Positions 1 through 64,000 of a stretch of 64,000 nt of DNA are shown here, in pieces. Under the pieces are notes generated by a model. The model saw only the letters and a list, made by a program, of their open reading frames with translations, was not told the origin of the DNA and made no database searches. The stretch is from Thermocrispum agreste DSM 44070 (GTDB taxonomy: Bacteria > Actinomycetota > Actinomycetes > Mycobacteriales > Pseudonocardiaceae). Position numbers and translations under genes: made by a program. Location of the stretch: assembly GCF_000427905.1 (NCBI RefSeq), contig NZ_KE386603.1, positions 367,332 through 431,331 on the forward strand. Reading direction: 5' to 3'. Positions within the stretch are counted from its first letter, which is position 1. Each line of letters starts with the position of its first letter.

Positions 1-245
1 TGCGGCACGGCGAACATGCCGAACGGGTAGTTCTCCCGCAGGTCCTGCTTGGTGGTGAACGGGAAGTGGCGCAGGTCCTCCAGCGATCGGCAGTCCTTGG
101 GGTGGACTCCGGTGGCGTCGAACGACTTCCGGTAGAACGGCACGTTGTCGTAGGCGTGCTGCAGGGTCCACTGCAGCCGCCGCAGTTGCAGCGCCCGCAA
201 TTCGTCGAGGCTGAGGCGTTCCGCTTCGTCGGCCAGCTTGTTCAT
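1..245 (-). CDS. paaK: phenylacetate--CoA ligase, N-terminal part (runs off window)
   Basis: Only the first 81 codons are present; the gene continues past base 1. The N-terminus has the hallmark of PaaK-type adenylating ligases: a helical start, then [18 protein letters not shown] and a [19 protein letters not shown] stretch, the usual entry of the AMP-binding fold. The family activates phenylacetate to phenylacetyl-CoA with ATP, the first step of aerobic phenylacetate breakdown; related ligases act on other aromatic acids, so the substrate is inferred. The ATG lies 92 bp downstream of the sigma-factor stop on the same strand, so read-through from the sigma gene is possible. No strong ribosome site is visible close to the ATG. 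Confidence 0.85.
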
Positions 246-337
246 GGTCCGCTAGTGTGCTCCGTCGGAGCCCTTCGCGGCCAGTGTCGGTTTCGCTCGA
301 TTTCGGTCGTGGTCGGCCGTTTCGGCTCGGAGCGGGG

Positions 338-1162
338 TCAGCCGCCGGGCCGGCCGCCGAGCTCGTGCCGCAACGCGGCCAGTGACCGGGCCAGCAGCCG
401 GGAGACGTGCATCTGGGAGATGCCGACGGCGCGAGCGATCTGGCTCTGGGTCATGTGCCGGAAGAACCGCAGTGCGATGATCCGACGCTCCCGTTCGGGC
501 AGCTTGCGCAGCGCGGGCCGGAGATATTCCGCGTCGTCCACGATGTCGAGCGCGTCGTCGGTCTCGCCGAGCTGTTCGCCGTAGCCGTCGGAAGTGTCGT
601 CGTCCTTGCGCAGCGGCCGGTCCAGCGAGGCGGGTCGGTAGGCGGCCGCGGCCGCCAAGCCGTCCAGCACCTCGTCGCGGCTGATGCCCAGGTGCTCGGC
701 CAGCTCGCTGGGGCGCGGCGAGCGACCCAGCCGGTCGGCCAGGTCGCCGCTCGCCCGGACCAGCTGCAGGTGCAGTTCCTTCATCCGGCGCGGCACCCGC
801 ATCGCCCAGGTGGCGTCACGGAAATGGCGCTGGACCTCGCCCTTGATGGTGGGCACCGCGAACGGCAGGAATCCGCGCCCGTAGTGCGGGTCGTAGCGGT
901 CCACCGCGTTGATCAAGCCGATCGTGGCGACCTGCACCAGGTCGCTTTCCGGCTCCCCGCGGCCGGAGAACCGGCGGGCGATGTGTCGTGCCACGGGCAA
1001 GTGCTCGGCGATCAGGCGCTCCCGCAGCCGGGTGTGCTCCGCCGATCCTGCTGCCAGCGTGGTCAGCCGCTCGAACAGCGGGTCGAACCGGTCGTACTCG
1101 CCTTCCCGCCGCCCGGGATGCCGGGCGCGCACGCGGGGTGGTGCTGTCGTCGTGGAGTTCAT
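338..1162 (-). CDS. RNA polymerase sigma factor, SigB/SigF/SigG type
   Basis: A 274-residue group 3 sigma factor. Region 2 is seen around residues 50-115 (ARHIARRFSGRGEPESDLVQ, then GLINAVDRYDP and PTIKGEVQRHFRD). Region 3 follows (RSPRPSELAEHLGISRDEV), and region 4 has a helix-turn-helix with MTQSQIARAVGISQMHVSRL. The family directs RNA polymerase to GTTT/GGGTA-type promoters in stress and sporulation. The open frame extends 94 codons further upstream, but the ATG at 1162 is preceded by GGAGGA at good spacing and matches the family start. No anti-sigma or anti-anti-sigma gene is adjacent, which is unusual for this family. It is clearly paralogous to the sigma gene at 55083-55970, and both share the same upstream palindrome. 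Confidence 0.93.
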   Translation of the reverse strand: MNSTTTAPPRVRARHPGRREGEYDRFDPLFERLTTLAAGSAEHTRLRERLIAEHLPVARHIARRFSGRGEPESDLVQVATIGLINAVDRYDPHYGRGFLPFAVPTIKGEVQRHFRDATWAMRVPRRMKELHLQLVRASGDLADRLGRSPRPSELAEHLGISRDEVLDGLAAAAAYRPASLDRPLRKDDDTSDGYGEQLGETDDALDIVDDAEYLRPALRKLPERERRIIALRFFRHMTQSQIARAVGISQMHVSRLLARSLAALRHELGGRPGG

Positions 1163-1245
1163 GCGCGGTTCCTCCACCTGCCGCCTTCTCGGGTGCAGTT
1201 GCGTGTCGCGTGGCGGCTGGGTACTCAACCGCGCGGTCCAGCGTT

Positions 1246-1292
1246 CCAGAGACAGACAGGTTTGTCCAATGGCGAGACAAATCTGTCTCTGG
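1246..1292. promoter_or_regulatory. twin palindromic operator upstream of sigma gene
   Basis: A 47-bp element with perfect 11-bp outer arms (CCAGAGACAGA at 1246-1256, TCTGTCTCTGG at 1282-1292). Inside it are two dyads of the form GACA-N4-TGTC: agacaggtttgtcc at 1254-1267 and gagacaaatctgtctc at 1274-1289. The shape is that of TetR-family operators. The first dyad recurs almost exactly at 56067-56080 upstream of the other sigma gene, at nearly the same distance from the start codon (92 versus 97 bp). A CTCAACC block (1224-1230 here, 56036-56042 there) is also conserved at 23-24 bp spacing. The binding protein is unknown. Confidence 0.6.
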
Positions 1293-1384
1293 TGTGGTGG
1301 AGTGCCTGGTCGGGGCGGGTGGCCAGGCCTGTCGTGGGCACGAGCGCCACGAGCGAGATGGGGCGATGCGTCCGTGGGTGCGGG

Positions 1385-1590
1385 TCGATTGCGCGGGCTG
1401 GTGCGCGACGTGGATGCCGGTCGTTGCGTGGGCTCGTGCGGCAACGTGGATGTCGGCCGTTTGCGTGCGCGTGGCGGCGACCTGGGTGTCGGTCGTTTGT
1501 GTGCGCGTGGCAGCGACCTGGGTGCGGGTCGTGTGCGCGGGCTGGTGCGCGAGTGGGTGTCGGCCGTTGCGTGGGCGCGTCACGTGCGCT
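1385..1590. repeat. degenerate 36-bp tandem repeat array in the 690-bp gap
   Basis: Five consecutive imperfect units begin at 1385, 1421, 1457, 1493 and 1529 (36, 36, 36, 36, 35 bp), followed by a partial sixth from 1564. Each begins TCG/CCG, has a central GTGCGCGTGG-like block and ends GGGTGTCGG-like. The plus strand is G/T-rich. I find no convincing gene between the sigma start and the serine hydrolase end (1163-1849). The frames open across the array give low-complexity 12-residue repeats rich in H, R, T and A, and look like by-products of the repeat. Confidence 0.75.
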
Positions 1591-1849
1591 CGCGCACAAC
1601 GAGGTAGCACGTCGTGCCGACACCGCGAAGCAGCACGCTGCGGCGAGGCCAGGCGTGTGCGGCACGTTCACGATTGTGCCCTTGAGCTCCACCTGGCCCC
1701 CACCGGGCCGACGTGCGGCTGCGGTGCCGGCGGACCTGGCTGGACCGGCGGGTGATGTGTCGTTGCTCGACGACCTGCCGCCGGATCACATGGCGGGCGC
1801 GTGTCAGCGCCCGGCGGTCTGCCGTCTCGTGGCGCGAGACCCGCCGGGA

Positions 1850-3580
1850 TCAGCGCTCGACGGCCCGCCAGCCGTCCGCGGTGAGCACTTCGGGGTGGCG
1901 CTCCGCGTCGAGCAGGACCTTCGGCCCGGCGGTCACCCGGATCCCGTCCACGAAGACGCCTCGGCCCGCCTCCGTCGCATCGGTCACCGACCGCCAGCGA
2001 ACGATCCGGTCGCCGCCCTCGAGCTGGGCGCGGACTCGCATCCACCGGCGCTTGCCGCTGTCGGTGTACGACCCGTCAGTGTGCGTGGCCGTGCCCCGGT
2101 CGTACACCGTGAACGGCACGGGCGACCACGTCCGGCCCGAGTCGGTGGACGTCTCCAGGAACAGCGACTCGGTGGATTCCAGGTCGATGAACAGGTCGAA
2201 ACCCAGTCGGGCACCGGTGGCCGGGACGGTCACCGGTGCGTCCAACGTGGCCGTGGTGTCGGGAGCGACACCGGAGAACCACGCGTCGCGGCCGTGCCGG
2301 GGACGCACGGCCAGCGCCTCCGCCAGCCCTTGTGCGACGTCGCGCCGGACCTGGTTGATGCTGCCCCTGGTGCGGGTCGGGTGGACCCGGTTGGTCAGCA
2401 GGATGGCGAACGAGCGCGACGGGAAGTCGATCACCAGCGAGGTCCCGGTGAAGCCGGTGTGGCCCGCGGTGCGCGGGCTGGCCAGCCCGGACATGTACCA
2501 GCGCTGGTTCAGCTCGAAGCCGAGGCCGTGGTCGTCGCCGGGGAACTCCGGCGTGAAGTTGGTGATCATCAGCTCCACGCTGCGCCGGGACAGGATCCGC
2601 TTGCCGCCGTAGCTGCCCCCGTTGAGCAGCGCCTGGGCCAGCACCGCCATGTCCCCGGCGGTGGAGAAGATGCCGGCGTGTCCCGCGACACCGCCCAGCG
2701 ACCAGGCGTTCTCGTCGTGGACCTCGCCGTGCACCATGCCGCGCGGCGGCGTCGACTGGTACTCGGTGGCGGCGATCCGGTCGCGCAGCGTGGGACTCGG
2801 GTTGTAGCCGGTGTCGCGCATGCCGAGCGGGCCGGTGATGCCGTCGGCGACCAGGTCGTCCAGCGGCTTGCCGCTGACCCGCTCGGCCAGCACGCCGAGC
2901 GCGATCAGGTTCAGATCCGAGTACTCGTAGGCGGTGCCCGGCTCGGCGACCGGCTCGGCGGTCAGCGCGGCCCGCAGCCGGGACGGGACGTCCGGGTACT
3001 GCGACCACAGCGGCAGCCACGCGGGCAGGCCGGAGGTGTGGGTCAGCAGTTGCCGGACGGTCACGGCTTCCTTGCCGTTCTCGGCGAACTCCGGCACGTA
3101 ACGGGCCACCGGGGCGTCCAGCTCGACCTTGCCCGCCTCCACCAGCTGCATCACCACGATCGAGGTGAACAGCTTGGACACCGACGCCATGTCGAAGATC
3201 GTGTCCGTGCGCATCGGCAGCCGCTCGTCCGCCGGCAGCTCGGTGCCCTCGCCGTCGGCGTAACGCAGCGCCCAGCCGGTGGCCTCCTTGGCGACGATCC
3301 TTCCCTGGTGGCCGAGCACCGTCACCGCGCCGGGCAGCAGCGGGAGTTCGCCGCCGGGCGCTTCGGTGGCGGCCCGGACCGCGGCCAGTGCCTTCTCGAT
3401 CGGCTCCGGATCCAGCCCGACGGCCTCCGGTGGCGCTTCGGTGAGCGTGGTGTGTGCGGGCGAGAAGCCCGGAAGTGGTCTGTCGTATCGGCCGGCGTTC
3501 CCAGGGGCGGGCCCGGCTTGCGCCGTCGTCACGCCCAAGGCCATCGCCGCCACCACCATCAGCGCGAGTGTCTTGCGCAT
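1850..3580 (-). CDS. secreted beta-lactamase-family serine hydrolase (AmiE-like)
   Basis: 576 residues with a cleavable signal peptide (MRKTLALMVVAAMALG...TTAQAG). The penicillin-binding/beta-lactamase fold is shown by the SxxK motif in FDMASVSKLFTS, a YSDLN (YxN) motif and GHTGFTGTS as the third box. About 140 residues follow as a beta-sandwich-like C-terminal extension. The gene lies 4 bp after the NamZ stop. In Bacillus subtilis the same partnership (AmiE, NagZ, NamZ) removes peptide from and degrades N-acetylmuramic-acid-containing wall fragments, so an N-acetylmuramyl-L-alanine amidase role is inferred from context. The open frame continues 63 codons upstream into namZ; the start at 3580 is chosen because it begins the signal peptide. 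An esterase or DD-peptidase role cannot be excluded. Confidence 0.85.
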   Translation of the reverse strand: MRKTLALMVVAAMALGVTTAQAGPAPGNAGRYDRPLPGFSPAHTTLTEAPPEAVGLDPEPIEKALAAVRAATEAPGGELPLLPGAVTVLGHQGRIVAKEATGWALRYADGEGTELPADERLPMRTDTIFDMASVSKLFTSIVVMQLVEAGKVELDAPVARYVPEFAENGKEAVTVRQLLTHTSGLPAWLPLWSQYPDVPSRLRAALTAEPVAEPGTAYEYSDLNLIALGVLAERVSGKPLDDLVADGITGPLGMRDTGYNPSPTLRDRIAATEYQSTPPRGMVHGEVHDENAWSLGGVAGHAGIFSTAGDMAVLAQALLNGGSYGGKRILSRRSVELMITNFTPEFPGDDHGLGFELNQRWYMSGLASPRTAGHTGFTGTSLVIDFPSRSFAILLTNRVHPTRTRGSINQVRRDVAQGLAEALAVRPRHGRDAWFSGVAPDTTATLDAPVTVPATGARLGFDLFIDLESTESLFLETSTDSGRTWSPVPFTVYDRGTATHTDGSYTDSGKRRWMRVRAQLEGGDRIVRWRSVTDATEAGRGVFVDGIRVTAGPKVLLDAERHPEVLTADGWRAVER

Positions 3581-3584
3581 CGTG

Positions 3585-4874
3585 TCATCCCCGGTACAGC
3601 AGATAGGGCCGGCGCCGACGATCGAACTCCGCTTGCTCGTCGCGCCAGGCCGCGATGATCTCCTCCGCAGTGGCTCCGCCGTCGACCATGGTGCGGAACC
3701 GGTCCGACCCGGTGAGCAGGTCGATCCACCGCCCGTGCGGGGTGTCGCCAGCTCGCCAGTCGAAGGCATCGTAGAGCCGCTTCGCAGTGACGATCATGTG
3801 CGTGGCCACCGCGATCGCCTCGACCCGCCTGGGGTCGACGATGTGCACCTGGACACCCGCGCACACCTCACCGGCGTACTTGCTGAACGTCGGCGCGAAA
3901 TAGGCCTCGCGGAACCGGACGCCGGGCAGCCCGAGCCGGTCCAGCTCGTGCGCCCAGCGGTAGTCCGCGTACGGTGCGCCGATCAGCTCGAACGGCCGGG
4001 TCGTGCCGCGGCCCTCGGACAGGTTGGTCGCCTCGAACAGGCACGTTCCCGGGTACAGCAGCGCGGTGTCCGGCGTCGGCATGTTCGGGCTGGGCAGGAT
4101 CCACGGCAACCCGGTGTCGGCGTATCGCATGCTGCGCCGCCACCCGCGGACGCGGACCACGTCGAGCCTGCCGAGGCGGCCACCGGCGGTGTCCGGCAGC
4201 AGCTCGGCGTCGAAGAATCGGGCGAGCTCGCCGACCGTCATGCCGTGCTGCTGGAGGATCGGCTGCTTGCCGACCCCGGACTGGAAGCCCTCGCGCAGCA
4301 TCGGCCCGCGGACGTCTCCGCCGATCGGATTGGGGCGGTCCAGCACCACGAACCGGATGTCCGACCCGACCGCGCCGGCCATCGCCTCGTACATCAGCCA
4401 AATGTAGGTGTAGAAGCGCGCTCCCACGTCCTGGATGTCGAACACCACGGTCTCCACCCCGGACTTGCGGTACAGCTCGGTGAACTTCGCCGCGGAGGCG
4501 CCGTAGGCGTCGTAGACCATGATCCCGGTGCGTGGGTCGACGTGGTCGCCCTCGCCGTCACCTGCCTGGCCGGTGCCGCGGAATCCGTGTTCCGGGCCGA
4601 ACACGGCCACCACGTCGATCGAACCCGAGTCGTGCATCTGGTCGACGATGCTGGTCAGCGTCCCGGTGACACCGGTCGGATTGGTGATCACCCCGACCTT
4701 CTGGCCACGCAGGTCCGCCCAATCCTCGGCGGCCAGCACGTCGGCACCGGGCAGCACCCGGTGCTGGGGGCGGCCTGGTGGGCCCGCCGGGGCAGCGGTC
4801 GCCGCGCTCGCACTGGTGACGAGCGGGGTGGCTGCCGCACCAGCGGCTCCGGCCAGGAAGCTTCGACGTCTCAT
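3585..4874 (-). CDS. namZ: exo-beta-N-acetylmuramidase NamZ (DUF1343, GH171)
   Basis: 429 residues with a twin-arginine signal (MRRRSFLAGAAGAAA). The DUF1343 body has the family markers KVGVITNPTGV, VVAVFGPEHGFRG, VVFDIQDVGARFYTY, RPNPIGG and LSEGRGTTRPFE. NamZ proteins remove non-reducing terminal MurNAc from wall glycan chains, in the Bacillus system together with NagZ and the amidase AmiE. Here it is the first gene of a two-gene unit with the AmiE-like hydrolase (gap of 4 bp). No NagZ is in the window. The ATG follows GAGGAGAGAAGG. Tat export implies folding in the cytoplasm before secretion and action outside the membrane. Confidence 0.9.
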   Translation of the reverse strand: MRRRSFLAGAAGAAATPLVTSASAATAAPAGPPGRPQHRVLPGADVLAAEDWADLRGQKVGVITNPTGVTGTLTSIVDQMHDSGSIDVVAVFGPEHGFRGTGQAGDGEGDHVDPRTGIMVYDAYGASAAKFTELYRKSGVETVVFDIQDVGARFYTYIWLMYEAMAGAVGSDIRFVVLDRPNPIGGDVRGPMLREGFQSGVGKQPILQQHGMTVGELARFFDAELLPDTAGGRLGRLDVVRVRGWRRSMRYADTGLPWILPSPNMPTPDTALLYPGTCLFEATNLSEGRGTTRPFELIGAPYADYRWAHELDRLGLPGVRFREAYFAPTFSKYAGEVCAGVQVHIVDPRRVEAIAVATHMIVTAKRLYDAFDWRAGDTPHGRWIDLLTGSDRFRTMVDGGATAEEIIAAWRDEQAEFDRRRRPYLLYRG

Positions 4875-5058
4875 CCTTCTCTCTCCTCGGACGTCTCGGG
4901 CGCGGCCTGGTGGGCCGGCGCTCGACCGGGTAGCTCGCGGTGCCGGGGTGATCCGGCACAAGGAAGCTCTGCCATAGCGTGCTCGGTACCCGGTTCGTCG
5001 TCCAGCGTGTGGGAATTTTTCGTCCACCGTGTCGGGGGTGGGCCGTACCCTCGGCCCC

Positions 5059-6234
5059 ATGTCCGACACCGTCGCCGCCGAAGACACCGCCGAGGTCTCG
5101 GCGGAACAGCTGACCCGCGCTTCGCTGAGCCGCCAGGTCCTGCTCGAGCGCGTGCCGCTCGCGGTCGAGGAAGCCGTGCGCCGGATGGTCGCGGTGCAGG
5201 CGCAGCAGCCGGAGTCGGTGTACGTGGGATTGGCGAGCAGGCTCAGCGACTTCGACCCGGCGGCCGTCGACCGGGCGTTCCAGCAGCGCACGCTGGTGAA
5301 AGCCACGCTGGTGCGCATCACGTTGCACGCCGCGCACCGAGACGACCATGCCACGCTGCGTGTGGCGGCGCTGCCCACCCTGCGGGGCGCCGCATTCGAC
5401 AAGCGGTACTTCGAGACGGGGCGCGACCCTGCGGAAACGGACGCGTTGGTGCCTGCGCTGCTGGAGTTCGCGTCGAGCCCGCGAACGAGCACGGAGCTGC
5501 AGAAATGGCTCGCCGAACAGCTGGACGGCGAAGGGCATTCGCGGGTGTGGCGGGCGCTGCGCGCGATCGCGCCGCTGGTGCACGAGCCGACCGGAGGAGG
5601 CTGGTCGTTCGGTCAGCGTCCGGCCTACCGCGCCGCGGCCGACACGGCAGGCCCGGTGCGGGCGACCGCGGAGCAGTGTGCGGCAGCCCTGCGGGAGGTC
5701 GTTCCCCGATATCTGGCCGCGTTCGGCCCGGCAAGCGTCGCCGACATCGCGCAGTTCGCCCTGGTGCAGCGCAGCCGGGTCAAGGACGCCGTGCGGGCGC
5801 TCGGGGACCGGCTGGTGACCCTGCGCGGGCCGGACGGTGTCGTGCTGTACGACGTGCCCGGCGGGCGGATTCCCGCGCCGGACGAGCCGGCGCCCCCGCG
5901 GCTGCTGCCGATGTGGGACAACCTCCTGCTGGCCTACGCCGACCGCAGCCGGGTGATCCCGCCGGAGTTTCGCCAGGTGGTGACCCGGGTCAACGGCGAC
6001 GTGCTGCCGACCCTGCTGGTGGATGGCAAGGTCGCGGGCGTCTGGCGCGTGCTGGACGGAACGGTGGAGGCGACCGCTTTCCGGCCGTTGACCAGGTCGG
6101 CGTGGCGAGGGCTGGCTGCCGAGGCCGAGCGGCTGATGCAGCTGCTCGGTGACCGGGAGCCCGCCATGTTCCAGCGTTACCACCACTGGTGGCGGCGGCT
6201 TCCCGATGGTGAGGTGCGCATCCTGGCCGGGTGA
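5059..6234 (+). CDS. AlkZ/YcaQ-like winged-helix protein (HTH_42)
   Basis: 391 residues of the HTH_42 superfamily. It starts with a helix-rich winged-helix segment and the conserved MVAVQAQQPESVYVGLASRL block, followed by RAFQQRTLVKATLVRITLHA. Characterised members (AlkZ, YcaQ) are DNA glycosylases that unhook interstrand crosslinks or bulky lesions, using a Q-x-Q or Q-x-D motif; QAQ is present here. That makes a DNA repair role plausible, but many actinobacterial paralogues are uncharacterised. The frame is open from a GTG at 5029; ATG 5059 is preferred, although no good ribosome site precedes either. It is divergent from namZ. Confidence 0.75.
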   Translation: MSDTVAAEDTAEVSAEQLTRASLSRQVLLERVPLAVEEAVRRMVAVQAQQPESVYVGLASRLSDFDPAAVDRAFQQRTLVKATLVRITLHAAHRDDHATLRVAALPTLRGAAFDKRYFETGRDPAETDALVPALLEFASSPRTSTELQKWLAEQLDGEGHSRVWRALRAIAPLVHEPTGGGWSFGQRPAYRAAADTAGPVRATAEQCAAALREVVPRYLAAFGPASVADIAQFALVQRSRVKDAVRALGDRLVTLRGPDGVVLYDVPGGRIPAPDEPAPPRLLPMWDNLLLAYADRSRVIPPEFRQVVTRVNGDVLPTLLVDGKVAGVWRVLDGTVEATAFRPLTRSAWRGLAAEAERLMQLLGDREPAMFQRYHHWWRRLPDGEVRILAG

Positions 6235-6320
6235 GCATCCCGGCCGGCTCCATCCGGAGGGGCCTGTCGGGCGCGGATCCGTTCCGGATGACGGTCGGGC
6301 CACCCCGGGGCGGCGCAGGA

Positions 6321-6378
6321 CCGGTTCGGCTCACCGGTGACCGCCCTGACCGGTTCGGCTCACCGGCGGCCGCCCTGA
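6321..6378. repeat. two tandem 29-bp units
   Basis: The unit CCGGTTCGGCTCACCGGT... occurs at 6321-6349 and 6350-6378 with two mismatches, and a truncated third CCGGTCCGGGCGGA follows. It lies in the convergent gap between the winged-helix gene and the 2-hydroxyacid dehydrogenase. Internal CACCGGTGA is itself palindromic, so the unit may fold; no poly-T tract marks it as an intrinsic terminator. Confidence 0.6.
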
Positions 6379-6426
6379 CCGGTCCGGGCGGAGACCGGCA
6401 CATCCGGTGTCGGCCGCCGCCCCGGA

Positions 6427-7422
6427 TCAGTTCGTCTCTGCGGGCTCGACCACCGGGTTGAGCAGCGTGCCGTCCTTCAGGAACTGTTCGAGGTTGGCTG
6501 CGGCGATGTCGGACATCGCCTTGCGGGTCTCCACCGTCCCACTGCCGACGTGCGGCAGCAGCATGACGTTGTCCAGCTCGCGCAGGCGCTCCGGCACATG
6601 GGGCTCGTTGGTGTAGACGTCCAGCCCGGCGCCGGCCAGCCCGCCGGTGGCCAGCAACTCGACCAGTGCTTCCTCGTCGATGACGCTCCCGCGGGAGACG
6701 TTGACCAGGTAGCCGTCGGGGCCGAGCGCGGTGAGCACCGAACGGTCGACCAGTCGTGCGGTTTCCGGGCCTCCCGTGACCGCCACGACCAGCACGTCCA
6801 CCGCCTCGGCCAGCGCAACAGGAGAGTCGTAGTACGGGTAGCCGACGTCGGCGACGCGGCGCCGGTTGTGGTAGGCGATCCGGCAGCCGAACGGCTCCAG
6901 CCGCGCCGCGACCGCGCGGCCGATCCGGCCCAGGCCGAGGATGCCGACGCGGGTCCCGCCGACCTTGCGGGTGAGGCGGAACGGGCCCTCGGTCTCCCAG
7001 CGGCCTTGCCGTACGTACCGGTCCGCCGCGGCGAAGCCGCGCAGCGCGTCGAGCAGCAGCGCCACCGCCGTGTCGGCGACGCAGTCGGTCAGCACGTCTG
7101 GTGTGTTGCTGACTCCGATGCCGCGGCGCTCGGCTTGGGCGAGGTCGGTGGAGTCGCAGCCGGTGCCGAAGTTGATCACTGCGCGCAGGTTCGGCAGCGC
7201 CGCCATCAGCTCGCTGCCGACGCCGGTGAACGACGTCGTCACAGCCACGTGCACGGAGGCGGCGTGCTCGGCGAGAAACGCCTCGCGTTCTGCTCCGCCG
7301 GGGAGCACCAGCGGGTCGTGCTTGTCGACCACCGCCTGCAGCCACGGCGGCAACGGACCGACGGCCAGCACGCGGTCGCCACTGGACGATGCGTGGTGAT
7401 CACCCGAAGACATGAAGCTCAT
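6427..7422 (-). CDS. NAD(P)-dependent D-2-hydroxyacid dehydrogenase (glyoxylate/hydroxypyruvate reductase type)
   Basis: 331 residues. The Rossmann motif is VGILGLGRIGRAVAARL. The catalytic Arg lies in LVNVSRGSVIDEEALVELL, the Glu is probably in the segment DVYTNEPHVPERL, and the His is in LPHVGSGTVETR. The spacing matches the D-2-hydroxyacid dehydrogenase superfamily, closest in pattern to GhrB/glyoxylate reductases. It would reduce glyoxylate or hydroxypyruvate, which is of interest because malate synthase, another glyoxylate consumer, is 1.7 kb away. The substrate is inferred. It follows the purine permease on the same strand with a 23-bp gap, so the two may be co-transcribed. An alternative ATG is at 7413. 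Confidence 0.85.
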   Translation of the reverse strand: MSFMSSGDHHASSSGDRVLAVGPLPPWLQAVVDKHDPLVLPGGAEREAFLAEHAASVHVAVTTSFTGVGSELMAALPNLRAVINFGTGCDSTDLAQAERRGIGVSNTPDVLTDCVADTAVALLLDALRGFAAADRYVRQGRWETEGPFRLTRKVGGTRVGILGLGRIGRAVAARLEPFGCRIAYHNRRRVADVGYPYYDSPVALAEAVDVLVVAVTGGPETARLVDRSVLTALGPDGYLVNVSRGSVIDEEALVELLATGGLAGAGLDVYTNEPHVPERLRELDNVMLLPHVGSGTVETRKAMSDIAAANLEQFLKDGTLLNPVVEPAETN

Positions 7423-7445
7423 TGTGGCCCGTGCTCACCCACCGC

Positions 7446-8786
7446 TCAGGCAAGCCAGATGAAGAACGCCACGACCACGGCGAACAGCACGTAGCCGACG
7501 GGGTGCACCTCCCGCCAGCGTCCGCGCGCGACCATCGTCAGCGGGTAGAAGAACAGACCGACGGCGATGCCGGTGGCCACCGAGTAGGTCAGCGGCATGG
7601 TGATGACGGCGAGGAAGACCGGAATGGCGAACTCGATCCTGGTCCAGTCGACCTCGCCGAGCCCGCGCGCCATCAGCACCCCGACGACGATCAAAGCCGG
7701 GGCGGTCACCGCAGGCGTGACGACACCCAGCAGCGGGGAGAAGAACAACGCGAGCAGGAACAGCACCGCGGTGGCCACCGAGGTCAGCCCGGTCCGGCCG
7801 CCCGCGGCCACGCCCGCGGACGATTCGACGTAGGCGGTGGTGGTGGAGGTGCCCAGGACCGCGCCGCCCATCGCAGCGACCGAGTCCGACACGAACGCAG
7901 CCCGCGCACGCGGCAGCTTGCCGTCCCGCAGCAAGCCCGCCTGGTTGGCGATGGCGATCAGCGTCCCGGAGGTGTCGAAGAAGTCGACGAACATCATGGT
8001 GGCGATGGCCACCAGCATCTGGCCGACGAACAGGTCGGGCAGGCTGGTGACCGCCTGGCCGAAGGTCGGCGCCAGGCTGGGCACGCCGGACACGATGCCG
8101 GACGGCGGCTCGATCACGCCGAAGATCACGCCCACCGCGCCGGTGAGCAGCATGCCGTAGAACACCGCTCCGCGCACGCCCTTGACCAGCAGGGCGGCGG
8201 TGGCCACCAGGCCGAACAGGGCGAGCACGGTGCTCGGCTTGCCCAGGTCGCCCAGGGCGACGAACGTCGACTCGTCCGCCACCACGATCTCGGCGTTGCG
8301 CAGCCCGATGAAGGCGATGAATGCGCCGATCCCCGCGCCGGTGGCCAGCTTGAGCGGCATCGGGATGGCGTTGATGATCGCTTCGCGCAGCCCGGTCAGC
8401 ACCAGCACGAAGATCAGGAACCCGCTGACCAGCGTCCCGGCCAGCGCGGTCTGCCAGGGGATGCCGAAGCCTTGCACGACGGTGAACGCGAAGAAGGCGT
8501 TGACGCCCATGCCCGGCGCCAGGGCGATCGGGTAGCGCGCCCACAGGCCCATCACCAGCGTGCTCAGCGCCGCCGCCAGCCCGGTGGCGACGAACACCGC
8601 CTCCCGGTCCATGCCCGCCTCGCCCAGGATCTGCGGGTTGACGAACAGGATGTACCCCATCGCCAGGAAGGTGGTCAGGCCGGCGAGCAGTTCGCGCCCC
8701 ACCGTGGTGCCGTGCTCGGACAGCCGGAAATAGCGGTCCAGCAGCCCGCCCTCGGACGTCCTGGTCTTCTGGTCGTTCACCGCCAT
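7446..8786 (-). CDS. NCS2 family purine permease (AzgA/PbuG type)
   Basis: 446 residues, about 12-14 hydrophobic segments. It carries the markers of the AzgA branch of nucleobase:cation symporters: TTFLAMGYILFVNPQIL near the N-terminus, GMGVNAFFAFTVVQG, FVDFFDTSGTLIAIANQAG and GTSTTTAYVESSAGVAAGGRTG. Proteins of this branch import adenine, guanine or hypoxanthine with protons. The ATG at 8786 is preceded by GCGGAGGTGGGC, a strong ribosome site. The downstream 2-hydroxyacid dehydrogenase starts 23 bp after its stop. No purine riboswitch is apparent in the upstream gap. Confidence 0.92.
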   Translation of the reverse strand: MAVNDQKTRTSEGGLLDRYFRLSEHGTTVGRELLAGLTTFLAMGYILFVNPQILGEAGMDREAVFVATGLAAALSTLVMGLWARYPIALAPGMGVNAFFAFTVVQGFGIPWQTALAGTLVSGFLIFVLVLTGLREAIINAIPMPLKLATGAGIGAFIAFIGLRNAEIVVADESTFVALGDLGKPSTVLALFGLVATAALLVKGVRGAVFYGMLLTGAVGVIFGVIEPPSGIVSGVPSLAPTFGQAVTSLPDLFVGQMLVAIATMMFVDFFDTSGTLIAIANQAGLLRDGKLPRARAAFVSDSVAAMGGAVLGTSTTTAYVESSAGVAAGGRTGLTSVATAVLFLLALFFSPLLGVVTPAVTAPALIVVGVLMARGLGEVDWTRIEFAIPVFLAVITMPLTYSVATGIAVGLFFYPLTMVARGRWREVHPVGYVLFAVVVAFFIWLA

Positions 8787-8940
8787 GCCCACCTCCGCGA
8801 AAAGAACGGTGTCACCCTGCCAAGTGACGGACCGCGCGACAACACCTGGGACCTGTTCTGCGCTGTGATTTCGGCAATGCCGCGCGCCGCGAGGACGCGC
8901 GTCGGGTTGCCGGTGGCACGACGGCCGTGCTGGCGAACGC

Positions 8941-9025
8941 CCGCCGGACACGCGGAGCCGATCGACTGCGCCCTTCTTGGTGCCCGGCTTGCGGAGAACG
9001 TCCGCCGGACACGCGGAGCCGATCG
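8941..9025. repeat. 24-bp direct repeat, 61-bp period
   Basis: A 24-bp sequence beginning CCGCCGGACACGCGGAGCCG is identical at 8941-8964 and 9002-9025, in the divergent gap between the purine permease and malate synthase (8787-9105). The flanks are also partly alike (GCGAACGC versus GAGAACGT before it). No gene is seen in this gap. The repeat could be an operator pair upstream of malate synthase or a residue of duplication. Confidence 0.65.
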
Positions 9026-9105
9026 CCGCAGCGCACGGACGGCCGGGTGGATGCGGGGTCTTCCGGCGCTTGCTTGCACCGCCGAACTGGGGTGGAGTGG
9101 AGGCC

Positions 9106-10683
9106 ATGGCGGAGATTCAGGTTGTGGGACCACCGGTCGAGCGTGGCGAGGAGATCCTCACCGAGGAAGCGCTGGGATTCGTCGGCCATTTGCACGAGCA
9201 GTTCGCCAAGCGGCGCGACGAGCTGCTGGCCGCTCGGGTGCAGCGACGGCTGGAGGCGTCCCGCACCGGGCGACTGGACTTCCTGCCGTCCACGGCCGAC
9301 GTGCGCGACGGCGAATGGCGGGTGGCGGAGGCGCCCGAGGCGCTGCGCGACCGCCGGGTGGAGATCACCGGCCCCACCGAGCGCAAGATGACCATCAACG
9401 CCTTGAACTCCGGGGCCAAGGTGTGGCTGGCGGACCTGGAGGACGCCAACACGCCGCACTGGCGCAATGTGGTCAGCGGGCAGGTCAACCTATACGACGC
9501 GGCCCGCAGGACGATCTCGCTGGAGACGCCGCAGAAGCGATACGAGCTGCGCACCGACGCCGAGCTGCCGACGGTGGTGGTGCGCCCGCGTGGCTGGCAC
9601 CTGCCGGAGCGGCACCTGCTCGTCGACGGCAAGCCGGCGGCCGGCGCGCTGGTCGACTTCGGCCTGCACTTCTTCCACAACGCCGTCCACCTGGCCGAAC
9701 GCGGCGAGGGGCCGTTCTACTACCTGCCGAAGATGGAGTCGCATCTGGAGGCGCGGCTGTGGAACGACGTGTTCACGTTCGCCCAGCGTGAGCTCGGCAT
9801 CCCGCACGGCACGGTGCGCGCCACGGTGCTGATCGAAACCATCCCGGCGGCGTTCGAGATGGAGGAGATCCTCTACGAGCTGCGCGAACACGCCTCCGGG
9901 CTGAACGCGGGCCGCTGGGACTACCTGTTCAGCGTGATCAAGTACTTCCGGGACGCGGGGGAGAAGTTCGTGCTGCCGGACCGCAATGCGGTGACCATGA
10001 CGGCGCCGTTCATGCGTGCCTACACCGAGCTGCTGGTGCGCACCTGCCACAAGCGCGGCGCCTACGCGATCGGCGGCATGGCCGCGTTCATCCCGAACCG
10101 GCGGGATCCGGAGGTCACCGAGCGGGCGCTGGCAAAGGTCCGCGACGACAAGACGCGCGAGGCCAACGACGGCTTCGACGGATCGTGGGTGGCGCACCCC
10201 GACCTGGTTCCGGTGTGCGCGGAGGTGTTCGACAGCGTGCTGGGGGACCGGCCGAACCAGCTCGACCGGCTACGCGAGGACGTTGCGGTCACCGCCGAAC
10301 AGCTGCTCGACGTGGCGTCGACGCCGGGGGCGGCGACCGCGGCAGGCCTGCGCGGCGCGGTCGACGTCGGTGTGCGCTACATCGCCTCGTGGCTCGGCGG
10401 GAACGGGGCGGCGGCCATCCACAACCTGATGGAGGACGCCGCCACGGCGGAGATCTCCCGCTCGCAGATCTGGCAGTGGGTGAACAACGGCGTGCGGCTG
10501 GAGGACGGTACCGAGGTCACCGCGAAGCTGGTGCGGGACGTGCTCGCCGATGTGCGTGCCGAGCTGGCGGACGAGGTGCCCGCCGAGCTGCTTGGCCCGG
10601 CCGCGGAGCTGTTCGAGCAGGTCGCGCTCGCGGACGAGTTCGTCGATTTCCTGACGCTGCCTGCCTACGAGCGCATCGACTGA
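9106..10683 (+). CDS. aceB: malate synthase A
   Basis: 525 residues. It converts glyoxylate and acetyl-CoA to malate in the glyoxylate shunt (cytoplasm). The family signature is intact as [16 protein letters not shown], with [13 protein letters not shown] and [18 protein letters not shown] supplying the acidic and arginine-rich active-site segments. The length fits the A isoform rather than the about 720-residue G isoform. The frame is open upstream to 8977, but ATG 9106 follows GGTGGAGTGGAGG and matches the family N-terminus. No isocitrate lyase is in the window. The stop is 6 bp from the convergent MarR gene end. Confidence 0.94.
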
Positions 10684-10689
10684 CCGGGC

Positions 10690-11172
10690 TCACTCCGGCA
10701 GTTCGCCGTCCAAGCCCTCCAGGATGCGGGCGGAGATGGTACGCAGCTGCGTGAGCTCGTCCTCGGTCAGCTTGTCGAACACCAGCCGGCGCACCGTCTC
10801 GACGTGCCGCGGCGCCGCCTGCTCGATCGCCCGCCTGCCGCGGTCGGTGATGACGACCAGGGCGCCGCGGCCGTCGGTCGGGCACGCCCGCTTGTCGACC
10901 AGGCCGCGCTTCTGCATCCGCGTGATGTGGTGCGACAGCCTGCTCTTCTCCCAGGCCAGGCAGCGGGCCAGCTCGGCACAGCGGACCGTGCCGTCCGGCG
11001 TGTCGGTCAGCGCCACCAGCACCTCGAAGTCGGCGATGGACAGGTCGGACTCGGCCTGCATCTGCCGCGCCAACGCCGAATTGAGCTGCTTGGTCATGGC
11101 CAGGAAGGTGCGCCAGATGCACTGCTCCTCGGCCGTCAGCCACCGTGTCTCCGCTGTGGTCTCCGCTGTCAC
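10690..11172 (-). CDS. MarR-family transcriptional regulator
   Basis: 160 residues with a central winged helix (LSIADFEVLVALTDTPDGTVRCAELARCL, then WEKSRLSHHITRMQKRGLV and a basic wing with PTDGRGALVVITDRG). The GTG start sits directly downstream of the divergent operator region. On the minus strand a TAGACT -10-like hexamer ends about 8 nt before the GTG, so the mRNA may be leaderless. It is divergent from the YceI gene, a common MarR/YceI arrangement, and probably represses both itself and yceI. The ligand is unknown. Confidence 0.9.
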   Translation of the reverse strand: MTAETTAETRWLTAEEQCIWRTFLAMTKQLNSALARQMQAESDLSIADFEVLVALTDTPDGTVRCAELARCLAWEKSRLSHHITRMQKRGLVDKRACPTDGRGALVVITDRGRRAIEQAAPRHVETVRRLVFDKLTEDELTQLRTISARILEGLDGELPE

Positions 11173-11193
11173 ACGATCCAGTCTACCCAGATA

Positions 11194-11237
11194 GTTGACG
11201 TATCACCATTATCGACTAAGGTAGATGATGTATCAAC
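11194..11237. promoter_or_regulatory. paired MarR-type operator boxes
   Basis: Two inverted 12-mers, GTTGACGTATCA (11194-11205) and TGATGTATCAAC (11226-11237), agree at 9 of 12 positions when one is reverse-complemented. Their centres are 32 bp apart, three helical turns, so two dimers would sit on the same DNA face. Each core is itself near-palindromic (TGATGTATCA). The segment is AT-rich for this genome and covers the promoters of both divergent genes. Confidence 0.65.
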
Positions 11238-11257
11238 GATTTGGAGGAACCGAGTAG

Positions 11258-11818
11258 ATGACTGCCACGCAGATCGACCGTGCCGCGTTGACCGGCACCT
11301 ATCAGCTGGACCCGGCGCACACCCGGCTGGGCTTCGTCGCCCGGCACGCGATGGTGACCAAGGTGCGCGGTGCATTCAACGAGTTCAGCGGCACCGCGCA
11401 GATCGACGGCAGCGACCCGAGCAAGTCGAGCGTGTCGGTGACGATGAAGGCCGACAGCATCGACACCCGCAACGCCGATCGTGACGCGCATCTGCGCAGC
11501 GGTGACTTCCTGGAGACCGAGAAGTACCCGGAGATCACGTTCCGGTCCACCGAGATCAAGCAGACCGGCGAGGACACCTTCGAGGTCACCGGCGACCTGA
11601 CGATCAAGGACGTCACCAAGCCCGTCACCATTCCGCTGACGTTCGAGGGTTCGGCCCTGGACCCGTTCGGCAACCAGCGGATCGGTTTCGAAGGCAGCAC
11701 CACCATCAGCCGCAAGGAGTTCGGCATCACCTGGAACGCCGCCCTGGAGACCGGCGGCGTGCTGGTCAGCGACAAGGTGACGCTGGAGTTCGAGATCTCG
11801 GCGATCAAGCAGGCCTGA
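11258..11818 (+). CDS. YceI-family lipid/isoprenoid-binding protein
   Basis: 186 residues, a single YceI lipocalin-like beta barrel without signal peptide. It shows the family pattern YQLDPAHTRLGFVARHAMVTKVRGAF, then SIDTRNADRDAHLRSGDFL, ITFRSTEIKQTGED and GITWNAALETGGVLVSDKV. Related proteins bind long polyisoprenoids or amides; in actinomycetes they often sit beside a MarR regulator and respond to envelope or acid stress. The ATG follows TTGGAGGAACCGAGTAG. The lack of export signal suggests a cytoplasmic lipid-carrier role, which is inference. Confidence 0.9.
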   Translation: MTATQIDRAALTGTYQLDPAHTRLGFVARHAMVTKVRGAFNEFSGTAQIDGSDPSKSSVSVTMKADSIDTRNADRDAHLRSGDFLETEKYPEITFRSTEIKQTGEDTFEVTGDLTIKDVTKPVTIPLTFEGSALDPFGNQRIGFEGSTTISRKEFGITWNAALETGGVLVSDKVTLEFEISAIKQA

Positions 11819-11832
11819 TCGCGCGCGAAGCG

Positions 11833-11862
11833 AAGCCCGCCCGCCACACGGCGAGCGGGCTT
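11833..11862 (+). terminator. intrinsic terminator after yceI
   Basis: AAGCCCGC (11833-11840) pairs with GCGGGCTT (11855-11862), and the inner bases CCGCC/GGCG extend the stem around an ACAC loop. A short T run follows. It lies 15 bp after the YceI stop. Confidence 0.75.
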
Positions 11863-11869
11863 TGTCGTG

Positions 11870-12090
11870 CCGGCCGCCGGTCGTGGGCGCCCCGGAGGGG
11901 TAGCGGTGTGCACTCGGAAGTGGCGGTGGGCACGCCGGGAGTGGCGGGGTGCTCCGGGGGTGGTGCGCACGTCGGGGGTGGTGCGCAGGGCGGGAGTGGT
12001 GGGGCGGACCGGGGGTGGTGCGCAGGCCGAAAGTGGTGAGGCGGACCGGGGGAGTGGCGCAGACCGGGGCGCGGTGGACCCGGGAGCGGT
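11870..12090. repeat. G-rich degenerate repeats in a 670-bp gap
   Basis: The motif GGGGGTGGTGCGCA recurs at 11956, 11974 and 12011, with weaker copies (GGGAGTGGTGGGG, GGGGGAGTGGCGCA) around them. This gives an approximate 18-bp period on a strongly G-rich plus strand. I see no credible gene between 11819 and 12486; frames crossing it are repeat-driven and arginine/glycine-rich. Runs of G could form quadruplexes. Confidence 0.6.
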
Positions 12091-12486
12091 AACGCGGCGC
12101 GCTGCGGACGGCTGGCGGATCCGGCGCGGCGGAAAGTGCCGCCGCGTCAACGTACCGCTTCGGGGCGCCTCCGGTCGTGGCACTGCTGCCTTCTCGAGCG
12201 GGCGGTGCCGCAGCACTTCCTGGTCGTGGCCGGGCTGGCCGACCGTCCCCGGCACGCCGCCGGGACGAGCCCACGGCTCGTACCACGGCGCCGTGCCAGG
12301 ACGACCTGCTCACGCCGACTTCTTCCGATGGACCTGTCGCGGGCCCGCGGTGTGCGGTAGCGCAGCGTGCTGCAGCGGGTGCTGGGAGCGAGGTGGCCGC
12401 GCTGCCCTGCCGCTTCCGGCCCGCCGGCGTCCTGGGCCTTTCCGCTCCCGGCCGCGGCCACCTGAGCTGCGCGTGGGAGGCCGGCG

Positions 12487-14037
12487 TCAGCCGACGGCGT
12501 CCGGCGAGCCGCCGTAGCGGGCCCGCAGCTCGCGCTTGAGCAGCTTGCCGGACGGGTTCTTGGGCAGCTCGTCGACCAGGTACACCTGCTTCGGCACCTT
12601 GTGCGCCGCCAGGTGCTCCTTGGCGTAGGCGATCAGCTCGTCGGGCGTGACCTCGGCCTTGGGCACCACCACCGCGGTGATGGCCTCGATCCACTTCTCG
12701 TGCGGCAGCCCGATCACCGCCACCTCGCCGACCGCCGGGTGGCCGTAGAGCGCTTCCTCCACTTCGCGCGAGGCCACCAGCACACCACCGGTGTTGACCA
12801 CGTCCTTGATCCGGTCGACCACGTACAGATAGCCCTCTTCGTCGATCCGGACCAGGTCACCGGAGCGGAACCAGCCGTCGGGGGTGAACGCCTCCGCGGT
12901 CTCCTCCGGCTTGCCCCAGTAGCCCCGGCACAGCTGCGGCGACCGGTAGACGACCTCGCCCCGGCCGCCCGGCTCGACGTCGTTGCCGTTCTCGTCCAGC
13001 ACCCGGACCTCGACGAACAGCACCGGCCTGCCGACCGAATCCGGCCGCTTGGCGTGCTCCTCCGGGCGCAGCACGGTGGCCAGCGGGCCGATCTCGGACT
13101 GGCCGAAGCAGTTGTAGAAGCCCACCTCGGGCAGCGCCTGCTGGAGTTTCTGCAGCACCGGCACCGGCATGATCGACGCGCCGTAGTAGGCCTTGCGCAG
13201 GCTGCTCAGGTTCGCGTCGGCCAAGCCCGGGTGGTTGGCCAGCCCGACCCACACCGTCGGCGGGAAGAACAGCGACGTGATCCCGTCCTGCGGCACCCGC
13301 TGCAGGATCTCGTCCAGGTTCGGCGCGGCCACCAGGTGGTTGGTGGCGCCGACGGCCAGGCCGGGGATCAGGAAGACGTGCATCTGCGCCGAGTGGTACA
13401 GCGGCATCGAATGCAGCGGCACGTCGTCCTGGCGCAGGTCGAGCGCGGCGATGCACGAGGCGTATTCGTGCACCAGGGCGCGATGGGTGAGCATCGCGCC
13501 TTTCGGTCGCGACGTCGTACCGGAGGTGTACAGCAGCTGGACCAGGTCCTCGTCGCCCACGCCGCTCTCTTCGTGCTCCGGGCCCTCGGGATCGAGCGCC
13601 CAGCGCAGCACGTCGATCTCGTTGTCGCTGTCCCGCAGCGAACCACGGCGCAGCGATCCGATCTGGTCGGCCACCTCGTCGACCAGCGGCTCCAGCTCCG
13701 GGTCCACCAAGGCCAGCGACGGCTCGGACTGGGTCAGCAAGTACGCCAGCTCTTCGCCCTTGGAGTTGAAGTTGACCGGCACGTGCACCAGTCCGGCGCG
13801 GGCACAGCCGAGGTAGGACAGCAAGTAGGCGTCGGAGTTCTTGCCGAAGGCGATCACCCGGTCCCCGGGTGACAGCCCCTGCGCGCGCAGGCCGGCCGCG
13901 ACGCGGCTGACCGCGCGATCCAGCTCGGCGTAGGTCCAGTGGCGATCGGCGAAGGTGAGGGCCAGTTTGTCCGGCAGGCGCCGGGCGGTACGTTCCAGGA
14001 TCCGGCCCACCGTGCTCGGGTACGTCGGTGCAGTCAC
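12487..14037 (-). CDS. fatty-acyl/aryl-CoA ligase (AMP-binding)
   Basis: 516 residues of the ANL adenylating superfamily, cytoplasmic. The P-loop is YTSGTTSRPKGAM near residue 185, followed by the substrate helix MPLYHSAQMHVFLIPGL, the FGQSEIGPL motif, GWFRSGDLVRIDEEGYLYVVDRIKD and the catalytic C-terminal lysine in PKNPSGKLLKREL. It forms an acyl-AMP and then the CoA thioester; chain length is unpredictable from sequence. GTG 14037 is chosen because the protein then begins TAPTYPSTVGRILERTARR as in homologues; the frame is open further upstream. It is divergent from the DeoR gene, which might regulate it. Confidence 0.88.
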   Translation of the reverse strand: MTAPTYPSTVGRILERTARRLPDKLALTFADRHWTYAELDRAVSRVAAGLRAQGLSPGDRVIAFGKNSDAYLLSYLGCARAGLVHVPVNFNSKGEELAYLLTQSEPSLALVDPELEPLVDEVADQIGSLRRGSLRDSDNEIDVLRWALDPEGPEHEESGVGDEDLVQLLYTSGTTSRPKGAMLTHRALVHEYASCIAALDLRQDDVPLHSMPLYHSAQMHVFLIPGLAVGATNHLVAAPNLDEILQRVPQDGITSLFFPPTVWVGLANHPGLADANLSSLRKAYYGASIMPVPVLQKLQQALPEVGFYNCFGQSEIGPLATVLRPEEHAKRPDSVGRPVLFVEVRVLDENGNDVEPGGRGEVVYRSPQLCRGYWGKPEETAEAFTPDGWFRSGDLVRIDEEGYLYVVDRIKDVVNTGGVLVASREVEEALYGHPAVGEVAVIGLPHEKWIEAITAVVVPKAEVTPDELIAYAKEHLAAHKVPKQVYLVDELPKNPSGKLLKRELRARYGGSPDAVG

Positions 14038-14176
14038 GGCCCTATCGTGACACAGACCACTGTCCGATTGGTCACCTTCGTGGCCGGGATGGGCGGTCCG
14101 CTGCGCCGCGGTCCCGCAGGCCGCAGCAAGGTGCTCGACAGCCCACATCCCCGGTGTTCCGCGTTACTGTCGGTGC

Positions 14177-15004
14177 GTGTTCGCGGCACAACGACGGCAA
14201 CGCATCCTCGAGCTGGTGCGCTCCAACGGAGCGATCTCGCTGCGTGAGCTGGCCCGTGAGGTGGGCTCGTCCGACGTCACGGTGCGGCGCGACCTGAAGG
14301 CGCTCGAGGCGGAAGGCATGCTGGACCGCAGGCACGGCGGGGCGGTCGTGCCGGGCGGTCTGGCGCACGAGCAGCCGTACGCGGAGAAGGCCCTGGTCGC
14401 CGCCGACGCCAAAGCCGCCATCGCCCGGCTGGCCACCGAGCTGGTCAGCGACGGCGACGCGATCGTGGTGGGCGCCGGGACCACCACCAGGGCGTTCGCC
14501 GCCCGGCTGACCCGGTTCACCGAACTGACCGTGGTGACCAATTCGCTGCGGGTCGCGGAGAGCCTGGCCGGGGCCAACGGCGTCGACGTCGTGCTCACCG
14601 GCGGGCTGCTGCGCGGCTCGATCTTCGCCACGGTGGGCAGCACCACCGAGGAAGCGCTCGGCCGGGTGCGCGGCACCCGGGCCTTCCTGTCCGGCAACGG
14701 GCTGACCGCCGAGCGGGGGCTGTCCACGCCGAACCTGGCGGTCGCCGAGGTCGACCGGGCCATCGCGGCCGCGGCGGAGGAAGTCGTCGTGCTGGCCGAC
14801 CACACCAAGGTCGGCACCGACGCGCTGCTGCAGACCGTGGCCACGGAGAACATCACGCACCTGGTCACCGACGACAAGGCCGAGACCGGCGAGCTCGACG
14901 CGCTGCGCGAACATGGGGTCGAAGTGCACGTCGCTGCAGTGCACTCTGCCCGGAAGGGCCGTTCCGCCCGGACCGAGGACTCCGGTCGCCCCGACCGTCC
15001 TTGA
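14177..15004 (+). CDS. DeoR/GlpR-family transcriptional regulator
   Basis: 275 residues with an N-terminal DeoR helix-turn-helix (RRQRILELVRSNGAISLRELAREVG, then VTVRRDLKALEAEGMLDRRHGGA). The C-terminal sugar-phosphate sensor domain contains VGAGTTTRAFA, TVVTNSLRVAESL, DVVLTGGLLRGS and VVLADHTKVGTDAL. Such proteins are usually repressors relieved by sugar phosphates. It is immediately upstream of, and co-oriented with, a secreted GH2 glycosidase (66-bp gap), so control of glycoside use is the likely job. It starts at GTG 14177. Confidence 0.9.
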   Translation: MFAAQRRQRILELVRSNGAISLRELAREVGSSDVTVRRDLKALEAEGMLDRRHGGAVVPGGLAHEQPYAEKALVAADAKAAIARLATELVSDGDAIVVGAGTTTRAFAARLTRFTELTVVTNSLRVAESLAGANGVDVVLTGGLLRGSIFATVGSTTEEALGRVRGTRAFLSGNGLTAERGLSTPNLAVAEVDRAIAAAAEEVVVLADHTKVGTDALLQTVATENITHLVTDDKAETGELDALREHGVEVHVAAVHSARKGRSARTEDSGRPDRP

Positions 15005-15049
15005 CAGTTTTCGTTCGAACGTGACTGAATTCGACCGATTTCGATCGCA
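15001..15049 (+). promoter_or_regulatory. candidate promoter and DeoR operator before GH2 gene
   Basis: TTGACA (15001-15006) overlaps the last codons of deoR and could be a -35 box, with CTGAAT 18 bp downstream as a weak -10. CGTTCGAACG (15012-15021) is a perfect palindrome. TTCG-type half sites repeat after it (TTCGACCGA at 15030-15038, TTCGATCG at 15040-15047). Clustered TTCG repeats are typical of DeoR/GlpR binding regions; assignment to the adjacent regulator is inference. Confidence 0.5.
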
Positions 15050-15070
15050 GTGTCGCGAGGAGGTCGGGCC

Positions 15071-17566
15071 GTGGCTGGAGCAAGGAAAGTTCTCGGGGTG
15101 ATCGGCGCGGCGGTGACCGTGGCGGCGTTGGCCGTGACGCCTGCCGGGGCCGATCCTGGGTGGCAACCGAAGGACCCGCCGCTGTCCACGCCATGGACCG
15201 ACCAGGTCGGACCGGACAACGCGCTGCCGGAGTACCCGCGCCCCCAGCTGACGCGCAAGGACTGGCAGAACCTCAACGGCGTGTGGGAATTCGCTGCGGC
15301 CGACGACTTGTCCAAGCCGCCGACCGGCCGGACGCTCGAGGAGCGGATTCTCGTGCCGTTCCCGGTGGAGTCCGCGCTGTCCGGCATCCAGCGCAGCGAG
15401 GAGCGGATGTTCTACCGCCGCACGTTCCAGGTGCCCGCCAAGTGGCGGGTGGGCCGGGCAGGCCAGCGGCTGATGCTGAACTTCGGCGCGGTCGACTACG
15501 ACGCCACGGTGTGGGTCAACGGCAAGAAGGTCACCACCCACCGCGGTGGCTACGACCGGTTCTCGGTGGACATCACCGACGCGCTGACCACGTCCGGGCC
15601 GCAGGAGCTGATCGTCGGGGTGGAGGACCGCGCGGACGCCACGTGGCAGCCGCTCGGCAAGCAGCGCCGGGTGCCCGACCGCGGCATCTTCTACACCGGT
15701 GCGTCCGGCATCTGGCAGACGGTGTGGCTGGAGCCGGTGGCGGCCAACCACGTCACCGAGCTGGACATGACGCCGGACCTGGCCGACGAAAGCCTGCGGC
15801 TGACCGTGCACACGCCGTCGAAGGCGACCGTGGAGGCTGTCGCCTTCGACGGCAAGAAGAAGGTCGGCAAGGTGCGCGGTTCGTCCAACGAGCCGCTGCG
15901 GCTGCCGGTGCCCGACCCCAAGCTGTGGTCGCCGGACTCGCCGTTCCTGTACGACCTGAAGATCCGGGTGCTGGACGGCAAGCGCACGGTCGACGAGGTC
16001 GGCTCCTACTTCGGCATGCGGGAGATCGGAACCAAGCGCGGCGCCGACGGCAAGCTGCGCATGACGCTCAACGGCAAGATCCTGTTCCACCTGGCCACGC
16101 TGGACCAGGGCTACTGGCCGGACGGCATCTACACCGCGCCGACCGACGAGGCGCTGGCGTTCGACCTGGTGCAGCACAAGAAGCTCGGCTTCAACACGGT
16201 GCGCAAGCACATCAAGGTCGAACCGGACCGCTGGTTCTACCACGCCGACCGGCTCGGCCTGCTGGTATGGCAGGACATGCCGTCGATGAAGGACACCGAC
16301 CAGCTCCCGCCGCCCGAGGCGCGCGCGGAGTTCGAACGCCAGCTGCACCGGATCATCGACCAGCACGACGCGTGGACCTCGGTGGTCGTGTGGGTGCCGT
16401 TCAACGAGGGCTGGGGTGAATGGGACCGGGCCGAGACCGGGCGGATCGCCGACGAGGTCGCCGCACAGGACCCGAGCAGGCTGGTCGACGCGCACAGCGG
16501 GGTGAACTGCTGCCGGTCGAAGGGCGACTCCGGGCGGGGCCACATCATCGACCACCACGCCTATGTCGGCCCGGCCAGGGTGGCCCCGGAGGCGAACCGG
16601 GTGGCCGTCGACGGCGAGCACGGCGGCTTCGGGCTCGAGGTGGAAGGCCACATGTGGTTCGGCGAAGGGCACGCCTACGAGATGACGCCGGACTCGGCCA
16701 CGCTCACCCGGCGCTACGTGGAGAACCAGCGCGACGTGCTCGCCGCGGCGCAGCAGTGCGGCATCTCCGGTGCTGTGTACACGCAGATCACCGACGTCGA
16801 ACACGAGGTGAACGGCTTCTTCACCTACGACCGTCAGGTGGAGAAGATGGACTTCGCGCAGGTGCGCGCGGTCAACAAGGAGATCATCGACGGCGCGGAC
16901 GGTACCGGCGACCCCGGCCAGCAGCCGGGGCCGGGCACGCCCGGCCTGACCGGCATCCACTACTACCCGTTCAGCGAGGGCTCGGGCACGACCACGGCCG
17001 ACCGCGCGGGCGGTGACGACCCGGCGGACGCCACGCTGGTGGGCAGCCCGACGTGGACCACCGGCAAGGAAGGCAGCGGCCTGCAGTTCGACGGCGCCTC
17101 GTACGTGGACACCGGCCGGGCGCTGCTGAACACTGCGGGCAACTACTCGGTGTCGGCCTGGGTGAAGCTGGACAGCCTGGACGGCTTCCAGACCGCGGTC
17201 AGCCAGGACGGCGAGCGGGACAGCGCCTTCTTCCTGCAGTACTCCGGGGAGGACCGCCGGTTCGCGTTCAGTTTCGTCGGGGTGCGCGCGCTGGCCGGGG
17301 AGCAGCCGGAGGCCGGGCGCTGGTACCACCTGGTCGGCGTCCGTGACACCGTCTCGGACGAGTTGAAGCTGTACGTCGACGGCCAACTGGTCGGCACCGC
17401 GACCTCGTGCGCCGACATCGACGCCAAGGGCAACACGGTGATCGGCCGGGCGAAGTTCGGCGGCAACCAGGTCGACCACTGGCGTGGCGCGATCGACGAG
17501 GTGCGGGTCTTCGACCGCGCGCTGTCCGGCAGCGAAGTGGCCGAGTTGTTCCGGACCGGACGCTGA
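15071..17566 (+). CDS. secreted GH2 glycoside hydrolase with C-terminal LamG domain
   Basis: 831 residues. Signal peptide at residues 1-27 (GARKVLGVIGAAVTVAALAVTPAGA). The GH2 sugar-binding jelly roll (about 45-215), Ig-like domain (about 220-310) and TIM barrel follow. The acid/base is probably E446 in VWVPFNEGWGEWD, and the nucleophile is probably E516 in VDGEHGGFG. From about residue 630 a LamG/concanavalin-like domain (YPFSEGSGTTTADRAG ... IDEVRVFDRALSG) should bind polysaccharide. GH2 enzymes are beta-galactosidases, -mannosidases or -glucuronidases; the exact substrate is not decided. GTG 15071 follows GAGGAGGTCGGGCC. It is probably controlled by the preceding DeoR gene. Confidence 0.88.
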   Translation: MAGARKVLGVIGAAVTVAALAVTPAGADPGWQPKDPPLSTPWTDQVGPDNALPEYPRPQLTRKDWQNLNGVWEFAAADDLSKPPTGRTLEERILVPFPVESALSGIQRSEERMFYRRTFQVPAKWRVGRAGQRLMLNFGAVDYDATVWVNGKKVTTHRGGYDRFSVDITDALTTSGPQELIVGVEDRADATWQPLGKQRRVPDRGIFYTGASGIWQTVWLEPVAANHVTELDMTPDLADESLRLTVHTPSKATVEAVAFDGKKKVGKVRGSSNEPLRLPVPDPKLWSPDSPFLYDLKIRVLDGKRTVDEVGSYFGMREIGTKRGADGKLRMTLNGKILFHLATLDQGYWPDGIYTAPTDEALAFDLVQHKKLGFNTVRKHIKVEPDRWFYHADRLGLLVWQDMPSMKDTDQLPPPEARAEFERQLHRIIDQHDAWTSVVVWVPFNEGWGEWDRAETGRIADEVAAQDPSRLVDAHSGVNCCRSKGDSGRGHIIDHHAYVGPARVAPEANRVAVDGEHGGFGLEVEGHMWFGEGHAYEMTPDSATLTRRYVENQRDVLAAAQQCGISGAVYTQITDVEHEVNGFFTYDRQVEKMDFAQVRAVNKEIIDGADGTGDPGQQPGPGTPGLTGIHYYPFSEGSGTTTADRAGGDDPADATLVGSPTWTTGKEGSGLQFDGASYVDTGRALLNTAGNYSVSAWVKLDSLDGFQTAVSQDGERDSAFFLQYSGEDRRFAFSFVGVRALAGEQPEAGRWYHLVGVRDTVSDELKLYVDGQLVGTATSCADIDAKGNTVIGRAKFGGNQVDHWRGAIDEVRVFDRALSGSEVAELFRTGR

Positions 17567-17592
17567 GCCGGGATCCTTCTCCTGTCGCAGGT

Positions 17593-17627
17593 GAGGCCGG
17601 GCTTCCCGCACCGGGAGGCCCGGCCTC
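17593..17627. terminator. bidirectional terminator
   Basis: Arms GAGGCCGGGCTTCCCG (17593-17608) and CGGGAGGCCCGGCCTC (17612-17627) pair at 15 of 16 positions around a 3-nt loop. It lies between the convergent GH2 and MMPL gene ends, so it can serve both. Confidence 0.85.
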
Positions 17628-17649
17628 GAGGCCGGAAACAGGGTTGAAG

Positions 17650-19791
17650 TCAGCGGGAGCCCGTGGTCAGGTCTTCCGCCGTGGCGGGCGGCCGGGCGGG
17701 CTGTCCGGCCTTGGCCAGCCGGGACGGCCACCAGATGCGTGGTCCGATGTCCAGCGCCAGGGCCGGGACCAGCAGCGAACGCACCAGGAAGGTGTCCAGC
17801 AGCACGCCGAACGCCACGATGAAGGCGATCTGCGCCAAGAACAGCAGCGGGATCACCGACAGCGCGGCGAACGTGGCGGCCAGCACCACACCCGCGGAGG
17901 TGATGACGCCGCCGGTGATGGTGAGGCCGCGCCGCACGCCTTCCCGGTTGCCCGAGCGCAGCGCTTCCTCGCGCACCCTGGTCATCAGGAAGATGTTGTA
18001 GTCGATGCCCAGCGCCACCAGGAACACGAAGCCGAACAGCGGCACCACCGGGTCGGCGCCGGGGAAGCCGAGGATCTCGTTGAACACGATGGCGGAGATC
18101 CCCATGGTCGCGGCGAACGACAGCACCACCGTGGCGATCAGCAGCAACGGCGCCAGCAGCGCCCGCAGCAGGGCCGCCAGCAGCACGAAGATCACCAGCA
18201 GGACCAGCGGGATGATCACGGTCCGGTCGTGGCTGCTGATGTTCTGGGTGTCCAGCAGCACCGCGGTCCGCCCGCCGACCTTGGCGTCCGCGCCGTCCAC
18301 GGCGTGCACGGCCGCCCGCAGTCGCTCCACGGTGTCGACGGCCCGGGTGGAGTCCGGCGGGTCGGAGAGGGTGGCTTCGAGCATCACCATGCCCTGTTCC
18401 ACCCGCGGCCGGCCGCCTTGCTGCACCGGTTCGACCTCGGCGACCCCGTCGACCTGCGCGGCGTCGGCGACCTCGTCGAGGTAGCCGGCCTTGGCGATGA
18501 TCACCGTCGGGTTGCCCGCCCCGGCGACGAAGTGCTCGTTCAGCACTTCCTGGCCGGCCACCGAGTCGACCTCGCCGAGGAAGTAGTCGGTCTCGGCGGT
18601 GCCGGACGCCTTCAGCTGGGGCAGGAACGCGGCGGCGGCCACCAGGATCAGCGTGCTGACCACCCACACCAGCCGTGGCCGCTTGTCCACGCCCGTGGCC
18701 ACCCGGCCCCACAGGCTGCCCGTCTCCGGGTGCGGAGAGCCGAGCGTCGGCCGGAACGGCCAGAAGGCCACCCGGCCGAAGACGGCCAGCAGGGCGGGCA
18801 GGAACGTGGTGGACGCCAGCAGCGAGGCGGCGATGCCGATGGCCGCCACCGGCCCCAGGCCGGAGTTGGAGCGCAGGTCGCTGATCAGCAGGCACAGCAC
18901 GCCCGCGATGACCGTGCCCGCGGACGCGGCGATCGGTTCGATGGTGGCCCGCAGTGCGGTGCGCATGGCGGTGAGCCGGTCCGGGGTGTCGCGCAGTTCT
19001 TCCCGGTAGCGGGAGACCAGCAGCAGCGCGTAGTCGGTGGCCGCGCCGAACACCAGGATGAACAGGATGCCCTGGCTCTGGCCGTTCAGGTCGATGACGT
19101 CGGCGTCGGTGAGCAGGTAGACCGCGAGGCTGGACAGGCTGAGCGCGAACACGCCGGACAGCAGCACCAGGAACGGCAGCAGCGGGCTGCGGTAGACGAG
19201 GATGAGGATCAGCGCGACCACCCCGCCTGCCACGAGCAGCAGCAGACCGTCGATGCCGGCGAAGGCCTCACCGAGGTCGGCCCCGAGCGCTGCGGGGCCG
19301 GTGACCAGCACGGTCAACCCGGCCGGCTTGTCCCGCTCGGTCAGCTCCCGCAGCTCGTCGACGGCGACGCCGATGTCCGCGTCCGCTTCGATCGGGACGA
19401 TGAGCTGCAGCGCTTCGCCGTCCTCCGACGGCAGCGGCGGCGAGGTCCGCCCGACGCCCTCGACACCGGCCGCCCGCTCGCCGAACTCGGCCAGGTAGGC
19501 GCGATCGGCGGCGGTCACCTTGCCGTCGCGTTCGGCGACCACGATGGCGGGCACGGCGTCGCTGTCGGAGAACTGCCTGGCCAGCGCGTTGGCGTCGGTG
19601 GACTCCGCCGATTCCGGCAGGAACGCTTCGTTGCCGTTCTCCGCGACCTCGCTCAGCTTGCCCGCGTACGGCCCACCGAATCCGCCGACGAGCAACCAGC
19701 CGATGATCAGCAGGGCGGGGATCAGCCACCGTGCCGTGCTCGTCCGCTTCTTCTGCCGTTCACCTACGGTTCCACCCACGGTTCCACCCAC
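17650..19791 (-). CDS. MMPL-family (RND superfamily) transporter
   Basis: 713 residues in two homologous halves. Each has one N-proximal membrane helix, an extracytoplasmic loop and a five-helix bundle (first half VALILILVYRSPLLPFLVLL and VFGAATDYALLLVSRYREEL; second half LLRALLAPLLLIATVVLSF and VALGIDYNIFLMTRVREEAL). The GxxxDY(A/N) motif in each bundle supplies the proton-relay aspartate. Family members export lipids or drugs across the actinobacterial membrane. The start is unusual: GTGGGTGGAACC occurs twice in tandem with a degenerate third copy, giving GTG starts at 19791 and 19779 that duplicate VGGT. It is divergent from a MarR gene, its likely repressor. Confidence 0.9.
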   Translation of the reverse strand: MGGTVGGTVGERQKKRTSTARWLIPALLIIGWLLVGGFGGPYAGKLSEVAENGNEAFLPESAESTDANALARQFSDSDAVPAIVVAERDGKVTAADRAYLAEFGERAAGVEGVGRTSPPLPSEDGEALQLIVPIEADADIGVAVDELRELTERDKPAGLTVLVTGPAALGADLGEAFAGIDGLLLLVAGGVVALILILVYRSPLLPFLVLLSGVFALSLSSLAVYLLTDADVIDLNGQSQGILFILVFGAATDYALLLVSRYREELRDTPDRLTAMRTALRATIEPIAASAGTVIAGVLCLLISDLRSNSGLGPVAAIGIAASLLASTTFLPALLAVFGRVAFWPFRPTLGSPHPETGSLWGRVATGVDKRPRLVWVVSTLILVAAAAFLPQLKASGTAETDYFLGEVDSVAGQEVLNEHFVAGAGNPTVIIAKAGYLDEVADAAQVDGVAEVEPVQQGGRPRVEQGMVMLEATLSDPPDSTRAVDTVERLRAAVHAVDGADAKVGGRTAVLLDTQNISSHDRTVIIPLVLLVIFVLLAALLRALLAPLLLIATVVLSFAATMGISAIVFNEILGFPGADPVVPLFGFVFLVALGIDYNIFLMTRVREEALRSGNREGVRRGLTITGGVITSAGVVLAATFAALSVIPLLFLAQIAFIVAFGVLLDTFLVRSLLVPALALDIGPRIWWPSRLAKAGQPARPPATAEDLTTGSR

Positions 19792-19913
19792 AGTGTTCGA
19801 TGACTTTGCCGACGACCACCGGCCTCGCCTGCCGGTGTGTTGGGGATGACGCGCTGTGGCGACTGCCCAGAAACTTCGATGTTCAAACTACCTGTCGTCG
19901 GTAGGCTCGGCAC
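19792..19913. promoter_or_regulatory. MMPL-MarR divergent promoter region
   Basis: TTCGATG occurs at 19796-19802 and at 19875-19881; the second lies in the AT-richer tract ACTTCGATGTTCAAACTAC. TAGGCT ends 6 nt before the MarR ATG (19914), so that transcript is probably leaderless. The TTCGATG repeats are candidate MarR half sites; the assignment is tentative. Confidence 0.4.
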
Positions 19914-20447
19914 ATGGTGGTGTCGCGGGTGTCTGACCGGTCCGGGCGCGGGCGTGCTCGCCCGGCCGCACCGGAGGCCTCCGACGAGCTGCTGGTGCAG
20001 TTGATCCGGCAGCTCAACGTCGAGCTCGACCGGTTCGCCGAGATGTTCGGCCAGGCGCACGGCCTGTATCGCACCGACCTGAGCGCGCTGGTCGTGATCA
20101 TGGACGCCAATCGCCGCGGTGAGACGATGACCCCGACCCGGCTGGCCAAGGCGCTGAACCTGAGCGCATCGGCGACGACCGCGGTGTTGGACCGGCTGGA
20201 AAAGGCCGGTCACCTGCGCCGGGATCGCAGTGCGGACGATCGTCGCCGGGTGCACCTGGTCATGCCGGAACGCACACTGCGGCTCGGCGCGCAACTGTTC
20301 GGTCCGCTCGGCGAGGCTTACGCGCGGGCGTGGGCGGGATTCGACGCCGCCGAGCGAGCCACCATTGTGCGCTTCCTGCAAGCCACCATCGACACCACCG
20401 TTGCGGTGCGCACGGAGTCACCGAAGAGCGACAACGGCCAGGCGTAA
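19914..20447 (+). CDS. MarR-family transcriptional regulator
   Basis: 177 residues with a MarR winged helix (LYRTDLSALVVIMDANRRGETMTPTRLAKAL, then SASATTAVLDRLEKAGHLRRDRSADDRRRVHLVM). A 25-residue basic N-terminal tail precedes it. It is divergent from the MMPL exporter, the usual arrangement for a drug- or lipid-responsive repressor of an efflux pump. ATG 19914 is taken because a -10-like TAGGCT sits just upstream; a GTG at 19920 is an alternative. Confidence 0.88.
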   Translation: MVVSRVSDRSGRGRARPAAPEASDELLVQLIRQLNVELDRFAEMFGQAHGLYRTDLSALVVIMDANRRGETMTPTRLAKALNLSASATTAVLDRLEKAGHLRRDRSADDRRRVHLVMPERTLRLGAQLFGPLGEAYARAWAGFDAAERATIVRFLQATIDTTVAVRTESPKSDNGQA

Positions 20448-20572
20448 CCGACCACGAAGCGTGCGCGGCAGTGGGTGCCGAGGGAGAAGGGGCTGAACGC
20501 CTGTGGCTCGGCGCGGCGGCGCGCCTGACGCGGCCGGAACGGGGCTGCCGGGCGCGGTCACAGTAGGCGTGG

Positions 20573-20680
20573 GTGCTCGGTGTCGCCGGTTGGTTGTGGG
20601 GGCGGGGTTGTCTGTGTGTGGGGTGATGGGGTGGCGGGTTTCTCGGGCGTGAGCGCTCGGCGTCGCCCGTTGGTCGCGGG
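20573..20680. repeat. 28-bp direct repeat, exactly 80 bp apart
   Basis: GTGCTCGGTGTCGCCGGTTG... at 20573-20600 and GCGCTCGGCGTCGCCCGTTG... at 20653-20680 match at most positions. The segment between is T/G-rich (GTTGTCTGTGTGTGGGGTGA). No gene is seen between 20448 and 20793. The purpose is unknown. Confidence 0.5.
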
Positions 20681-20793
20681 GCATGAGCTGGGATACCCGC
20701 GTGCCGGGTGACCGAGCGGCGGGTCCCTTCTCAGGCCGGGGAATCCGATGACACTCGCTTGCACCCGCGGCAGGCGTGCGGTCGCCCGTCGGG

Positions 20794-21174
20794 TCAGCGT
20801 CGGTACACCGCGTCGTAGCGTGCTCGCGCCTCGGCGAACTTCTGCTGGTTGAGCCGATCCCGGACGCTGCGGAACGTGCCCGGCGGGAACCCGTGCTTGG
20901 CCAGCCGGTTCTCCGCGCTCTCGGTCATGTAGGCGCCCGAGTAGAAGTAGCTGATCAGCAGCGCCAGCACCGACATCCCGGCATGGACCAGCGTGTCCGC
21001 GGGCAGGAGCCACCACACCGCCGCCAGCGGCCAGATGATCACGCTGGCCCTGGCGAAGTGCCGCCACATCCAGCCCGGTCCGGTGACGTCCTTGAGCACC
21101 CATTCGCGGTAGCGGTCCGGCAATCGCCCGCCGGCCGCGTACCACAGCCAGCGCAACGGCCCTGGTCGCGTCAT
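20794..21174 (-). CDS. DUF5313 family membrane protein
   Basis: 126 residues, a conserved actinobacterial family of unknown function. The signature start PGPLRWLWYAAGGRLPDRYREWVLKD is followed by two membrane segments (SVIIWPLAAVWWLLPADTLV and AGMSVLALLISYFYSGAYM) and a charged C-terminal tail. The ATG at 21174 follows CGGGAGGACACC; the frame is open 25 codons further upstream, but homology favours this start. Single gene unit. Confidence 0.85.
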   Translation of the reverse strand: MTRPGPLRWLWYAAGGRLPDRYREWVLKDVTGPGWMWRHFARASVIIWPLAAVWWLLPADTLVHAGMSVLALLISYFYSGAYMTESAENRLAKHGFPPGTFRSVRDRLNQQKFAEARARYDAVYRR

Positions 21175-21468
21175 GGTGTCCTCCCGATCGATCGAGAACG
21201 ACCGTACGCAACACGGCAGCCGCCGGCTGCCGATCATGGGCTCGATCACGTCGGCCGCAGGCGTGTCCGCCCTGGCTGCGGCGGGCTACCGGCACGGTCC
21301 GCTGCCTTGCCGCCGCCGGGGCCAGGGGCGTCGGCCAGGGCTGCTCGATCCGTCGCCGCAGGCCGCAGTGGGAACGTGCCACCCCGAAAGGCGGTGTCGC
21401 CACCGGATCACGCCGACTAGGGTCAGCCGACTCGAGGGCAGGCACCACGCGGCGAGGGAGGCCACACG

Positions 21469-22572
21469 ATGGCACGACCGGACGTCGGAACACTCAACCG
21501 GAGAGCACTGCTCGGCGCTTCGGCGGCAGCCGCGGCCATGACCGTGGCGGCCACCGGGACGGCCGCGGCGTCGGAGCAGGCGCGCGGCACGGAGGTCGCG
21601 GGCATGGCACCGCTGCCGGGGCGGCTGGAGCGATTGCGCCGAGGGCAGACCGTGCGGCCGCCGAAACTGCGACCCGGAGACACCGTCCGCGTGGTCTCAC
21701 CGGCGGGCAGCCCGGATCCGCGGCTGGTGGAGCGCGGGATCGAGATCCTGGAGAGCTGGGGGCTGAAGGTCGAGCTCGGCAAGCACGTGTTCGACAAGTA
21801 CGGCTACCTGGCGGGCAAGGACGAGGATCGGCTGGCCGACCTCAACGCAGCGCTCGCCGACCCGAAGGCCCGCGGCGTGTTCGCCTCGCGCGGCGGCTAC
21901 GGCTGCCAGCGCATCGCCGACCGGATCGACCTGCGCGCCGTGCGGCGGGACCCGAAGGTGCTGGTCGGCTTCAGCGACCTGACGTGCCTGCAGGCGATGC
22001 TGTGGCAGTCCGCCCGGCTGGCCACCGTGCACGGCCCGATGGTGAGCTGGAACGACGGCCGCACCGGCCCGGAGTCGATCGAGTCGCTGCGCAGGGCGGT
22101 GATGACCACCGAGCCGATCGTGCTCGAGCGCGACCCGGCGGAGAGCACCGCGGCGGTGATGGTGCCGGGCAAGGCGCGCGGGGTGCTGCTCGGCGGGAAC
22201 CTGACGTTGGTGACCACCTCGATCGGCGCCCGGGACCAGCTCGACCTGCGCGGCGCGATCTTCTTCTTCGAGGACGTCGGCGAGGCGAACTACCGCATCG
22301 ACCGCATGCTCACCCAGCTGCGGCGCAGCGGCGCGTTGTCGCGGGTGGCGGGCGTGGTGATCGGGCAGATCACGGACAGCTCGCACGGCTCCGGTGAGTG
22401 GGACACGGTCGGTGTGCTCACCGACCGGCTCAGTGATCTCGGGGTGCCCGTCCTTGGCGGGCTGAAGCTGGGACACGGCGACGGGCAGCTCACGGTGCCG
22501 CTGGGGTCCATGGCGACGATGGACGCCGCGGCAGGAACGCTGACCGTTGAGCCCGCGGTCAGCGACGGCTAG
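21469..22572 (+). CDS. Tat-exported LD-carboxypeptidase (peptidase S66), copy 1
   Basis: 367 residues. The N-terminus is a twin-arginine signal (GTLNRRALLGASAAAAAM). The S66 fold follows with the nucleophile serine in VGFSDLTCLQ, catalytic Glu in IFFFEDVGEANYRIDRML and His in GLKLGHGDGQ, so all three residues are kept. LD-carboxypeptidases cut the terminal D-alanine off murein tetrapeptides. Classical LdcA is cytoplasmic; export here would place the activity at the wall. It is closely related to the copy at 25539-26681. ATG 21469 follows GCGAGGGAGGCC. Confidence 0.9.
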   Translation: MARPDVGTLNRRALLGASAAAAAMTVAATGTAAASEQARGTEVAGMAPLPGRLERLRRGQTVRPPKLRPGDTVRVVSPAGSPDPRLVERGIEILESWGLKVELGKHVFDKYGYLAGKDEDRLADLNAALADPKARGVFASRGGYGCQRIADRIDLRAVRRDPKVLVGFSDLTCLQAMLWQSARLATVHGPMVSWNDGRTGPESIESLRRAVMTTEPIVLERDPAESTAAVMVPGKARGVLLGGNLTLVTTSIGARDQLDLRGAIFFFEDVGEANYRIDRMLTQLRRSGALSRVAGVVIGQITDSSHGSGEWDTVGVLTDRLSDLGVPVLGGLKLGHGDGQLTVPLGSMATMDAAAGTLTVEPAVSDG

Positions 22573-22646
22573 CTGGCGCGGCTGGTGCTCTCCGGGAGCG
22601 GGCGCGGCGGCTCGGCGCAGCAGTGCCCGACCGGGTTGCGCGGTGT

Positions 22647-22676
22647 CCGGCGGTGCGGGTGTGGTGACACCGCCGG
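22647..22676. terminator. convergent terminator
   Basis: CCGGCGGTG (22647-22655) pairs perfectly with CACCGCCGG (22668-22676) between the LD-carboxypeptidase and the CobW gene, which face each other. Confidence 0.7.
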
Positions 22677-22682
22677 GTGCTG

Positions 22683-23681
22683 TCACAGAAAGCGCAGGAT
22701 GCCCAGCATTGCTTGTTCGTCCACGGCGCATGTGCCGAGGTGTTCGCACGCTCGGAGGCGCTGCTGGATCTCGCTCGTGTCCATGCCTGCACCGATCAGC
22801 ACCAACGAGGAGTGCGGCCGTTCGTCGCACCGCCAGCGTCGGCGTTCCACGCGCACGAACCCGCCGACGGTGTGCAGGACGAACTTCTGCTCGTGCCCCG
22901 GCACCGCGAAGTGCACGAAGCCCTTGATCCGGTAGATCCCGGCGGGCTGGTTCTCCAGGAAGGCCAGCAGGGCGCGGGGATCCAGCGGGGTGTCCGTGGT
23001 GAAGTCGATCGCCTCGTACGCGGCGTGCAGGTGGTCGTGCTCGTCGGTCTCGTCGTCCAGCAGGTCGGCGAACGACAGCTGCCGTTCCGCGGGTTCCTGC
23101 CTGCGCGGCAGGTCGACGAGCATCTGCGGATCGATCCGCCCGTACTCCACGGCCAGCACCGGGGTGCCGGAGGCCAGCTCGCGCACCAGGGAGGTGATCC
23201 GCTCCGGGTCGCCTGCGCGGTCGATCTTGTTGAGCACCACCAGATCCGCTGCCTTGAGGTGTTCGTCCAGCTGCGGATGCCGCTCGCGGGTGGCAGTGAA
23301 CTCCGCTGCGTCGACCACCTCGATCAGGCCCTGGTAGGCCACGCCGTCGTGCCGGCTGCCCGCCATCAACCGGATGAGGTCCTTCGGCTCGGCCAGGCCG
23401 CTGGCCTCGATCACGATCATGTCCACCGCTTGGCTGTCGGCCAGCTTGCCGAGCATGGCGTCCAGCCCGCTGGCGTCGACCGCGCAGCACAGGCAGCCGT
23501 TGGCGAACGAGACCATGGCGTCGACCTGGCCGGAGACCAGCATGGCGTCGATCCCGACGGCGCCGAAGTCGTTGACGATCGCGCCGATGCGCATGCCTTG
23601 CCGGTTGCGCAGCAGGTGATTGAGCAGTGTGGTCTTCCCCGAACCGAGGAAGCCGGTCACGATCACCGTGGGGATGGCCAT
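22683..23681 (-). CDS. CobW/COG0523 family GTPase (metallochaperone type)
   Basis: 332 residues. P-loop GFLGSGKTTLLNHLL at about residue 10, the metal-binding CLCC in FANGCLCCAVDASGL, Walker B IVIEASGLAEPKDLI and the GTPase NKID in LVVLNKIDRAGD. An acidic/histidine stretch (DDETDEHDHLHAAYE) precedes the CobW_C domain. The family uses GTP to insert zinc or cobalt into client proteins. The client here is unknown; no Zur-like box is evident. Start ATG 23681 gives the usual N-terminus. It is divergent from a RibD-like reductase, with a CRP-type palindrome between. Confidence 0.9.
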   Translation of the reverse strand: MAIPTVIVTGFLGSGKTTLLNHLLRNRQGMRIGAIVNDFGAVGIDAMLVSGQVDAMVSFANGCLCCAVDASGLDAMLGKLADSQAVDMIVIEASGLAEPKDLIRLMAGSRHDGVAYQGLIEVVDAAEFTATRERHPQLDEHLKAADLVVLNKIDRAGDPERITSLVRELASGTPVLAVEYGRIDPQMLVDLPRRQEPAERQLSFADLLDDETDEHDHLHAAYEAIDFTTDTPLDPRALLAFLENQPAGIYRIKGFVHFAVPGHEQKFVLHTVGGFVRVERRRWRCDERPHSSLVLIGAGMDTSEIQQRLRACEHLGTCAVDEQAMLGILRFL

Positions 23682-23738
23682 GCCCGCAGCCTGCCACACC
23701 GTCGGCCGGGCTCCGTCGGCGCGCCTCGAGAGCCGCTC

Positions 23739-23756
23739 ATGTGATCTGTCTCACAT
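23739..23756. promoter_or_regulatory. CRP/FNR-type palindrome
   Basis: ATGTGA-TCTGTC-TCACAT is a perfect inverted repeat matching the TGTGA-N6-TCACA consensus bound by actinobacterial CRP homologues. It lies between cobW (58 bp from its start) and the RibD-like gene (77 bp from its ATG), so cAMP-dependent control of either is plausible. Confidence 0.7.
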
Positions 23757-23832
23757 TGGGTCGTCGTGGCGATGAGCTCGCAGATCGCGCCCGGTCCGCA
23801 TGGGCGAGTCCGGCGATCACGGAGGTTCGGTG

Positions 23833-24393
23833 ATGGGTGAGATCCACGTGCACGAGTTCGTCAGCCTGGACGGCGTGATCGACGCGCCGACCTGGACGTT
23901 CGACTACCCCTGGGACCCGCGCATGGCGGACGCGCTGCGCGAGGTGACCAGCAACTGCAAGGGCATCTTGCTCGGGCGGAAGACCTGGGAGATGTTCGCG
24001 CCCGCGTGGTCGGTCAGGACGGTCGAGGACGACGAGGGTGCCCCGTTCTTCAACGACACCCAGAAGTACGTCGTCACCAGCACGCTGACCGACACCAGCG
24101 CGTGGCAGAACAGCACGGTGCTCGGGCCGTACGACCCGGAGCGCATCCGCAAGCTCAAGGAAGAGATCGGCGACCTGTATGTGAGCGGCTCGGCGACCTT
24201 GGTGCGCACCATGCTGGCCGACGGGTTGGTCGACGAACTGAACTTGTGCGTCTACCCGGTCACCCGGGGCGGAGGGCCCCGGCTGTGGCCGGAAGGCATG
24301 GCTCCGGCCACGTGGGATCGAAAGGATGCCCAGGTCTACGACAACGGCGTGATGTACCTGGCGTACCGGCCGAAGAACGATCAGCAGGGCTGA
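23833..24393 (+). CDS. dihydrofolate reductase-like (RibD C-terminal domain) protein, copy 1
   Basis: 186 residues, a single RibD_C/DHFR-like fold: IHVHEFVSLDGVIDAP, GILLGRKTWEMFA, KYVVTSTLTDTSAWQNSTVL, LYVSGSATLVRTMLADGLVDEL, VTRGGGPRLWPEG. Such stand-alone proteins bind NADPH and are poorly characterised reductases, not true riboflavin enzymes. ATG 23833 follows GGAGGTTCGGTG. Similar in length and motifs to the copy at 24888-25430. Its stop abuts the convergent YqeY gene. Confidence 0.85.
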   Translation: MGEIHVHEFVSLDGVIDAPTWTFDYPWDPRMADALREVTSNCKGILLGRKTWEMFAPAWSVRTVEDDEGAPFFNDTQKYVVTSTLTDTSAWQNSTVLGPYDPERIRKLKEEIGDLYVSGSATLVRTMLADGLVDELNLCVYPVTRGGGPRLWPEGMAPATWDRKDAQVYDNGVMYLAYRPKNDQQG

Positions 24394-24738
24394 TCAGAGG
24401 TAACGGGCCAGGACGTCCGCCTCGGCCCGGGCCCGGCCGGCGTCCTGGTTCCTGCCGAGTTCCGCGTAGGTCATGGCAGCGGCGACCCGCTCCCGATGTT
24501 CGCGAGCCACGACCGCTCGCATTTCCTCCTCCGTCAGCTGCTTGCGCGCCACGTCGGCCGCGCCGATCCCGGCGGCGGCACCTGCCACGTGCTCACTGGC
24601 CTCGACGCCGGGCTGCGGCGCGGCGGGCACCGTTTCGGCGTCGTCGATCGCGGCAAGCGCCGAACGCAACGCCGACACTGCGATCCGGTCCTTGGCCTTC
24701 ATGGCGGCGGTGAGATCCGCACGGAGAGCGGCACGCAT
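24394..24738 (-). CDS. GatB/YqeY domain protein
   Basis: 114 residues resembling YqeY: RAALRADLTAAMKAKDRIAVSALRSALAAI at the N-terminus, and TEEEMRAVVAREHRERVAAAMTYAELGR with a terminal EADVLARYL. The family resembles the tail domain of the tRNA amidotransferase GatB, but its role as a free protein is not settled. It is shorter than the usual 150 residues because the middle is compressed into an alanine-rich linker. ATG 24738 is chosen; a GTG three codons earlier is possible and no clear ribosome site is seen. Confidence 0.8.
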   Translation of the reverse strand: MRAALRADLTAAMKAKDRIAVSALRSALAAIDDAETVPAAPQPGVEASEHVAGAAAGIGAADVARKQLTEEEMRAVVAREHRERVAAAMTYAELGRNQDAGRARAEADVLARYL

Positions 24739-24887
24739 GGCAGTCACGGTAAGCACCGGGTGCGGCAACCGGCCAACGAATTACCGGCACGGCAGCGCTG
24801 CGACGCGGCCGGCCGGGCCACCGGTCGAGGACACCGCCGAAATCTCGTCAGCAACCAGCAATCGACACCGGCAATCGAGGAGAAGCC

Positions 24888-25430
24888 ATGGGTTCCATCA
24901 AGTCAGGACTGTTCGTGTCGGTCGACGGTGTGGTCGAAGCGCCGGAGGAATGGCACATGTCCTACATCGACGACCAGATGGGGGCGGCGGTCGGCAGGCT
25001 GATGAGCGAGGCGGATGCCACGCTGCTGGGCCGCGTCACCTACGAGGGATTCGCCGAGTACTGGCCCAAGGCCGATCCGGACGACCCGATGACGCAGCAG
25101 ATGAACAACGCACGCAAGTTCGTCGTGTCGTCCACGCTGACCGAGGCGACCTGGCAGAACACCACGTTGATCAGCACCGACGTGGCCGGCCACCTGCGCA
25201 AGCTCAAGCAGGAAATGAACCTGGGCGTCACCGGCAGCGTGGTGTTGGTGCGGTGGTTGCTGGAACAGCGATTGCTGGACGAGCTGCACCTGCTGGTGCA
25301 CCCGATCGTGGTGGGCAGGGGGCAGCGACTGTTCGACGACGGGCCGACCGTCCCGTTGCAGCTGCTGTCGTCGGCCACGTTCGACACCGGTGTGGTGCAC
25401 CTGGTCTACGCGCCGTCGGACGACGAATAG
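24888..25430 (+). CDS. dihydrofolate reductase-like (RibD C-terminal domain) protein, copy 2
   Basis: 180 residues with the same fold and motif order as the gene at 23833: GLFVSVDGVVEAPEEWH, TLLGRVTYEGFAEYWP, KFVVSSTLTEATWQNTTLI, GVTGSVVLVRWLLEQRLLDEL, VVGRGQRLFDDG. Probably NADPH-binding; reaction unknown. ATG follows ATCGAGGAGAAGCC. The LD-carboxypeptidase copy 2 follows after 108 bp on the same strand. Confidence 0.87.
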   Translation: MGSIKSGLFVSVDGVVEAPEEWHMSYIDDQMGAAVGRLMSEADATLLGRVTYEGFAEYWPKADPDDPMTQQMNNARKFVVSSTLTEATWQNTTLISTDVAGHLRKLKQEMNLGVTGSVVLVRWLLEQRLLDELHLLVHPIVVGRGQRLFDDGPTVPLQLLSSATFDTGVVHLVYAPSDDE

Positions 25431-25538
25431 CGTGCAGGCCGGGAGCGCACGTTCCGACGAACCAGGGTGACGTGCCGGCCTGGGCCGACGATAGAGTGCA
25501 GCTGTCTTCGGGGTGGTGGGCCGTTAGAGAGGCCCGAC

Positions 25539-26681
25539 ATGACCAGTTCGCGAGACGGCACGTTCGACCGAAGGCGCTTGCTCGGCACATCGCTGGCGGC
25601 AGCTGCAGCCATGGCGACCTCGTGTGCGACCGCGGTGACCGCACGGCCGGAAGCGGGGCCCCGCACGCCACCGCCCGCCCAGGACGTGTCGAGCAGCATG
25701 GCCGACGAGCACACCGCGCGCAGGCCGGTGGGAAAGAATCGCAAGCCAGTGGTGAAGAGCTTGCGGCCGCGCAAGCTGCGGCCGGGTGACAAGGTACGGG
25801 TGGTGGCGCCGGGCAGCACCCCGGACAAGGACGCGCTCGAGCGCGGAATTGCCATCCTGCGCAGCTGGGGGCTGACCGTCGAGCTGGGCAAGCACGTCTT
25901 CGACAAGTACGGCTACCTGGCAGGCAAGGACGAGGACCGGCTGGCCGACCTCAATGCGGCGTTGGGCGACCCCGAGGTTCGCGGGGTGTTCACCGCGCGT
26001 GGTGGCTACGGGTGCCAGCGCATCGCCGACGGAATCGACGTCTCCGCGCTGCGGCACGATCCGAAGGTCCTGGTCGGTTTCAGTGACATCACCAGCCTGC
26101 AGGCTTCACTGTGGGCCTCCACCCGGCTGGCCACCATCCACGGGCCGATGGTCACCTGGAACGCCGACCGCGTCGGCCAGGAGTCGGCCGATGCGCTGCG
26201 CGCGGCGGTGATGACCAGCGAGAAAGTGCGGTTGCGGCGGGACCCGAACGAGCCGACCGCGCAGGTGATGGTGCCGGGCAAGGCGTCCGGGGTGGTGCTC
26301 GGCGGCAACCTCACGCTGGTCGCGTCCTCCATCGGCACGCGGGACGAGCTCGACCTGGAGGGCGCGATCTTCTTCTTCGAGGAGGTCGGCGAGGAGAACT
26401 ACCGCATCGACCGCATGCTCACCCAGCTGATGCGCTCCGGCGGGCTGCGCAAAGTGGCCGGGGTGGTCGTCGGGCAGGTCACCGACAGCAAGCACGATGC
26501 GGGCGAGTGGGACGCGGTGGGGGTGCTCAAGGACCGCCTCGGCGCACTCGGGGTGCCGGTGCTCGGCGGGCTGAAGCTCGGGCACGGCACCGGCCAGCTC
26601 ACCATCCCGCTGGGCGTGCGGGCGACCATGGACGCCGAAGCGGGCACGCTGGTCGTCGACTCCGCGGTCAGTGACGACTGA
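25539..26681 (+). CDS. Tat-exported LD-carboxypeptidase (peptidase S66), copy 2
   Basis: 380 residues. Twin-arginine signal FDRRRLLGTSLAAAAAM, then a linker longer than in copy 1, and a conserved body: VELGKHVFDKYGYLAGKDED is identical in both copies. Serine in VGFSDITSLQ, glutamate in IFFFEEVGEENYRIDRML and histidine in GLKLGHGTGQ are all present. A cysteine near the end of the signal region (MATSCATA) could be lipidated, but the pattern is not a good lipobox. Same inferred role as copy 1: trimming murein tetrapeptides outside the membrane. Confidence 0.9.
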   Translation: MTSSRDGTFDRRRLLGTSLAAAAAMATSCATAVTARPEAGPRTPPPAQDVSSSMADEHTARRPVGKNRKPVVKSLRPRKLRPGDKVRVVAPGSTPDKDALERGIAILRSWGLTVELGKHVFDKYGYLAGKDEDRLADLNAALGDPEVRGVFTARGGYGCQRIADGIDVSALRHDPKVLVGFSDITSLQASLWASTRLATIHGPMVTWNADRVGQESADALRAAVMTSEKVRLRRDPNEPTAQVMVPGKASGVVLGGNLTLVASSIGTRDELDLEGAIFFFEEVGEENYRIDRMLTQLMRSGGLRKVAGVVVGQVTDSKHDAGEWDAVGVLKDRLGALGVPVLGGLKLGHGTGQLTIPLGVRATMDAEAGTLVVDSAVSDD

Positions 26682-26749
26682 CCGGCGGCCGGTGTGCGCA
26701 CGGCCGAAGGCCACGGTGGCGCCGGGTGCCGGATGGGGGACGGCCGCAC

Positions 26750-26775
26750 GTGTGGACCGTGGTGGGGTTGGGTAG
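26750..26775 (+). promoter_or_regulatory. SigB/SigF-type promoter, leaderless
   Basis: GTGTG (26750-26754), 15-bp spacer, GGGTAG (26770-26775). The ATG at 26785 begins 9 nt after the -10, so transcription would start at or next to it. The same architecture precedes the small genes starting at 35674 and 50786. Confidence 0.6.
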
Positions 26776-26784
26776 CCGAGCGGC

Positions 26785-26970
26785 ATGACTGCGACCAAGG
26801 CACGCCTCCCCGCTGCGGTGATGCGCGCCGAGGAAGCGATGACAGCCGAGCAGCGGCGCCGCGCCACCCGTGCGGTGGCCTCTCTGTCGGCCGACGCGCA
26901 GGAATGCGCGATGCTGCTGGAGATGCTCGGGCTGGACGCTTCGGAAGGCCGAGCACAGCGGCAGCAGTGA
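26785..26970 (+). CDS. small hypothetical protein, 61 aa
   Basis: Starts TATKARLPAAVMRAEEAM and contains an amphipathic helix pair (TAEQRRRATRAVASLSADAQ, then AQECAMLLEMLGLD). No family is recognised. Codon third positions are G/C-rich, and a stress-type promoter ends 9 nt before the ATG, so the mRNA is probably leaderless. Its TGA overlaps an in-frame GTG of the next gene by 4 bp (26967-26970), suggesting coupling. Confidence 0.65.
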   Translation: MTATKARLPAAVMRAEEAMTAEQRRRATRAVASLSADAQECAMLLEMLGLDASEGRAQRQQ

Positions 26971-27008
26971 GCACCGGCATGCCGGAGGCCGGTGGCATAC
27001 TCCGCGGG

Positions 27009-27914
27009 GTGAGCGTCGATCTCGCCGCCGCCGCGTCGTTTCTGGCTGCCCATGCCCGGTTGCTCGACCGGCGCCGGTTCGACCTGCTGACCGGTCGCGG
27101 CAGCCCGGAAGCCGTCCTTGCCGCGCTCGAGGCGTATCGCAACCCGGACGGTGGATACGGCTGGGGTCTCGAACCCGATCTGCGCGCGGCGGAAAGCCAG
27201 CCGGGTGGGGCCCTACACGCCTTCGAGGTCTTCGAGGACATCGCGCCGCACACCTCGCCGCGGGCCGCCGAACTGTGCGACTGGCTGGCCTCGGTCACGA
27301 TGCCCGACGGTGGGCTGCCGTTCGCGCTCCCGATGCGTGACCCGTCCGCTTCCGCCACGTTCTGGGTCGACGCCGACCCGGAAGTGCCTGCGCTGCAAAG
27401 CACCGCCTTCGCCGCAGGGGCCGCGCTGCGGGTCGCCGCCCATGATCCCGTGGTGGCCGAGCACCCGTGGCTGGATCGTGCCTGCCGCTACTGCTTCGCG
27501 GCGGTGGAAGCGATCGACGAAGCGCCGCATGCCATCGAGCTGGCGTTCGCCGTGCGCTTCCTCGACGCCGCCGTTCCGCGTTACCCGCAAGCCGAGCGGC
27601 TGCTGGATCGTCTCGGCCGCTTCGTGCCGGGCGACGGCCGGGTCCCCGTCGCCGGGGGAGCGGAAGGCGAGACGATGCGTGCGCTGGACTTCGCACCGGT
27701 CCCGGGCTCGCCGGCGAGCCGGTTGCTGGACGACGGCGTGATCGAAGCCGAACTGGACGCCCTGGCCGCCCGGCAGCTTCCCGACGGCGGGTGGGCGGTG
27801 GACTTCGCCAGCTTCTCGCCCGCCGCCGCGCTGGAGTGGCGCGGCCATGCCACGGTGCAGGCGCTGCTCATCCTGCACCGTGCGGGCCGGCTGGACCTCG
27901 GGACGGCCCCGTAG
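27009..27914 (+). CDS. prenyltransferase/squalene-cyclase-like alpha-toroid protein
   Basis: 301 residues of helical repeats resembling terpene cyclase/prenyltransferase toroids. Repeat cores are RNPDGGYGWGLEPDLRAAES, MPDGGLPFALPM and LPDGGWAVDFASFS. The DxDD motif of true cyclases is absent, so catalysis of cyclisation is unlikely. Related actinobacterial proteins are uncharacterised. GTG 27009 gives SVDLAAAASFLAAHARLLDRRRF, the usual beginning; an upstream GTG at 26967 in the same frame overlaps the small gene's stop and is a real alternative. It ends 61 bp before lhr. Confidence 0.75.
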   Translation: MSVDLAAAASFLAAHARLLDRRRFDLLTGRGSPEAVLAALEAYRNPDGGYGWGLEPDLRAAESQPGGALHAFEVFEDIAPHTSPRAAELCDWLASVTMPDGGLPFALPMRDPSASATFWVDADPEVPALQSTAFAAGAALRVAAHDPVVAEHPWLDRACRYCFAAVEAIDEAPHAIELAFAVRFLDAAVPRYPQAERLLDRLGRFVPGDGRVPVAGGAEGETMRALDFAPVPGSPASRLLDDGVIEAELDALAARQLPDGGWAVDFASFSPAAALEWRGHATVQALLILHRAGRLDLGTAP

Positions 27915-27975
27915 CGTCGGCCGGCCGTCCTCGAGCGGCCGTGCGGTGTCGGAGTGCTGCCGTAGGCTCGGGTCG

Positions 27976-30900
27976 GTGGACGTCCTCGAGCACTTCACTG
28001 CCCCGACCGCGGCTTGGTTCCGGTCGTCGTTCGACGCACCCACCAAGGCGCAGACCGAAGGCTGGGCGGCCATCGGCTCCGGCGTCGACACGCTCATTCA
28101 CGCGCCTACCGGATCGGGCAAGACCCTGGCCGCGTTCCTGTGGGCGATCGACCGCCTCTACACCGAACCGTCCGTGCCCGACGAGCAACGGTGCCGGGTG
28201 CTCTACGTGTCGCCGTTGAAGGCGCTGGCGCACGACATCGACCGCAACCTCCGCGCCCCGCTGCACGGCATCCGGCACGCCGCGGAGCGCATGGGCGCGG
28301 GCCCCCTGCCCGAGCTGCGTACCTTCGTGCGCACCGGGGACACCCCGGCCGCGGATCGCGGGCGGATGCGCAGGCAGCCGCCGGACATCCTGATCACCAC
28401 GCCGGAGTCGCTGCACCTGCTGTTGACGTCCCAGGCCGCGGAGGTGCTGGCGTCGGTGCGGTGGGTGATCGTCGACGAGGTGCACGCCGTCGCGGGCACC
28501 AAGCGCGGCGCTCACCTGGCGCTCTGCCTGGAACGGCTGGAGGAGCGCCGCCGCCGGGACACCGGCCGCCCCGTCGAGCCATTGCAGCGCATCGGCCTGT
28601 CCGCGACCCAGCGGCCGATCGAGACGATCGCCGAGTTCCTGGCCGGTGGCGAGCCGGGCGGGCCGGGCGGGGCATGGCGGCCGCGTCCGGTCACCGTGGT
28701 GGACGCCGGTGGCGCGCCGTCGCTGGAGCTGGAGCTGACCGTGCCGGTGGCGGACATGACCGCACCGGTGGACCCCGCCGCGCCCGCGGAAGAGGATCAG
28801 CAGGCGGCACGGCCGCTGCCGCGCACCACCATCTGGACCGCGATCCGTCCCCGGATCCTGGAGCTGATCGACGAGCATCGGTCCACGATCGTCTTCGTCA
28901 ACTCGCGGCGGCAGGCCGAGCGGCTGTCCAACGAGCTCAACGAGCTGGCGGGGGAGGAGATCAGCCGTGCCCACCACGGCTCGATCGCGCGCGAGCAGCG
29001 CATCCAGATCGAGGAGGCCCTCAAGCGGGGCGCGCTGAAGGCCGTGGTGGCGACGTCGTCGCTGGAGCTGGGCATCGACATGGGCGCCGTCGACCTGGTG
29101 GTGCAGGTGGAGGCGCCGACGTCGGTGGCGTCCGGGCTGCAGCGTGTCGGCCGCGCCGGGCACCAGGTCGCCGAGGTCTCGCGGGCCAAGATCCTGCCCA
29201 AGCACCGCGGCGACCTGCTGGTGGCGACCGTGGTCGGCAAGCTCATGGCCGAGGGACAGGTGGAGCGCACGGTCGTGCCCCGGCACCCGCTGGACGTACT
29301 GGCCCAGCAGCTGGTGGCCATCGTGTGCACCGGTGAGTTCACCGCCGACGAGCTCTACGACCTGGTGCGTGGTGCCGCCCCGTACGCACAGCTGCCGCGC
29401 TCGGCGTTCGACGCCACGCTGGACATGCTGGCCGGCCGTTACCCGTCCGACGCGTTCGCCGAGCTCCGGCCGCGCGTGGTGTGGGACAGGATCACCGGGG
29501 TCGTCACCGCCCGGCCCGGCGCCCGGGTGCTGGCCAGCACCAACGCGGGCACCATCCCCGATCGCGGCATGTACCGGGTGGCCCTGCCGGACGGGGCTCG
29601 TGTCGGCGAGCTCGACGAGGAAATGGTGTACGAGTCGCGCGAGGGCGACGTGTTCGTCCTCGGCTCCACCAGCTGGCGGATCGTCGACATCACGCCGGAC
29701 ACCGTCGTGGTCACCCCGGCGCCCGGTGAACCCGCCGCCCAGCTGCCGTACTGGCACGGCGACCAGCCGGGCAGGCCGATCGAGGCCGGGCGCGCGGTGG
29801 GCCGGTTCGTCCGGCGGCTCTCCTCGCTGCCCGCCGAGCAGGCCGCCCGGCTGCTGCGCGAGGAGTACCACCTCGACGAGTTCGCCGCCGCCAACTTGCT
29901 GACCTACCTGGCCGAGGAGAAAGCGGCCACCGGGGTGCTGCCGGACGACCGCACGATCGTGGTGCAGCGGTTCCGGGACGAGATCGGCGACTGGCGCGTG
30001 GTCATCCTGTCCCCGCTGGGGGCCAAGGTGCACGCGCCGTGGGCGATGGCGCTGACCCAGCGGCTGCGCGCCCGGCTCGGCTACGACGTCGACATGATCT
30101 ACTCCGACGACGGCATCGCGTTCCGCTTCCCGGATGCCGACGAGGTGCCGTCGCTTGCGGACCTGCAGCTGGACCCGGAGGAGGTCGAGCAGCTGGTCGT
30201 CGACCACCTCGCCGGCACGGCGTTGTTCGCCGCCCGGTTCCGGGAGGCCGCCGGGCGGTCGCTGCTGCTGCCCCGGCGCAGGCCCGGCTCACGTACCCCG
30301 TTGTGGTTGCAGCGGCGGCGCGCCGCGGATCTGCTGTCCGTCGCCCGTCAGTTCGGCTCGTTCCCGATCGTGCTGGAGTGCTACCGGGAGATCCTGCAGG
30401 ACGACTTCGACCTGCCCGCCCTGCTGGACGTGCTCGGCGAGATCCAGCGCCGCGGCATCCGGCTGGTCGACGTGGAGCTGCCGTCGGCCAGCCCGTTCGC
30501 CTCGTCGCTGCTGTTCGCCTTCGTGGCCGCCTACCTGTACGAGGCGGACGCGCCGCTGGCCGAGCGGCGCGCCATGGCGTTGACGTTGGATCGTGAGCTG
30601 CTGGCGGAACTGCTCGGCGAGTCCGAACTGCGGGAAATGCTGTCGGCGGAGGTCATCGCCGCCGTCGAGCGCGATCTGCAACGGCTGACCGAGGACCGGC
30701 AGGCCCGCTCGGCCGAGGACGTCGCGGACATGCTCCGCCACCTCGGGCCGCTGACTCCTGCGGCGATCGCGGTGCGTTGTGTCGAGCCCTCGGCGGCGGA
30801 GGGGTACGTCGCCGAGCTGCTGGACGCGCGACGGGCTTGTCAGGTGCGCATCCGCGGAGAGGTGCACGTCGCCGCGGCCGAGGACATCGCGCGCCTGCGC

Positions 30901-32397
30901 GATGCACTGGGGATCCAGCCCCCACAAGGAGTACCGGACGCTTTCTTGGAGCCGGTGGCAGATCCGCTGGGAGATGTCGTCGCTCGGTATGCGCGCACGC
31001 ACGGCCCCTTCGCGGTGGCCGATGCGGCGGAAGCGCTCGGGCTGCCCGTCGCGGTGGTGGAGTCGACCCTGGAGCGGCTGGCGGCAGGCGGTTCGGTGGT
31101 TCACGGCGCGTTCGACCCGCGTGGCGAGGGAACGGAATGGGCCGGAGCCGACGTGCTGCGGCGCATCAAGCGCGGATCGCTGGCCGAGCTGCGTGGTGAG
31201 ATCGAGCCGGTGCCTGCGGAACGGCTCGGGACGTTCCTGCCTGCATGGCACGGCGTGAGCGACGATCCCCCGTCCGGCCGCGATGCACTGCTGGCGGCCG
31301 TCGAGAAGCTGCAGGGCGTGCCGATCCCGGCCACGGTGCTCGAGTCGGACGTGCTGGCCGCCCGGGTCGCCGATCCCGCGCCGATGCTGGACGCGCTCAT
31401 GGCGGAAGGTGCCGTGGTCTGGGTGGGTGCGGGCGCGCTGGGGTCCCGGGACGGCAAGGTGGCCTTGTACCTGCGGGACCAGGCCGAGCTGCTGCTCCGG
31501 TCGGGCGGCGAGCCGCCGGAGGGCGAACCGCACGCGGCGATCGTGCAGCACCTCGGCGAGCGAGGCGCGAGCTTCTTCCCCCAGCTGCAGCGGGCCGCCG
31601 GGTGCGACCAGGAGGAGGCGCTGAGCGCGCTGTGGGACCTGGTGTGGGCGGGCGTGGTCAGCAACGACACGTTCGCGCCGGTGCGTGCCTTCGTCGGCCG
31701 AGGGCGGACGGTGCGTGGGCGCAGCGCCGTGCCCCCGCGTGCCGCCGGGCGGTGGACGCTCGTGGCCGACCTGCTGAACCCGCAGCTGTCCCCGACGCAG
31801 TTCGCCGCGGCGTGGACCGAGCAGTTGCTGGAGCGGCACGGCGTGGTCACGCGCGCCGCGGTGGCCGCGGAAGGAATCCCCGGCGGCTTCAGCGGCCTGT
31901 ATCCGGTGCTGGCCCAGCTGGAGGAAACCGGCCGGGCCCGGCGAGGCTACTTCGTCGAAGGGCTCGGCGGTGCCCAGTTCGCGTTGCCCGGCGCGATCGG
32001 GCGGCTGCGGGCGGCCGACGGCGGCGACCAAAGCGTCGTGCAGGTCCTGGCGGCCACCGACCCGGCCAACCCGTACGGCGCGACGCTGGAATGGCCTTCG
32101 GTGTCCATGGGCAGGCTGGCCAGGGTCGCCGGAGCGTCGGTGGTGCTGGTTGACGGCCGCCTGGTGGCCTACGTCGAAGGCGGTGGCCGCGCACTGCGTC
32201 GGCTCGATCCGAGCCCTGACCTGGACGGCAAGGTCGCGGCGGCGCTGGCAGGCCTGGCGCGGCGGACCCGCCGGTTCGTCGTGGCGACGGTGGACGGCGA
32301 GCCGGTGCACCGTTCCGGCTTCGCGGCCGTGCTCGGCGAGCACGGTTTCGTCCCCACCGCCCGAGGGATGCGCTGGAGCCCCCGTGCCGGAGGGTGA
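27976..32397 (+). CDS. lhr: large ATP-dependent helicase-related protein Lhr
   Basis: 1473 residues, the full length of actinobacterial Lhr. The helicase core has Walker A APTGSGKT (residues 43-50), the DEVH box (167-170), GLSATQRP, IVFVNSRRQAERL, TSSLELGIDMGAVDLVVQ and QRVGRAGHQ. A winged helix and the Lhr-specific beta-barrel and long C-terminal domains follow. Lhr translocates 3' to 5' on single-stranded DNA and is damage-inducible in mycobacteria. GTG 27976 follows a TAGGCT-like -10 by 7 nt, so it may be leaderless. The 3' end overlaps nei by 14 bp, the conserved Lhr-Nei2 repair pairing. Confidence 0.95.
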   Translation: MDVLEHFTAPTAAWFRSSFDAPTKAQTEGWAAIGSGVDTLIHAPTGSGKTLAAFLWAIDRLYTEPSVPDEQRCRVLYVSPLKALAHDIDRNLRAPLHGIRHAAERMGAGPLPELRTFVRTGDTPAADRGRMRRQPPDILITTPESLHLLLTSQAAEVLASVRWVIVDEVHAVAGTKRGAHLALCLERLEERRRRDTGRPVEPLQRIGLSATQRPIETIAEFLAGGEPGGPGGAWRPRPVTVVDAGGAPSLELELTVPVADMTAPVDPAAPAEEDQQAARPLPRTTIWTAIRPRILELIDEHRSTIVFVNSRRQAERLSNELNELAGEEISRAHHGSIAREQRIQIEEALKRGALKAVVATSSLELGIDMGAVDLVVQVEAPTSVASGLQRVGRAGHQVAEVSRAKILPKHRGDLLVATVVGKLMAEGQVERTVVPRHPLDVLAQQLVAIVCTGEFTADELYDLVRGAAPYAQLPRSAFDATLDMLAGRYPSDAFAELRPRVVWDRITGVVTARPGARVLASTNAGTIPDRGMYRVALPDGARVGELDEEMVYESREGDVFVLGSTSWRIVDITPDTVVVTPAPGEPAAQLPYWHGDQPGRPIEAGRAVGRFVRRLSSLPAEQAARLLREEYHLDEFAAANLLTYLAEEKAATGVLPDDRTIVVQRFRDEIGDWRVVILSPLGAKVHAPWAMALTQRLRARLGYDVDMIYSDDGIAFRFPDADEVPSLADLQLDPEEVEQLVVDHLAGTALFAARFREAAGRSLLLPRRRPGSRTPLWLQRRRAADLLSVARQFGSFPIVLECYREILQDDFDLPALLDVLGEIQRRGIRLVDVELPSASPFASSLLFAFVAAYLYEADAPLAERRAMALTLDRELLAELLGESELREMLSAEVIAAVERDLQRLTEDRQARSAEDVADMLRHLGPLTPAAIAVRCVEPSAAEGYVAELLDARRACQVRIRGEVHVAAAEDIARLRDALGIQPPQGVPDAFLEPVADPLGDVVARYARTHGPFAVADAAEALGLPVAVVESTLERLAAGGSVVHGAFDPRGEGTEWAGADVLRRIKRGSLAELRGEIEPVPAERLGTFLPAWHGVSDDPPSGRDALLAAVEKLQGVPIPATVLESDVLAARVADPAPMLDALMAEGAVVWVGAGALGSRDGKVALYLRDQAELLLRSGGEPPEGEPHAAIVQHLGERGASFFPQLQRAAGCDQEEALSALWDLVWAGVVSNDTFAPVRAFVGRGRTVRGRSAVPPRAAGRWTLVADLLNPQLSPTQFAAAWTEQLLERHGVVTRAAVAAEGIPGGFSGLYPVLAQLEETGRARRGYFVEGLGGAQFALPGAIGRLRAADGGDQSVVQVLAATDPANPYGATLEWPSVSMGRLARVAGASVVLVDGRLVAYVEGGGRALRRLDPSPDLDGKVAAALAGLARRTRRFVVATVDGEPVHRSGFAAVLGEHGFVPTARGMRWSPRAGG

Positions 32398-33199
32398 TTC
32401 CTACGTGCACGCCGCGCATGCGGCGCGGCCCGTGCTCCTCGGCGAGCAAGTCCTCACCGTGGCCGGCTCGGCGCCGTCGGTGCGCCGGTATTCGGCCCGC
32501 ATCCTGGGCAGCACGGTGACCGCCGTGCGCACCCACGGCAAGCACCTGGTGATCGATCTGGAATCCGGATACAGCGTGCACGTCCACCTGGCCATGAACG
32601 GCACGCTGCGCGTCCGGCCTGCCGGCCCGGTGCGGCCCGGTCCGGCGCGGCTGCTGCTCGCCACCGCCCAGGGTGTGGTCACGGTCAGCGGCACCCGCGA
32701 CGTCGAGGCGGATCGAACCCCCGCGATCGAGGCGCGGGTACTCGGCCCGCTGGGGCCGGACCTGATCGCCGACGAGTTCGACTGGGACGACTTCGCCAAG
32801 CGGGCACGGGGCGCCGACCCGGCCACGACCGTGGCGGATTTCCTGCTCGACCAGCGCGTCATGGCGGGTGTGGGGAATGTCTACAAGTGCGAGGTCGCGT
32901 TCCTCGAGCGGCTGCATCCGGCGCAGCCGATCGCCACGCTTGACTTCGCGAGGCTGCACGATCTGGCCGAACGGTCGCGGACGCTGCTGCGTGCCAATCG
33001 GCGGCCGGGCAGGAGGATCACCACGGGGGACTACCGGCGTCCGTTGTGGGTCTACGGGCGTGACGGGCGTGCTTGTCGCCGTTGTGGTACGGCCGTCCGG
33101 CGGGCTTGGTTCGGTTCGGCGGAGCCGCGGGTGACGTATTGGTGTCCGGGCTGCCAGCCGGATGACCGCGCGTCCGTTGTGGGTCTGCGCAGCCCGTAG
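32384..33199 (+). CDS. nei: DNA glycosylase/AP lyase, Nei2 (Fpg/Nei family)
   Basis: 271 residues. After removal of the initiator, Pro is the catalytic N-terminus and Glu is next (start PEGDSYVHAAH). The lysine in RTHGKHLVIDLE, the helix-two-turn-helix VADFLLDQRVMAGVGNVYKCE, and a C4 zinc finger (CRRCGTAVRRAWFGSAEP ... WCPGC) complete the family. It removes oxidised pyrimidines and nicks the site. GTG 32384 overlaps the end of lhr. The last residues (SVVGLRSP) are encoded by the first bases of a second, shifted copy of the zinc-finger segment, so the natural C-terminus has been replaced. Confidence 0.93.
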   Translation: MPEGDSYVHAAHAARPVLLGEQVLTVAGSAPSVRRYSARILGSTVTAVRTHGKHLVIDLESGYSVHVHLAMNGTLRVRPAGPVRPGPARLLLATAQGVVTVSGTRDVEADRTPAIEARVLGPLGPDLIADEFDWDDFAKRARGADPATTVADFLLDQRVMAGVGNVYKCEVAFLERLHPAQPIATLDFARLHDLAERSRTLLRANRRPGRRITTGDYRRPLWVYGRDGRACRRCGTAVRRAWFGSAEPRVTYWCPGCQPDDRASVVGLRSP

Positions 33200-33340
33200 C
33201 GCGGCACGGACGGCTCGTTGGTGTGGCGGGCGTGCTTGCTGCCGTTGTGGTACGGCCGTCCGGCGGGCTTGGTTCGGTTCGGCGGAGCCGCAGGTGAGGT
33301 ACTGGTGCCCGGGCTGTCAGCATGACGGGATGACCGCGCG
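33038..33340 (+). repeat. tandem duplication of nei 3' end (zinc-finger segment)
   Basis: The segment GCGTCCGTTGTGGGTCT (33038-33054) to GATGACCGCGCG (33159-33170) is followed by a second copy beginning GCGTCCGTTGTGGGTCT near 33170 and ending GATGACCGCGCG at 33328-33339. A 51-bp core is identical at 33078-33128 and 33241-33291 (offset 163). The second copy still encodes a complete finger (ACCRCGTAVRR ... WCPGCQHDG) in a different frame from nei, then runs on. An extra 40-bp piece (GCGCAGCCCGTAGCGC...) separates the copies. Confidence 0.85.
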
Positions 33341-33460
33341 ACCGCACGCCGCCGGGTGCGACGGCGGCCGGCGCGGGCGGCGTGCTTCCCGGCGCTTCCG
33401 GTGGCCGGTCGTCGGAGTTGTGTCGACAATGACCAGGTGGGCACACGCCGCCGAGCCGAC

Positions 33461-34018
33461 ATGTTCACCGAAGACGGCAGGCCGTCGGACGACGATCCGC
33501 GCGAGCACGGGCCGAGATTGGCCGACGAACGCACCACACTCAGCGAGTCCCTGCGCAAGTGCCGGCTGACGCTGGAGATGAAGTGCGCGGGGCTGACCGC
33601 GGAGCAGATGGCGCGGCGGGCGGTTCCCCCGTCCACCATGTCGCTGCTCGGGCTGGTCCGCCATCTGGCCGATGTCGAGCGCGCGACGTTCCGCGAGCTC
33701 ATGGCGGGGCAGCGGGCCCCGCGCTGGTTCGGCGGGCCGGGCGATCCGGACGGCGACTTCGACGGCGCGGTCGCCGATCAGTCGCTGGTGGACCAGGCGT
33801 GGGCGGTGTGGCGGTCCGAGGTGGACTTCGCCACCCGGTTCGTCGCCCAGGTGCCGAGCTTGGACGTCACCGCGGCCGACCCGGGCAACAAACACGGCAG
33901 CGGCGGTGGTGCGATCTCGCTGCGGGAAGTGCTGGTGGGGATGATCGAGGAGTACTCACGGCACCTTGGGCACGTCGACTTGTTGCGCGAGTGCATAGAC
34001 GGCCGGGTAGGGCAGTAG
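33461..34018 (+). CDS. DinB-family protein (DUF664)
   Basis: 185 residues forming a four-helix DinB-like bundle. Candidate metal ligands are the His in LVRHLADVERATFREL and two His in EYSRHLGHVDLLRE, the usual DinB triad. In actinomycetes the fold includes mycothiol-dependent enzymes; function here is unknown. ATG 33461 is chosen because the frame upstream is occupied by nei-duplication sequence; no good ribosome site is present. Confidence 0.8.
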   Translation: MFTEDGRPSDDDPREHGPRLADERTTLSESLRKCRLTLEMKCAGLTAEQMARRAVPPSTMSLLGLVRHLADVERATFRELMAGQRAPRWFGGPGDPDGDFDGAVADQSLVDQAWAVWRSEVDFATRFVAQVPSLDVTAADPGNKHGSGGGAISLREVLVGMIEEYSRHLGHVDLLRECIDGRVGQ

Positions 34019-34142
34019 CGGGCTGGCCCGCGACCAGGGCGGCGCTCAGCGCGTCTCGCCGGCGGCGCGTGCGTCGGGTGTCCGCCGTACGGGTGGAGTC
34101 CGGGCGAGGTACCGGCCGGGCCGCCCTGGTCCGGGTCTGCCG

Positions 34143-35114
34143 CTACGACAGATCCGTCTCGTAGACCAACAGCTCGGTCCCGGCGCCTTCCTCGCCGTCG
34201 TCCGGCGCCGCGATCATCCGGAGCGTGTCGCCGTCGACCTCGAACAGCACGGGGTTGCGGGTGATCGTGTGGCCGGCGGTGGAGAAGCCGGGCAGTGGCA
34301 CCTCGTGCAGGATCGCGTTGTCACGCAGGTCGAGCAGCGCCGCACCGCCCAGCTCGAAGCGGCCGCCGTCCGCGGTCGCCAGCTCGGTGATCCCGGTGCA
34401 CAGCTGCTTGCGGCTGCCGACGTACGCACAGTCCTGGTAGTCGATGAAGTGGCTGACGTTCTGCTCGACCTTGCGCAGGTGGCCGTGCCGGTTCCAATGC
34501 ACCATCCGCCGCGATCCCCAGGTCACCCCGTGCACGTCACCGGTGACCCGGTCCACGACGACACCGCCGACGTGGTCGCGGTAGCCGAATTCCTCGGTGA
34601 CGCGGTAGGTGCGTGGGTCGATCCGGTAGATGATCGCGCTGCTGTTCGGCCGGTACTCGGCGACCGGCACCCACACGTGGCGGCCGTCGTAGTCGATGCC
34701 GCCCGGGTGGTAGATCGTGCCCTCGGGCCCTTCGCCCACCTCGATGTCGCGGATCAGCTTGCCGTCGCGGGTGAGCACGAAGACATGCCCCACGCCCTTG
34801 CCCGGCGAACGGTCGTAGCCGTCCTCGTCCGGCTCGGGGTACGGTGTCGGCCGCTCGATGATCTCCACGCTGGACAGGAACAGCTTGTCGCCGACCGCGG
34901 CCAGCCCCTGCGGGTGATGGGTCTCGAAGGCCAGCGGGATCCGGTCCACCAGCCGCCATGCGGTCGACCGATCGACCTGCCGGATGGCCTCGGCCAGGGG
35001 CTCGTCGCGGTGCGCCTTCCCCTTGCCGCCGCCCGGGGCGGCCGAACTGCTGCCCACCACGCCGATCATCGCCACCGGGACGGCGAGCAGGGCCAGAAAG
35101 GTACGCGCGCGCAT
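34143..35114 (-). CDS. secreted beta-propeller-like protein (DUF6454-like)
   Basis: 323 residues with a signal peptide (RARTFLALLAVPVAMIGVVGSSSA). The rest reads as repeated blades with strand-turn motifs: HHPQGLAAVGDKLFLSSVE, GHVFVLTRDGKLIRDIEVG, YHPGGIDYDGRHVWVPVAEY, HVGGVVVDRVTGDVHGVTWG, DCAYVGSRKQLCTG. No catalytic motif is recognised. Two cysteines may form a disulfide. The ATG follows TCGGAGGAGAAGC. GGGTAT (35160-35165 on this strand) with TATAGG just inside it could serve as a -10. Confidence 0.75.
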   Translation of the reverse strand: MRARTFLALLAVPVAMIGVVGSSSAAPGGGKGKAHRDEPLAEAIRQVDRSTAWRLVDRIPLAFETHHPQGLAAVGDKLFLSSVEIIERPTPYPEPDEDGYDRSPGKGVGHVFVLTRDGKLIRDIEVGEGPEGTIYHPGGIDYDGRHVWVPVAEYRPNSSAIIYRIDPRTYRVTEEFGYRDHVGGVVVDRVTGDVHGVTWGSRRMVHWNRHGHLRKVEQNVSHFIDYQDCAYVGSRKQLCTGITELATADGGRFELGGAALLDLRDNAILHEVPLPGFSTAGHTITRNPVLFEVDGDTLRMIAAPDDGEEGAGTELLVYETDLS

Positions 35115-35413
35115 GTTGCTTCTCCTCCGAAGGGGATTTCGATGCACGATCCGTTGCCTATACCCACCCGATGGCGGCAATCAAGACGCGAAGCGACCTT
35201 CTTGTGACGCGCGTCTGTCACTGCATGTCTACCAATGAGGGATGATGTGCCATTCGGTCGAGCGATCGTCAACGACGCCTGCCGGGTGTGTCGTGCTCCC
35301 GCGCCGGGCACAGGCGGCGGCCACGCACACCGCGGCGACGATCGCCGTAGCGGCATGGCCGTCGACTCGATCTGTTTCGTGCTGGCCGAAGGCGAACCAG
35401 AAGCGCCGTACGG

Positions 35414-35674
35414 CTACTCGCGGCTGCGCCGCTCGGCGCCCGTCTCCCCGGCGTAACCCTCGTCCTGCCCGCTGACCCGGCCGACGAAGGTGTCGTTCTC
35501 GCCCGGTCCGGTCGTGCTGGCATCGGTGCCGGAGCGGTCCGGGTCACCGCCGGTTGCCCGGGTGCCCGCCACGGCGGAATCTCCTGGCGCGTCGCTCTCC
35601 GGCTTGGGTGTCGGCCGTCCGGACGGCATCAGGGACTGGAAGAAGGACTTGATGGTCTGCAGTGCGGAAGCCAT
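35414..35674 (-). CDS. small hypothetical protein with FVGRVSGQDEGYAGETGAERR tail
   Basis: 86 residues: a short amphipathic start (ASALQTIKSFFQSLMP), a disordered Pro/Gly/Asp/Thr-rich middle and a conserved-looking charged C-terminus ending GYAGETGAERRSRE. No domain is recognised. A SigB/SigF-type promoter ends 8 nt before the ATG, so the mRNA should be leaderless. The frame is open 39 codons further upstream, but that part is not supported by the promoter. Confidence 0.65.
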   Translation of the reverse strand: MASALQTIKSFFQSLMPSGRPTPKPESDAPGDSAVAGTRATGGDPDRSGTDASTTGPGENDTFVGRVSGQDEGYAGETGAERRSRE

Positions 35675-35682
35675 CCCGGCGG

Positions 35683-35708
35683 CTACCCGTTGTCGTCCAC
35701 GGTGACAC
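35683..35708 (-). promoter_or_regulatory. SigB/SigF-type promoter, leaderless
   Basis: On the minus strand: GTGTC (35704-35708), 15-bp spacer, GGGTAG (35683-35688), then 8 nt to the ATG at 35674. Same layout as at 26750-26775 and 50795-50820. Confidence 0.65.
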
Positions 35709-35831
35709 CACGGCTGGCGTCCGCCGGTGCTGACGATCGCGGGTTCGGCCGACCGAGCAAAGTCCGCCTGCCGAACCCGCGATCCGCGCATGTCTTCCGA
35801 TCTGTTCGGGGCATGCAGCGACCCGGCGGCG

Positions 35832-36578
35832 TCAGCCGCTGATCACCTGGTTGATCCAGCCGAGGTAAGGCGCGACGTGGGTGTAGGAGGTAGCCGTCTG
35901 CCGGTCGCTGGTGGAAGCCACGCCTACCTGCACGTTCCCGGCGAACATCGGCCCACCGGAATCGCCACCGGCCGGGATGCCGTCACCGCGCCGCGCGCAC
36001 ACTGCCTCGCCGCCTCGGTAGTCGGTGCAGCCGTTGCCGACCCGGGTCACGGTCACGTCTGCCACCTTGAGCAGCTGCGACTGGCATTCGATCTCCGGCC
36101 GGTCGGTGCACGTGGCGCCCCACCCGTAGACCCGCACGGTGTCGCCTGGGTGCACCGAACCCGGGCCGCCGAGCACGGCGTACTCGGTGTCGACCGGCCG
36201 GTCGATCTTCACCAGCGCCAGGTCGGCGGTCGGGTGCTGGTGGATGCCGCCGGGCACTTGGGCGGCTTCGATGCCCTTGGTCTGGTCGACGTCACCGATG
36301 CGGAAGGTCAGGTTCCCGCCGGTCACGCAGTGCTGTGCGGTGAGGATCCAGGTGGGCGCGATGATCGTGGCCGAGCAGTTCTCCCGGCCGTTGGTGAACA
36401 ACCGCGCGGCCCACGGACCGCTCTCGGCCGTGCCGCCGTCGATGATCGTCGGTGCCGGTCCGTCGCCGGCCTGCTGCGCCTGCGCGGCAGGGGCGACGGT
36501 CAGCGCGGCGACCGCTCCGGCGGCGGTCACGGTCGCGGCGACGGTGCTGAACAGGGCTGATCTGCGTCGATACAGCAT
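35832..36578 (-). CDS. secreted trypsin-like serine protease (S1A)
   Basis: 248 residues. Signal peptide (RRRSALFSTVAATVTAAGAVAAL...AQA) and a short propeptide lead to the mature-type start TIIDGGTAESGPWAARLF. Catalytic His is in WILTAQHCVTGG, Asp in HPTADLALVKIDRP and Ser in GIPAGGDSGGPMFAG. Six cysteines fit three disulfides. Exported chymotrypsin-fold peptidase. Start ATG 36578 follows CGAGGGACCC; an ATG at 36602 is also in frame. Confidence 0.92.
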   Translation of the reverse strand: MLYRRRSALFSTVAATVTAAGAVAALTVAPAAQAQQAGDGPAPTIIDGGTAESGPWAARLFTNGRENCSATIIAPTWILTAQHCVTGGNLTFRIGDVDQTKGIEAAQVPGGIHQHPTADLALVKIDRPVDTEYAVLGGPGSVHPGDTVRVYGWGATCTDRPEIECQSQLLKVADVTVTRVGNGCTDYRGGEAVCARRGDGIPAGGDSGGPMFAGNVQVGVASTSDRQTATSYTHVAPYLGWINQVISG

Positions 36579-36734
36579 GGGTCCCTCGCTTGTGTCGTGC
36601 ATCGGTTTCTTCAGCAGGGGTGGAAACCGCTGACGCGGGGGCACGCTAGGGGCCGCATCACCACGCGGGAATCCGTCGATCGTCGTGTCCGGTTGCCACT
36701 CGACCGGCCGCCGTGGTGATCACCCGGTAGGGGT

Positions 36735-36748
36735 TGACAACGTTGTCA
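36735..36748 (+). promoter_or_regulatory. LacI-type operator in GH92 promoter
   Basis: TGACAACGTTGTCA is a perfect 14-bp palindrome with the central CG of LacI-family operators. It overlaps TTGACA (36734-36739), a consensus -35 box, so binding would block RNA polymerase. It lies 49 bp before the GH92 ATG. No LacI-family gene is in the window. Confidence 0.75.
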
Positions 36749-36796
36749 TACTGAGCACCGAACACTGCGGTACTTCTCGTCGGGGAGGACAACGCG

Positions 36797-39700
36797 ATGG
36801 TGCGTCCGCGTGGTTGGTTCCGTTCTTCCTCGGCTCGGCTGACGGCGGTGGCCACCGGTGTGGTGGTGGCGGGGGCGCTGATCGTCCCGCTCGCATCGAC
36901 CGCGACCGCCGAGCCGGCCGGCAACACCGAGTTCTTCTCCTCGTTCGAACCGGGCGATCCGCGCCCCACGTGGACCGACACCGTCGAGACCGGACCGTCC
37001 GGCAAGCCCAAGACGGGCGGCGTCACCTCGGCCGACCCCACCAGGATCGCCGGTGACATCTCCGACCAGATCGTCGAGGTCACCGCCAACGGCGAGAACA
37101 CCGGCGCAGGCGAGGTGGCGGAGAACCTGGTCGACTTCGACCCGGGCAGCAAGTGGCTGGTGTTCGAGCCGACCGGCTGGGCGCAGTTCCGCTTCGACCA
37201 GCCGGTCACGATCACCCGCTACGCGCTGACCTCGGCCAACGACCACCCCGAGCGTGATCCGCGGGACTGGACGCTGCTCGGCTCGGTCGACGGCGAGGAC
37301 TGGGCCGAGATCGACAGCAGGCAGGGTGAGAGCTTCTCCGACCGGTTCCAGACCAAGGAGTACGCCGTCGACACCGGCACCGCCTACCGCTACTACCGGC
37401 TGGACATCACCCGCAACGGCAGCGGCGACATCGTGCAGCTGGCCGAGGTGCAGTTCGCCGGCAAGGACGCCAAGCCGAGCAAGCCGCACATGGGAACGGC
37501 GGTCGGCAACGGCCCGACCAGCGCGCCTGCGGCCAAGACCAAAGTCGGTTTCACCGGCACGCATGCGCTGCGCTTCGTCGGCTCCCACTCCGGCAAAGGC
37601 CGCGCCTACTCCTACAACAAGGTCTTCGACGTCGACGTCAAGGTGACACCGAAGACAACGTTGTCATACGTGATCTTCCCCGAGCTGCTGGGCGACCTGA
37701 CCTACCCGAGCACCTACGTCGCGGTGGACCTGGCGTTCACCGACGGGACATACCTGTCGGACCTTTCGGCCAAGGATCGCCGCGGCGTGCCGGTGCACCC
37801 GCGGCGCCAGGGCGAGGCCAAGACGCTCTACGCCGACCAGTGGAACAACATCGTGGCCGACATCGGCAAGGTCGCCGCGGGCAAGACCGTGGACCGCATC
37901 CTCGTCGGCTACGACAACCCGGCCGCCGGCGACGGCGGGTTCCGCGGCTGGATCGACGACATCCGGCTGACCGCCAAGCAGCCGGAGAAGCGCTACGACA
38001 GCGTGGCCGACTACGTCATCACCACCAGGGGGACGCACTCCAGTGGCGCGTTCTCCCGCGGCAACAACTTCCCCGCGACAGCGGTGCCGCACGGCTTCAA
38101 CTTCTGGTCCCCGATGACCGACGCGGGCTCGATCTCGTGGCTGTACAGCTACCACGCGCACAACAACGCCGAGAACAAGCCGGACATCGAGGCGTTCACG
38201 GTCAGCCACGAGCCGAGCCCGTGGATGGGTGACCGGCAGACGTTCCAGGTGATGCCGTCGCCCGCGGAGGGCACGCCGGACGCCGACCGGAAGAAGCGGG
38301 CGCTGGCGTTCAGCCACGACGACGAGGTGGCCAAAGCGCACTACTACCGGGTGAAGTTCGACAACGGCATCGTCACCGAGTTCGCGCCGACCGATCACGC
38401 GGCGATCTTCCGGTTCCGGTTCCCGGGCGCGGCGAACCTGATCTTCGACAACGTCAACAACGACGGCGGCCTGACCCTGGACCCGGAGAACCGGACCGTC
38501 ACCGGCTACTCCGACGTCAAGAGCGGACTGTCGGAGGGTGCGGGCCGGATGTTCGTCTACGCGACGTTCGACAAGCCGGTGACCGACAGCGGCATGCTGC
38601 CCGGCGGTGGCGGCAAGGACGTGACCGGGTTCTTCAAGTTCGGCGACGCCGACACGGTCACCATGCGCATCGCCACGTCACTGATCAGCGTCGAGCAGGC
38701 GCGCAAGAACCTGGAGCTGGAGATCGCGCCGTCCGACACGCTGGAGACGGTGCGGGACCGGGCCAAGCGGGCCTGGGAGGAGAAGCTGGAGGTCGTCGAG
38801 GTCGAAGGCGCGACCGAGGACCAGCTGATCACCCTGTACTCCAACCTGTACCGGCTGTTCCTGTACCCGAACTCCGGGTTCGAGAACGTCGGGACCAAGG
38901 ACAAGCCGAAATACGCCTACGCCAGTCCGTTCGTGCCCAAGGAGGGCAACGACACCCCGACCCACACCGGCTCGAAGATCGTCGACGGCAAGGTGTACGT
39001 GAACAACGGCTTCTGGGACACCTACCGGACGACGTGGCCGGCGTATGCGTTGCTCACCCCGAAGCAGGCCGGGGAGATGATCGACGGATTCGTCCAGCAG
39101 TACCGGGACGGCGGGTGGATCGCGCGCTGGTCGTCACCGGGCTACGCGAACCTGATGACCGGCACCAGCTCCGACGTGGCGTTCGCCGACGCCTACACCA
39201 AGGGCATCGAGAACTTCGACGTCAAGGGCGCCTACGAGGCGGGCATGCGCAACGCCACCGTCACTCCGCCCAACGACAACGTGGGGCGGAAGGGCCTGCG
39301 CAAGTCGATCTTCCGCGGCTACACGCCGACCTCGATCCACGAGGGCATGTCGTGGGCCCTGGAGGGCTACCTCAACGACTTCGGGCTGGCCAACATGGCG
39401 CAGCTGCTGGCCGACCGGGCGAAGGACCCGGCGGAGAAGAAGAGGTACGCCGAGGAAGCCGAGTACCTGCGCAACCGGGCGCTGAACTACGTGCACATGT
39501 TCGACGAGCGGGTCGGCTTCTTCCAGGGCAGGGACGACGACGGCAACTGGCGGCTGTCCCCGGACGAGTACGACCCGCGGGTGTGGGGCTACGACTACAC
39601 CGAGACCAACGGCTGGAACATGGCCTTCACCGTGCCGCACGACGGCCAGGGGCTGGCCAACCTCTACGGCGGGCGGGACAAGCTGGCCAAGAAGCTGGAC

Positions 39701-40648
39701 GAGTTCTTCGCCACCCCGGAGACGGCGAAGTTCACCGGCTCCTACGGCGGCGTCATCCACGAGATGGTGGAAGCCCGTGACGTGCGGATGGGGCAGTACG
39801 GCCACTCGAACCAGCCGTCGCACCACATCCCGTACATGTACAACTACGCCGGTGAGCCGGCCAAGACGCAGAAGCTGGTCCGAGAGATCACCTCGCGGCT
39901 GTACTTGGGCAGCGAGATCGGCCAGGGCTATCCGGGCGACGAGGACAACGGTGAGCACTCGGCGTGGTGGGTGTTCAGCGCGCTGGGCTTCTACCCGCTG
40001 CAGATGGGCAGCCCGAACTACGCGATCGGCTCGCCGCTGTTCACCAAGGCCACGGTGCACCTGGAGAACGGCAAGAAGCTGGTGATCAAGGCGCGGAACA
40101 ACAGCCCGCAGAACGTCTACGTGCAGGACCTGAAGGTCGACGGCAAGCCGTACCACAAGACCTATCTGCCGCACTCGCTGCTGGCCGACGGTGCCGTGCT
40201 GGAGTTCACCATGGGGCCGAAGCCGTCGAAGTGGGGCACCGGCGCCGCGGCCCTGCCGCCGTCGCTGACCAAGGGCAGCAAGGTACCGCAGCCACTGGCC
40301 GACGTGCTGCCGAACTCGTCGGCGGCGACCGACGACGACTCGAACACCGAGGCGGCCGTCACCGAGGTGACCTTCGAGGCGAAGAGGCCGGGCGAGCTGG
40401 TCGAGTTCTACACGATCACGTCGGGCAAGTCGGCCGGCAGCGACCCGGGCAGGTGGGTGCTGCGCGGCTCGCGCGACGGCAAGAAGTGGACGGTGCTCGA
40501 CCAGCGCTCCGACGAGACGTTCACTTGGCGGCAGCAGACCAGGCCGTTCAAGGTCGCCAAGCCGGGCAAGTACACCTACTACCGGCTGGAGTTCGTCGGC
40601 GACGCGCGTGTGGCCGAGGTCGAACTGCTCGCCAAGCCTGGACGGTAG
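36797..40648 (+). CDS. secreted GH92 alpha-mannosidase with two discoidin-like domains
   Basis: 1283 residues. Signal peptide to about residue 39 (ATGVVVAGALIVPLASTATA). An F5/8 type C domain spans about 75-225 (LVDFDPGSKWLVFEPTGWAQ ... VQLAEVQFAG). The GH92 catalytic region runs from about 410 (RGNNFPATAVPHGFNFWSPM) to about 1110, with GTSSDVAFADAY, QPSHHIPYMYNYAGEPAKTQ and GYPGDEDNGEHSAWWVFSAL carrying the calcium and acid/base residues of the family. A second F5/8-like domain closes the protein. GH92 enzymes are calcium-dependent exo-alpha-mannosidases acting on yeast mannan or N-glycans. ATG follows GTCGGGGAGGACAACGCG. A LacI-type operator precedes the gene, and a second copy lies within codons 287-291. 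Confidence 0.94.
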   Translation: MVRPRGWFRSSSARLTAVATGVVVAGALIVPLASTATAEPAGNTEFFSSFEPGDPRPTWTDTVETGPSGKPKTGGVTSADPTRIAGDISDQIVEVTANGENTGAGEVAENLVDFDPGSKWLVFEPTGWAQFRFDQPVTITRYALTSANDHPERDPRDWTLLGSVDGEDWAEIDSRQGESFSDRFQTKEYAVDTGTAYRYYRLDITRNGSGDIVQLAEVQFAGKDAKPSKPHMGTAVGNGPTSAPAAKTKVGFTGTHALRFVGSHSGKGRAYSYNKVFDVDVKVTPKTTLSYVIFPELLGDLTYPSTYVAVDLAFTDGTYLSDLSAKDRRGVPVHPRRQGEAKTLYADQWNNIVADIGKVAAGKTVDRILVGYDNPAAGDGGFRGWIDDIRLTAKQPEKRYDSVADYVITTRGTHSSGAFSRGNNFPATAVPHGFNFWSPMTDAGSISWLYSYHAHNNAENKPDIEAFTVSHEPSPWMGDRQTFQVMPSPAEGTPDADRKKRALAFSHDDEVAKAHYYRVKFDNGIVTEFAPTDHAAIFRFRFPGAANLIFDNVNNDGGLTLDPENRTVTGYSDVKSGLSEGAGRMFVYATFDKPVTDSGMLPGGGGKDVTGFFKFGDADTVTMRIATSLISVEQARKNLELEIAPSDTLETVRDRAKRAWEEKLEVVEVEGATEDQLITLYSNLYRLFLYPNSGFENVGTKDKPKYAYASPFVPKEGNDTPTHTGSKIVDGKVYVNNGFWDTYRTTWPAYALLTPKQAGEMIDGFVQQYRDGGWIARWSSPGYANLMTGTSSDVAFADAYTKGIENFDVKGAYEAGMRNATVTPPNDNVGRKGLRKSIFRGYTPTSIHEGMSWALEGYLNDFGLANMAQLLADRAKDPAEKKRYAEEAEYLRNRALNYVHMFDERVGFFQGRDDDGNWRLSPDEYDPRVWGYDYTETNGWNMAFTVPHDGQGLANLYGGRDKLAKKLDEFFATPETAKFTGSYGGVIHEMVEARDVRMGQYGHSNQPSHHIPYMYNYAGEPAKTQKLVREITSRLYLGSEIGQGYPGDEDNGEHSAWWVFSALGFYPLQMGSPNYAIGSPLFTKATVHLENGKKLVIKARNNSPQNVYVQDLKVDGKPYHKTYLPHSLLADGAVLEFTMGPKPSKWGTGAAALPPSLTKGSKVPQPLADVLPNSSAATDDDSNTEAAVTEVTFEAKRPGELVEFYTITSGKSAGSDPGRWVLRGSRDGKKWTVLDQRSDETFTWRQQTRPFKVAKPGKYTYYRLEFVGDARVAEVELLAKPGR
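37654..37669 (+). promoter_or_regulatory. intragenic second copy of the GH92 operator
   Basis: GACAACGTTGTCATAC, inside the GH92 reading frame, is identical over 16 bases to 36736-36751 in the promoter; the 12-bp palindrome GACAACGTTGTC is intact. It encodes Lys-Thr-Thr-Leu-Ser-Tyr as AAG ACA ACG TTG TCA TAC. ACA, TTG and TCA are codons this gene otherwise avoids. The centres are 917 bp apart, a distance suited to looping. Confidence 0.65.
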
Positions 40649-40656
40649 TCCGGCAA

Positions 40657-40704
40657 GCGGCGCGCCAGCCGGCTCTCTCGGGGGGAACCGGCGTGGCGCG
40701 CCGC
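40657..40704. terminator. strong terminator after GH92
   Basis: GCGGCGCGCCAGCCGG (40657-40672) pairs with CCGGCGTGGCGCGCCGC (40688-40704) with one bulged base and a 15-nt loop. It starts 8 bp after the GH92 stop. Confidence 0.85.
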
Positions 40705-40858
40705 TCATGCCGAGCGCTCGGCTGCCGTCGGCACGACGGGCGAACGGTCGCTGGGCAGGCCTCGCGGCTCCGGCGGATCGGAGCACGCGCAGGCGGGCTC
40801 GGCGCGGCGTTCGATGTGCGAGCGCCGACCGCGAGCCGTGGTGTGCTACCGGCGCGGG

Positions 40859-42118
40859 TCAGCGCAGCGGGTCGCAGTCGATCAGCGCCGCGGGCTGCTT
40901 GCCGGTGGTGATCTGCTCGGCCAGCAGGCGACCGGTGGCCGGGCCCTGCGCCAGCCCCCACATGCCGTGCCCGCCCGCGACGTACAGGTTGGGCAGGCGG
41001 GTGGCACCGATCAGCGGGCGGCCGTCCGGAGTCACCGGGCGCGGACCGACCCACTCGTCGGTGCGTTCCTCCCAGCGCACGCCCTTCAGCAGCGGCTTGG
41101 TGGACGCGATGATCGCCTCCAGGCGCGCGGGCACGAACTTCTCGTCCGGCCCGCGGAACTCCATGGTCCCGGCGACCCGCAGCGCCCCCTGGTACGGCGT
41201 GCACGCGACGCGGACCTCGGGCAGGTAGATCGGTCCCGGCACCTCCCCGTCCACCGGCACGGTGAACGAGTAGCCGCGGCCGGCCCGTACCGGCACCCGG
41301 ACGCCCCACTCGGCGGCCAGGCGGGACAGCCACGCGCCGGTCGCGACCACGGCGGCGTCGGCGCGGAAGGTCTGGCCGCCCCTGGCGTGCACGGTGACCC
41401 CGGACGGGGTGGCATCGACGTCGGTGACCTCGGCGATCCTGATCGCGCCGCCGCGCGCGGTGACCGAGTCCGCCAGCGCGTGCACGAAGGTGCCCGGGTC
41501 GACGAACCGCTGCTCGTCGATGCGTACACCGGCGGTGAGGGCGTCCGAGGTCAGCGGGACGAGCTCACGCAGCTGGTCGCGTTCCACCGCGGCGTGCGGG
41601 ACCTGCTGCCCGGCTTCGGCCATCCGGCGCAGTTCCCGCAGCAGGCCGGTGGCCGCCCGCGGGGAGGTGAAGCCTGCGGTGATGGGCGCCGGGTTCGTGG
41701 TGGCGGCCACGCCGTTGGCGGTCAGCACGTCGTAGGCCTCGATGGACTCCTCGTTGAGCGGCAGGTTGGTGCGCACCGCTCTGGTCCACGAACCCCAGTG
41801 GCAGTTCGCGGCGAACCGGGTGAGGAACGCCCACAGGGCCGGGTCGACCTTGACCGGGATGTGCAGCGGAGCCTTGGGGTTGAACAGCGACTTCACCCCG
41901 TAGCGCAGCACGGACGGCTCGTTGAGCGGAATCGCCAGGCCGGGGGCGATCCAGCCCGCGTTGCCCCAGGACGACCCCGCGGCAACGCCCTTGCGGTCGA
42001 GGACGGTGACGTCCACACCGCGTTCCTGCAGGAACCAGGCAGTGGACAGGCCGACGATGCCTGCTCCCACCACGATCACCGAACGGGGGCCACCGTCGAT
42101 GCGCTCGACGCCTGCCAT
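40859..42118 (-). CDS. FAD-dependent D-amino-acid dehydrogenase-type oxidoreductase (DadA-like)
   Basis: 419 residues. Dinucleotide-binding motif SVIVVGAGIVGLSTAWFLQERG at the N-terminus, the DAO-family GSSWGNAGWIAPG next, an internal AAVVATGAWLSRLA and the C-terminal FAD-contact NLYVAGGHGMWGLAQGPATG. DadA enzymes oxidise D-amino acids at the membrane; glycine/sarcosine oxidases are the main alternative. The ATG follows GTGGAGGTTCCC. It is divergent from a PucR-family regulator, its likely activator. Confidence 0.88.
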   Translation of the reverse strand: MAGVERIDGGPRSVIVVGAGIVGLSTAWFLQERGVDVTVLDRKGVAAGSSWGNAGWIAPGLAIPLNEPSVLRYGVKSLFNPKAPLHIPVKVDPALWAFLTRFAANCHWGSWTRAVRTNLPLNEESIEAYDVLTANGVAATTNPAPITAGFTSPRAATGLLRELRRMAEAGQQVPHAAVERDQLRELVPLTSDALTAGVRIDEQRFVDPGTFVHALADSVTARGGAIRIAEVTDVDATPSGVTVHARGGQTFRADAAVVATGAWLSRLAAEWGVRVPVRAGRGYSFTVPVDGEVPGPIYLPEVRVACTPYQGALRVAGTMEFRGPDEKFVPARLEAIIASTKPLLKGVRWEERTDEWVGPRPVTPDGRPLIGATRLPNLYVAGGHGMWGLAQGPATGRLLAEQITTGKQPAALIDCDPLR

Positions 42119-42210
42119 GGGAACCTCCACGCCTTGCCGGCGATGTGTCGTTACGGGGTGATTGGTGCTGAGGTGTCGACCCCATGATGCCGGTCACAGA
42201 GCGCGCTGGC

Positions 42211-42259
42211 TTGTTCGTTTACAACAGTTTCACTAGCTTGACTTGTGGTCTTGCCACAA
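42211..42259 (+). promoter_or_regulatory. pucR promoter with overlapping operator
   Basis: TTGTTC (42211-42216), 17-bp spacer, TAGCTT (42234-42239): a housekeeping-type promoter. Directly over the predicted start lies TTGTGG-TCTTG-CCACAA (42243-42259), a perfect inverted repeat. The position predicts repression of pucR, perhaps by PucR itself. Confidence 0.65.
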
Positions 42260-42280
42260 CGCCGGGGAGGGGTTTCGGGC

Positions 42281-43822
42281 ATGGTTCGGCTGGATCGCCT
42301 GGTCAACGTGCTCGGCCGGTACGGCGTGCGGTTCTTCCCGTCGTCGGCGTCCCGGGACAGCGAACTGCGCAGCGTCGTGGTGCACGACGACACCGATCCC
42401 CGGTTGACCAGCGGTGACGTCTACATCGCCGTGGGGGTGGAGCCGGTGGCCCGTGCGGTCGAGCTCGCCGCAGCCGCGCACTCGGTGGTCGTGCTGGTGC
42501 GTGGCCAGGGAAACGCAACCGACGGGCCGGACGCCGACAGCGCGGCGCTGGCGCAACGGTACGGGGTGGCGATCCTCGCCCTGGAGTCGGAGGTGTCGTG
42601 GAGCCAGATCACCGGTGTGGTCTACGGGCTGATCCTGGAAGGCAGGGAAACCGAGTCGGGACGTGGCCCCACCGACCTGTTCGCGCTGGCCGACAGCATC
42701 GCGGACGCGGTCGGCGGCCCGGTCACCATCGAGGACCAGATGTCCCGAGTGCTGGCCTACTCGGACCTGCAACAAGGGGCCGATCGGGCGCGCCTGGAGA
42801 CCATCCTGGGCAGGCGGGTGCCCGACGACGTGCGTGCGTTGTTCGAGCGCCAGGGCGTCTTCGCGCATCTGGCGGCCTCCGACGAACCGTTCTACGTGGA
42901 CGGTGATCCTTCGTTGGGGCTCACCGGCCGCATGGTGGTCGCGGTGCGCGCGGGACGGCAGGTGCTCGGGTCGGTGTGGGTGGAGTGCTCGGGGCCGATC
43001 ACCGGTGACCGGTACCAGGCGCTGGTCGACGGATCCCGTGCGGTGGCGCTGCACCTGCTGCGTTCCCGGGCGAGCGCCGATCTGGAACGGCAGATCGAGT
43101 CGGACCTGGTGATCCGGCTGCTGGAGGGCACCGCGGACACCGCGGTGGCCAGCCAGCTGGGGCTGCAGCACACCCCGGCCAGGGTGATCGCCATGCAGGC
43201 GCACGTGCTCCAGGAACGGCACGCCGCGCTGTTGCTGACCTTCGAGCGCGCCACCACCGGTTTCGGCTGGTCCCGGCCGAACCGCAGCGCGCTGATCGGC
43301 AACACGCTGTACACGATCTTCGCCGGCGACAGCCTGCCGGCCGCCCGTGCCTGGATCGACGACCTCCGCGGCTCGCTTCCCGAGCACGCGGAGGTCACCG
43401 CGGGGATCGGCGGGGTGGCGTCGGTGGCCGAACTGCCCGCCAGCAGGCAGGAAGCCGACGAATGCCTGGCGTTGCACGCCACACGGCCGAAGGGGTCCCC
43501 GCCGGTGGCCTACGACGAATCCTGGGACGACATCCTGCTGCAGCGGCTGCGCGTGGTCGCGCAGGCGGGCAGGCGCCCGGAGCGTGGCCCGATCGGGGAC
43601 CTGCGGGTCTACGACGCCGAGAACGGCACGCACCTGGTCGCCACGTTGCGGGCGTGGCTGGAGACCGGGGGTGACCTGCCGGGGACGGCCAAGCAGCTCG
43701 GCGTGCATCCGAACACAGTGCGCAACCGGCTGCGCAAGATGGCCGAGGTGACCACGCTCGAGCTGAACGATCCGCGCAAACGCCGGGCGATGATCATCGC
43801 GCTGGCCGTGGACGGCGACTGA
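42281..43822 (+). CDS. PucR/CdaR-family transcriptional regulator
   Basis: 513 residues. An N-terminal PucR-type domain (VRLDRLVNVLGRYGVRFFP, then SGDVYIAVGVEPVARAVELA) is followed by a GAF-like middle (LADSIADAVGGPVTIEDQMSRVLAYSD), a GGDEF-like region and the C-terminal HTH_30 (GDLPGTAKQLGVHPNTVRNRLRKM). Family members respond to purine, proline or amino-acid substrates and control adjacent oxidases. The divergent DadA-like gene is the obvious target. ATG 42281 follows GGGGAGGGGTTTCGGGC. Confidence 0.9.
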   Translation: MVRLDRLVNVLGRYGVRFFPSSASRDSELRSVVVHDDTDPRLTSGDVYIAVGVEPVARAVELAAAAHSVVVLVRGQGNATDGPDADSAALAQRYGVAILALESEVSWSQITGVVYGLILEGRETESGRGPTDLFALADSIADAVGGPVTIEDQMSRVLAYSDLQQGADRARLETILGRRVPDDVRALFERQGVFAHLAASDEPFYVDGDPSLGLTGRMVVAVRAGRQVLGSVWVECSGPITGDRYQALVDGSRAVALHLLRSRASADLERQIESDLVIRLLEGTADTAVASQLGLQHTPARVIAMQAHVLQERHAALLLTFERATTGFGWSRPNRSALIGNTLYTIFAGDSLPAARAWIDDLRGSLPEHAEVTAGIGGVASVAELPASRQEADECLALHATRPKGSPPVAYDESWDDILLQRLRVVAQAGRRPERGPIGDLRVYDAENGTHLVATLRAWLETGGDLPGTAKQLGVHPNTVRNRLRKMAEVTTLELNDPRKRRAMIIALAVDGD

Positions 43823-43993
43823 GGCCGCAGTGGGCTCGGGCAGGTTCGCGCAGGGTCCGGCGGAGCGGGAACCCGTCGGCTGATTGCGACGTCTTCGCTG
43901 GTGCTGCCGGGGTTCCGGCCAGCGGAAGGTTCGCTTGGCTTGAGCGGGCGGTGACGCCGTAGCGCGCCGAAGGGTCGATCCTCGACCAAATAC

Positions 43994-44008
43994 TTCCACA
44001 CTGTGGAA
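43994..44008 (+). promoter_or_regulatory. palindromic operator upstream of sulfur transporter
   Basis: TTCCACA-C-TGTGGAA is a perfect 15-bp palindrome in an unusually AT-rich tract (AAATACTTCCACACTGTGG then AAAAATTTCTCAGATTGTGG). TAGCCT (44033-44038) downstream could be a -10. The shape resembles IclR/FadR-type sites. Regulator unknown. Confidence 0.6.
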
Positions 44009-44087
44009 AAATTTCTCAGATTGTGGCGTGCTGGCTAGCCTGGCCGGGATCTGGTCCGTTCGCACACATCTTCGACGGAGTGTCACC

Positions 44088-45419
44088 GTGACTGCCCAAC
44101 CTGACAGTGCCAAGTCCGCGGGCGAACCCGCGGCCGCGCGGCCGGAGGCGACGTCCGAGGCCGCATCGGACGAGGTGAAGACCTTCCTGCTCAGTTCGCC
44201 CACGTCGGGTGCTCCGCCGCGGCCCGAGCCAGAGGGACCGGTCGAGGTGCCGTCGCTGGTCGTGGCCGCTGTGCTCGCCGTCGGGGCGAGCATCTACGTC
44301 GGGACGCAGTACGGCACCAAGTTCGCCGTCCTGCTGGTGCTCGGGCTCGGCCTCGGCATCGCGCTGTTCCACTCGCGCTTCGGTTTCACCTCGGCATGGC
44401 GCCAGTTCATCGCCGTCGGCAACGGCACCGGGTTGCGAGCCCACTCGCTGCTGCTGGGGACGGCCGCGACGCTCATCGCCTTGATCGCGGCATCGGAGTT
44501 CACCCTGTTCGATGCGCAGATCCAGCTCAACGCCGGGTCGATCGGCCTGCCGCTGTTCGTCGGCGCGGTGCTGTTCGGCATCGGGATGCAGCTCGGCGGG
44601 GCATGCGCGTCCGGCACGCTGTTCGCGGTCGGCGCCGGTCAGGCGACCATCGTGCTCACGCTCGGCGGATTCATCGCCGGCTCGGTCTTCTACACCTGGG
44701 CCTACCCGGTGTTCACCGGCTGGCCGGAGGTTCCCGGAGTGCTGCTGTCCGACCACATCGGATGGTTCGGCTCGTGGGCGGTGACCATCGGCGCCTTGCT
44801 GCTGATCGTCCTGCTCACCAGGGCGGTGCAGGCGCGCCGCACCCCGCCGCCGGTGGCTCCGCCGCCGACCGCGCACGGCGTGGCGCGGATCGTCCGGGGC
44901 TCGTGGCCGCTGCTGACCGGCGCCGTGGTGCTCGGCGTGCTCGCCGCCGCGGTGTTCCTGGTCTCCGGCGGCATCTGGGGCGTCACGTTCGCGTTCGCGT
45001 TGTGGGGTGCCAAGCTGCTGCAGCTGGCCGGGGTCGACGTGCAGAGCTGGGAGTTCTGGCAGCAGGCCAAGAACGCGCAGGCCCTGGACGCGTCGATCTT
45101 CACCAACTCCACCAGCTTGACGAACATCGGCATCATCGTCGGCGCGGCTGTGGCTGCCTCGGCCGCCGGAGCGTGGACGTTCCGCGCCGAGATCCCGTGG
45201 AAGACCGCGCTGGCCGCGGTGCTGGGCGGCATCCTGATGGGGATCGGGGCCCGGCTGGCCGGTGGCTGCAACATCGGTGCCTACCTGGGCGGCATCTCCA
45301 CCGGCAGCCTGCACGGCTGGCTGTGGGGCGCCGCCGCGCTCGGCGGAACGTGGATCGGGGTGAAGCTGCGGCCGCTGTTCGGCCTCGGCAATCCCAAGCC
45401 GTCGGACAGCGTGTGCTGA
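44088..45419 (+). CDS. YeeE/YedE-family sulfur (thiosulfate-type) transporter
   Basis: 443 residues. A disordered N-terminus of about 55 residues precedes about 10-11 membrane helices in two homologous halves. Each half has the conserved cysteine motif: GMQLGGACASGTLFAVGAG and GARLAGGCNIGAYLGGIST. In TsuA the corresponding cysteines pass thiosulfate through the membrane; other members move sulfide/sulfur species. GTG 44088 follows CGACGGAGTGTCACC. No TusA/TsuB partner is adjacent, unlike many relatives. It converges with the SBP56-like/CopD-like gene set. Confidence 0.88.
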   Translation: MTAQPDSAKSAGEPAAARPEATSEAASDEVKTFLLSSPTSGAPPRPEPEGPVEVPSLVVAAVLAVGASIYVGTQYGTKFAVLLVLGLGLGIALFHSRFGFTSAWRQFIAVGNGTGLRAHSLLLGTAATLIALIAASEFTLFDAQIQLNAGSIGLPLFVGAVLFGIGMQLGGACASGTLFAVGAGQATIVLTLGGFIAGSVFYTWAYPVFTGWPEVPGVLLSDHIGWFGSWAVTIGALLLIVLLTRAVQARRTPPPVAPPPTAHGVARIVRGSWPLLTGAVVLGVLAAAVFLVSGGIWGVTFAFALWGAKLLQLAGVDVQSWEFWQQAKNAQALDASIFTNSTSLTNIGIIVGAAVAASAAGAWTFRAEIPWKTALAAVLGGILMGIGARLAGGCNIGAYLGGISTGSLHGWLWGAAALGGTWIGVKLRPLFGLGNPKPSDSVC

Positions 45420-45650
45420 GCCGGTGTGTCGAGCCGGCCGCCTGATCCTGCCCGGCGCGTCGACCACCGAATTGATCAACCCGATGATCGGGATTCCTAG
45501 CGGGGCGAACGTGTACTTGTCGTGGTAGTTCGACGTGTCCGGCTCATCGACCACCTCGGGTTCGTCGGCCAGGGCAGGCGCCGCCGCGGCGGTGAACGCG
45601 GCGGCGGCGATCACCGCGGTGACGACACCGCGGGCGAGTGCTCGCTTCAT
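45420..45650 (-). CDS. small secreted peptide, uncertain 3' end
   Basis: The start is a clear signal peptide: KRALARGVVTAVIAAAAFTA...PALA, followed by an acidic stretch (DEPEVVDEPDTSNYHDKY) and a hydrophobic segment (TFAPLGIPIIGLINSVVDAPG). No stop occurs before the frame enters the antisense of the sulfur transporter; it stays open to 44016. The coordinates given end at the transporter stop for that reason. Either the true stop has been lost by a recent indel, or the gene product is truncated post-translationally. AGAAAGG precedes the ATG by 8 nt, and the same CACAGAAAGG context precedes the next small gene. Confidence 0.45.
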
Positions 45651-45681
45651 GACGACAACCTTTCTGTGCAGCCGGGCGGAG

Positions 45682-45888
45682 TCAGCCGGCGATCAGCGTG
45701 ATGACCTGGTAGACCGGGGCTAGTGCCTGCGTCGGCAGCTGGGAGATCGGACCGACGACGCCGCCGACGTCCACGCCGGGCAGCACCCACACCGGCAGCT
45801 CGGCGGCTCCGGCGACACCGTGCGAGAGCCCGAGCAGGCCGAGCATGGCCACCGTCAGCACGGCGACGCGCTGGAGAGCGTTGCGCAT
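45682..45888 (-). CDS. small secreted peptide, 68 aa
   Basis: Signal peptide RNALQRVAVLTVAMLGLLGLS...AGA, then a 40-residue hydrophobic, cysteine-free mature part (ELPVWVLPGVDVGGVVGPIS ... LAPVYQVITLIAG). The ribosome site AAAGGAGGTGAAAC is an almost ideal match to the 16S tail, predicting high expression. It follows the CopD-like membrane gene by 29 bp and precedes the other small secreted gene by 31 bp. No family is recognised; the mature part resembles the other peptide in its glycine/valine/isoleucine-rich pattern. Confidence 0.75.
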   Translation of the reverse strand: MRNALQRVAVLTVAMLGLLGLSHGVAGAAELPVWVLPGVDVGGVVGPISQLPTQALAPVYQVITLIAG

Positions 45889-45917
45889 GTTTCACCTCCT
45901 TTCTGTGTTCGGCCGGA

Positions 45918-47705
45918 TCAGCCGTCGGCATCCGCCAACGGAAGCGACACGGGGACGACCGTGGCGCGCGCGATCCAGTGATCTGGGCCTTCGCCGGGAG
46001 GGGCCATGCCGGGGGCGTGTTCGGCGCCCGGCGGCATCGACATGACGCTGACCTGTGCGACGGCGAACACCCGCAGTGGCCCCTGTTCGGGCAGGCCGTT
46101 CGCGCGCAGGTACTCCCGGTAAGCGCCGACGGACGGACGCTGCCCGCCGAAGGCATCGCCGATCCGCACGGTGAAGTCGATGGCGGCCGGTTCCCGCGGG
46201 TCGAAGCGCAACGGCACCGACGCGCTGGCCACCGACGTGGCGATCGGTTCGTTGAGCAGCCATGGCGCCAGATAGATGCCACGGATGTAGGTCGGTGCCT
46301 CGAGTTGTTCCTTGGCGGCGCGCACCGCGGTCTGGTGCGCCGTACGCCAGCCGGACACGATCACCAGGGCGGATTGCCGGGCCGGCCCGGACAGGACGCG
46401 GATGCCCGCACGGGCTGCCTCGGACCGGACGACGGTGCCGGCTGCCCGCCCGCGCGGGGTCGCGTCCGCGACGAGAGTGATGGCCCGGACGCCGTGGCTG
46501 TCCAGGTATCTCACCAGTTCCCGCAGCGCCGTCTCGTCGGCCGAGGTCAGCACGTCCGGCGGGCAGCGGTCCACGGGAAGCGGGCGTTCGGCGACCAGGC
46601 TGCCCAGCGCGGCGGCGGCGCATTCCGGCCCGTCGTCGGCAGGCAACGGGCGCGGGGCCAGTTCACCGGTGTCGACGCCGAGTTCATCGCTGCTCGCACC
46701 GCGGGCGAAGATCACATCGCTACGCCCGGGCGGCAGCTGGACCTCGGCCCACAAGCCCTGGGCACCCGGCCGTTTGGTGGCAACCACCTGCTCGCCACCG
46801 GCGCTGATCGTGACGTTCGTCCCCGCCGACTCCGGCAGATGCACCAGGTTCGGCCCCGGGCGGTGCGGTGTCACCAGCACCGGGACGTCCCTCCCTTCCA
46901 GGTGCACGGTGCCGAGCAACGGTTTGCCCGGCACCGGAAGGTCCGGCGGTGTAGGTACGGCCACCAGCGCCGTCCACGCCAGCAGTGCCCCGGCGACAAG
47001 GCCGGCACAGGTGGTGACGATCGCGCCGGGAGAGCGCTTGGCGCGGGCGCGCAGGACGTTGGCGACCGTGGCTGCGGCGGGCAGCACGACCACGGCCACC
47101 AGCAGCAGGCCGTAGGCCGACGAGAACAGCCGTCGGTCGATCCCGATGCCGGAGAGCGCGAGCCGAAGCGCGCCGACGCCGGTCAGCAGCGCGGCGAGCG
47201 ACGTCGCGAGCGGACCGATGCGCGCAGGCACCGGCCGCCGCCGCGCCGCTGGGTCACCGAGCACCAGCGCGGCGATTCCGAACCACGCCGTCGCGGCCAC
47301 CACATAGCCGGTGTCCAGCGCCAACTCCAGTCCGGACCGGCCCGCCGCGGACTCCACCACCAGCACCAGCAGCAGCGGCGCCGCCGTCCAGCGGGCGGCC
47401 ACCGGCCACCGCAACAGGGCGGGCACCGCCAGCGACAGCGCGGCGTGCACCCCGCCGCCGACGACGCTGACGTCGTAGATCAGGACGGACGCCACGGCCA
47501 GCACGGCCGAGCCCGCACCGGCAGCCCACACCGTCCGGACGAGCCGGCGAGGCATTGCCGCTTGCGCGTGGCGGTGCAGCCACGGCGCCACCAAACCGAT
47601 CCCGGCGACCACAGCGGCCAGCAGCAACAGCCCCAGCCGCGCGGCGATTTCCGGCCAGCCGGCCCCGACGCTTGCCGCGACGTCGGCGAGGTGATCGTGA
47701 ACCAT
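45918..47705 (-). CDS. multi-pass membrane protein, CopD-like N-terminal half with large C-terminal domain
   Basis: 595 residues. Residues 1-260 hold about 7-8 membrane helices, starting with VHDHLADVAASVGAGWPEIAARLGLLL, a CopD-like beginning with early histidines. Then comes a beta-rich stretch (HLEGRDVPVLVTPHRPGPNLVHL) similar in style to the extracytoplasmic part of CopD/YcnJ proteins. The last 250 residues form a soluble alpha/beta domain ending in a Met/His-containing segment (SVMSMPPGAEHAPGMAPPGE) that could bind copper. I do not recognise a characterised family. It sits between the SBP56-like gene (84-bp gap with a hairpin) and two small secreted peptides, all on one strand. Confidence 0.75.
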   Translation of the reverse strand: MVHDHLADVAASVGAGWPEIAARLGLLLLAAVVAGIGLVAPWLHRHAQAAMPRRLVRTVWAAGAGSAVLAVASVLIYDVSVVGGGVHAALSLAVPALLRWPVAARWTAAPLLLVLVVESAAGRSGLELALDTGYVVAATAWFGIAALVLGDPAARRRPVPARIGPLATSLAALLTGVGALRLALSGIGIDRRLFSSAYGLLLVAVVVLPAAATVANVLRARAKRSPGAIVTTCAGLVAGALLAWTALVAVPTPPDLPVPGKPLLGTVHLEGRDVPVLVTPHRPGPNLVHLPESAGTNVTISAGGEQVVATKRPGAQGLWAEVQLPPGRSDVIFARGASSDELGVDTGELAPRPLPADDGPECAAAALGSLVAERPLPVDRCPPDVLTSADETALRELVRYLDSHGVRAITLVADATPRGRAAGTVVRSEAARAGIRVLSGPARQSALVIVSGWRTAHQTAVRAAKEQLEAPTYIRGIYLAPWLLNEPIATSVASASVPLRFDPREPAAIDFTVRIGDAFGGQRPSVGAYREYLRANGLPEQGPLRVFAVAQVSVMSMPPGAEHAPGMAPPGEGPDHWIARATVVPVSLPLADADG

Positions 47706-47727
47706 CGACGTTCTCCCTGGTCACCAG

Positions 47728-47774
47728 GCGCGGTGACCGGTGCCGCCGCGCATGGGCGACACCGGTCACGCGCC
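47728..47774 (-). terminator. hairpin between SBP56-like and CopD-like genes
   Basis: GTGACCGGTG (47733-47742) and CACCGGTCAC (47760-47769) pair perfectly, with further pairing outside (GCGC/GCGC) and inside. No T run follows on either strand, so it may attenuate rather than end transcription between the two genes. Confidence 0.6.
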
Positions 47775-47788
47775 CGAAGGTGATGCCG

Positions 47789-49620
47789 CTACCTGAGGTC
47801 CCGTTCGGCGATCACGAACAGTTCGGAGTGCGGCTTGGTGTTGCCGAAGTCGCCGTGCGGCCAGGACTTGCGGTTGAAGTTGACACCGACCTGGCCGGTG
47901 AACTCGTCCCGGAAGGTGCGGTCGACGGTCGCCGTGCCGTCCTTGCCGAGCTTGACGATGTTCACCTTGTGGTCACCGTCCAGCCCGGAGCGGGCGACGA
48001 AGTAGTTCGACACCGCCAGCCGGGTCGGCGACTGGGTCTCGACGTACTTGTCGCTGGACGGGTCGAGGACGAAGTTGTCGTAGGCACCCCAGTGCGGTCC
48101 CGCGCCGGAGACGCCGGGGTTGATCGCCGCCGCACCGGCCACCGTCGGGCAGTCGTCTTCCTTGCCGCCGTTCTCCGACTCCCAGCGGGTGTCGATCTTG
48201 CACGTGAAGTCGGTGCCCGCGGCGACCAGCTTGCTGATGTCCAGCACGTAGACGCCGCCGGTGGAGCCGGGGTCGTCCGGGCCGAGCGTCTTGGGCTGGC
48301 GCCCGGTGATCGCCCGGTACAGGAACCGGTCGTCCGGGCTGGTCTGGATCCAGCCGCCGTTGGAGCTGGCGCCGATCGCATCGTTGCCCGGGAAGATCTT
48401 GCCCGCGGCCGCGCCGTCGTCGAACACCTGCGTCCACCGCGGCCGCTTGGCCGTGATGTCCGGGGTGTAGAACACCGCGCCACCCTGCATGGTCTGTGCG
48501 AACGCGCCCTTGTGGCCGGGCAGGTTCGTCACGGTGACCTCCATGACCGCGCGGTTCTCGGAGAACAACGGGTCGTAGTCCTTGGCCCGCGGGCCTTCCG
48601 GCAGGTAGGACACCGCCCGCAGCTTCGGGTTGTTGCGGTCGGAGATGTCCCACGTGCGCACGGTCGGTCGGCGCAGGTAGGGCGACGGCTGCTTGACCGG
48701 GTCGAGGATGATGTTGCGCGGCTCGGCGTAGTCGCTGGTCACCAGCGTGTTCAGGTCCTCGCGGGCCTGGATGCCGTGCGGGTTGGCGCAGGTCGGCTTG
48801 CCGAGCGTCGGCAGGTTCTCGCAGATCTTGGCGTTGTCGCCCTGCGGCGTGGCGGCTGAGGTCTCCGACAGCACCTTGCCGTTGCGGTCGAACCGGATCA
48901 GGGCGCCCGGGCTGCCCGCGAAGCCGTTGCCGATGACGGTCTGGCCGTTCTTGTAGGTGTAGGGGCCGGGCACTACCGGGCCGCCCATGTAGGTGCCGTA
49001 CGTGGTGCCGTCCTTGAGTGTCCAGTACGCGTCCGGTACCGAACCGCCCAGGGTCTGCGTCGGCAAGCTGACGCCCTTGAGCTTGATCTTCGGCAGCTCC
49101 GACACGTCGAACGCGTAGGTGACGGGGCGAACAGCGCCCCGGCGTAGACAGTGTCGCCCTTGTGCCACACGTACTGCATGTGGTGCGGCTCGTTCTCCAC
49201 CAGCGGCCCCACGGTGGCCGTGTTGACCACTTTGCCGTAGCTCGGTGAGCCCTCAGTGGCGTCGATGACCGCCAGGAAGTCGGGGCCGGGGAGGGCGTTC
49301 TTCACCTTGTTCAGGCCGCCGGCGATCGTGCCCGGGAGGTTCTTGACGTCCTTGACCACGGTGTCGGCGATGTTCTCGTCACCGGCCCACACCAGCAACC
49401 ACTTCTTCCGCTCGCCGTCGGACTTGGTGACCAAGTCCGGCACCAGGTGGTTGCGCACCCAGTACCGCTTGCCGTCGACGGCGGTGACGGCGCTTTCCAG
49501 TACCTGGACGTCCGCGTACGCCGCGGTGGTCGCTCCGGAGGCGCCGAGCAACCCCGCGGACAACACGGCCACCGCCAGGCAACTGCCCAGCTTCCGGCCG
49601 CGCCATTTCTTTTTCGCCAT
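47789..49620 (-). pseudogene. secreted SBP56-like (selenium-binding/methanethiol oxidase family) protein, split by a frameshift
   Basis: Two overlapping frames encode one protein. The first (49620 to about 49125) has a signal region (GSCLAVAVLSAGLLGASGA) and the SBP56 signature FLAVIDATEGSPSYGKVVN followed by NEPHHMQYVWHKGDTVYAGALF. The second (about 49125 to 47789) continues PVTYAFDVSELPKIKL, CANPHGIQAREDLNTLVTSD, then propeller blades to PHSELFVIAERDLR. Adding one base in the run of four C (49123-49126, minus strand) restores a 610-residue frame. SBP56 proteins include copper-dependent methanethiol oxidases; this one is longer and exported. CCGGAGAAAAAC precedes the ATG. The break may be real or a sequencing error in the homopolymer. 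Confidence 0.8.
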
Positions 49621-50465
49621 GTTTTTCTCCGGTCATTGACGGAAGGATGTGCCTGGCCAACGCGCGCATTTATCCGCATCGAAAATGCGCAGGGCTGATT
49701 GACCGAAACGCGCAGGCAAGCGCGTCCGGTCGGCGAACGGCAGGGTGCGCCGGCCCGGTCAGCCGACGTTGGCCTCGGGCCTGGGGGGTGCACTCGAGCT
49801 GCGTTGGAGGTCGATGTGAAGCCGCCTCGTCAGGAGCACGCACACCACCATGGGCGCAGATGGTTGCTCCGTTCGGCGCAATGGTCAAAGATGTATTCCA
49901 CATTACGGGAAAGATTTCCACCGCCCGGCCCCGGCCGCCACATTGCCCGACGCTTCGACCAAACAAGACAATTCTTCCGGCTCGCCAGGCAGGCCGCCTT
50001 CAACCGTTTTCGTCAATGCTTTTCGCCATTTCGCTAAGTTCGGCGGCAAGGTCGGGCCCCGGGCAAGCGGCGGAACACACCGGAGTTCCCGGAAACGGCG
50101 GCAAGAAGCGGCCCGGGCCTGCCCCGGCCGGGATTCATGGGGCAGGCGGAGGCGGCTGGAGCGGCCGCGGCCCTGGTGTGATGATCCTCCTCGGAGGTGG
50201 CGTGGGCTCGGCGGCCGTTTCCGGTGACACGGCGACGCCGCAGTCACAGGACGCCCTCACTTCGATCGGGTAGCCGCTGCTCGGGCTCGACGAATTGCCG
50301 GAGGGTGCCGAGGCGGCCGATGACGGTCCCGGCGCGCGCCGTTGCTGGCCGGTTCGTCCGGTGAGTGATCCGGCGGCCGCCGATCGGCTGCGATGTCGCA
50401 GCCACCAGCCGACCGTGCCCCGGGGGGATCGGTGCCCAGCGCTGCATCGCGGCGCCGGGCACCGG
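49621..50465. other. 845-bp stretch without a supported gene
   Basis: Lower in GC than its surroundings in patches (for example 49880-50040). Frames through it lack good codon bias or start sites. One minus-strand frame ending at 49903 contains a protein-like tail (KWRKALTKTVEGGLPGEPEE), but with mixed third positions and no start. The right side of the window to 49621 should hold the SBP56-like promoter. Confidence 0.4.
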
Positions 50466-50786
50466 TCAGCCGGGCTCGCCGCGCCGTTTCCGGTGCGCGA
50501 CCCACGCCAGGTCGACGACCAGCACGGCGGCCAGGACGAACAGCAGGATCGCCGGCCATATCATGTCGGCGACGACGATCCACAGCACGCCGACCACGAT
50601 GCTGAGCACGATGCCGATGCTTGCCAGCCACAGGCGCAACGTCAGCGCGCTGTAGGTCGGCGCCGCTCCGGCCCACCCGGCGGTCGGGTCGTGGTAATCG
50701 GGCAGGCCGCGTTCGTAATCGGCGCGCGTGCGTGGTCGGTCGTCATCCGCTTGCGTGCGTGGTCGGTCGTCGTCCTCGGAAGTCAT
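50466..50786 (-). CDS. small two-helix membrane protein (DUF6343-like)
   Basis: 106 residues. An acidic/basic N-terminus contains an internal repeat (DDDRPRTQA, DDDRPRTRA), then PTYSALTLRLWLASIGIVLSI, a second hydrophobic helix (MIWPAILLFVLAAVLVVDLA) and a basic tail HRKRRGEPG. It resembles DUF6343 proteins (ALxLRL... followed by two helices); function unknown. A GGTTG-N15-GGGTAT promoter ends 8 nt before the ATG, so the mRNA is probably leaderless and stress-induced. It is divergent from the catalase-fold gene. Confidence 0.75.
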   Translation of the reverse strand: MTSEDDDRPRTQADDDRPRTRADYERGLPDYHDPTAGWAGAAPTYSALTLRLWLASIGIVLSIVVGVLWIVVADMIWPAILLFVLAAVLVVDLAWVAHRKRRGEPG

Positions 50787-50794
50787 GCACGGGG

Positions 50795-50820
50795 ATACCC
50801 GGCGGGTGAGGTGATCAACC
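50795..50820 (-). promoter_or_regulatory. SigB/SigF-type promoter, leaderless
   Basis: On the minus strand: GGTTG (50816-50820), 15-bp spacer, GGGTAT (50795-50800), 8 nt, ATG. Matches the GG(A/T)(A/T)T-GGGTAT pattern of mycobacterial SigF promoters. Confidence 0.7.
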
Positions 50821-50898
50821 CGCGCGCGTGTGATCCGTTCTGGACGGACGACCATGACGCCGCCTACGGACACAATCAACTCGCGCGCGTGTGAGCCG
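50814..50898. repeat. 24-bp direct repeat in divergent promoter region
   Basis: ATCAACCCGCGCGCGTGTGA... (50814-50837) and ATCAACTCGCGCGCGTGTGA... (50875-50898) match at 22 of 24 bases, 61 bp apart (close to six helical turns). Each copy abuts or contains one of the two oppositely directed -35 boxes, so the pair may bind a shared regulator. Confidence 0.65.
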
Positions 50899-50914
50899 CT
50901 CCCTGGGCGGGTAG
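50889..50914 (+). promoter_or_regulatory. SigB/SigF-type promoter of catalase-fold gene
   Basis: GTGTG (50889-50893), 15-bp spacer, GGGTAG (50909-50914), leading to a 5' leader of about 30 nt before GTG 50951. Confidence 0.6.
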
Positions 50915-50950
50915 GCAACAGCATCGGCCGACCGACAGGAGCTGGTGACC

Positions 50951-51679
50951 GTGTCCCCGCAACCGCAGCAATGGCGCAACCTGCTGGACAAGCCACGGCG
51001 GATGATGGTCGACGGGCCACTCACCCGGGCAGCCATGAACGCCGCGAAGCGCGTCGGATCGCTGCGCCACGGGCGCGCTTTCCATCCCGCCGGGTGCACG
51101 TTCGAGGCCGAATTCGACCTGGTGCGGCCCGGTCCGATCGGCGACGCGCTCAGCGCGGGCGAGTACCGTGCGCAGGCCCGGCTGTCCAAGGCCGCGTCGA
51201 CGCCCGGCAGGTTCCCGGACGTCCTCGGGCTGGCATTTCGCGTCCACGATGTCGGCGACACGCCCCTGGACGTCGCGCTGGCCACGGCGGGCAAGCGACC
51301 AGTCGCCCGCCACGTGCTGATGCCCAGCCGCAGCTTCACGCGTGCCTTCTACTCGTCTCTGTTGCTGTATCGCGCCAGCGAGCGACACGTAGTGATCGGC
51401 GCGGAGGCCGAGCCGGGAACGCCGGACGTACCAGCTGACGTCGGCGCGGTGGCACGTGCCGTGCCTGTGACGTTCCGGATCGCCGTAGCTCAGCTGCGCG
51501 GCCCCTGGGTCGAGGTCGGATTGCTCACGCTGACCGTGGCGACCGGTGCGGACCCCCACTTCGACGTCGTCCGCAACTCCGTACCCGGCCTGCAGCCGGT
51601 CGGCTGGCTCAACCGCCTCCGCGGTCCCGTCTACCGTGCATCCCAACGCGGCCGTGACCACGCAAGCGAAACGAGCTAG
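50951..51679 (+). CDS. catalase-superfamily-like protein
   Basis: 242 residues. The core GRAFHPAGCTFEAEFDLVRP, ARLSKAASTPGRFPDVLGLAF and SRSFTRAFYSSLLLY follow the pattern of the reduced catalase fold found in actinobacterial proteins sometimes labelled phosphodiesterases. The strand order of the heme pocket is kept, but the distal His/Asn pair cannot be assigned with certainty and the C-terminal catalase domain is absent. GTG 50951 has AGGAG at the right spacing; an in-frame GTG six bases earlier is possible. A stress-type promoter precedes it. Confidence 0.7.
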   Translation: MSPQPQQWRNLLDKPRRMMVDGPLTRAAMNAAKRVGSLRHGRAFHPAGCTFEAEFDLVRPGPIGDALSAGEYRAQARLSKAASTPGRFPDVLGLAFRVHDVGDTPLDVALATAGKRPVARHVLMPSRSFTRAFYSSLLLYRASERHVVIGAEAEPGTPDVPADVGAVARAVPVTFRIAVAQLRGPWVEVGLLTLTVATGADPHFDVVRNSVPGLQPVGWLNRLRGPVYRASQRGRDHASETS

Positions 51680-51685
51680 CCGGGA

Positions 51686-52669
51686 TCACAGCTCGTCGAC
51701 GGCGTCGAGCATGGCGCGGCCGATCACCGACCGTGCTTCCACCGCGGGGTGGGTGGCTCCGTAGTTGGCCTGGTCGGACAGCTCGGCAGCGAACAACGAG
51801 AAGATCAGCGTGGGTGCGCCGTCCCGGTCGTAGATGACTCCGACCTCGTGCCGCCGGTCCTCGTATGCCCCGTATTTCGCGGCCACTCGGATGCGCTCCT
51901 GCGACGACATCAGCCGCCGGATGCCGTCGGTGTACCCCGGTTCGGTCCAGCGCATGATCGACAGCAGGAAGTCGCACGACTCCGCGGACAACAGGGTGTG
52001 CTGGGTGAGCCCGGTGAGCAGGCGGTGCATCTCCGCGGGCGTGGTGCTGCCGTGGAAGAACTGGTCCGGGTCCTGGTCGTGCTCGGACACCCGGGTCACG
52101 GTGAACCCCTTGGCGGCCAGGATGCCGTTGAGCTCGTCGCGCGGGCACACCCGGGCGATCAGCGGCAGCGCGGAGTTCTCCGACGCCACCAGCAGCGTGA
52201 CCAGCACGTTGGCCAGCGTCAGCCGGTCCCCGTACACCTTCTGCAGATGCCAGATGCCGCTGGTGTCCGGGTCGATTTCGATGTCCGCCTGGGTCAGCTC
52301 GAGGCGCTGATCCAGGCGGAGATCGCCCCGGTCGACCTTGTCCATCACGGCCACCGCCATGGCGAGCTTGTTGACGCTCGCGGCGCGGATCTCGGTGTCG
52401 CGGTCCTCGTCGATCACCACGACCGGCTCGGCTTCCCCCGTGTGCAGCGTGACGTAGGAGAGCCACCGGCCTCCCGCGCGGCGTGTCTCGCGCCGATACA
52501 CGCGCCGGATCTTCTGCACCGGTGAGCCGCCGAGGTCGACCGCCGCAGCAGGTGCCGCGTTCCCGGCAACGGTTGCGCCCGCGATCGCGGCCCCGGCCGC
52601 CACGGTGCCCCGCAGCAGCGTGGCTCGGGAAATACCGGACCTGCCACCATCCCGTTGCGACGCAGTCAT
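51686..52669 (-). CDS. class A beta-lactamase-like serine hydrolase
   Basis: 327 residues. Export signal of Tat style (SRATLLRGTVAAGAAIAG). SxxK is SVNK in AASVNKLAMAVAVMD, the SDN box is SENS in LLVASENSALPLIAR, and KTG is replaced by KYG in VAAKYGAYEDRRHEVGV. The TTP-helix (GSTTPAEMHRLLTGL) of class A enzymes is present. With altered second and third boxes and no clear omega-loop Glu, beta-lactam hydrolysis is doubtful; a wall hydrolase or esterase is more likely. ATG 52669 follows GGGAGGGGGCATCCG. Confidence 0.82.
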   Translation of the reverse strand: MTASQRDGGRSGISRATLLRGTVAAGAAIAGATVAGNAAPAAAVDLGGSPVQKIRRVYRRETRRAGGRWLSYVTLHTGEAEPVVVIDEDRDTEIRAASVNKLAMAVAVMDKVDRGDLRLDQRLELTQADIEIDPDTSGIWHLQKVYGDRLTLANVLVTLLVASENSALPLIARVCPRDELNGILAAKGFTVTRVSEHDQDPDQFFHGSTTPAEMHRLLTGLTQHTLLSAESCDFLLSIMRWTEPGYTDGIRRLMSSQERIRVAAKYGAYEDRRHEVGVIYDRDGAPTLIFSLFAAELSDQANYGATHPAVEARSVIGRAMLDAVDEL

Positions 52670-52822
52670 CGGATGCCCCCTCCCGTGATCGGGTTCCGCC
52701 CTGTGGAAACGATGCCGGAAGCTACCACCCGGTGACCGCGCGGGCATCCGGCGAAAGTGTTGCCGCGTTGCCGTTGAAGGTACCTGCGGCCGTGCACCCG
52801 TCGCCGACGGCGGCGCCGGTCG

Positions 52823-53779
52823 TCAGCTGGGCAGCCCGGCGCCCTCGGCGTCGTCGCGGTCCGCCCATTCCAGCAGTGCCTCCAGCGAGAAGGCTTCGTC
52901 GTCGATCCCGGCGTGCAGATCGCCGAACTCGGCGAACCGCTTCGGCACCGTCGCCATCGTGCAGTCCCTCGGGTCGACGGCCGCCAGCTCGTCCCACCTG
53001 ATCGGCGTGGACACGGTGGCCTCCGGCGTGCCACGCACCGAGTAGGCGCTGGCCATGGTGTGGTCGCGGGCGTTCTGGTTGAAGTCGACGAACAGGGCAC
53101 TCGGGTCGCGGTCCTTCCGCCACCACGCGGTGGTGACCACGTCGGGGTTGCGCCGCTCGAGTTCCTTGGCGAAGGCGTGCGCGGCCCGCCGCACCTGGCC
53201 GAACTCCCACTCGGGCCGGATACGGACGTAGATGTGCAGGCCGTGGCCGCCCGAGGTCTTCGGATACCCGGTGATGCCCAGCTCGTCGAGCACCTCGTGG
53301 GCGGAGGTGGCCACCCGGCGCACGACGTCGAACGGGCACTCGGGCATCGGATCCAGGTCGATCCGCCACTCGTCCGGCTTCTCGGGGTCGGACCGCCGGG
53401 AGTTCCACGGGTGGAACTCCACCGTCGACATCTGCACCGCCCAGATCACGTCGGCGAGCTTCGTCACGCACAGCTCGTCGGCATGCCGGCCGAACCGGGG
53501 GAAGTACAGCCGGACGGTCTCCAGCCACGGCGGGGCGCCGCGCGGCACCCGCTTCTGGTGCACCTTCTCGCCTTCGATCCCGTCCGGATACCGGTGCAGC
53601 ATGCACGGCCGTTCGCGCAGCGCGCGCACGATGCCGTCGCCGACGCTGAGGTAGTACCGCGCCAGGTCGAGCTTGGTCGCGCCGGTCTTCGGGAAGTAGA
53701 CCCGGTCCGGATGGGAGAGTCGCACGGTGTGCTCGCCGACCGTCAGCTCGGCCGCCGGGGGCTTCCCTTTGCTCGCCAT
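52823..53779 (-). CDS. LigD-type polymerase/primase domain protein
   Basis: 318 residues, a stand-alone archaeo-eukaryotic primase-like polymerase of the bacterial NHEJ system. The catalytic aspartates are in WRIDLDPMPECPFD; the SGGHGLHIYVRI nucleotide-binding strand and SALFVDFNQNARDHTMASAY follow. Ligase and nuclease domains of full LigD are absent, and no Ku or ligase gene is adjacent. The family adds ribonucleotides at double-strand breaks. ATG 53779 gives the usual family start (then LSHPDRVYFPKTGATKLDL). Confidence 0.9.
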   Translation of the reverse strand: MASKGKPPAAELTVGEHTVRLSHPDRVYFPKTGATKLDLARYYLSVGDGIVRALRERPCMLHRYPDGIEGEKVHQKRVPRGAPPWLETVRLYFPRFGRHADELCVTKLADVIWAVQMSTVEFHPWNSRRSDPEKPDEWRIDLDPMPECPFDVVRRVATSAHEVLDELGITGYPKTSGGHGLHIYVRIRPEWEFGQVRRAAHAFAKELERRNPDVVTTAWWRKDRDPSALFVDFNQNARDHTMASAYSVRGTPEATVSTPIRWDELAAVDPRDCTMATVPKRFAEFGDLHAGIDDEAFSLEALLEWADRDDAEGAGLPS

Positions 53780-53868
53780 AGGCTCACGGTACGCAAGGTT
53801 CCGGCATGTCACCGGCCGCGACGATCGCGCCCCGCGGGCCGGCGGGACGGCAGGCATACTGCTGTGCG

Positions 53869-54252
53869 ATGAGTGCTGACGAACCGGTGGCGGGCGATCG
53901 GCGCTGGCCACGCTCGGTGTACGGGCACGGGGACGAGCCCGACCCGCGCTTCTCGTTGGCCAACGAACGGACGTTCTTGGCCTGGATCCGCACGTCGCTC
54001 GGGCTGCTCGCCGGGTCGCTGGCGGTGCATCTGGTCGATCTCGGCCGCTACGAAGGCGTTGCCAGGGCGGGCGCCGCGCTGCTGGCCGTCACCGGGCTGC
54101 TCTGCGCCGCGCAGGCATGGCGGGGATGGGCGAGGACCGAACGCGCCCTGCGCGAGCGGCGGCCGTTGCCGTCCAGCCGGACCGGCATCGTGGTCGTGAC
54201 GGTCGTCGTGCTGATCGCCGCCGCGCTGGCCGTGTTGAGCGTGTGGGGGTAG
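53869..54252 (+). CDS. DUF202 family membrane protein, first
   Basis: 127 residues. DUF202 signature DPRFSLANERTFLAWIRTSLGLLAGSLAV, then two further hydrophobic segments (VARAGAALLAVTGLLCAAQ and IVVVTVVVLIAAALAVLSV). Inner-membrane, function unknown. It is followed after 3 bp by a second DUF202 gene. Confidence 0.88.
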   Translation: MSADEPVAGDRRWPRSVYGHGDEPDPRFSLANERTFLAWIRTSLGLLAGSLAVHLVDLGRYEGVARAGAALLAVTGLLCAAQAWRGWARTERALRERRPLPSSRTGIVVVTVVVLIAAALAVLSVWG

Positions 54253-54255
54253 CGC

Positions 54256-54582
54256 GTGGTCTACCGACCGGACGGCTTGCAGCAGGAGCGCACCATCCTG
54301 GCCTGGCGGCGCTGCGCGCTGGGGTTCGTCGTGATCAGCGTGCTGATCACCCGCACGGCTCTGGTCGCCGGCCAGCCGGTGATCGGCGTGGCGGGCCTGG
54401 CGACCATCGCGGTCGCAGTGCTGGTCCTCCGGCTGACCATGCGCCGCCGGCCATGGCGGAGGCCGTCCGCGAAGCCGCCGCACGGGCTGGCCGTGCTCGA
54501 CGACGGCCGCCTCCCGGCGTTGATCGCCGGCGTCGCGATGACCTTGTGCTGCTTGATCGCGGCGCTGGTCTGGCTGGCGTGA
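54256..54582 (+). CDS. DUF202 family membrane protein, second
   Basis: 108 residues. It keeps the DUF202 start QQERTILAWRRCALGFVVIS and has three hydrophobic helices. GTG 54256, 3 bp after the first DUF202 stop, marks tight coupling; the two probably form a hetero-oligomer. Function unknown. Confidence 0.85.
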   Translation: MVYRPDGLQQERTILAWRRCALGFVVISVLITRTALVAGQPVIGVAGLATIAVAVLVLRLTMRRRPWRRPSAKPPHGLAVLDDGRLPALIAGVAMTLCCLIAALVWLA

Positions 54583-54583
54583 G

Positions 54584-55018
54584 CTACGCGTACGCGGCGA
54601 GGCGACCGGCGAGACTCCTGCGGTCGGCAACGCCGCTGGGTGGGTGCTTGCTGCCTGCGATGCCGTGGACCACGCAGCGGACGAACGTGGCCACCGCCCT
54701 CGGCGGCGGCAGCAGATCCTCGACGTACCAGGCCAGGATCAACAGGTCCTCGCCCGAGCCGGTTTCCATACCGACCGCCCACCCACGTTCGTCGTCCCAG
54801 ATCAGCGCCAGGTCGCGGGTCGGCTTGTCCGGCAGCCGGTTCTCCAGCGCGATGTAGGCGTTGGCGGACTCGGCCCATTCGCACCATTGCGCTTCCGGCC
54901 CGGCGCCGACCTCGGCGGCGACCTGACGCACGTAGGCGCGCAGCCCGTGTTCTGTCTGGTGCGGCGTCGGTTCGTCGCCCGGCGCGCCTGCGGTCGGAAG
55001 GATGGGGGCGGTCGTCAT
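54584..55018 (-). CDS. DUF6292 family protein
   Basis: 144 residues: HGLRAYVRQVAAEVG, NAYIALENRLPDKPTRDLALIWDDERGWAVGMET and DLLILAWYVEDLLPPPRAVA are the conserved strands and helices of DUF6292, an actinobacterial family of unknown role. ATG 55018 follows CGAGGACTGCCC, 64 bp after the second sigma gene's stop on the same strand, so the two are probably one transcript. Confidence 0.82.
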   Translation of the reverse strand: MTTAPILPTAGAPGDEPTPHQTEHGLRAYVRQVAAEVGAGPEAQWCEWAESANAYIALENRLPDKPTRDLALIWDDERGWAVGMETGSGEDLLILAWYVEDLLPPPRAVATFVRCVVHGIAGSKHPPSGVADRRSLAGRLAAYA

Positions 55019-55082
55019 GGGCAGTCCTCGGGCAGGAGCAACGGCAGTGGGTGAACGGAAAGGCCGGCGGCAGCCGGCTCGG

Positions 55083-55970
55083 TCAGCTCGGCTGGTGCTC
55101 GGTGAGCGCCGCGCGCAGCCGGGCCAGTGACGCCGCGAGTAGCCTGCTGACGTGCATCTGGGACACGCCAACGGCCTGCGCGATCTGGCTCTGCGTCATG
55201 TCGTGGAAGAACCGCAGGGCGACGATGCGCTGTTCGCGTGGTGCGAGCTGGCTCAGCGCGCGGCGCAGCACGGCGTGGTTCTCCACCGTGGTGAACTCGT
55301 GGTCGGCGTCGCCGATCAGCTCGCCGAGTTCGGTGTCGGTGTCGCCCTGGCCGAGCGACCGGTTCAGCGACTCGGGGCGGTAGGCCGCCGACGCGGACAG
55401 GCCCTCGTAGACCTCCTCGGTGCTCAGCCCGAGGTGTTCGGCCAGCTCGCTCGGCCGGGGTGACCGGCCGAGCAGCTCGGTGAGCTCGGTGGTGGCCTCG
55501 TTGAGCGTCTGCCGCAGCTCCTTCAGCCGCCGCGGCACCCGCAGCGTCCACGTCGAGTCGCGGAAGTGCCGCTGCAGTTCCCCGCGGATGGTCGGGATGG
55601 CGAACGGCAGGAAGCCACGGCCGTACTGCGGCTCGTAGCGGTCGACCGCGTTGATCAGTCCGATGGTGGCCACCTGGCGCAGGTCCTGGCTGGGCTCGCC
55701 GCGGTGCCGGTAGACCTGTGCGATGTGTTCGGCGACCGGCAGGTGCGCGGCGATCAACCGCTCGCGCAGCTCCTCCCGGCGCGGATCTCCGGCGGGAATG
55801 TCCTGCATCTGCCGGAACAGCGGCTCGTACTCGTCGTATTCGCCGTGGCGAGCCGGACGTGCTTCCGTCTCGCCTGCAGTGCTTTCCGCGTCGGTGGGAT
55901 CGGGCCGTGCCGGTGAGCCCGCGAGCTGGCCGACCACGCCCGCGCTCGGTGCGGTGACGCTGGTAGTCAT
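55083..55970 (-). CDS. RNA polymerase sigma factor, SigB/SigF/SigG type (second)
   Basis: 295 residues. Same architecture as the sigma gene at 338: region 2 (LINAVDRYEPQYGRGFLPFA, PTIRGELQRHFRD), region 3 (RSPRPSELAEHLGLSTEEV) and region 4 (MTQSQIAQAVGVSQMHVSRL); the two are clear paralogues. The N-terminus is about 20 residues longer (VTAPSAGVVGQLAGSPARPD). ATG 55970 follows CTGGAGGGACGCC. No anti-sigma gene is adjacent. A promoter with TAGACA (56076-56081 on this strand) and TATGGT about 17 bp downstream is possible inside the shared operator region. Confidence 0.93.
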   Translation of the reverse strand: MTTSVTAPSAGVVGQLAGSPARPDPTDAESTAGETEARPARHGEYDEYEPLFRQMQDIPAGDPRREELRERLIAAHLPVAEHIAQVYRHRGEPSQDLRQVATIGLINAVDRYEPQYGRGFLPFAIPTIRGELQRHFRDSTWTLRVPRRLKELRQTLNEATTELTELLGRSPRPSELAEHLGLSTEEVYEGLSASAAYRPESLNRSLGQGDTDTELGELIGDADHEFTTVENHAVLRRALSQLAPREQRIVALRFFHDMTQSQIAQAVGVSQMHVSRLLAASLARLRAALTEHQPS

Positions 55971-56066
55971 GGCGTCCCTCCAGCCGGAGGCCGCCGGGTT
56001 CCGTGCAGCCTCTAGTCGTCATGAGCGGCTGTCTTCTCAACCGGCGGACCCACCATAGGCGCGGAC

Positions 56067-56080
56067 AGACAGGTTTGTCT
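56067..56080. promoter_or_regulatory. operator shared with the other sigma gene
   Basis: AGACAGGTTTGTCT is a perfect-arm palindrome (AGACA/TGTCT) identical over 13 of 14 bases to 1254-1267. It is 97 bp from the sigma start. GACAGACAGGTTTGTC is the 16-bp block common to both loci. Confidence 0.6.
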
Positions 56081-56220
56081 ACCTGGTGTCCGGCAATCGG
56101 CGGAGCGAAACACCCGCCGTGGGGCAGGTGCGTCACACGACCGGGTTCCCTGGTCACAGCGTCGCCAGGACGTGCCGGCCGCCGATCGGCGGAGCCGGTC
56201 GTGCTCGGGACGGCATCGGA

Positions 56221-56312
56221 CCAGCTTGCCGGTGGGCGCAGAGACGACAAGCGGGGTCTCGATCATGTTCGGCGCCCTTGTGTGGGCTGGCTGGCGCCCA
56301 CCGGCAAGCTGG
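56221..56312. repeat. 19-bp perfect inverted repeat with 54-nt loop
   Basis: CCAGCTTGCCGGTGGGCGC (56221-56239) and its exact complement (56294-56312) enclose a loop that itself can fold (GAGAC 56241-56245 with GTCTC 56256-56260). It occupies the gap between the sigma promoter and the dps 3' end (55971-56346), where no gene is seen; CCGCCGATCGGCGG (56179-56192) is a further palindrome. It may be a structured RNA, a terminator for dps, or a mobile-element remnant. Confidence 0.7.
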
Positions 56313-56346
56313 ACGAAGGCTCACCCGTCGCGGACGGGCAGGCAGG

Positions 56347-56832
56347 TCACACCGTGGCCAGCTGCGCCTGCCACATCCAGTGGGCTTCCTCCAGCTTCGA
56401 GGCGATCTCGATGACCAGGTCCTGGGTCACCGGGTCCGCCTTGTCCAGCGGGTCGATCGCTTCCCTGGCGTGGCCGATGGCCGTGGCCAGGGCGGAGACG
56501 GTGACCTCGATGGCCTTCTTGTCGGTGGTCCAGGCGGCTTCCAGGTCCGCCAGGCCGGACGTCTCGGCCACCGTGCGGGCGCGGCCGTCCGGCACGACGC
56601 CGATGGTCGCGGCGCGTTCGGCGACCTGGTCGGCGTACTCGCGGGCCAAGGTCACCAGCTCGTCCAGGTGCAGGTGCACGTCGTGGAAGAACCGGCCGAC
56701 CACGGTCCAGTGGGCTTGCTTGGCCAGCAGGTGCAGCTGGATGAGGTCGACCAGGATCTGCTGCAGGTACTTGCCGGTCATCTGCTGATCGGCGTCGTTG
56801 AGTGGCCCGGTGATCGGGGTGCCCGAGGTCAT
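56347..56832 (-). CDS. dps: Dps family ferritin-like DNA-protection protein
   Basis: 161 residues, a four-helix Dps subunit. The intersubunit ferroxidase ligands fall in LAKQAHWTVVGRFFHDVHLHLDELV (two His, Asp, Glu); a second helix pair ends EEAHWMWQAQLATV. Dps oxidises ferrous iron with peroxide and coats DNA in stress. ATG 56832 follows GAAAGGACGACG; an in-frame start at 56853 is less likely. Expression from a GGTTC-N16-GGGTAT promoter fits sigma-B/F control. Confidence 0.92.
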   Translation of the reverse strand: MTSGTPITGPLNDADQQMTGKYLQQILVDLIQLHLLAKQAHWTVVGRFFHDVHLHLDELVTLAREYADQVAERAATIGVVPDGRARTVAETSGLADLEAAWTTDKKAIEVTVSALATAIGHAREAIDPLDKADPVTQDLVIEIASKLEEAHWMWQAQLATV

Positions 56833-56900
56833 CGTCGTCCTTTCGACTCGCATGCGTGGTGCTGCCGACGGGCAGCGGGTGGGTTCACGTCAGGCCACGG

Positions 56901-56927
56901 ATACCCATCCGTCCGGACCGCTGAACC
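56901..56927 (-). promoter_or_regulatory. SigB/SigF-type promoter of dps
   Basis: On the minus strand: GGTTC (56923-56927), 16-bp spacer, GGGTAT (56901-56906). The ATG is 68 nt downstream of the -10. Confidence 0.7.
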
Positions 56928-56994
56928 TCGGTGTGGTCGTCGCCCGGGCAGGGTGCAGCGAATGCCACGGGAAGAGCACGGACAGGTCGCGCGC

Positions 56995-57020
56995 GTGTCG
57001 AAATTCTCGAGGGTGGGTAA
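56995..57020 (+). promoter_or_regulatory. SigB/SigF-type promoter of DUF4383 gene
   Basis: GTGTC (56995-56999), 15-bp spacer, GGGTAA (57015-57020), then a 61-nt stretch to ATG 57082. Confidence 0.65.
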
Positions 57021-57081
57021 TCGCGGTTCACGTCGCGTCGACGTACTTGTTGCGCGCCTATTTGTGTTTGTGGAGGTTCCC

Positions 57082-57552
57082 ATGGCTGAGCGCATCCCCC
57101 CTCAGAACGTCACGCCACGAAGCAAGCAAGAACCCGTACGGATGGCGGCCATGGTGGTGGCCGCGGTGTTCCTCCTGGTCGGCATCCTGGGGTTCATTCC
57201 GGGAATCACCAGCGACTTCGACACCATGACGTTCGCCGGCCACGAATCCGGCGCCATGCTGCTGGGCCTGTTCAACGTGTCGGTGCTGCACAACCTGGTG
57301 CACCTGGCCTTCGGCGTGGTCGGCCTGGCCCTGGCACGCACCGCGGCGGGGGCGAATGCGTTCCTGCTGGTCGGCGGGATCATCTACCTCGGCCTGGTGG
57401 TCTACGGGCTGGTCATCAGCGAGGACAGCGCCGCCAACTTCGTGCCGTTGAACGCGGCCGACAACTGGCTGCACCTGGTGCTCGGAGTGGGCATGATCGG
57501 CCTGGCGATGGCCCTGCGTCCGCGCTACGCGGGAGGGCACACCACCGCCTGA
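57082..57552 (+). CDS. DUF4383 family membrane protein
   Basis: 156 residues with four membrane helices (MAAMVVAAVFLLVGILGFIPG, LLGLFNVSVLHNLVHLAFGV, NAFLLVGGIIYLGLVVYGLV, NWLHLVLGVGMIGLAMAL). HN-LVHLAFG and NWLHLVLG are the DUF4383 signatures. Function unknown; in actinomycetes it is repeatedly found among stress genes. ATG follows GTGGAGGTTCCC. A terminator hairpin follows. Confidence 0.88.
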   Translation: MAERIPPQNVTPRSKQEPVRMAAMVVAAVFLLVGILGFIPGITSDFDTMTFAGHESGAMLLGLFNVSVLHNLVHLAFGVVGLALARTAAGANAFLLVGGIIYLGLVVYGLVISEDSAANFVPLNAADNWLHLVLGVGMIGLAMALRPRYAGGHTTA

Positions 57553-57563
57553 CTCCGGATCCG

Positions 57564-57607
57564 ACACACCGCCGGTGTTGCGTTCACCAGCAGTACCGGC
57601 GGTGTGT
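57564..57607 (+). terminator. intrinsic terminator after DUF4383 gene
   Basis: ACACACCGCCGGT (57564-57576) pairs perfectly with ACCGGCGGTGTGT (57595-57607); a T-containing tail (TTGTG) follows. It begins 12 bp after the stop. Confidence 0.85.
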
Positions 57608-57688
57608 TTGTGCCGTGTCCCACTTCGTGTGGGTGAATCGGTAACGGCTTCGTCGCCGGACACGAAGCCGGGGTGACTCGAGGCTGAC

Positions 57689-57707
57689 GCGTCCGCAGCG
57701 CGGACGC
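57689..57707 (+). promoter_or_regulatory. hairpin/palindrome in uspA leader
   Basis: GCGTCCGC-AGC-GCGGACGC: perfect 8-bp arms with a 3-nt loop, ending 21 nt before the UspA ATG and just upstream of its ribosome site. It could be an operator or a stability hairpin. Confidence 0.5.
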
Positions 57708-57728
57708 ACTACAGCAAGGGGAGGCGGC

Positions 57729-58628
57729 ATGGACGACAAGCGAGCCATCGTGGTCGGGGTCGACGGTTCGGCGGCGGCGATGCGCGCCGTGCGCTGGGCC
57801 GCCCGCGAGGCATCGCTACGGGACGTTCCGTTACGGCTGCTGACCGCCAGGGCACTGCCCCGCCCGAACCGGTTCGAGGCGATGCTGGCGCCGGACGCCC
57901 GTCATGCGCTGTTGGACCAGGCGCGGGAGACGTTGCGGGAAGCCGAGCAGGAAGCGCTCGCGGTTGCGCCGAACCTCCACGTCGATCACGACCTCCAAGT
58001 CACGGCCGCGGCCCCGGCGCTGATCACGGCTTCGCACCAGGCGCAGTTGGTCGTGGTGGGCTCCAGCGGGCTGGGTGGCGTGGCCGGATTGTTCATCGGA
58101 TCGGTCGCCGTCGGCACCGCGGCACACAGCAGGTGCCCCGTCGTCGTGGTGCGCGGCGACGACGAATCGGCATGGGAGGGCCGGCCGATCGTCGTCGGGG
58201 TCGACGGCACGGCATTGTCCGATCCCGCCGTGGACCTGGCCTTCGACACCGCTTCGGTGCGCGCGGCCGATCTGCTGGTGGTGCACGTCCGCGCGGGCCG
58301 GGGAGACCGTTCGGCGCAGGAGCGCGAGCAGGCCGAGGAGACCGTGCGGTCGGCGGTCGCCGAACAGCTTCGGCCGTGGCTGGACAAGTACCCGACGGTC
58401 GACGTGCGCATCGCGGTGCAGACCGGGCGGCCGGAGCCGGTCCTGGTCGACTTGAGCAACGGTGCCCAGCTGGTGGTGGTCGGCTCGCGCGGCAGGGGAG
58501 CGGTGGCCGGGCTGACCCTCGGCTCGGTCGGACACGCCCTGCTGCACCGGGCAAACTGCCCGGTCGCGCTGGTGCGGCAGACGCAGCAGACGGAGCCGGA
58601 AGCGGCCGAAGGTCCCTCCGACCGGTGA
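57729..58628 (+). CDS. tandem universal stress protein (UspA x2)
   Basis: 299 residues: two UspA domains. Both keep the ATP-binding G-xx-G-x9-G(S) pattern: GSSGLGGVAGLFIGSVAVG in the first and GSRGRGAVAGLTLGSVGHAL in the second. ATP-binding tandem Usp proteins are typical of hypoxia or dormancy programmes in actinobacteria. ATG follows AGGGGAGGCGGC. It is followed by an Acg-type nitroreductase, a familiar dormancy partner. Confidence 0.93.
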   Translation: MDDKRAIVVGVDGSAAAMRAVRWAAREASLRDVPLRLLTARALPRPNRFEAMLAPDARHALLDQARETLREAEQEALAVAPNLHVDHDLQVTAAAPALITASHQAQLVVVGSSGLGGVAGLFIGSVAVGTAAHSRCPVVVVRGDDESAWEGRPIVVGVDGTALSDPAVDLAFDTASVRAADLLVVHVRAGRGDRSAQEREQAEETVRSAVAEQLRPWLDKYPTVDVRIAVQTGRPEPVLVDLSNGAQLVVVGSRGRGAVAGLTLGSVGHALLHRANCPVALVRQTQQTEPEAAEGPSDR

Positions 58629-58748
58629 CCTCCAGCCGTGCCGAGAGACCGGTGCGGCTCGGCAGCATCGACGGTGCAGTGGTGCCTGACGTTGAGCCTG
58701 GTGTCCGACGGCTAGGCCGACGGTGACGTGCAGCGGGTGGAGGCGACC

Positions 58749-59717
58749 ATGAGTGCTCTGGCACCGGAAGTGACCGAGGCGTTGGGCAAGGCCGTGCAGG
58801 CCCCCTCGCCCTACAACACGCAGCCGTGGCGGTTCGTCGTCGACGGGGAACGGATCGACCTGTTCCTGGACCCCGAGCGGGTACTGCGGGTGTCCGACCC
58901 GGACGGGCGCCAGGCCCGCCTGGCATGTGGTGCGGCGCTGTTCAACCTCCGGCTCGGCATCCGGGTGCACGGGCGAGCCGTCGTGGTGGACCTCGTTCCG
59001 GACCCCGAGCAGCCCGATCTGCTGGCGTCGGTCCGCATCTCCGGCCCGCAGGCCAAGACGCTCACCGAGGACCGGCTGGCCAGGGCGATCGAGCGCAGGC
59101 ACACCAACCGGCGGCCGTTTCTGAACCGCCAGGTGGAGCTGCCGCTGCGCAGTGGCCTGGTGGCGGCGGCCCGTGCCGAAGGTGCGCTGGTGGAGCTGGT
59201 GGACCCGGAGGGCAAGACCGCGCCGCGCTATCGGATCATCGCCGAGCTGGTCCGGCAAGCCGACTCGGTGCAGCAGAACGACCCGGAGTACCAGTGGGAA
59301 GCCCGACGCTGGTCCGGCGGGGGGCCGGAGCGGGCCGACGGTGTGCCCGTGTCCGCGTTCGGTCCCGAGCCGGACGACGACCGCGTCCTGCGACTGCGCA
59401 GCTTCCCGCGGGATACAGCGCCGCCTCGCCGGGAGTTCGAGCAACAGCCACTGGTCGCCGCGGTGCTGACCTACGGCAAGGGGATCGCGGCGGACGTCGT
59501 CGCGGGCATGGCGATGCAACGGGTCTTGCTCACCGCGAGCGACCTCGGGCTGAGCACGTCCTTCCTGACGCAGCCGTTCGAGGTGCCGCAGACCCGCGCC
59601 CAGTTGACCGAGCTGTTCCGGCCGCATCAGATCCACACCCTGCTGCGGGTCGGCTACGGCTACCCGGTCGCGCCGACACCGCGCCGGGCGGTGGACGAGG
59701 TGACCGTGCGGACCTGA
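58749..59717 (+). CDS. Acg-family FMN-binding nitroreductase-like protein
   Basis: 322 residues. The pattern VQAPSPYNTQPWRFVVDGERI, RRHTNRRPFLNRQ, MAMQRVLLTASDLGLSTSFL and the C-terminal HTLLRVGYGYPVAPTPRR is that of the Acg/Rv2032-like branch of the nitroreductase fold, in which the dimer lid covers FMN and may store it rather than catalyse. In mycobacteria such genes are DosR-induced together with Usp genes. No DosR box is seen. ATG 58749 follows GGGTGGAGGCGACC. Confidence 0.88.
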   Translation: MSALAPEVTEALGKAVQAPSPYNTQPWRFVVDGERIDLFLDPERVLRVSDPDGRQARLACGAALFNLRLGIRVHGRAVVVDLVPDPEQPDLLASVRISGPQAKTLTEDRLARAIERRHTNRRPFLNRQVELPLRSGLVAAARAEGALVELVDPEGKTAPRYRIIAELVRQADSVQQNDPEYQWEARRWSGGGPERADGVPVSAFGPEPDDDRVLRLRSFPRDTAPPRREFEQQPLVAAVLTYGKGIAADVVAGMAMQRVLLTASDLGLSTSFLTQPFEVPQTRAQLTELFRPHQIHTLLRVGYGYPVAPTPRRAVDEVTVRT

Positions 59718-60230
59718 CCGTCGCTGGCCGGGCCGGGCTCGCCTGGTTGGTCTGCCGGACCGGCTTTGGCCGCATTCCGCTCGCACCGGTGGTGCGGCAG
59801 GTACGCCTGCACCGTGTTCGTATGTCACCCGCGGTCATTCGTACGGTCACCCCTCGGCCGTGATGCCGTTGGTTCGCGCATCGGCGTTCCGGCGGCGGAG
59901 CCATGGCCGGATACCTGCGGGCACGGCCGTCGTCGGCGGCGTTGCGGCCGCGGCCGGGGGCTCCCGCGACATTGGCGGGCTGGTCGTCGGGGTGACCGCT
60001 GTCCGGTCGGCGCGTTGCCCGCCGCCCCTTGGGCCAGCGGTGCGACGCGAGTGCGCCGGTCGCGACACCACTCTGTCACCTGCTCGCGTGATCCGGCCGG
60101 CCGGTCATGGACGTTTGCCCAGCTCGCGGGGGTAGCGCGACTCGTTCGGAGCATCCCGTTGCGGCCGCCGACGACGTAAGGTCGAGCCGAGTTGATCGAC
60201 ACTTCCGCAGCGTCGCGAGGAGGGCCGCCC
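59718..60230. other. 513-bp gap without a supported gene
   Basis: Frames across it lack conserved features and good starts; composition is ordinary. The last 30 bp contain the GAGGAGGGCC ribosome site of the next gene. No terminator hairpin after the nitroreductase is obvious. Confidence 0.4.
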
Positions 60231-61316
60231 ATGTCGCAGCAGGTTCGAGGCATCGTCGCTCGCCGCAAGGGCGAGCCGGTGACGTTGGAGACCGTCGTGG
60301 TGCCGGACCCCGGCCCCGGCGAGGCCGTGGTGCGCGTCCAGTCCTGCGGGGTGTGCCATACGGATCTGCACTACCGGGAAGGCGGGATCAACGACGAGTT
60401 CCCGTTCCTGCTCGGCCACGAGGCCGCGGGCGTGGTCGAGGCGGTCGGGGAGGGCGTCAGCACGATCGCCGAGGGCGACTTCGTCATTCTCAACTGGCGC
60501 GCGGTGTGTGGTGAGTGCCGGGCATGCCGCAAGGGCAAGCCGCACTACTGCTTCGACACCCACAACGCCGCCCAGCCGATGACGCTGGCGGACGGCACCC
60601 CGTTGACGCCCGCGCTGGGTATCGGCGCGTTCGTCGAGAAGACGCTGGTCCACAGCGGGCAGTGCACCAAGGTCGACCCGGCGGCCTCGCCCGCCGCGGC
60701 CGGGCTGCTCGGCTGCGGGGTGATGGCCGGGATCGGTGCGGCGATCAACACCGGCGGGGTCGGCCGCGGCGATTCCGTCGCGGTGATCGGCTGTGGCGGG
60801 GTCGGCAGCGCGGCGATCGCCGGGTCGGTGCTGGCCGGTGCCACCACGGTGATCGCCGTGGACATCGACGACACCAAGCTGGAGTGGGCGCGCGGATTCG
60901 GCGCCACCCACACCGTCGACGCCCGTCAGGCCGATCCGGTCGAGGCCATCCGCGAGCTGACCGGGGGTTTCGGCGCCGACGTCGTGATCGACGCGGTCGG
61001 CACGCCGGAAACGTTCCGCCAGGCCTTCTATGCGCGTGATCTGGCGGGCACGGCCGTGCTGGTCGGCGTTCCGACGCCGGACATGAAGATCGAGCTACCG
61101 CTGATCGACGTCTTCTCCCGGGGCGGGGCGACGAAGTCGTCCTGGTACGGCGACTGCCTGCCGTCGCGCGACTTCCCGATGCTGATCGATCTGTACTTGC
61201 AGGGCAGGCTGGACCTGGACGCGTTCGTCACCGAGAAGATCAAGCTGGACGAAGTCGAACAGGCCTTCGAGAAGATGCACTCCGGTGCCGTGCTGCGTTC
61301 GGTGGTGATGCTGTGA
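60231..61316 (+). CDS. S-(hydroxymethyl)mycothiol dehydrogenase
   Basis: 361 residues, class III zinc alcohol dehydrogenase of the mycothiol type (MscR/AdhE2 homologue). Catalytic zinc: Cys in [16 protein letters not shown] and His in [11 protein letters not shown]. Structural zinc: [15 protein letters not shown]. Rossmann motif [14 protein letters not shown]. It oxidises the formaldehyde-mycothiol adduct with NAD, detoxifying formaldehyde and reducing S-nitrosomycothiol. The ATG follows GCGAGGAGGGCC. It overlaps the MBL gene by 4 bp, an arrangement conserved with Rv2259-Rv2260. Confidence 0.93.
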
Positions 61317-61942
61317 GCGTGCGTATCGATCACGCCGTCGTCTCGGGGACGTTCAGCCTGGACGGCCAGACGTTCGACGTCGACAACAACATCTGGGTGC
61401 TCGGTGACGACGAGCGGTGCGTGGTGATCGACGCCCCGCACGACGTCGACGCGATCATGCGCGTGGTCGGTGACCGCACGGTGGAGGCGATCCTGCTGAC
61501 GCACGCACACGACGATCACGTGCGGGTTGCTCCCGCGCTGGCCGAGCGCACCGGTGCCGAGCTGTGGCTGCATCCCGACGACCTGCCGTTGTGGCGGTTG
61601 ACGCATCCCGATCTGGAACCGGACGCCGACCTGGTGGACGGGGCCAGGCTGGCGCTGGGCGGCACGACCGTGGAGGTGCTGCACACGCCCGGGCATGCGC
61701 CGGGTGCGTGTTGCTTCGCGGTGCCCGATCTCGGTGTGGTCTTCACCGGGGACACGCTGTTCAAGGGCGGCCCTGGCGCGACCGGCCGCTCGTTCAGCGA
61801 CTTCCCCACGATCATCGAGTCGATCACCAGGCGGCTGCTGAGCCTGCCGCCGGAAACCGTGGTGCATCCCGGCCACGGCGAGAGCACCACGGTCGGGGAG
61901 GAGGCTCCGCACCGCGAGGAGTGGATCCGTCGGGGCTACTGA
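61313..61942 (+). CDS. MBL-fold hydrolase coupled to mycothiol formaldehyde dehydrogenase
   Basis: 209 residues. Metal-binding THAHDDHVR (HxHxDH), then [12 protein letters not shown] and [18 protein letters not shown] with a final VVHPGHGES. Glyoxalase II-like. Its GTG overlaps the dehydrogenase TGA (GTGA), so translation is coupled. A thioester hydrolase acting on S-formylmycothiol, releasing formate, is the natural inference from context. Confidence 0.9.
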
Positions 61943-61966
61943 CCGCTCCGCTCGGGTTCACCAGGT

Positions 61967-62008
61967 GGACGGTCCGGGATGCCTGTGCTTCGGACGGTCC
62001 GTGATGCC
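61967..62008. promoter_or_regulatory. 17-bp direct repeat upstream of TetR gene
   Basis: GGACGGTCCGGGATGCC (61967-61983) and GGACGGTCCGTGATGCC (61992-62008) differ at one base, 25 bp apart; each holds the palindromic core GGACGGTCC. They lie about 260 bp before the TetR GTG in the 322-bp gap (61943-62264), which otherwise shows no gene. Candidate operators, assignment tentative. Confidence 0.5.
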
Positions 62009-62264
62009 GCACCGGACCTTCCACGTGGGAGGAGGGCGAGCGCCCGGATGCCGGGGAGGCGGGCATCCGATGTGCGGAAGGCCGTCCGGGGAGGCCGGGC
62101 GGCGGCGAAGGGAGATTCGTCCTGAACACGCAACGGCAGACGATCCGGGAGGCACGGAACGGACGATCTGGAACAGGAAGAGGCGGACGGTTCCCGCGAC
62201 GACGACCGGGCAAGAATGGAGTGCCCGCATCGAGTGCGGTCGACGGCCGACTGAGGGAGGCGTG

Positions 62265-62945
62265 GTGAGTGCTGGGGGCGCCAAGCGCCGGGGACGAGCA
62301 TCCGACATCCTGGCCGCGTTCACCCGCAAGGTGGCTCAGCGGGGCTACGACGCGGCGAACTTCAGCGAGATCGGTGCCGAACTCGGCATCTCCAAAGGCA
62401 CGATCGTGCACCACTACGGCACCAAGGACCGTCTGCTCGCCACGCTGCACGAGAAGTACATGCAGGCCAGACTGGCCGAGGCCAGGCTGATCTGCCGCCG
62501 GCTGGGCACGCCGCAGCGGCAGCTTGCCGGGCTGCTGTTCGCCTCGATCATGTACCAGGTGCACGAGCGCGATGCGACGGTGGCGTTCCAGCGGGAGGTC
62601 GCGCGCATCGCGGGCACGGCGGGCAAGCCGCTGCGGGACGAGTACCTGGAGCTGGTGCGGGACGTGCTGCGTCGCGGGGTGCGGGAGGGGGTGTTCCGTC
62701 CCGGGCACGTCGACGTGCGCAGCTTGCTGATCTTCGGATCCAGCCACTGGGCGTGGACGTGGTTCCGGCCGGACGGTCAGCTGACCGCGGAGCAGATCGG
62801 GGCGACGTTCGTGGATCTGGTGCTGGGCAGCCTGTTGGTGGACAGGTCGGGTTTGCCCGAGCTGGCCGACCCGGGCGGAGATGTCGTGCGCACCGTGCAG
62901 CGGTGCTTCGACGACGTGGCCGCGGCACTCGCGCCGGCCAACTAG
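62265..62945 (+). CDS. TetR-family transcriptional regulator
   Basis: 226 residues. N-terminal HTH (RASDILAAFTRKVAQRGYDAANFSEIGAELGISKGTIVHHYGTKDRLL) and an all-helical ligand domain resembling the KstR2/FadR-type C-terminus (HERDATVAFQREVARIAG). Such regulators often sense acyl-CoA. The gene stands alone. GTG 62265 (or the GTG immediately before it) follows GAGGGAGGCGTG. Confidence 0.88.
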   Translation: MSAGGAKRRGRASDILAAFTRKVAQRGYDAANFSEIGAELGISKGTIVHHYGTKDRLLATLHEKYMQARLAEARLICRRLGTPQRQLAGLLFASIMYQVHERDATVAFQREVARIAGTAGKPLRDEYLELVRDVLRRGVREGVFRPGHVDVRSLLIFGSSHWAWTWFRPDGQLTAEQIGATFVDLVLGSLLVDRSGLPELADPGGDVVRTVQRCFDDVAAALAPAN

Positions 62946-62989
62946 CGCACGCCGGAACCTTTGCTGGTCAGCGCGCAGTGGGAACGCCC

Positions 62990-63250
62990 GCTGGTCAGCG
63001 CGGGGTACGGCGATGCGGGCTGGCTCGTGCATGTGGCGGGGACTCGTGCCGCTCAGTGGCATGGGTCGGAACGCCCGTCGGCCAACGCCCGTCGGCTGGG
63101 CATGCAGTGGGAGCGCCGGTCATTCAGTGGGCGCGGTGGGGATGCGGGTTGGTCGCTGCGGGTCGTGGGGATGCGAGCCTGGCTCGTGCATGTGGCAGGG
63201 ATACCAGCCGGCTAGCGCACGTGGTGGGAGTCGTGCCGGTAGCGCACGCG
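62990..63250. repeat. long-period degenerate repeats in 660-bp gap
   Basis: TGGCTCGTGCATGTGGC is exact at 63021-63037 and 63180-63196 (offset 159), with GGTCAGCGCG (62967 and 62994) and CGCCCGTCGG/CGCCCGCTGG blocks repeated in between. G/T-rich on the plus strand, like the arrays at 1385 and 11870. No gene is seen from 62946 to 63606. Confidence 0.55.
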
Positions 63251-63374
63251 GTCGGCACGACCGCCACCCCGTGCAGGCGGTCACAGTGACGGGCGTCCGC
63301 CGGACGACCCGCTCCGATCGGCGCTTGCGCCCGTCCGCCGCCTCCCGGTCGATGCACTCCGCACGGTGATCATC

Positions 63375-63438
63375 TGCACCGGTGAACACCGCACGGGTGA
63401 ACGCCACACGGGTGAAACTGCGCACGGGTGAAGCTCTC
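63375..63438. repeat. four tandem 16-bp units
   Basis: Units begin at 63375, 63391, 63407 and 63423; each contains CAC(G/C)GGTGAA. The consensus is CACGGGTGAA plus six variable bases. The regular 16-bp period differs from the other arrays in the window. No spacer or palindrome structure of a CRISPR array is present. Confidence 0.7.
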
Positions 63439-63577
63439 GCGCGCTGAGTCGCCTGAGATCGGCCCCGTCGGTGCTGGTGGCCAGGTGCGCGCAGTGCCAC
63501 CATCTGCCCGGTGACCTCGCACAAGTGCATGACTCGCACGCCGACCCCGCCGTCCGCCGCACCAGCCGCCGCCAGAA

Positions 63578-63599
63578 TATTTATATCGAAGTGTAAGAT
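63578..63599 (+). promoter_or_regulatory. AT-rich promoter of quinone oxidoreductase gene
   Basis: TATTTATATCGAAGTGTAAGAT is an isolated AT-rich tract in a roughly 70% GC context. TAAGAT (63594-63599) is a good -10 placed 7 nt before GTG 63607. TTATAT and GTGTAA flank CGAA as an imperfect dyad, a possible operator. Confidence 0.5.
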
Positions 63600-63606
63600 C
63601 GCGCGT

Positions 63607-64000
63607 GTGCGAGACGAAACGCGTGTGATGTCGACCGATGCGGGCAAGCGAGTACGGGCCGTTGGTTTCCGTGCCTACGGTGGGCCCGAGGTGCTGGCAG
63701 TCGTCTCCCTGGAACCGGAGCCGCTGGGGGCGGACGACGTGCGCATTCAGGTCGCGGCATCCACCGTCAATCCGACGGACGTGGTCCGCCGCGCTGGGCA
63801 GCGAGCCACCGGCGGCAGGCCGGAGACGGTGGATGTTCCTGGCATGGAGGTCGCCGGGCTCGTTACCGAAGTCGGCGCGCGCGTGACGTCGGTCGGCGTG
63901 GGCGACAGGGTGATGGCGATCGTCGCACCCGCGGGGGAGCACGGCGGACATCGCGCGGACGTGGTGGTGCCCGCCGTCTCGGTCGTCCGTTCGCCGTCCA
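63607..64000 (+). CDS. quinone oxidoreductase-like zinc-independent MDR protein, N-terminal part
   Basis: The first about 131 residues of a medium-chain dehydrogenase/reductase of the NADPH:quinone reductase group: RAVGFRAYGGPEVLAVVSLE, DDVRIQVAASTVNPTDVVRR, VDVPGMEVAGLVTEVGARV and VGDRVMAIVAP. The absence of the zinc-binding GHE motif places it with crotonyl-CoA reductase/quinone reductases. It continues past the window end. GTG 63607 is chosen because a -10 lies just before it; ATG 63628 is the alternative. Confidence 0.8.
   Translation, partial: MRDETRVMSTDAGKRVRAVGFRAYGGPEVLAVVSLEPEPLGADDVRIQVAASTVNPTDVVRRAGQRATGGRPETVDVPGMEVAGLVTEVGARVTSVGVGDRVMAIVAPAGEHGGHRADVVVPAVSVVRSPS

Follow-up and report, generated by a model that had tools for sequence, protein, structure and literature searches.

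A candidate intragenic LacI-family operator, possibly an elongation roadblock, in a GH92 glycosidase gene of Thermocrispum agreste

The stretch of DNA analyzed here, henceforth the window, spans 64,000 nucleotides of the genome of Thermocrispum agreste DSM 44070 and encodes a large exported protein of the GH92 family. Comparisons with Pfam profiles detected in this protein an F5/8 type C domain (residues 95-218), a GH92N domain (406-628) and a GH92 catalytic domain (634-1141), and its N-terminus is signal-like by eye. The features central to the analysis are:

36797..40648, plus strand: gene for the exported GH92 family protein, a predicted exo-alpha-mannosidase (1283 aa, Pfam)
36735..36748, no strand assigned: promoter operator O1, TGACAACGTTGTCA, a perfect 14-bp palindrome
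37653..37666, no strand assigned: intragenic operator O2, AGACAACGTTGTCA, in GH92 codons 286-290
37654..37669, plus strand: 16 bases matching the promoter copy, GACAACGTTGTCATAC

O1 ends 48 bp before the GH92 start codon and overlaps a TTGACA hexamer (36734-36739) that by eye resembles a -35 element. A trypsin-like gene (Pfam; 35832-36644, minus strand) is divergent from GH92, and O1 might for this reason act on it too. O2 lies 918 bp from O1 and 856 bp inside the GH92 coding sequence, i.e. within the transcribed region and past the promoter, and its 12-bp core GACAACGTTGTC (37654-37665) is that of O1. The original prediction, which had placed the palindrome, its recurrence 918 bp downstream and the 16 identical bases, was exact to the base in all these respects. 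Read in frame, O2 covers Lys286 and then ACA ACG TTG TCA TAC, encoding Thr287, Thr288, Leu289, Ser290 and Tyr291, and these codons lie in the interval that separates the F5/8C domain from the GH92 N domain. We compared this segment with 148 other GH92 loci, of which 68 come from the same taxonomic family outside the genus and 80 from a wider actinobacterial set (at least 11 of the 80 repeat family rows). Tyr291 is a tyrosine in all 148 (TAC in 140, TAT in 8), and the match of its TAC to the promoter flank is therefore probably coincidental. On the same ground we rejected a templated copying of the promoter that extended past the palindrome. Likewise, derivation of O2 as a relic of an ancestral promoter, brought inside the gene by fusion of an N-terminal domain, was rejected because the O2 region is colinear in the 68 family orthologues and the 80 other loci.

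At both O1 and O2 the core GACAACGTTGTC is a perfect even palindrome with a central CG, which is the form given for LacI-family operators in PMC4052901. Together with its context, and with the same site at the promoter of a LacI-family gene (see below), this form bears out the earlier designation of the palindrome as a LacI-type operator. The further claim that the internal copy is written in rare codons holds for three codons out of four: in the GH92 gene of the window ACA, TTG and TCA make up 4.0%, 3.9% and 3.9% of the codons for their residues, respectively, but ACG, with 27.7% of the threonine codons, is not rare.

A run of rare codons might spell an operator by chance and be functionless, and the frequency of the palindrome bears directly on this alternative. 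In the 4.19 Mb genome GACAACGTTGTC occurs 3 times, namely in the GH92 promoter, within the GH92 coding sequence and ahead of a LacI-family gene, against 1 copy of a reversed-pattern control and 0.13-0.56 copies expected per 4.19 Mb under Markov models of order 2-5, which were trained on 202 kb of the same genome with the operator sites included. Each of the three exact copies is found at GH92, either ahead of the gene or in it, or else ahead of a lacI gene. Allowing up to 2 mismatches to the 14-mer, 12 places were recovered genome-wide against 2 for the reversed control; the other sites with 1-2 mismatches, three of which were viewed with their neighborhoods, are mostly inside reading frames or before genes without a clear link. 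One of the sites outside GH92, on contig C8 (L019:8846-8859, G000), reads TGACAACGATGTCA, which is the most frequent form of the GH92 operator in the family; it is located 92 bp ahead of a short trypsin-like frame that seems truncated and is followed by a longer trypsin-like frame (both by eye). A scan of the whole window at 3 mismatches was unremarkable: it gave 4 matches where 1.28 were expected, a result reached by 7 of 100 shuffles. When the synonymous codons of the gene were shuffled (20,000 shuffles for each gene), the exact 12-mer appeared in 0.03% of cases, i.e. 3 per 10,000, for the GH92 gene of the window and in 0.025% for that of its sister species, while sites within one mismatch of TGACAWCGWTGTCA arose in 0 and 1 of 10,000, respectively; these and the other statistical tests of the analysis were done after the site had been spotted. 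The rarity of the palindrome in such shuffles speaks against a fortuitous origin.

It had been expected that a genome scan for the palindrome would lead to the gene of a cognate LacI protein, and the third of the exact 12-mers, on contig C12, is indeed upstream of a LacI-family gene. The promoter of this gene (L016:9070-9163, G000) carries two sites, AGACAACGTTGTCA and TGACAACGTTGCCG, 80 bp apart, of which the second has 2 mismatches; both are kept in the sister species at the same spacing, and a further site with up to 2 mismatches is found upstream of lacI in 23 of 42 family orthologues. Autoregulation is common among LacI-family genes. The genes after the C12 lacI encode a solute-binding protein (Pfam SBP_bac_1) and then, by eye, permease-like frames. 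Four LacI-family genes were found in the genome, and the other three have no site with up to 2 mismatches nearby, a verdict that rests on the genome-wide list of such sites; in the sister genome, too, sites occur only at the C12 lacI orthologue among the LacI genes found. Orthologues of the C12 lacI are present in all 44 genomes tried, which belong to one taxonomic family, and every one of them has the exact 12-mer upstream. These 44 are the best matches, with 13 lower-scoring paralogues left out; among the 7 of these paralogues that were viewed, six are without the site and one has a 2-mismatch site. The C12 LacI-family gene is hence likely to encode the regulator of GH92.

In seven relatives, sites of the forms TGACAACGTTGTC and TGACAWCGATGTCA are few; a site precedes lacI in all seven and GH92 genes beyond the orthologue in six of them. 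In this survey 20 of 41 loci were viewed (many of the loci represent both strands of one site), and of ten proteins encoded next to sites, which were picked by eye for a glycosidase look, Pfam assigned 9 to GH92 and 1 to GH97; several other sites were without a clear target. The GH97 case (L253, G171:C1:481731) is that of a GH92-type operator standing before a GH97 gene in one relative, which suggests that the regulon extends past GH92. Taken together, these sites look like a GH92 regulon under a single repressor. The promoter site of family GH92 genes reads TGACAACGATGTCA in 38 of 70 and TGACATCGATGTCA in 20 of 70, and the lacI promoter site in the family reads TGACAACGTTGTC plus another base. 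Because the GH92 and lacI site variants thus differ in their center, the assignment to one repressor is something that we infer. The ten GH92 orthologues without a promoter site come from genomes that keep the C12-type lacI and its 12-mer, so that presence or absence of lacI is uninformative on the assignment. It is conceivable that the GH92 sites are read by a LacI-family protein other than that of C12, given that family GH92 promoters carry TGACAWCGATGTCA and the lacI promoter TGACAACGTTGTC. However, within the genus of the window the identical 12-mer stands at both GH92 and lacI, the remaining three of the four LacI genes found have no site with up to 2 mismatches nearby, and both site variants stand ahead of GH92 genes in relatives, all of which makes a different reader improbable.

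The two operator copies at GH92 differ sharply in their phyletic spread. Exact TGACAWCGWTGTCA is present upstream in 60 of 70 family GH92 orthologues, the window's own included, and in 58 of the 68 outside the genus; the 70 are the best-ranked among 149 genomes with a match out of 297 searched, G248 having been skipped for its internal stop. A site with no more than 1 mismatch is also found upstream in 75 of the 80 further actinobacterial GH92 loci (a match in L205, which lies past the matched end of the gene, was left out of this count). Judged by this distribution, O1 is an old site. O2, on the other hand, was found only in the two genomes examined of the window's genus, both of which read ACA ACG TTG TCA TAC, and was found in none of the remaining 148 GH92 loci (with at least 11 of these counted twice), 40 of the 70 family loci having been scanned for about the first 1.65-1.79 kb only. 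In L092, a locus from outside the genus, a site with 2 mismatches is present at +272, a different place in the gene. Regulation does not need O2, since no copy of it was found in the 148 other GH92 loci.

Alignment of residues 287-291 shows what the palindrome replaced. In the family loci the segment reads T-[E/Q/R]-L-S-Y in 68 of 68, with the first T replaced by S in 4; in the wider set residue 288 is more varied, 64 of 80 loci having E, R or Q. Codon 287 is ACC or ACG in 64 of 68 family and 75 of 80 wider loci, and codon 289 is CTG or CTC in 65 of 68 and 75 of 80, respectively. By comparison, among the 148 loci ACA does not occur at codon 287, nor threonine at residue 288, and TTG at codon 289 and TCA at codon 290 are seen in 5 and 3 of them. 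The arrangement that had been named beforehand as counting against selection at the DNA level, i.e. a promoter site that is kept beside ordinary internal codons, is therefore what is seen outside the genus, but not in the sister species.

This sister species (G001), whose GH92 protein is 84% identical to that of the window, keeps both O1 and O2. The two genes have diverged at silent positions, with 70% identity at 4-fold sites (54% expected at saturation), and codons 283-284 and 292-293, on either side of the palindrome, have changed between the two genus members. Across ten same-residue positions at which the window's gene uses ACA, TTG or TCA, the sister shares all 3 of those in the palindrome and 0 of the 7 elsewhere (exact p = 0.008). 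A wider control counted the 4-fold codons of the window's gene that end in A or T: of 35, with those of the palindrome among them, 11 are the same in the sister, so that single kept codons of this kind are not unusual gene-wide. A constraint on these codons other than that of the protein is thus supported for the two species of the genus and does not extend to the wider family, where they are not kept. A scan of genome contigs, a set in which the genus of the window appears not to be represented, recovered no other GH92 locus above 68% identity and no third member of the genus. The absence of O2 from the 148 loci and its retention in the sister point to a recent, genus-level acquisition and not to an ancestral site, and O2 most likely originated in the line of this genus and was retained after the divergence of its two species; the strength of this argument is bounded, as it concerns a single event, observed in two members of one genus.

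These comparisons also bear on two explanations in which the palindrome plays no regulatory role. A chance origin would be in keeping with the confinement of O2 to one lineage among all the GH92 loci compared, and with the level at which A/T-ending codons are shared gene-wide. Against it stand the low yield of synonymous shuffles, the retention of precisely the three palindrome codons and of none of the other seven, and a threonine at position 288 that is unseen in 148 loci; we consider it unlikely. Alternatively, a cluster of rare codons, three out of four being rare in both species, might slow the ribosome between the F5/8C and GH92 N domains, with the palindrome being incidental. However, ACG is a common codon, residue 288 was itself replaced, the rare codons chosen are those that spell the gene's own 12-bp operator core, and common codons prevail at these positions in the 148 other loci; hence, a translational pause appears very improbable. 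By contrast, there is a good probability that O2 has been selected and functions as a second operator for the LacI-family repressor of the GH92 regulon, a case built on its sequence, its regulon context and its conservation in two species, and one that predicts binding, repression and a roadblock action.

We propose that codons 287-290 were rewritten, specifically in this genus, into an O1-like copy with an identical 12-bp core, by way of a Glu/Gln/Arg to Thr replacement at residue 288 plus three rare codons. When the inducer is absent, repressor on O1 would stop initiation, and repressor on O2, about 0.86 kb into the gene, would halt those RNA polymerases that escape. Such a roadblock would cut further the leaky expression of a 3.9-kb gene for an exported enzyme. 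Provided that O2 is functional, we regard a roadblock as about an even prospect, looping as a clearly lesser one, and some other local-concentration effect as taking up the rest.

Looping repression, as in lac, was the mechanism originally predicted: repressor bound to both O1 and O2 would hold a 0.9-kb loop and thereby strengthen repression of the promoter. Such a loop is suggested by the identical operator core occurring twice, 918 bp apart, with both copies kept in the sister, and by the lacI promoter having its own pair of sites, 80 bp apart, in both species. The prediction fared less well when the repressor itself was considered. The tetramer helix of E. coli LacI is near residues 340-357, and the alignment of the 339-residue repressor with E. 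coli LacI stops after residue 326 of 360, with 13 residues of the query to follow; a lac-type tetramer is hence not expected. The tail of the repressor, with the final residues PIARGNGT and PIATGIGT in the two species, is by eye without a heptad repeat. The repressor is therefore probably not a tetramer, as far as its sequence indicates, though it may make dimer-dimer contacts of other kinds. Further, O1 and O2 are separated by 918 bp in the window and by 913 bp in the sister species, and this shift of 5 bp, about half a helical turn, is weak evidence against a loop, as helical phasing is of little weight at 900 bp. A roadblock requires neither tetramer nor phasing, and is favored over the loop for this reason; looping as the principal mechanism seems doubtful to us. 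According to PMC4132739, LacI itself can reduce transcription beyond its site by over 80%, and the looped form of LacI makes a stronger roadblock in vitro (PMC5477534). As a looped repressor blocks better, roadblock and looping may combine. We thus lean, if moderately, towards the account in which this genus rewrote a conserved GH92 segment into a second operator at which elongation is blocked, with or without the formation of a loop.

The arrangement has likenesses to two systems of E. coli. It resembles purB/PurR in combining a LacI-family repressor of the non-tetramerizing kind with an operator in a coding sequence; PurR acts as a dimer, and the purB site, the classic example, was called a transcriptional roadblock in the title of a 1992 paper by He and Zalkin that PMC4132739 lists among its references. 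GH92 differs from purB in having a full promoter operator as well and an internal copy 856 bp into the gene, and also in that the gene encodes an exported GH92 enzyme in an actinobacterial host. With lac O2, which lies in lacZ, it shares a second copy of the promoter operator inside the first regulated gene and a repressor of the LacI family. However, of the two lac sites O2 is the weaker, with a distance of about 400 bp from O1, and LacI is a tetramer through its C-terminal helix, whereas the GH92 copy is an exact core match at 918 bp and its repressor is without the tetramerization segment. The internal PurR site of purB is cited in PMC4052901, a survey of LacI-family regulons that places less than 1% of sites in coding regions. 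In Bacillus subtilis, repressors bound downstream of the start site, namely CcpA and CodY, stop elongation according to PMC4132739 and PMC10310618; the regulators there are different ones. Thus, intragenic operators of the LacI family are already known, if rare, and what O2 of GH92 adds is an unusually clear before-and-after: relatives represent the state before, mostly T-E-L-S-Y in common codons, and the genus the state after, T-T-L-S-Y with rare codons.

On the roadblock reading, which we hold to with the same measured preference, the relatives and the genus would show, before and after, how a regulatory DNA site came to override constraints on both protein and codons, and an amino-acid cost of O2 is probable. 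The birth of an intragenic operator becomes directly testable here, and roadblock and looping can be told apart in a system with a repressor that is probably non-tetrameric. The sites also point to a LacI regulon that comprises GH92 genes and a transporter; literature searches with the operator strings and with GH92 plus LacI, which had most subscription papers outside their scope, returned no report of such a regulon. Elsewhere in the window, positions 14177-17563 hold a gene for a DeoR-family regulator, followed by that for a large GH2-like protein with a Laminin_G_3 domain (Pfam), and this is likely to be a further sugar-use locus.
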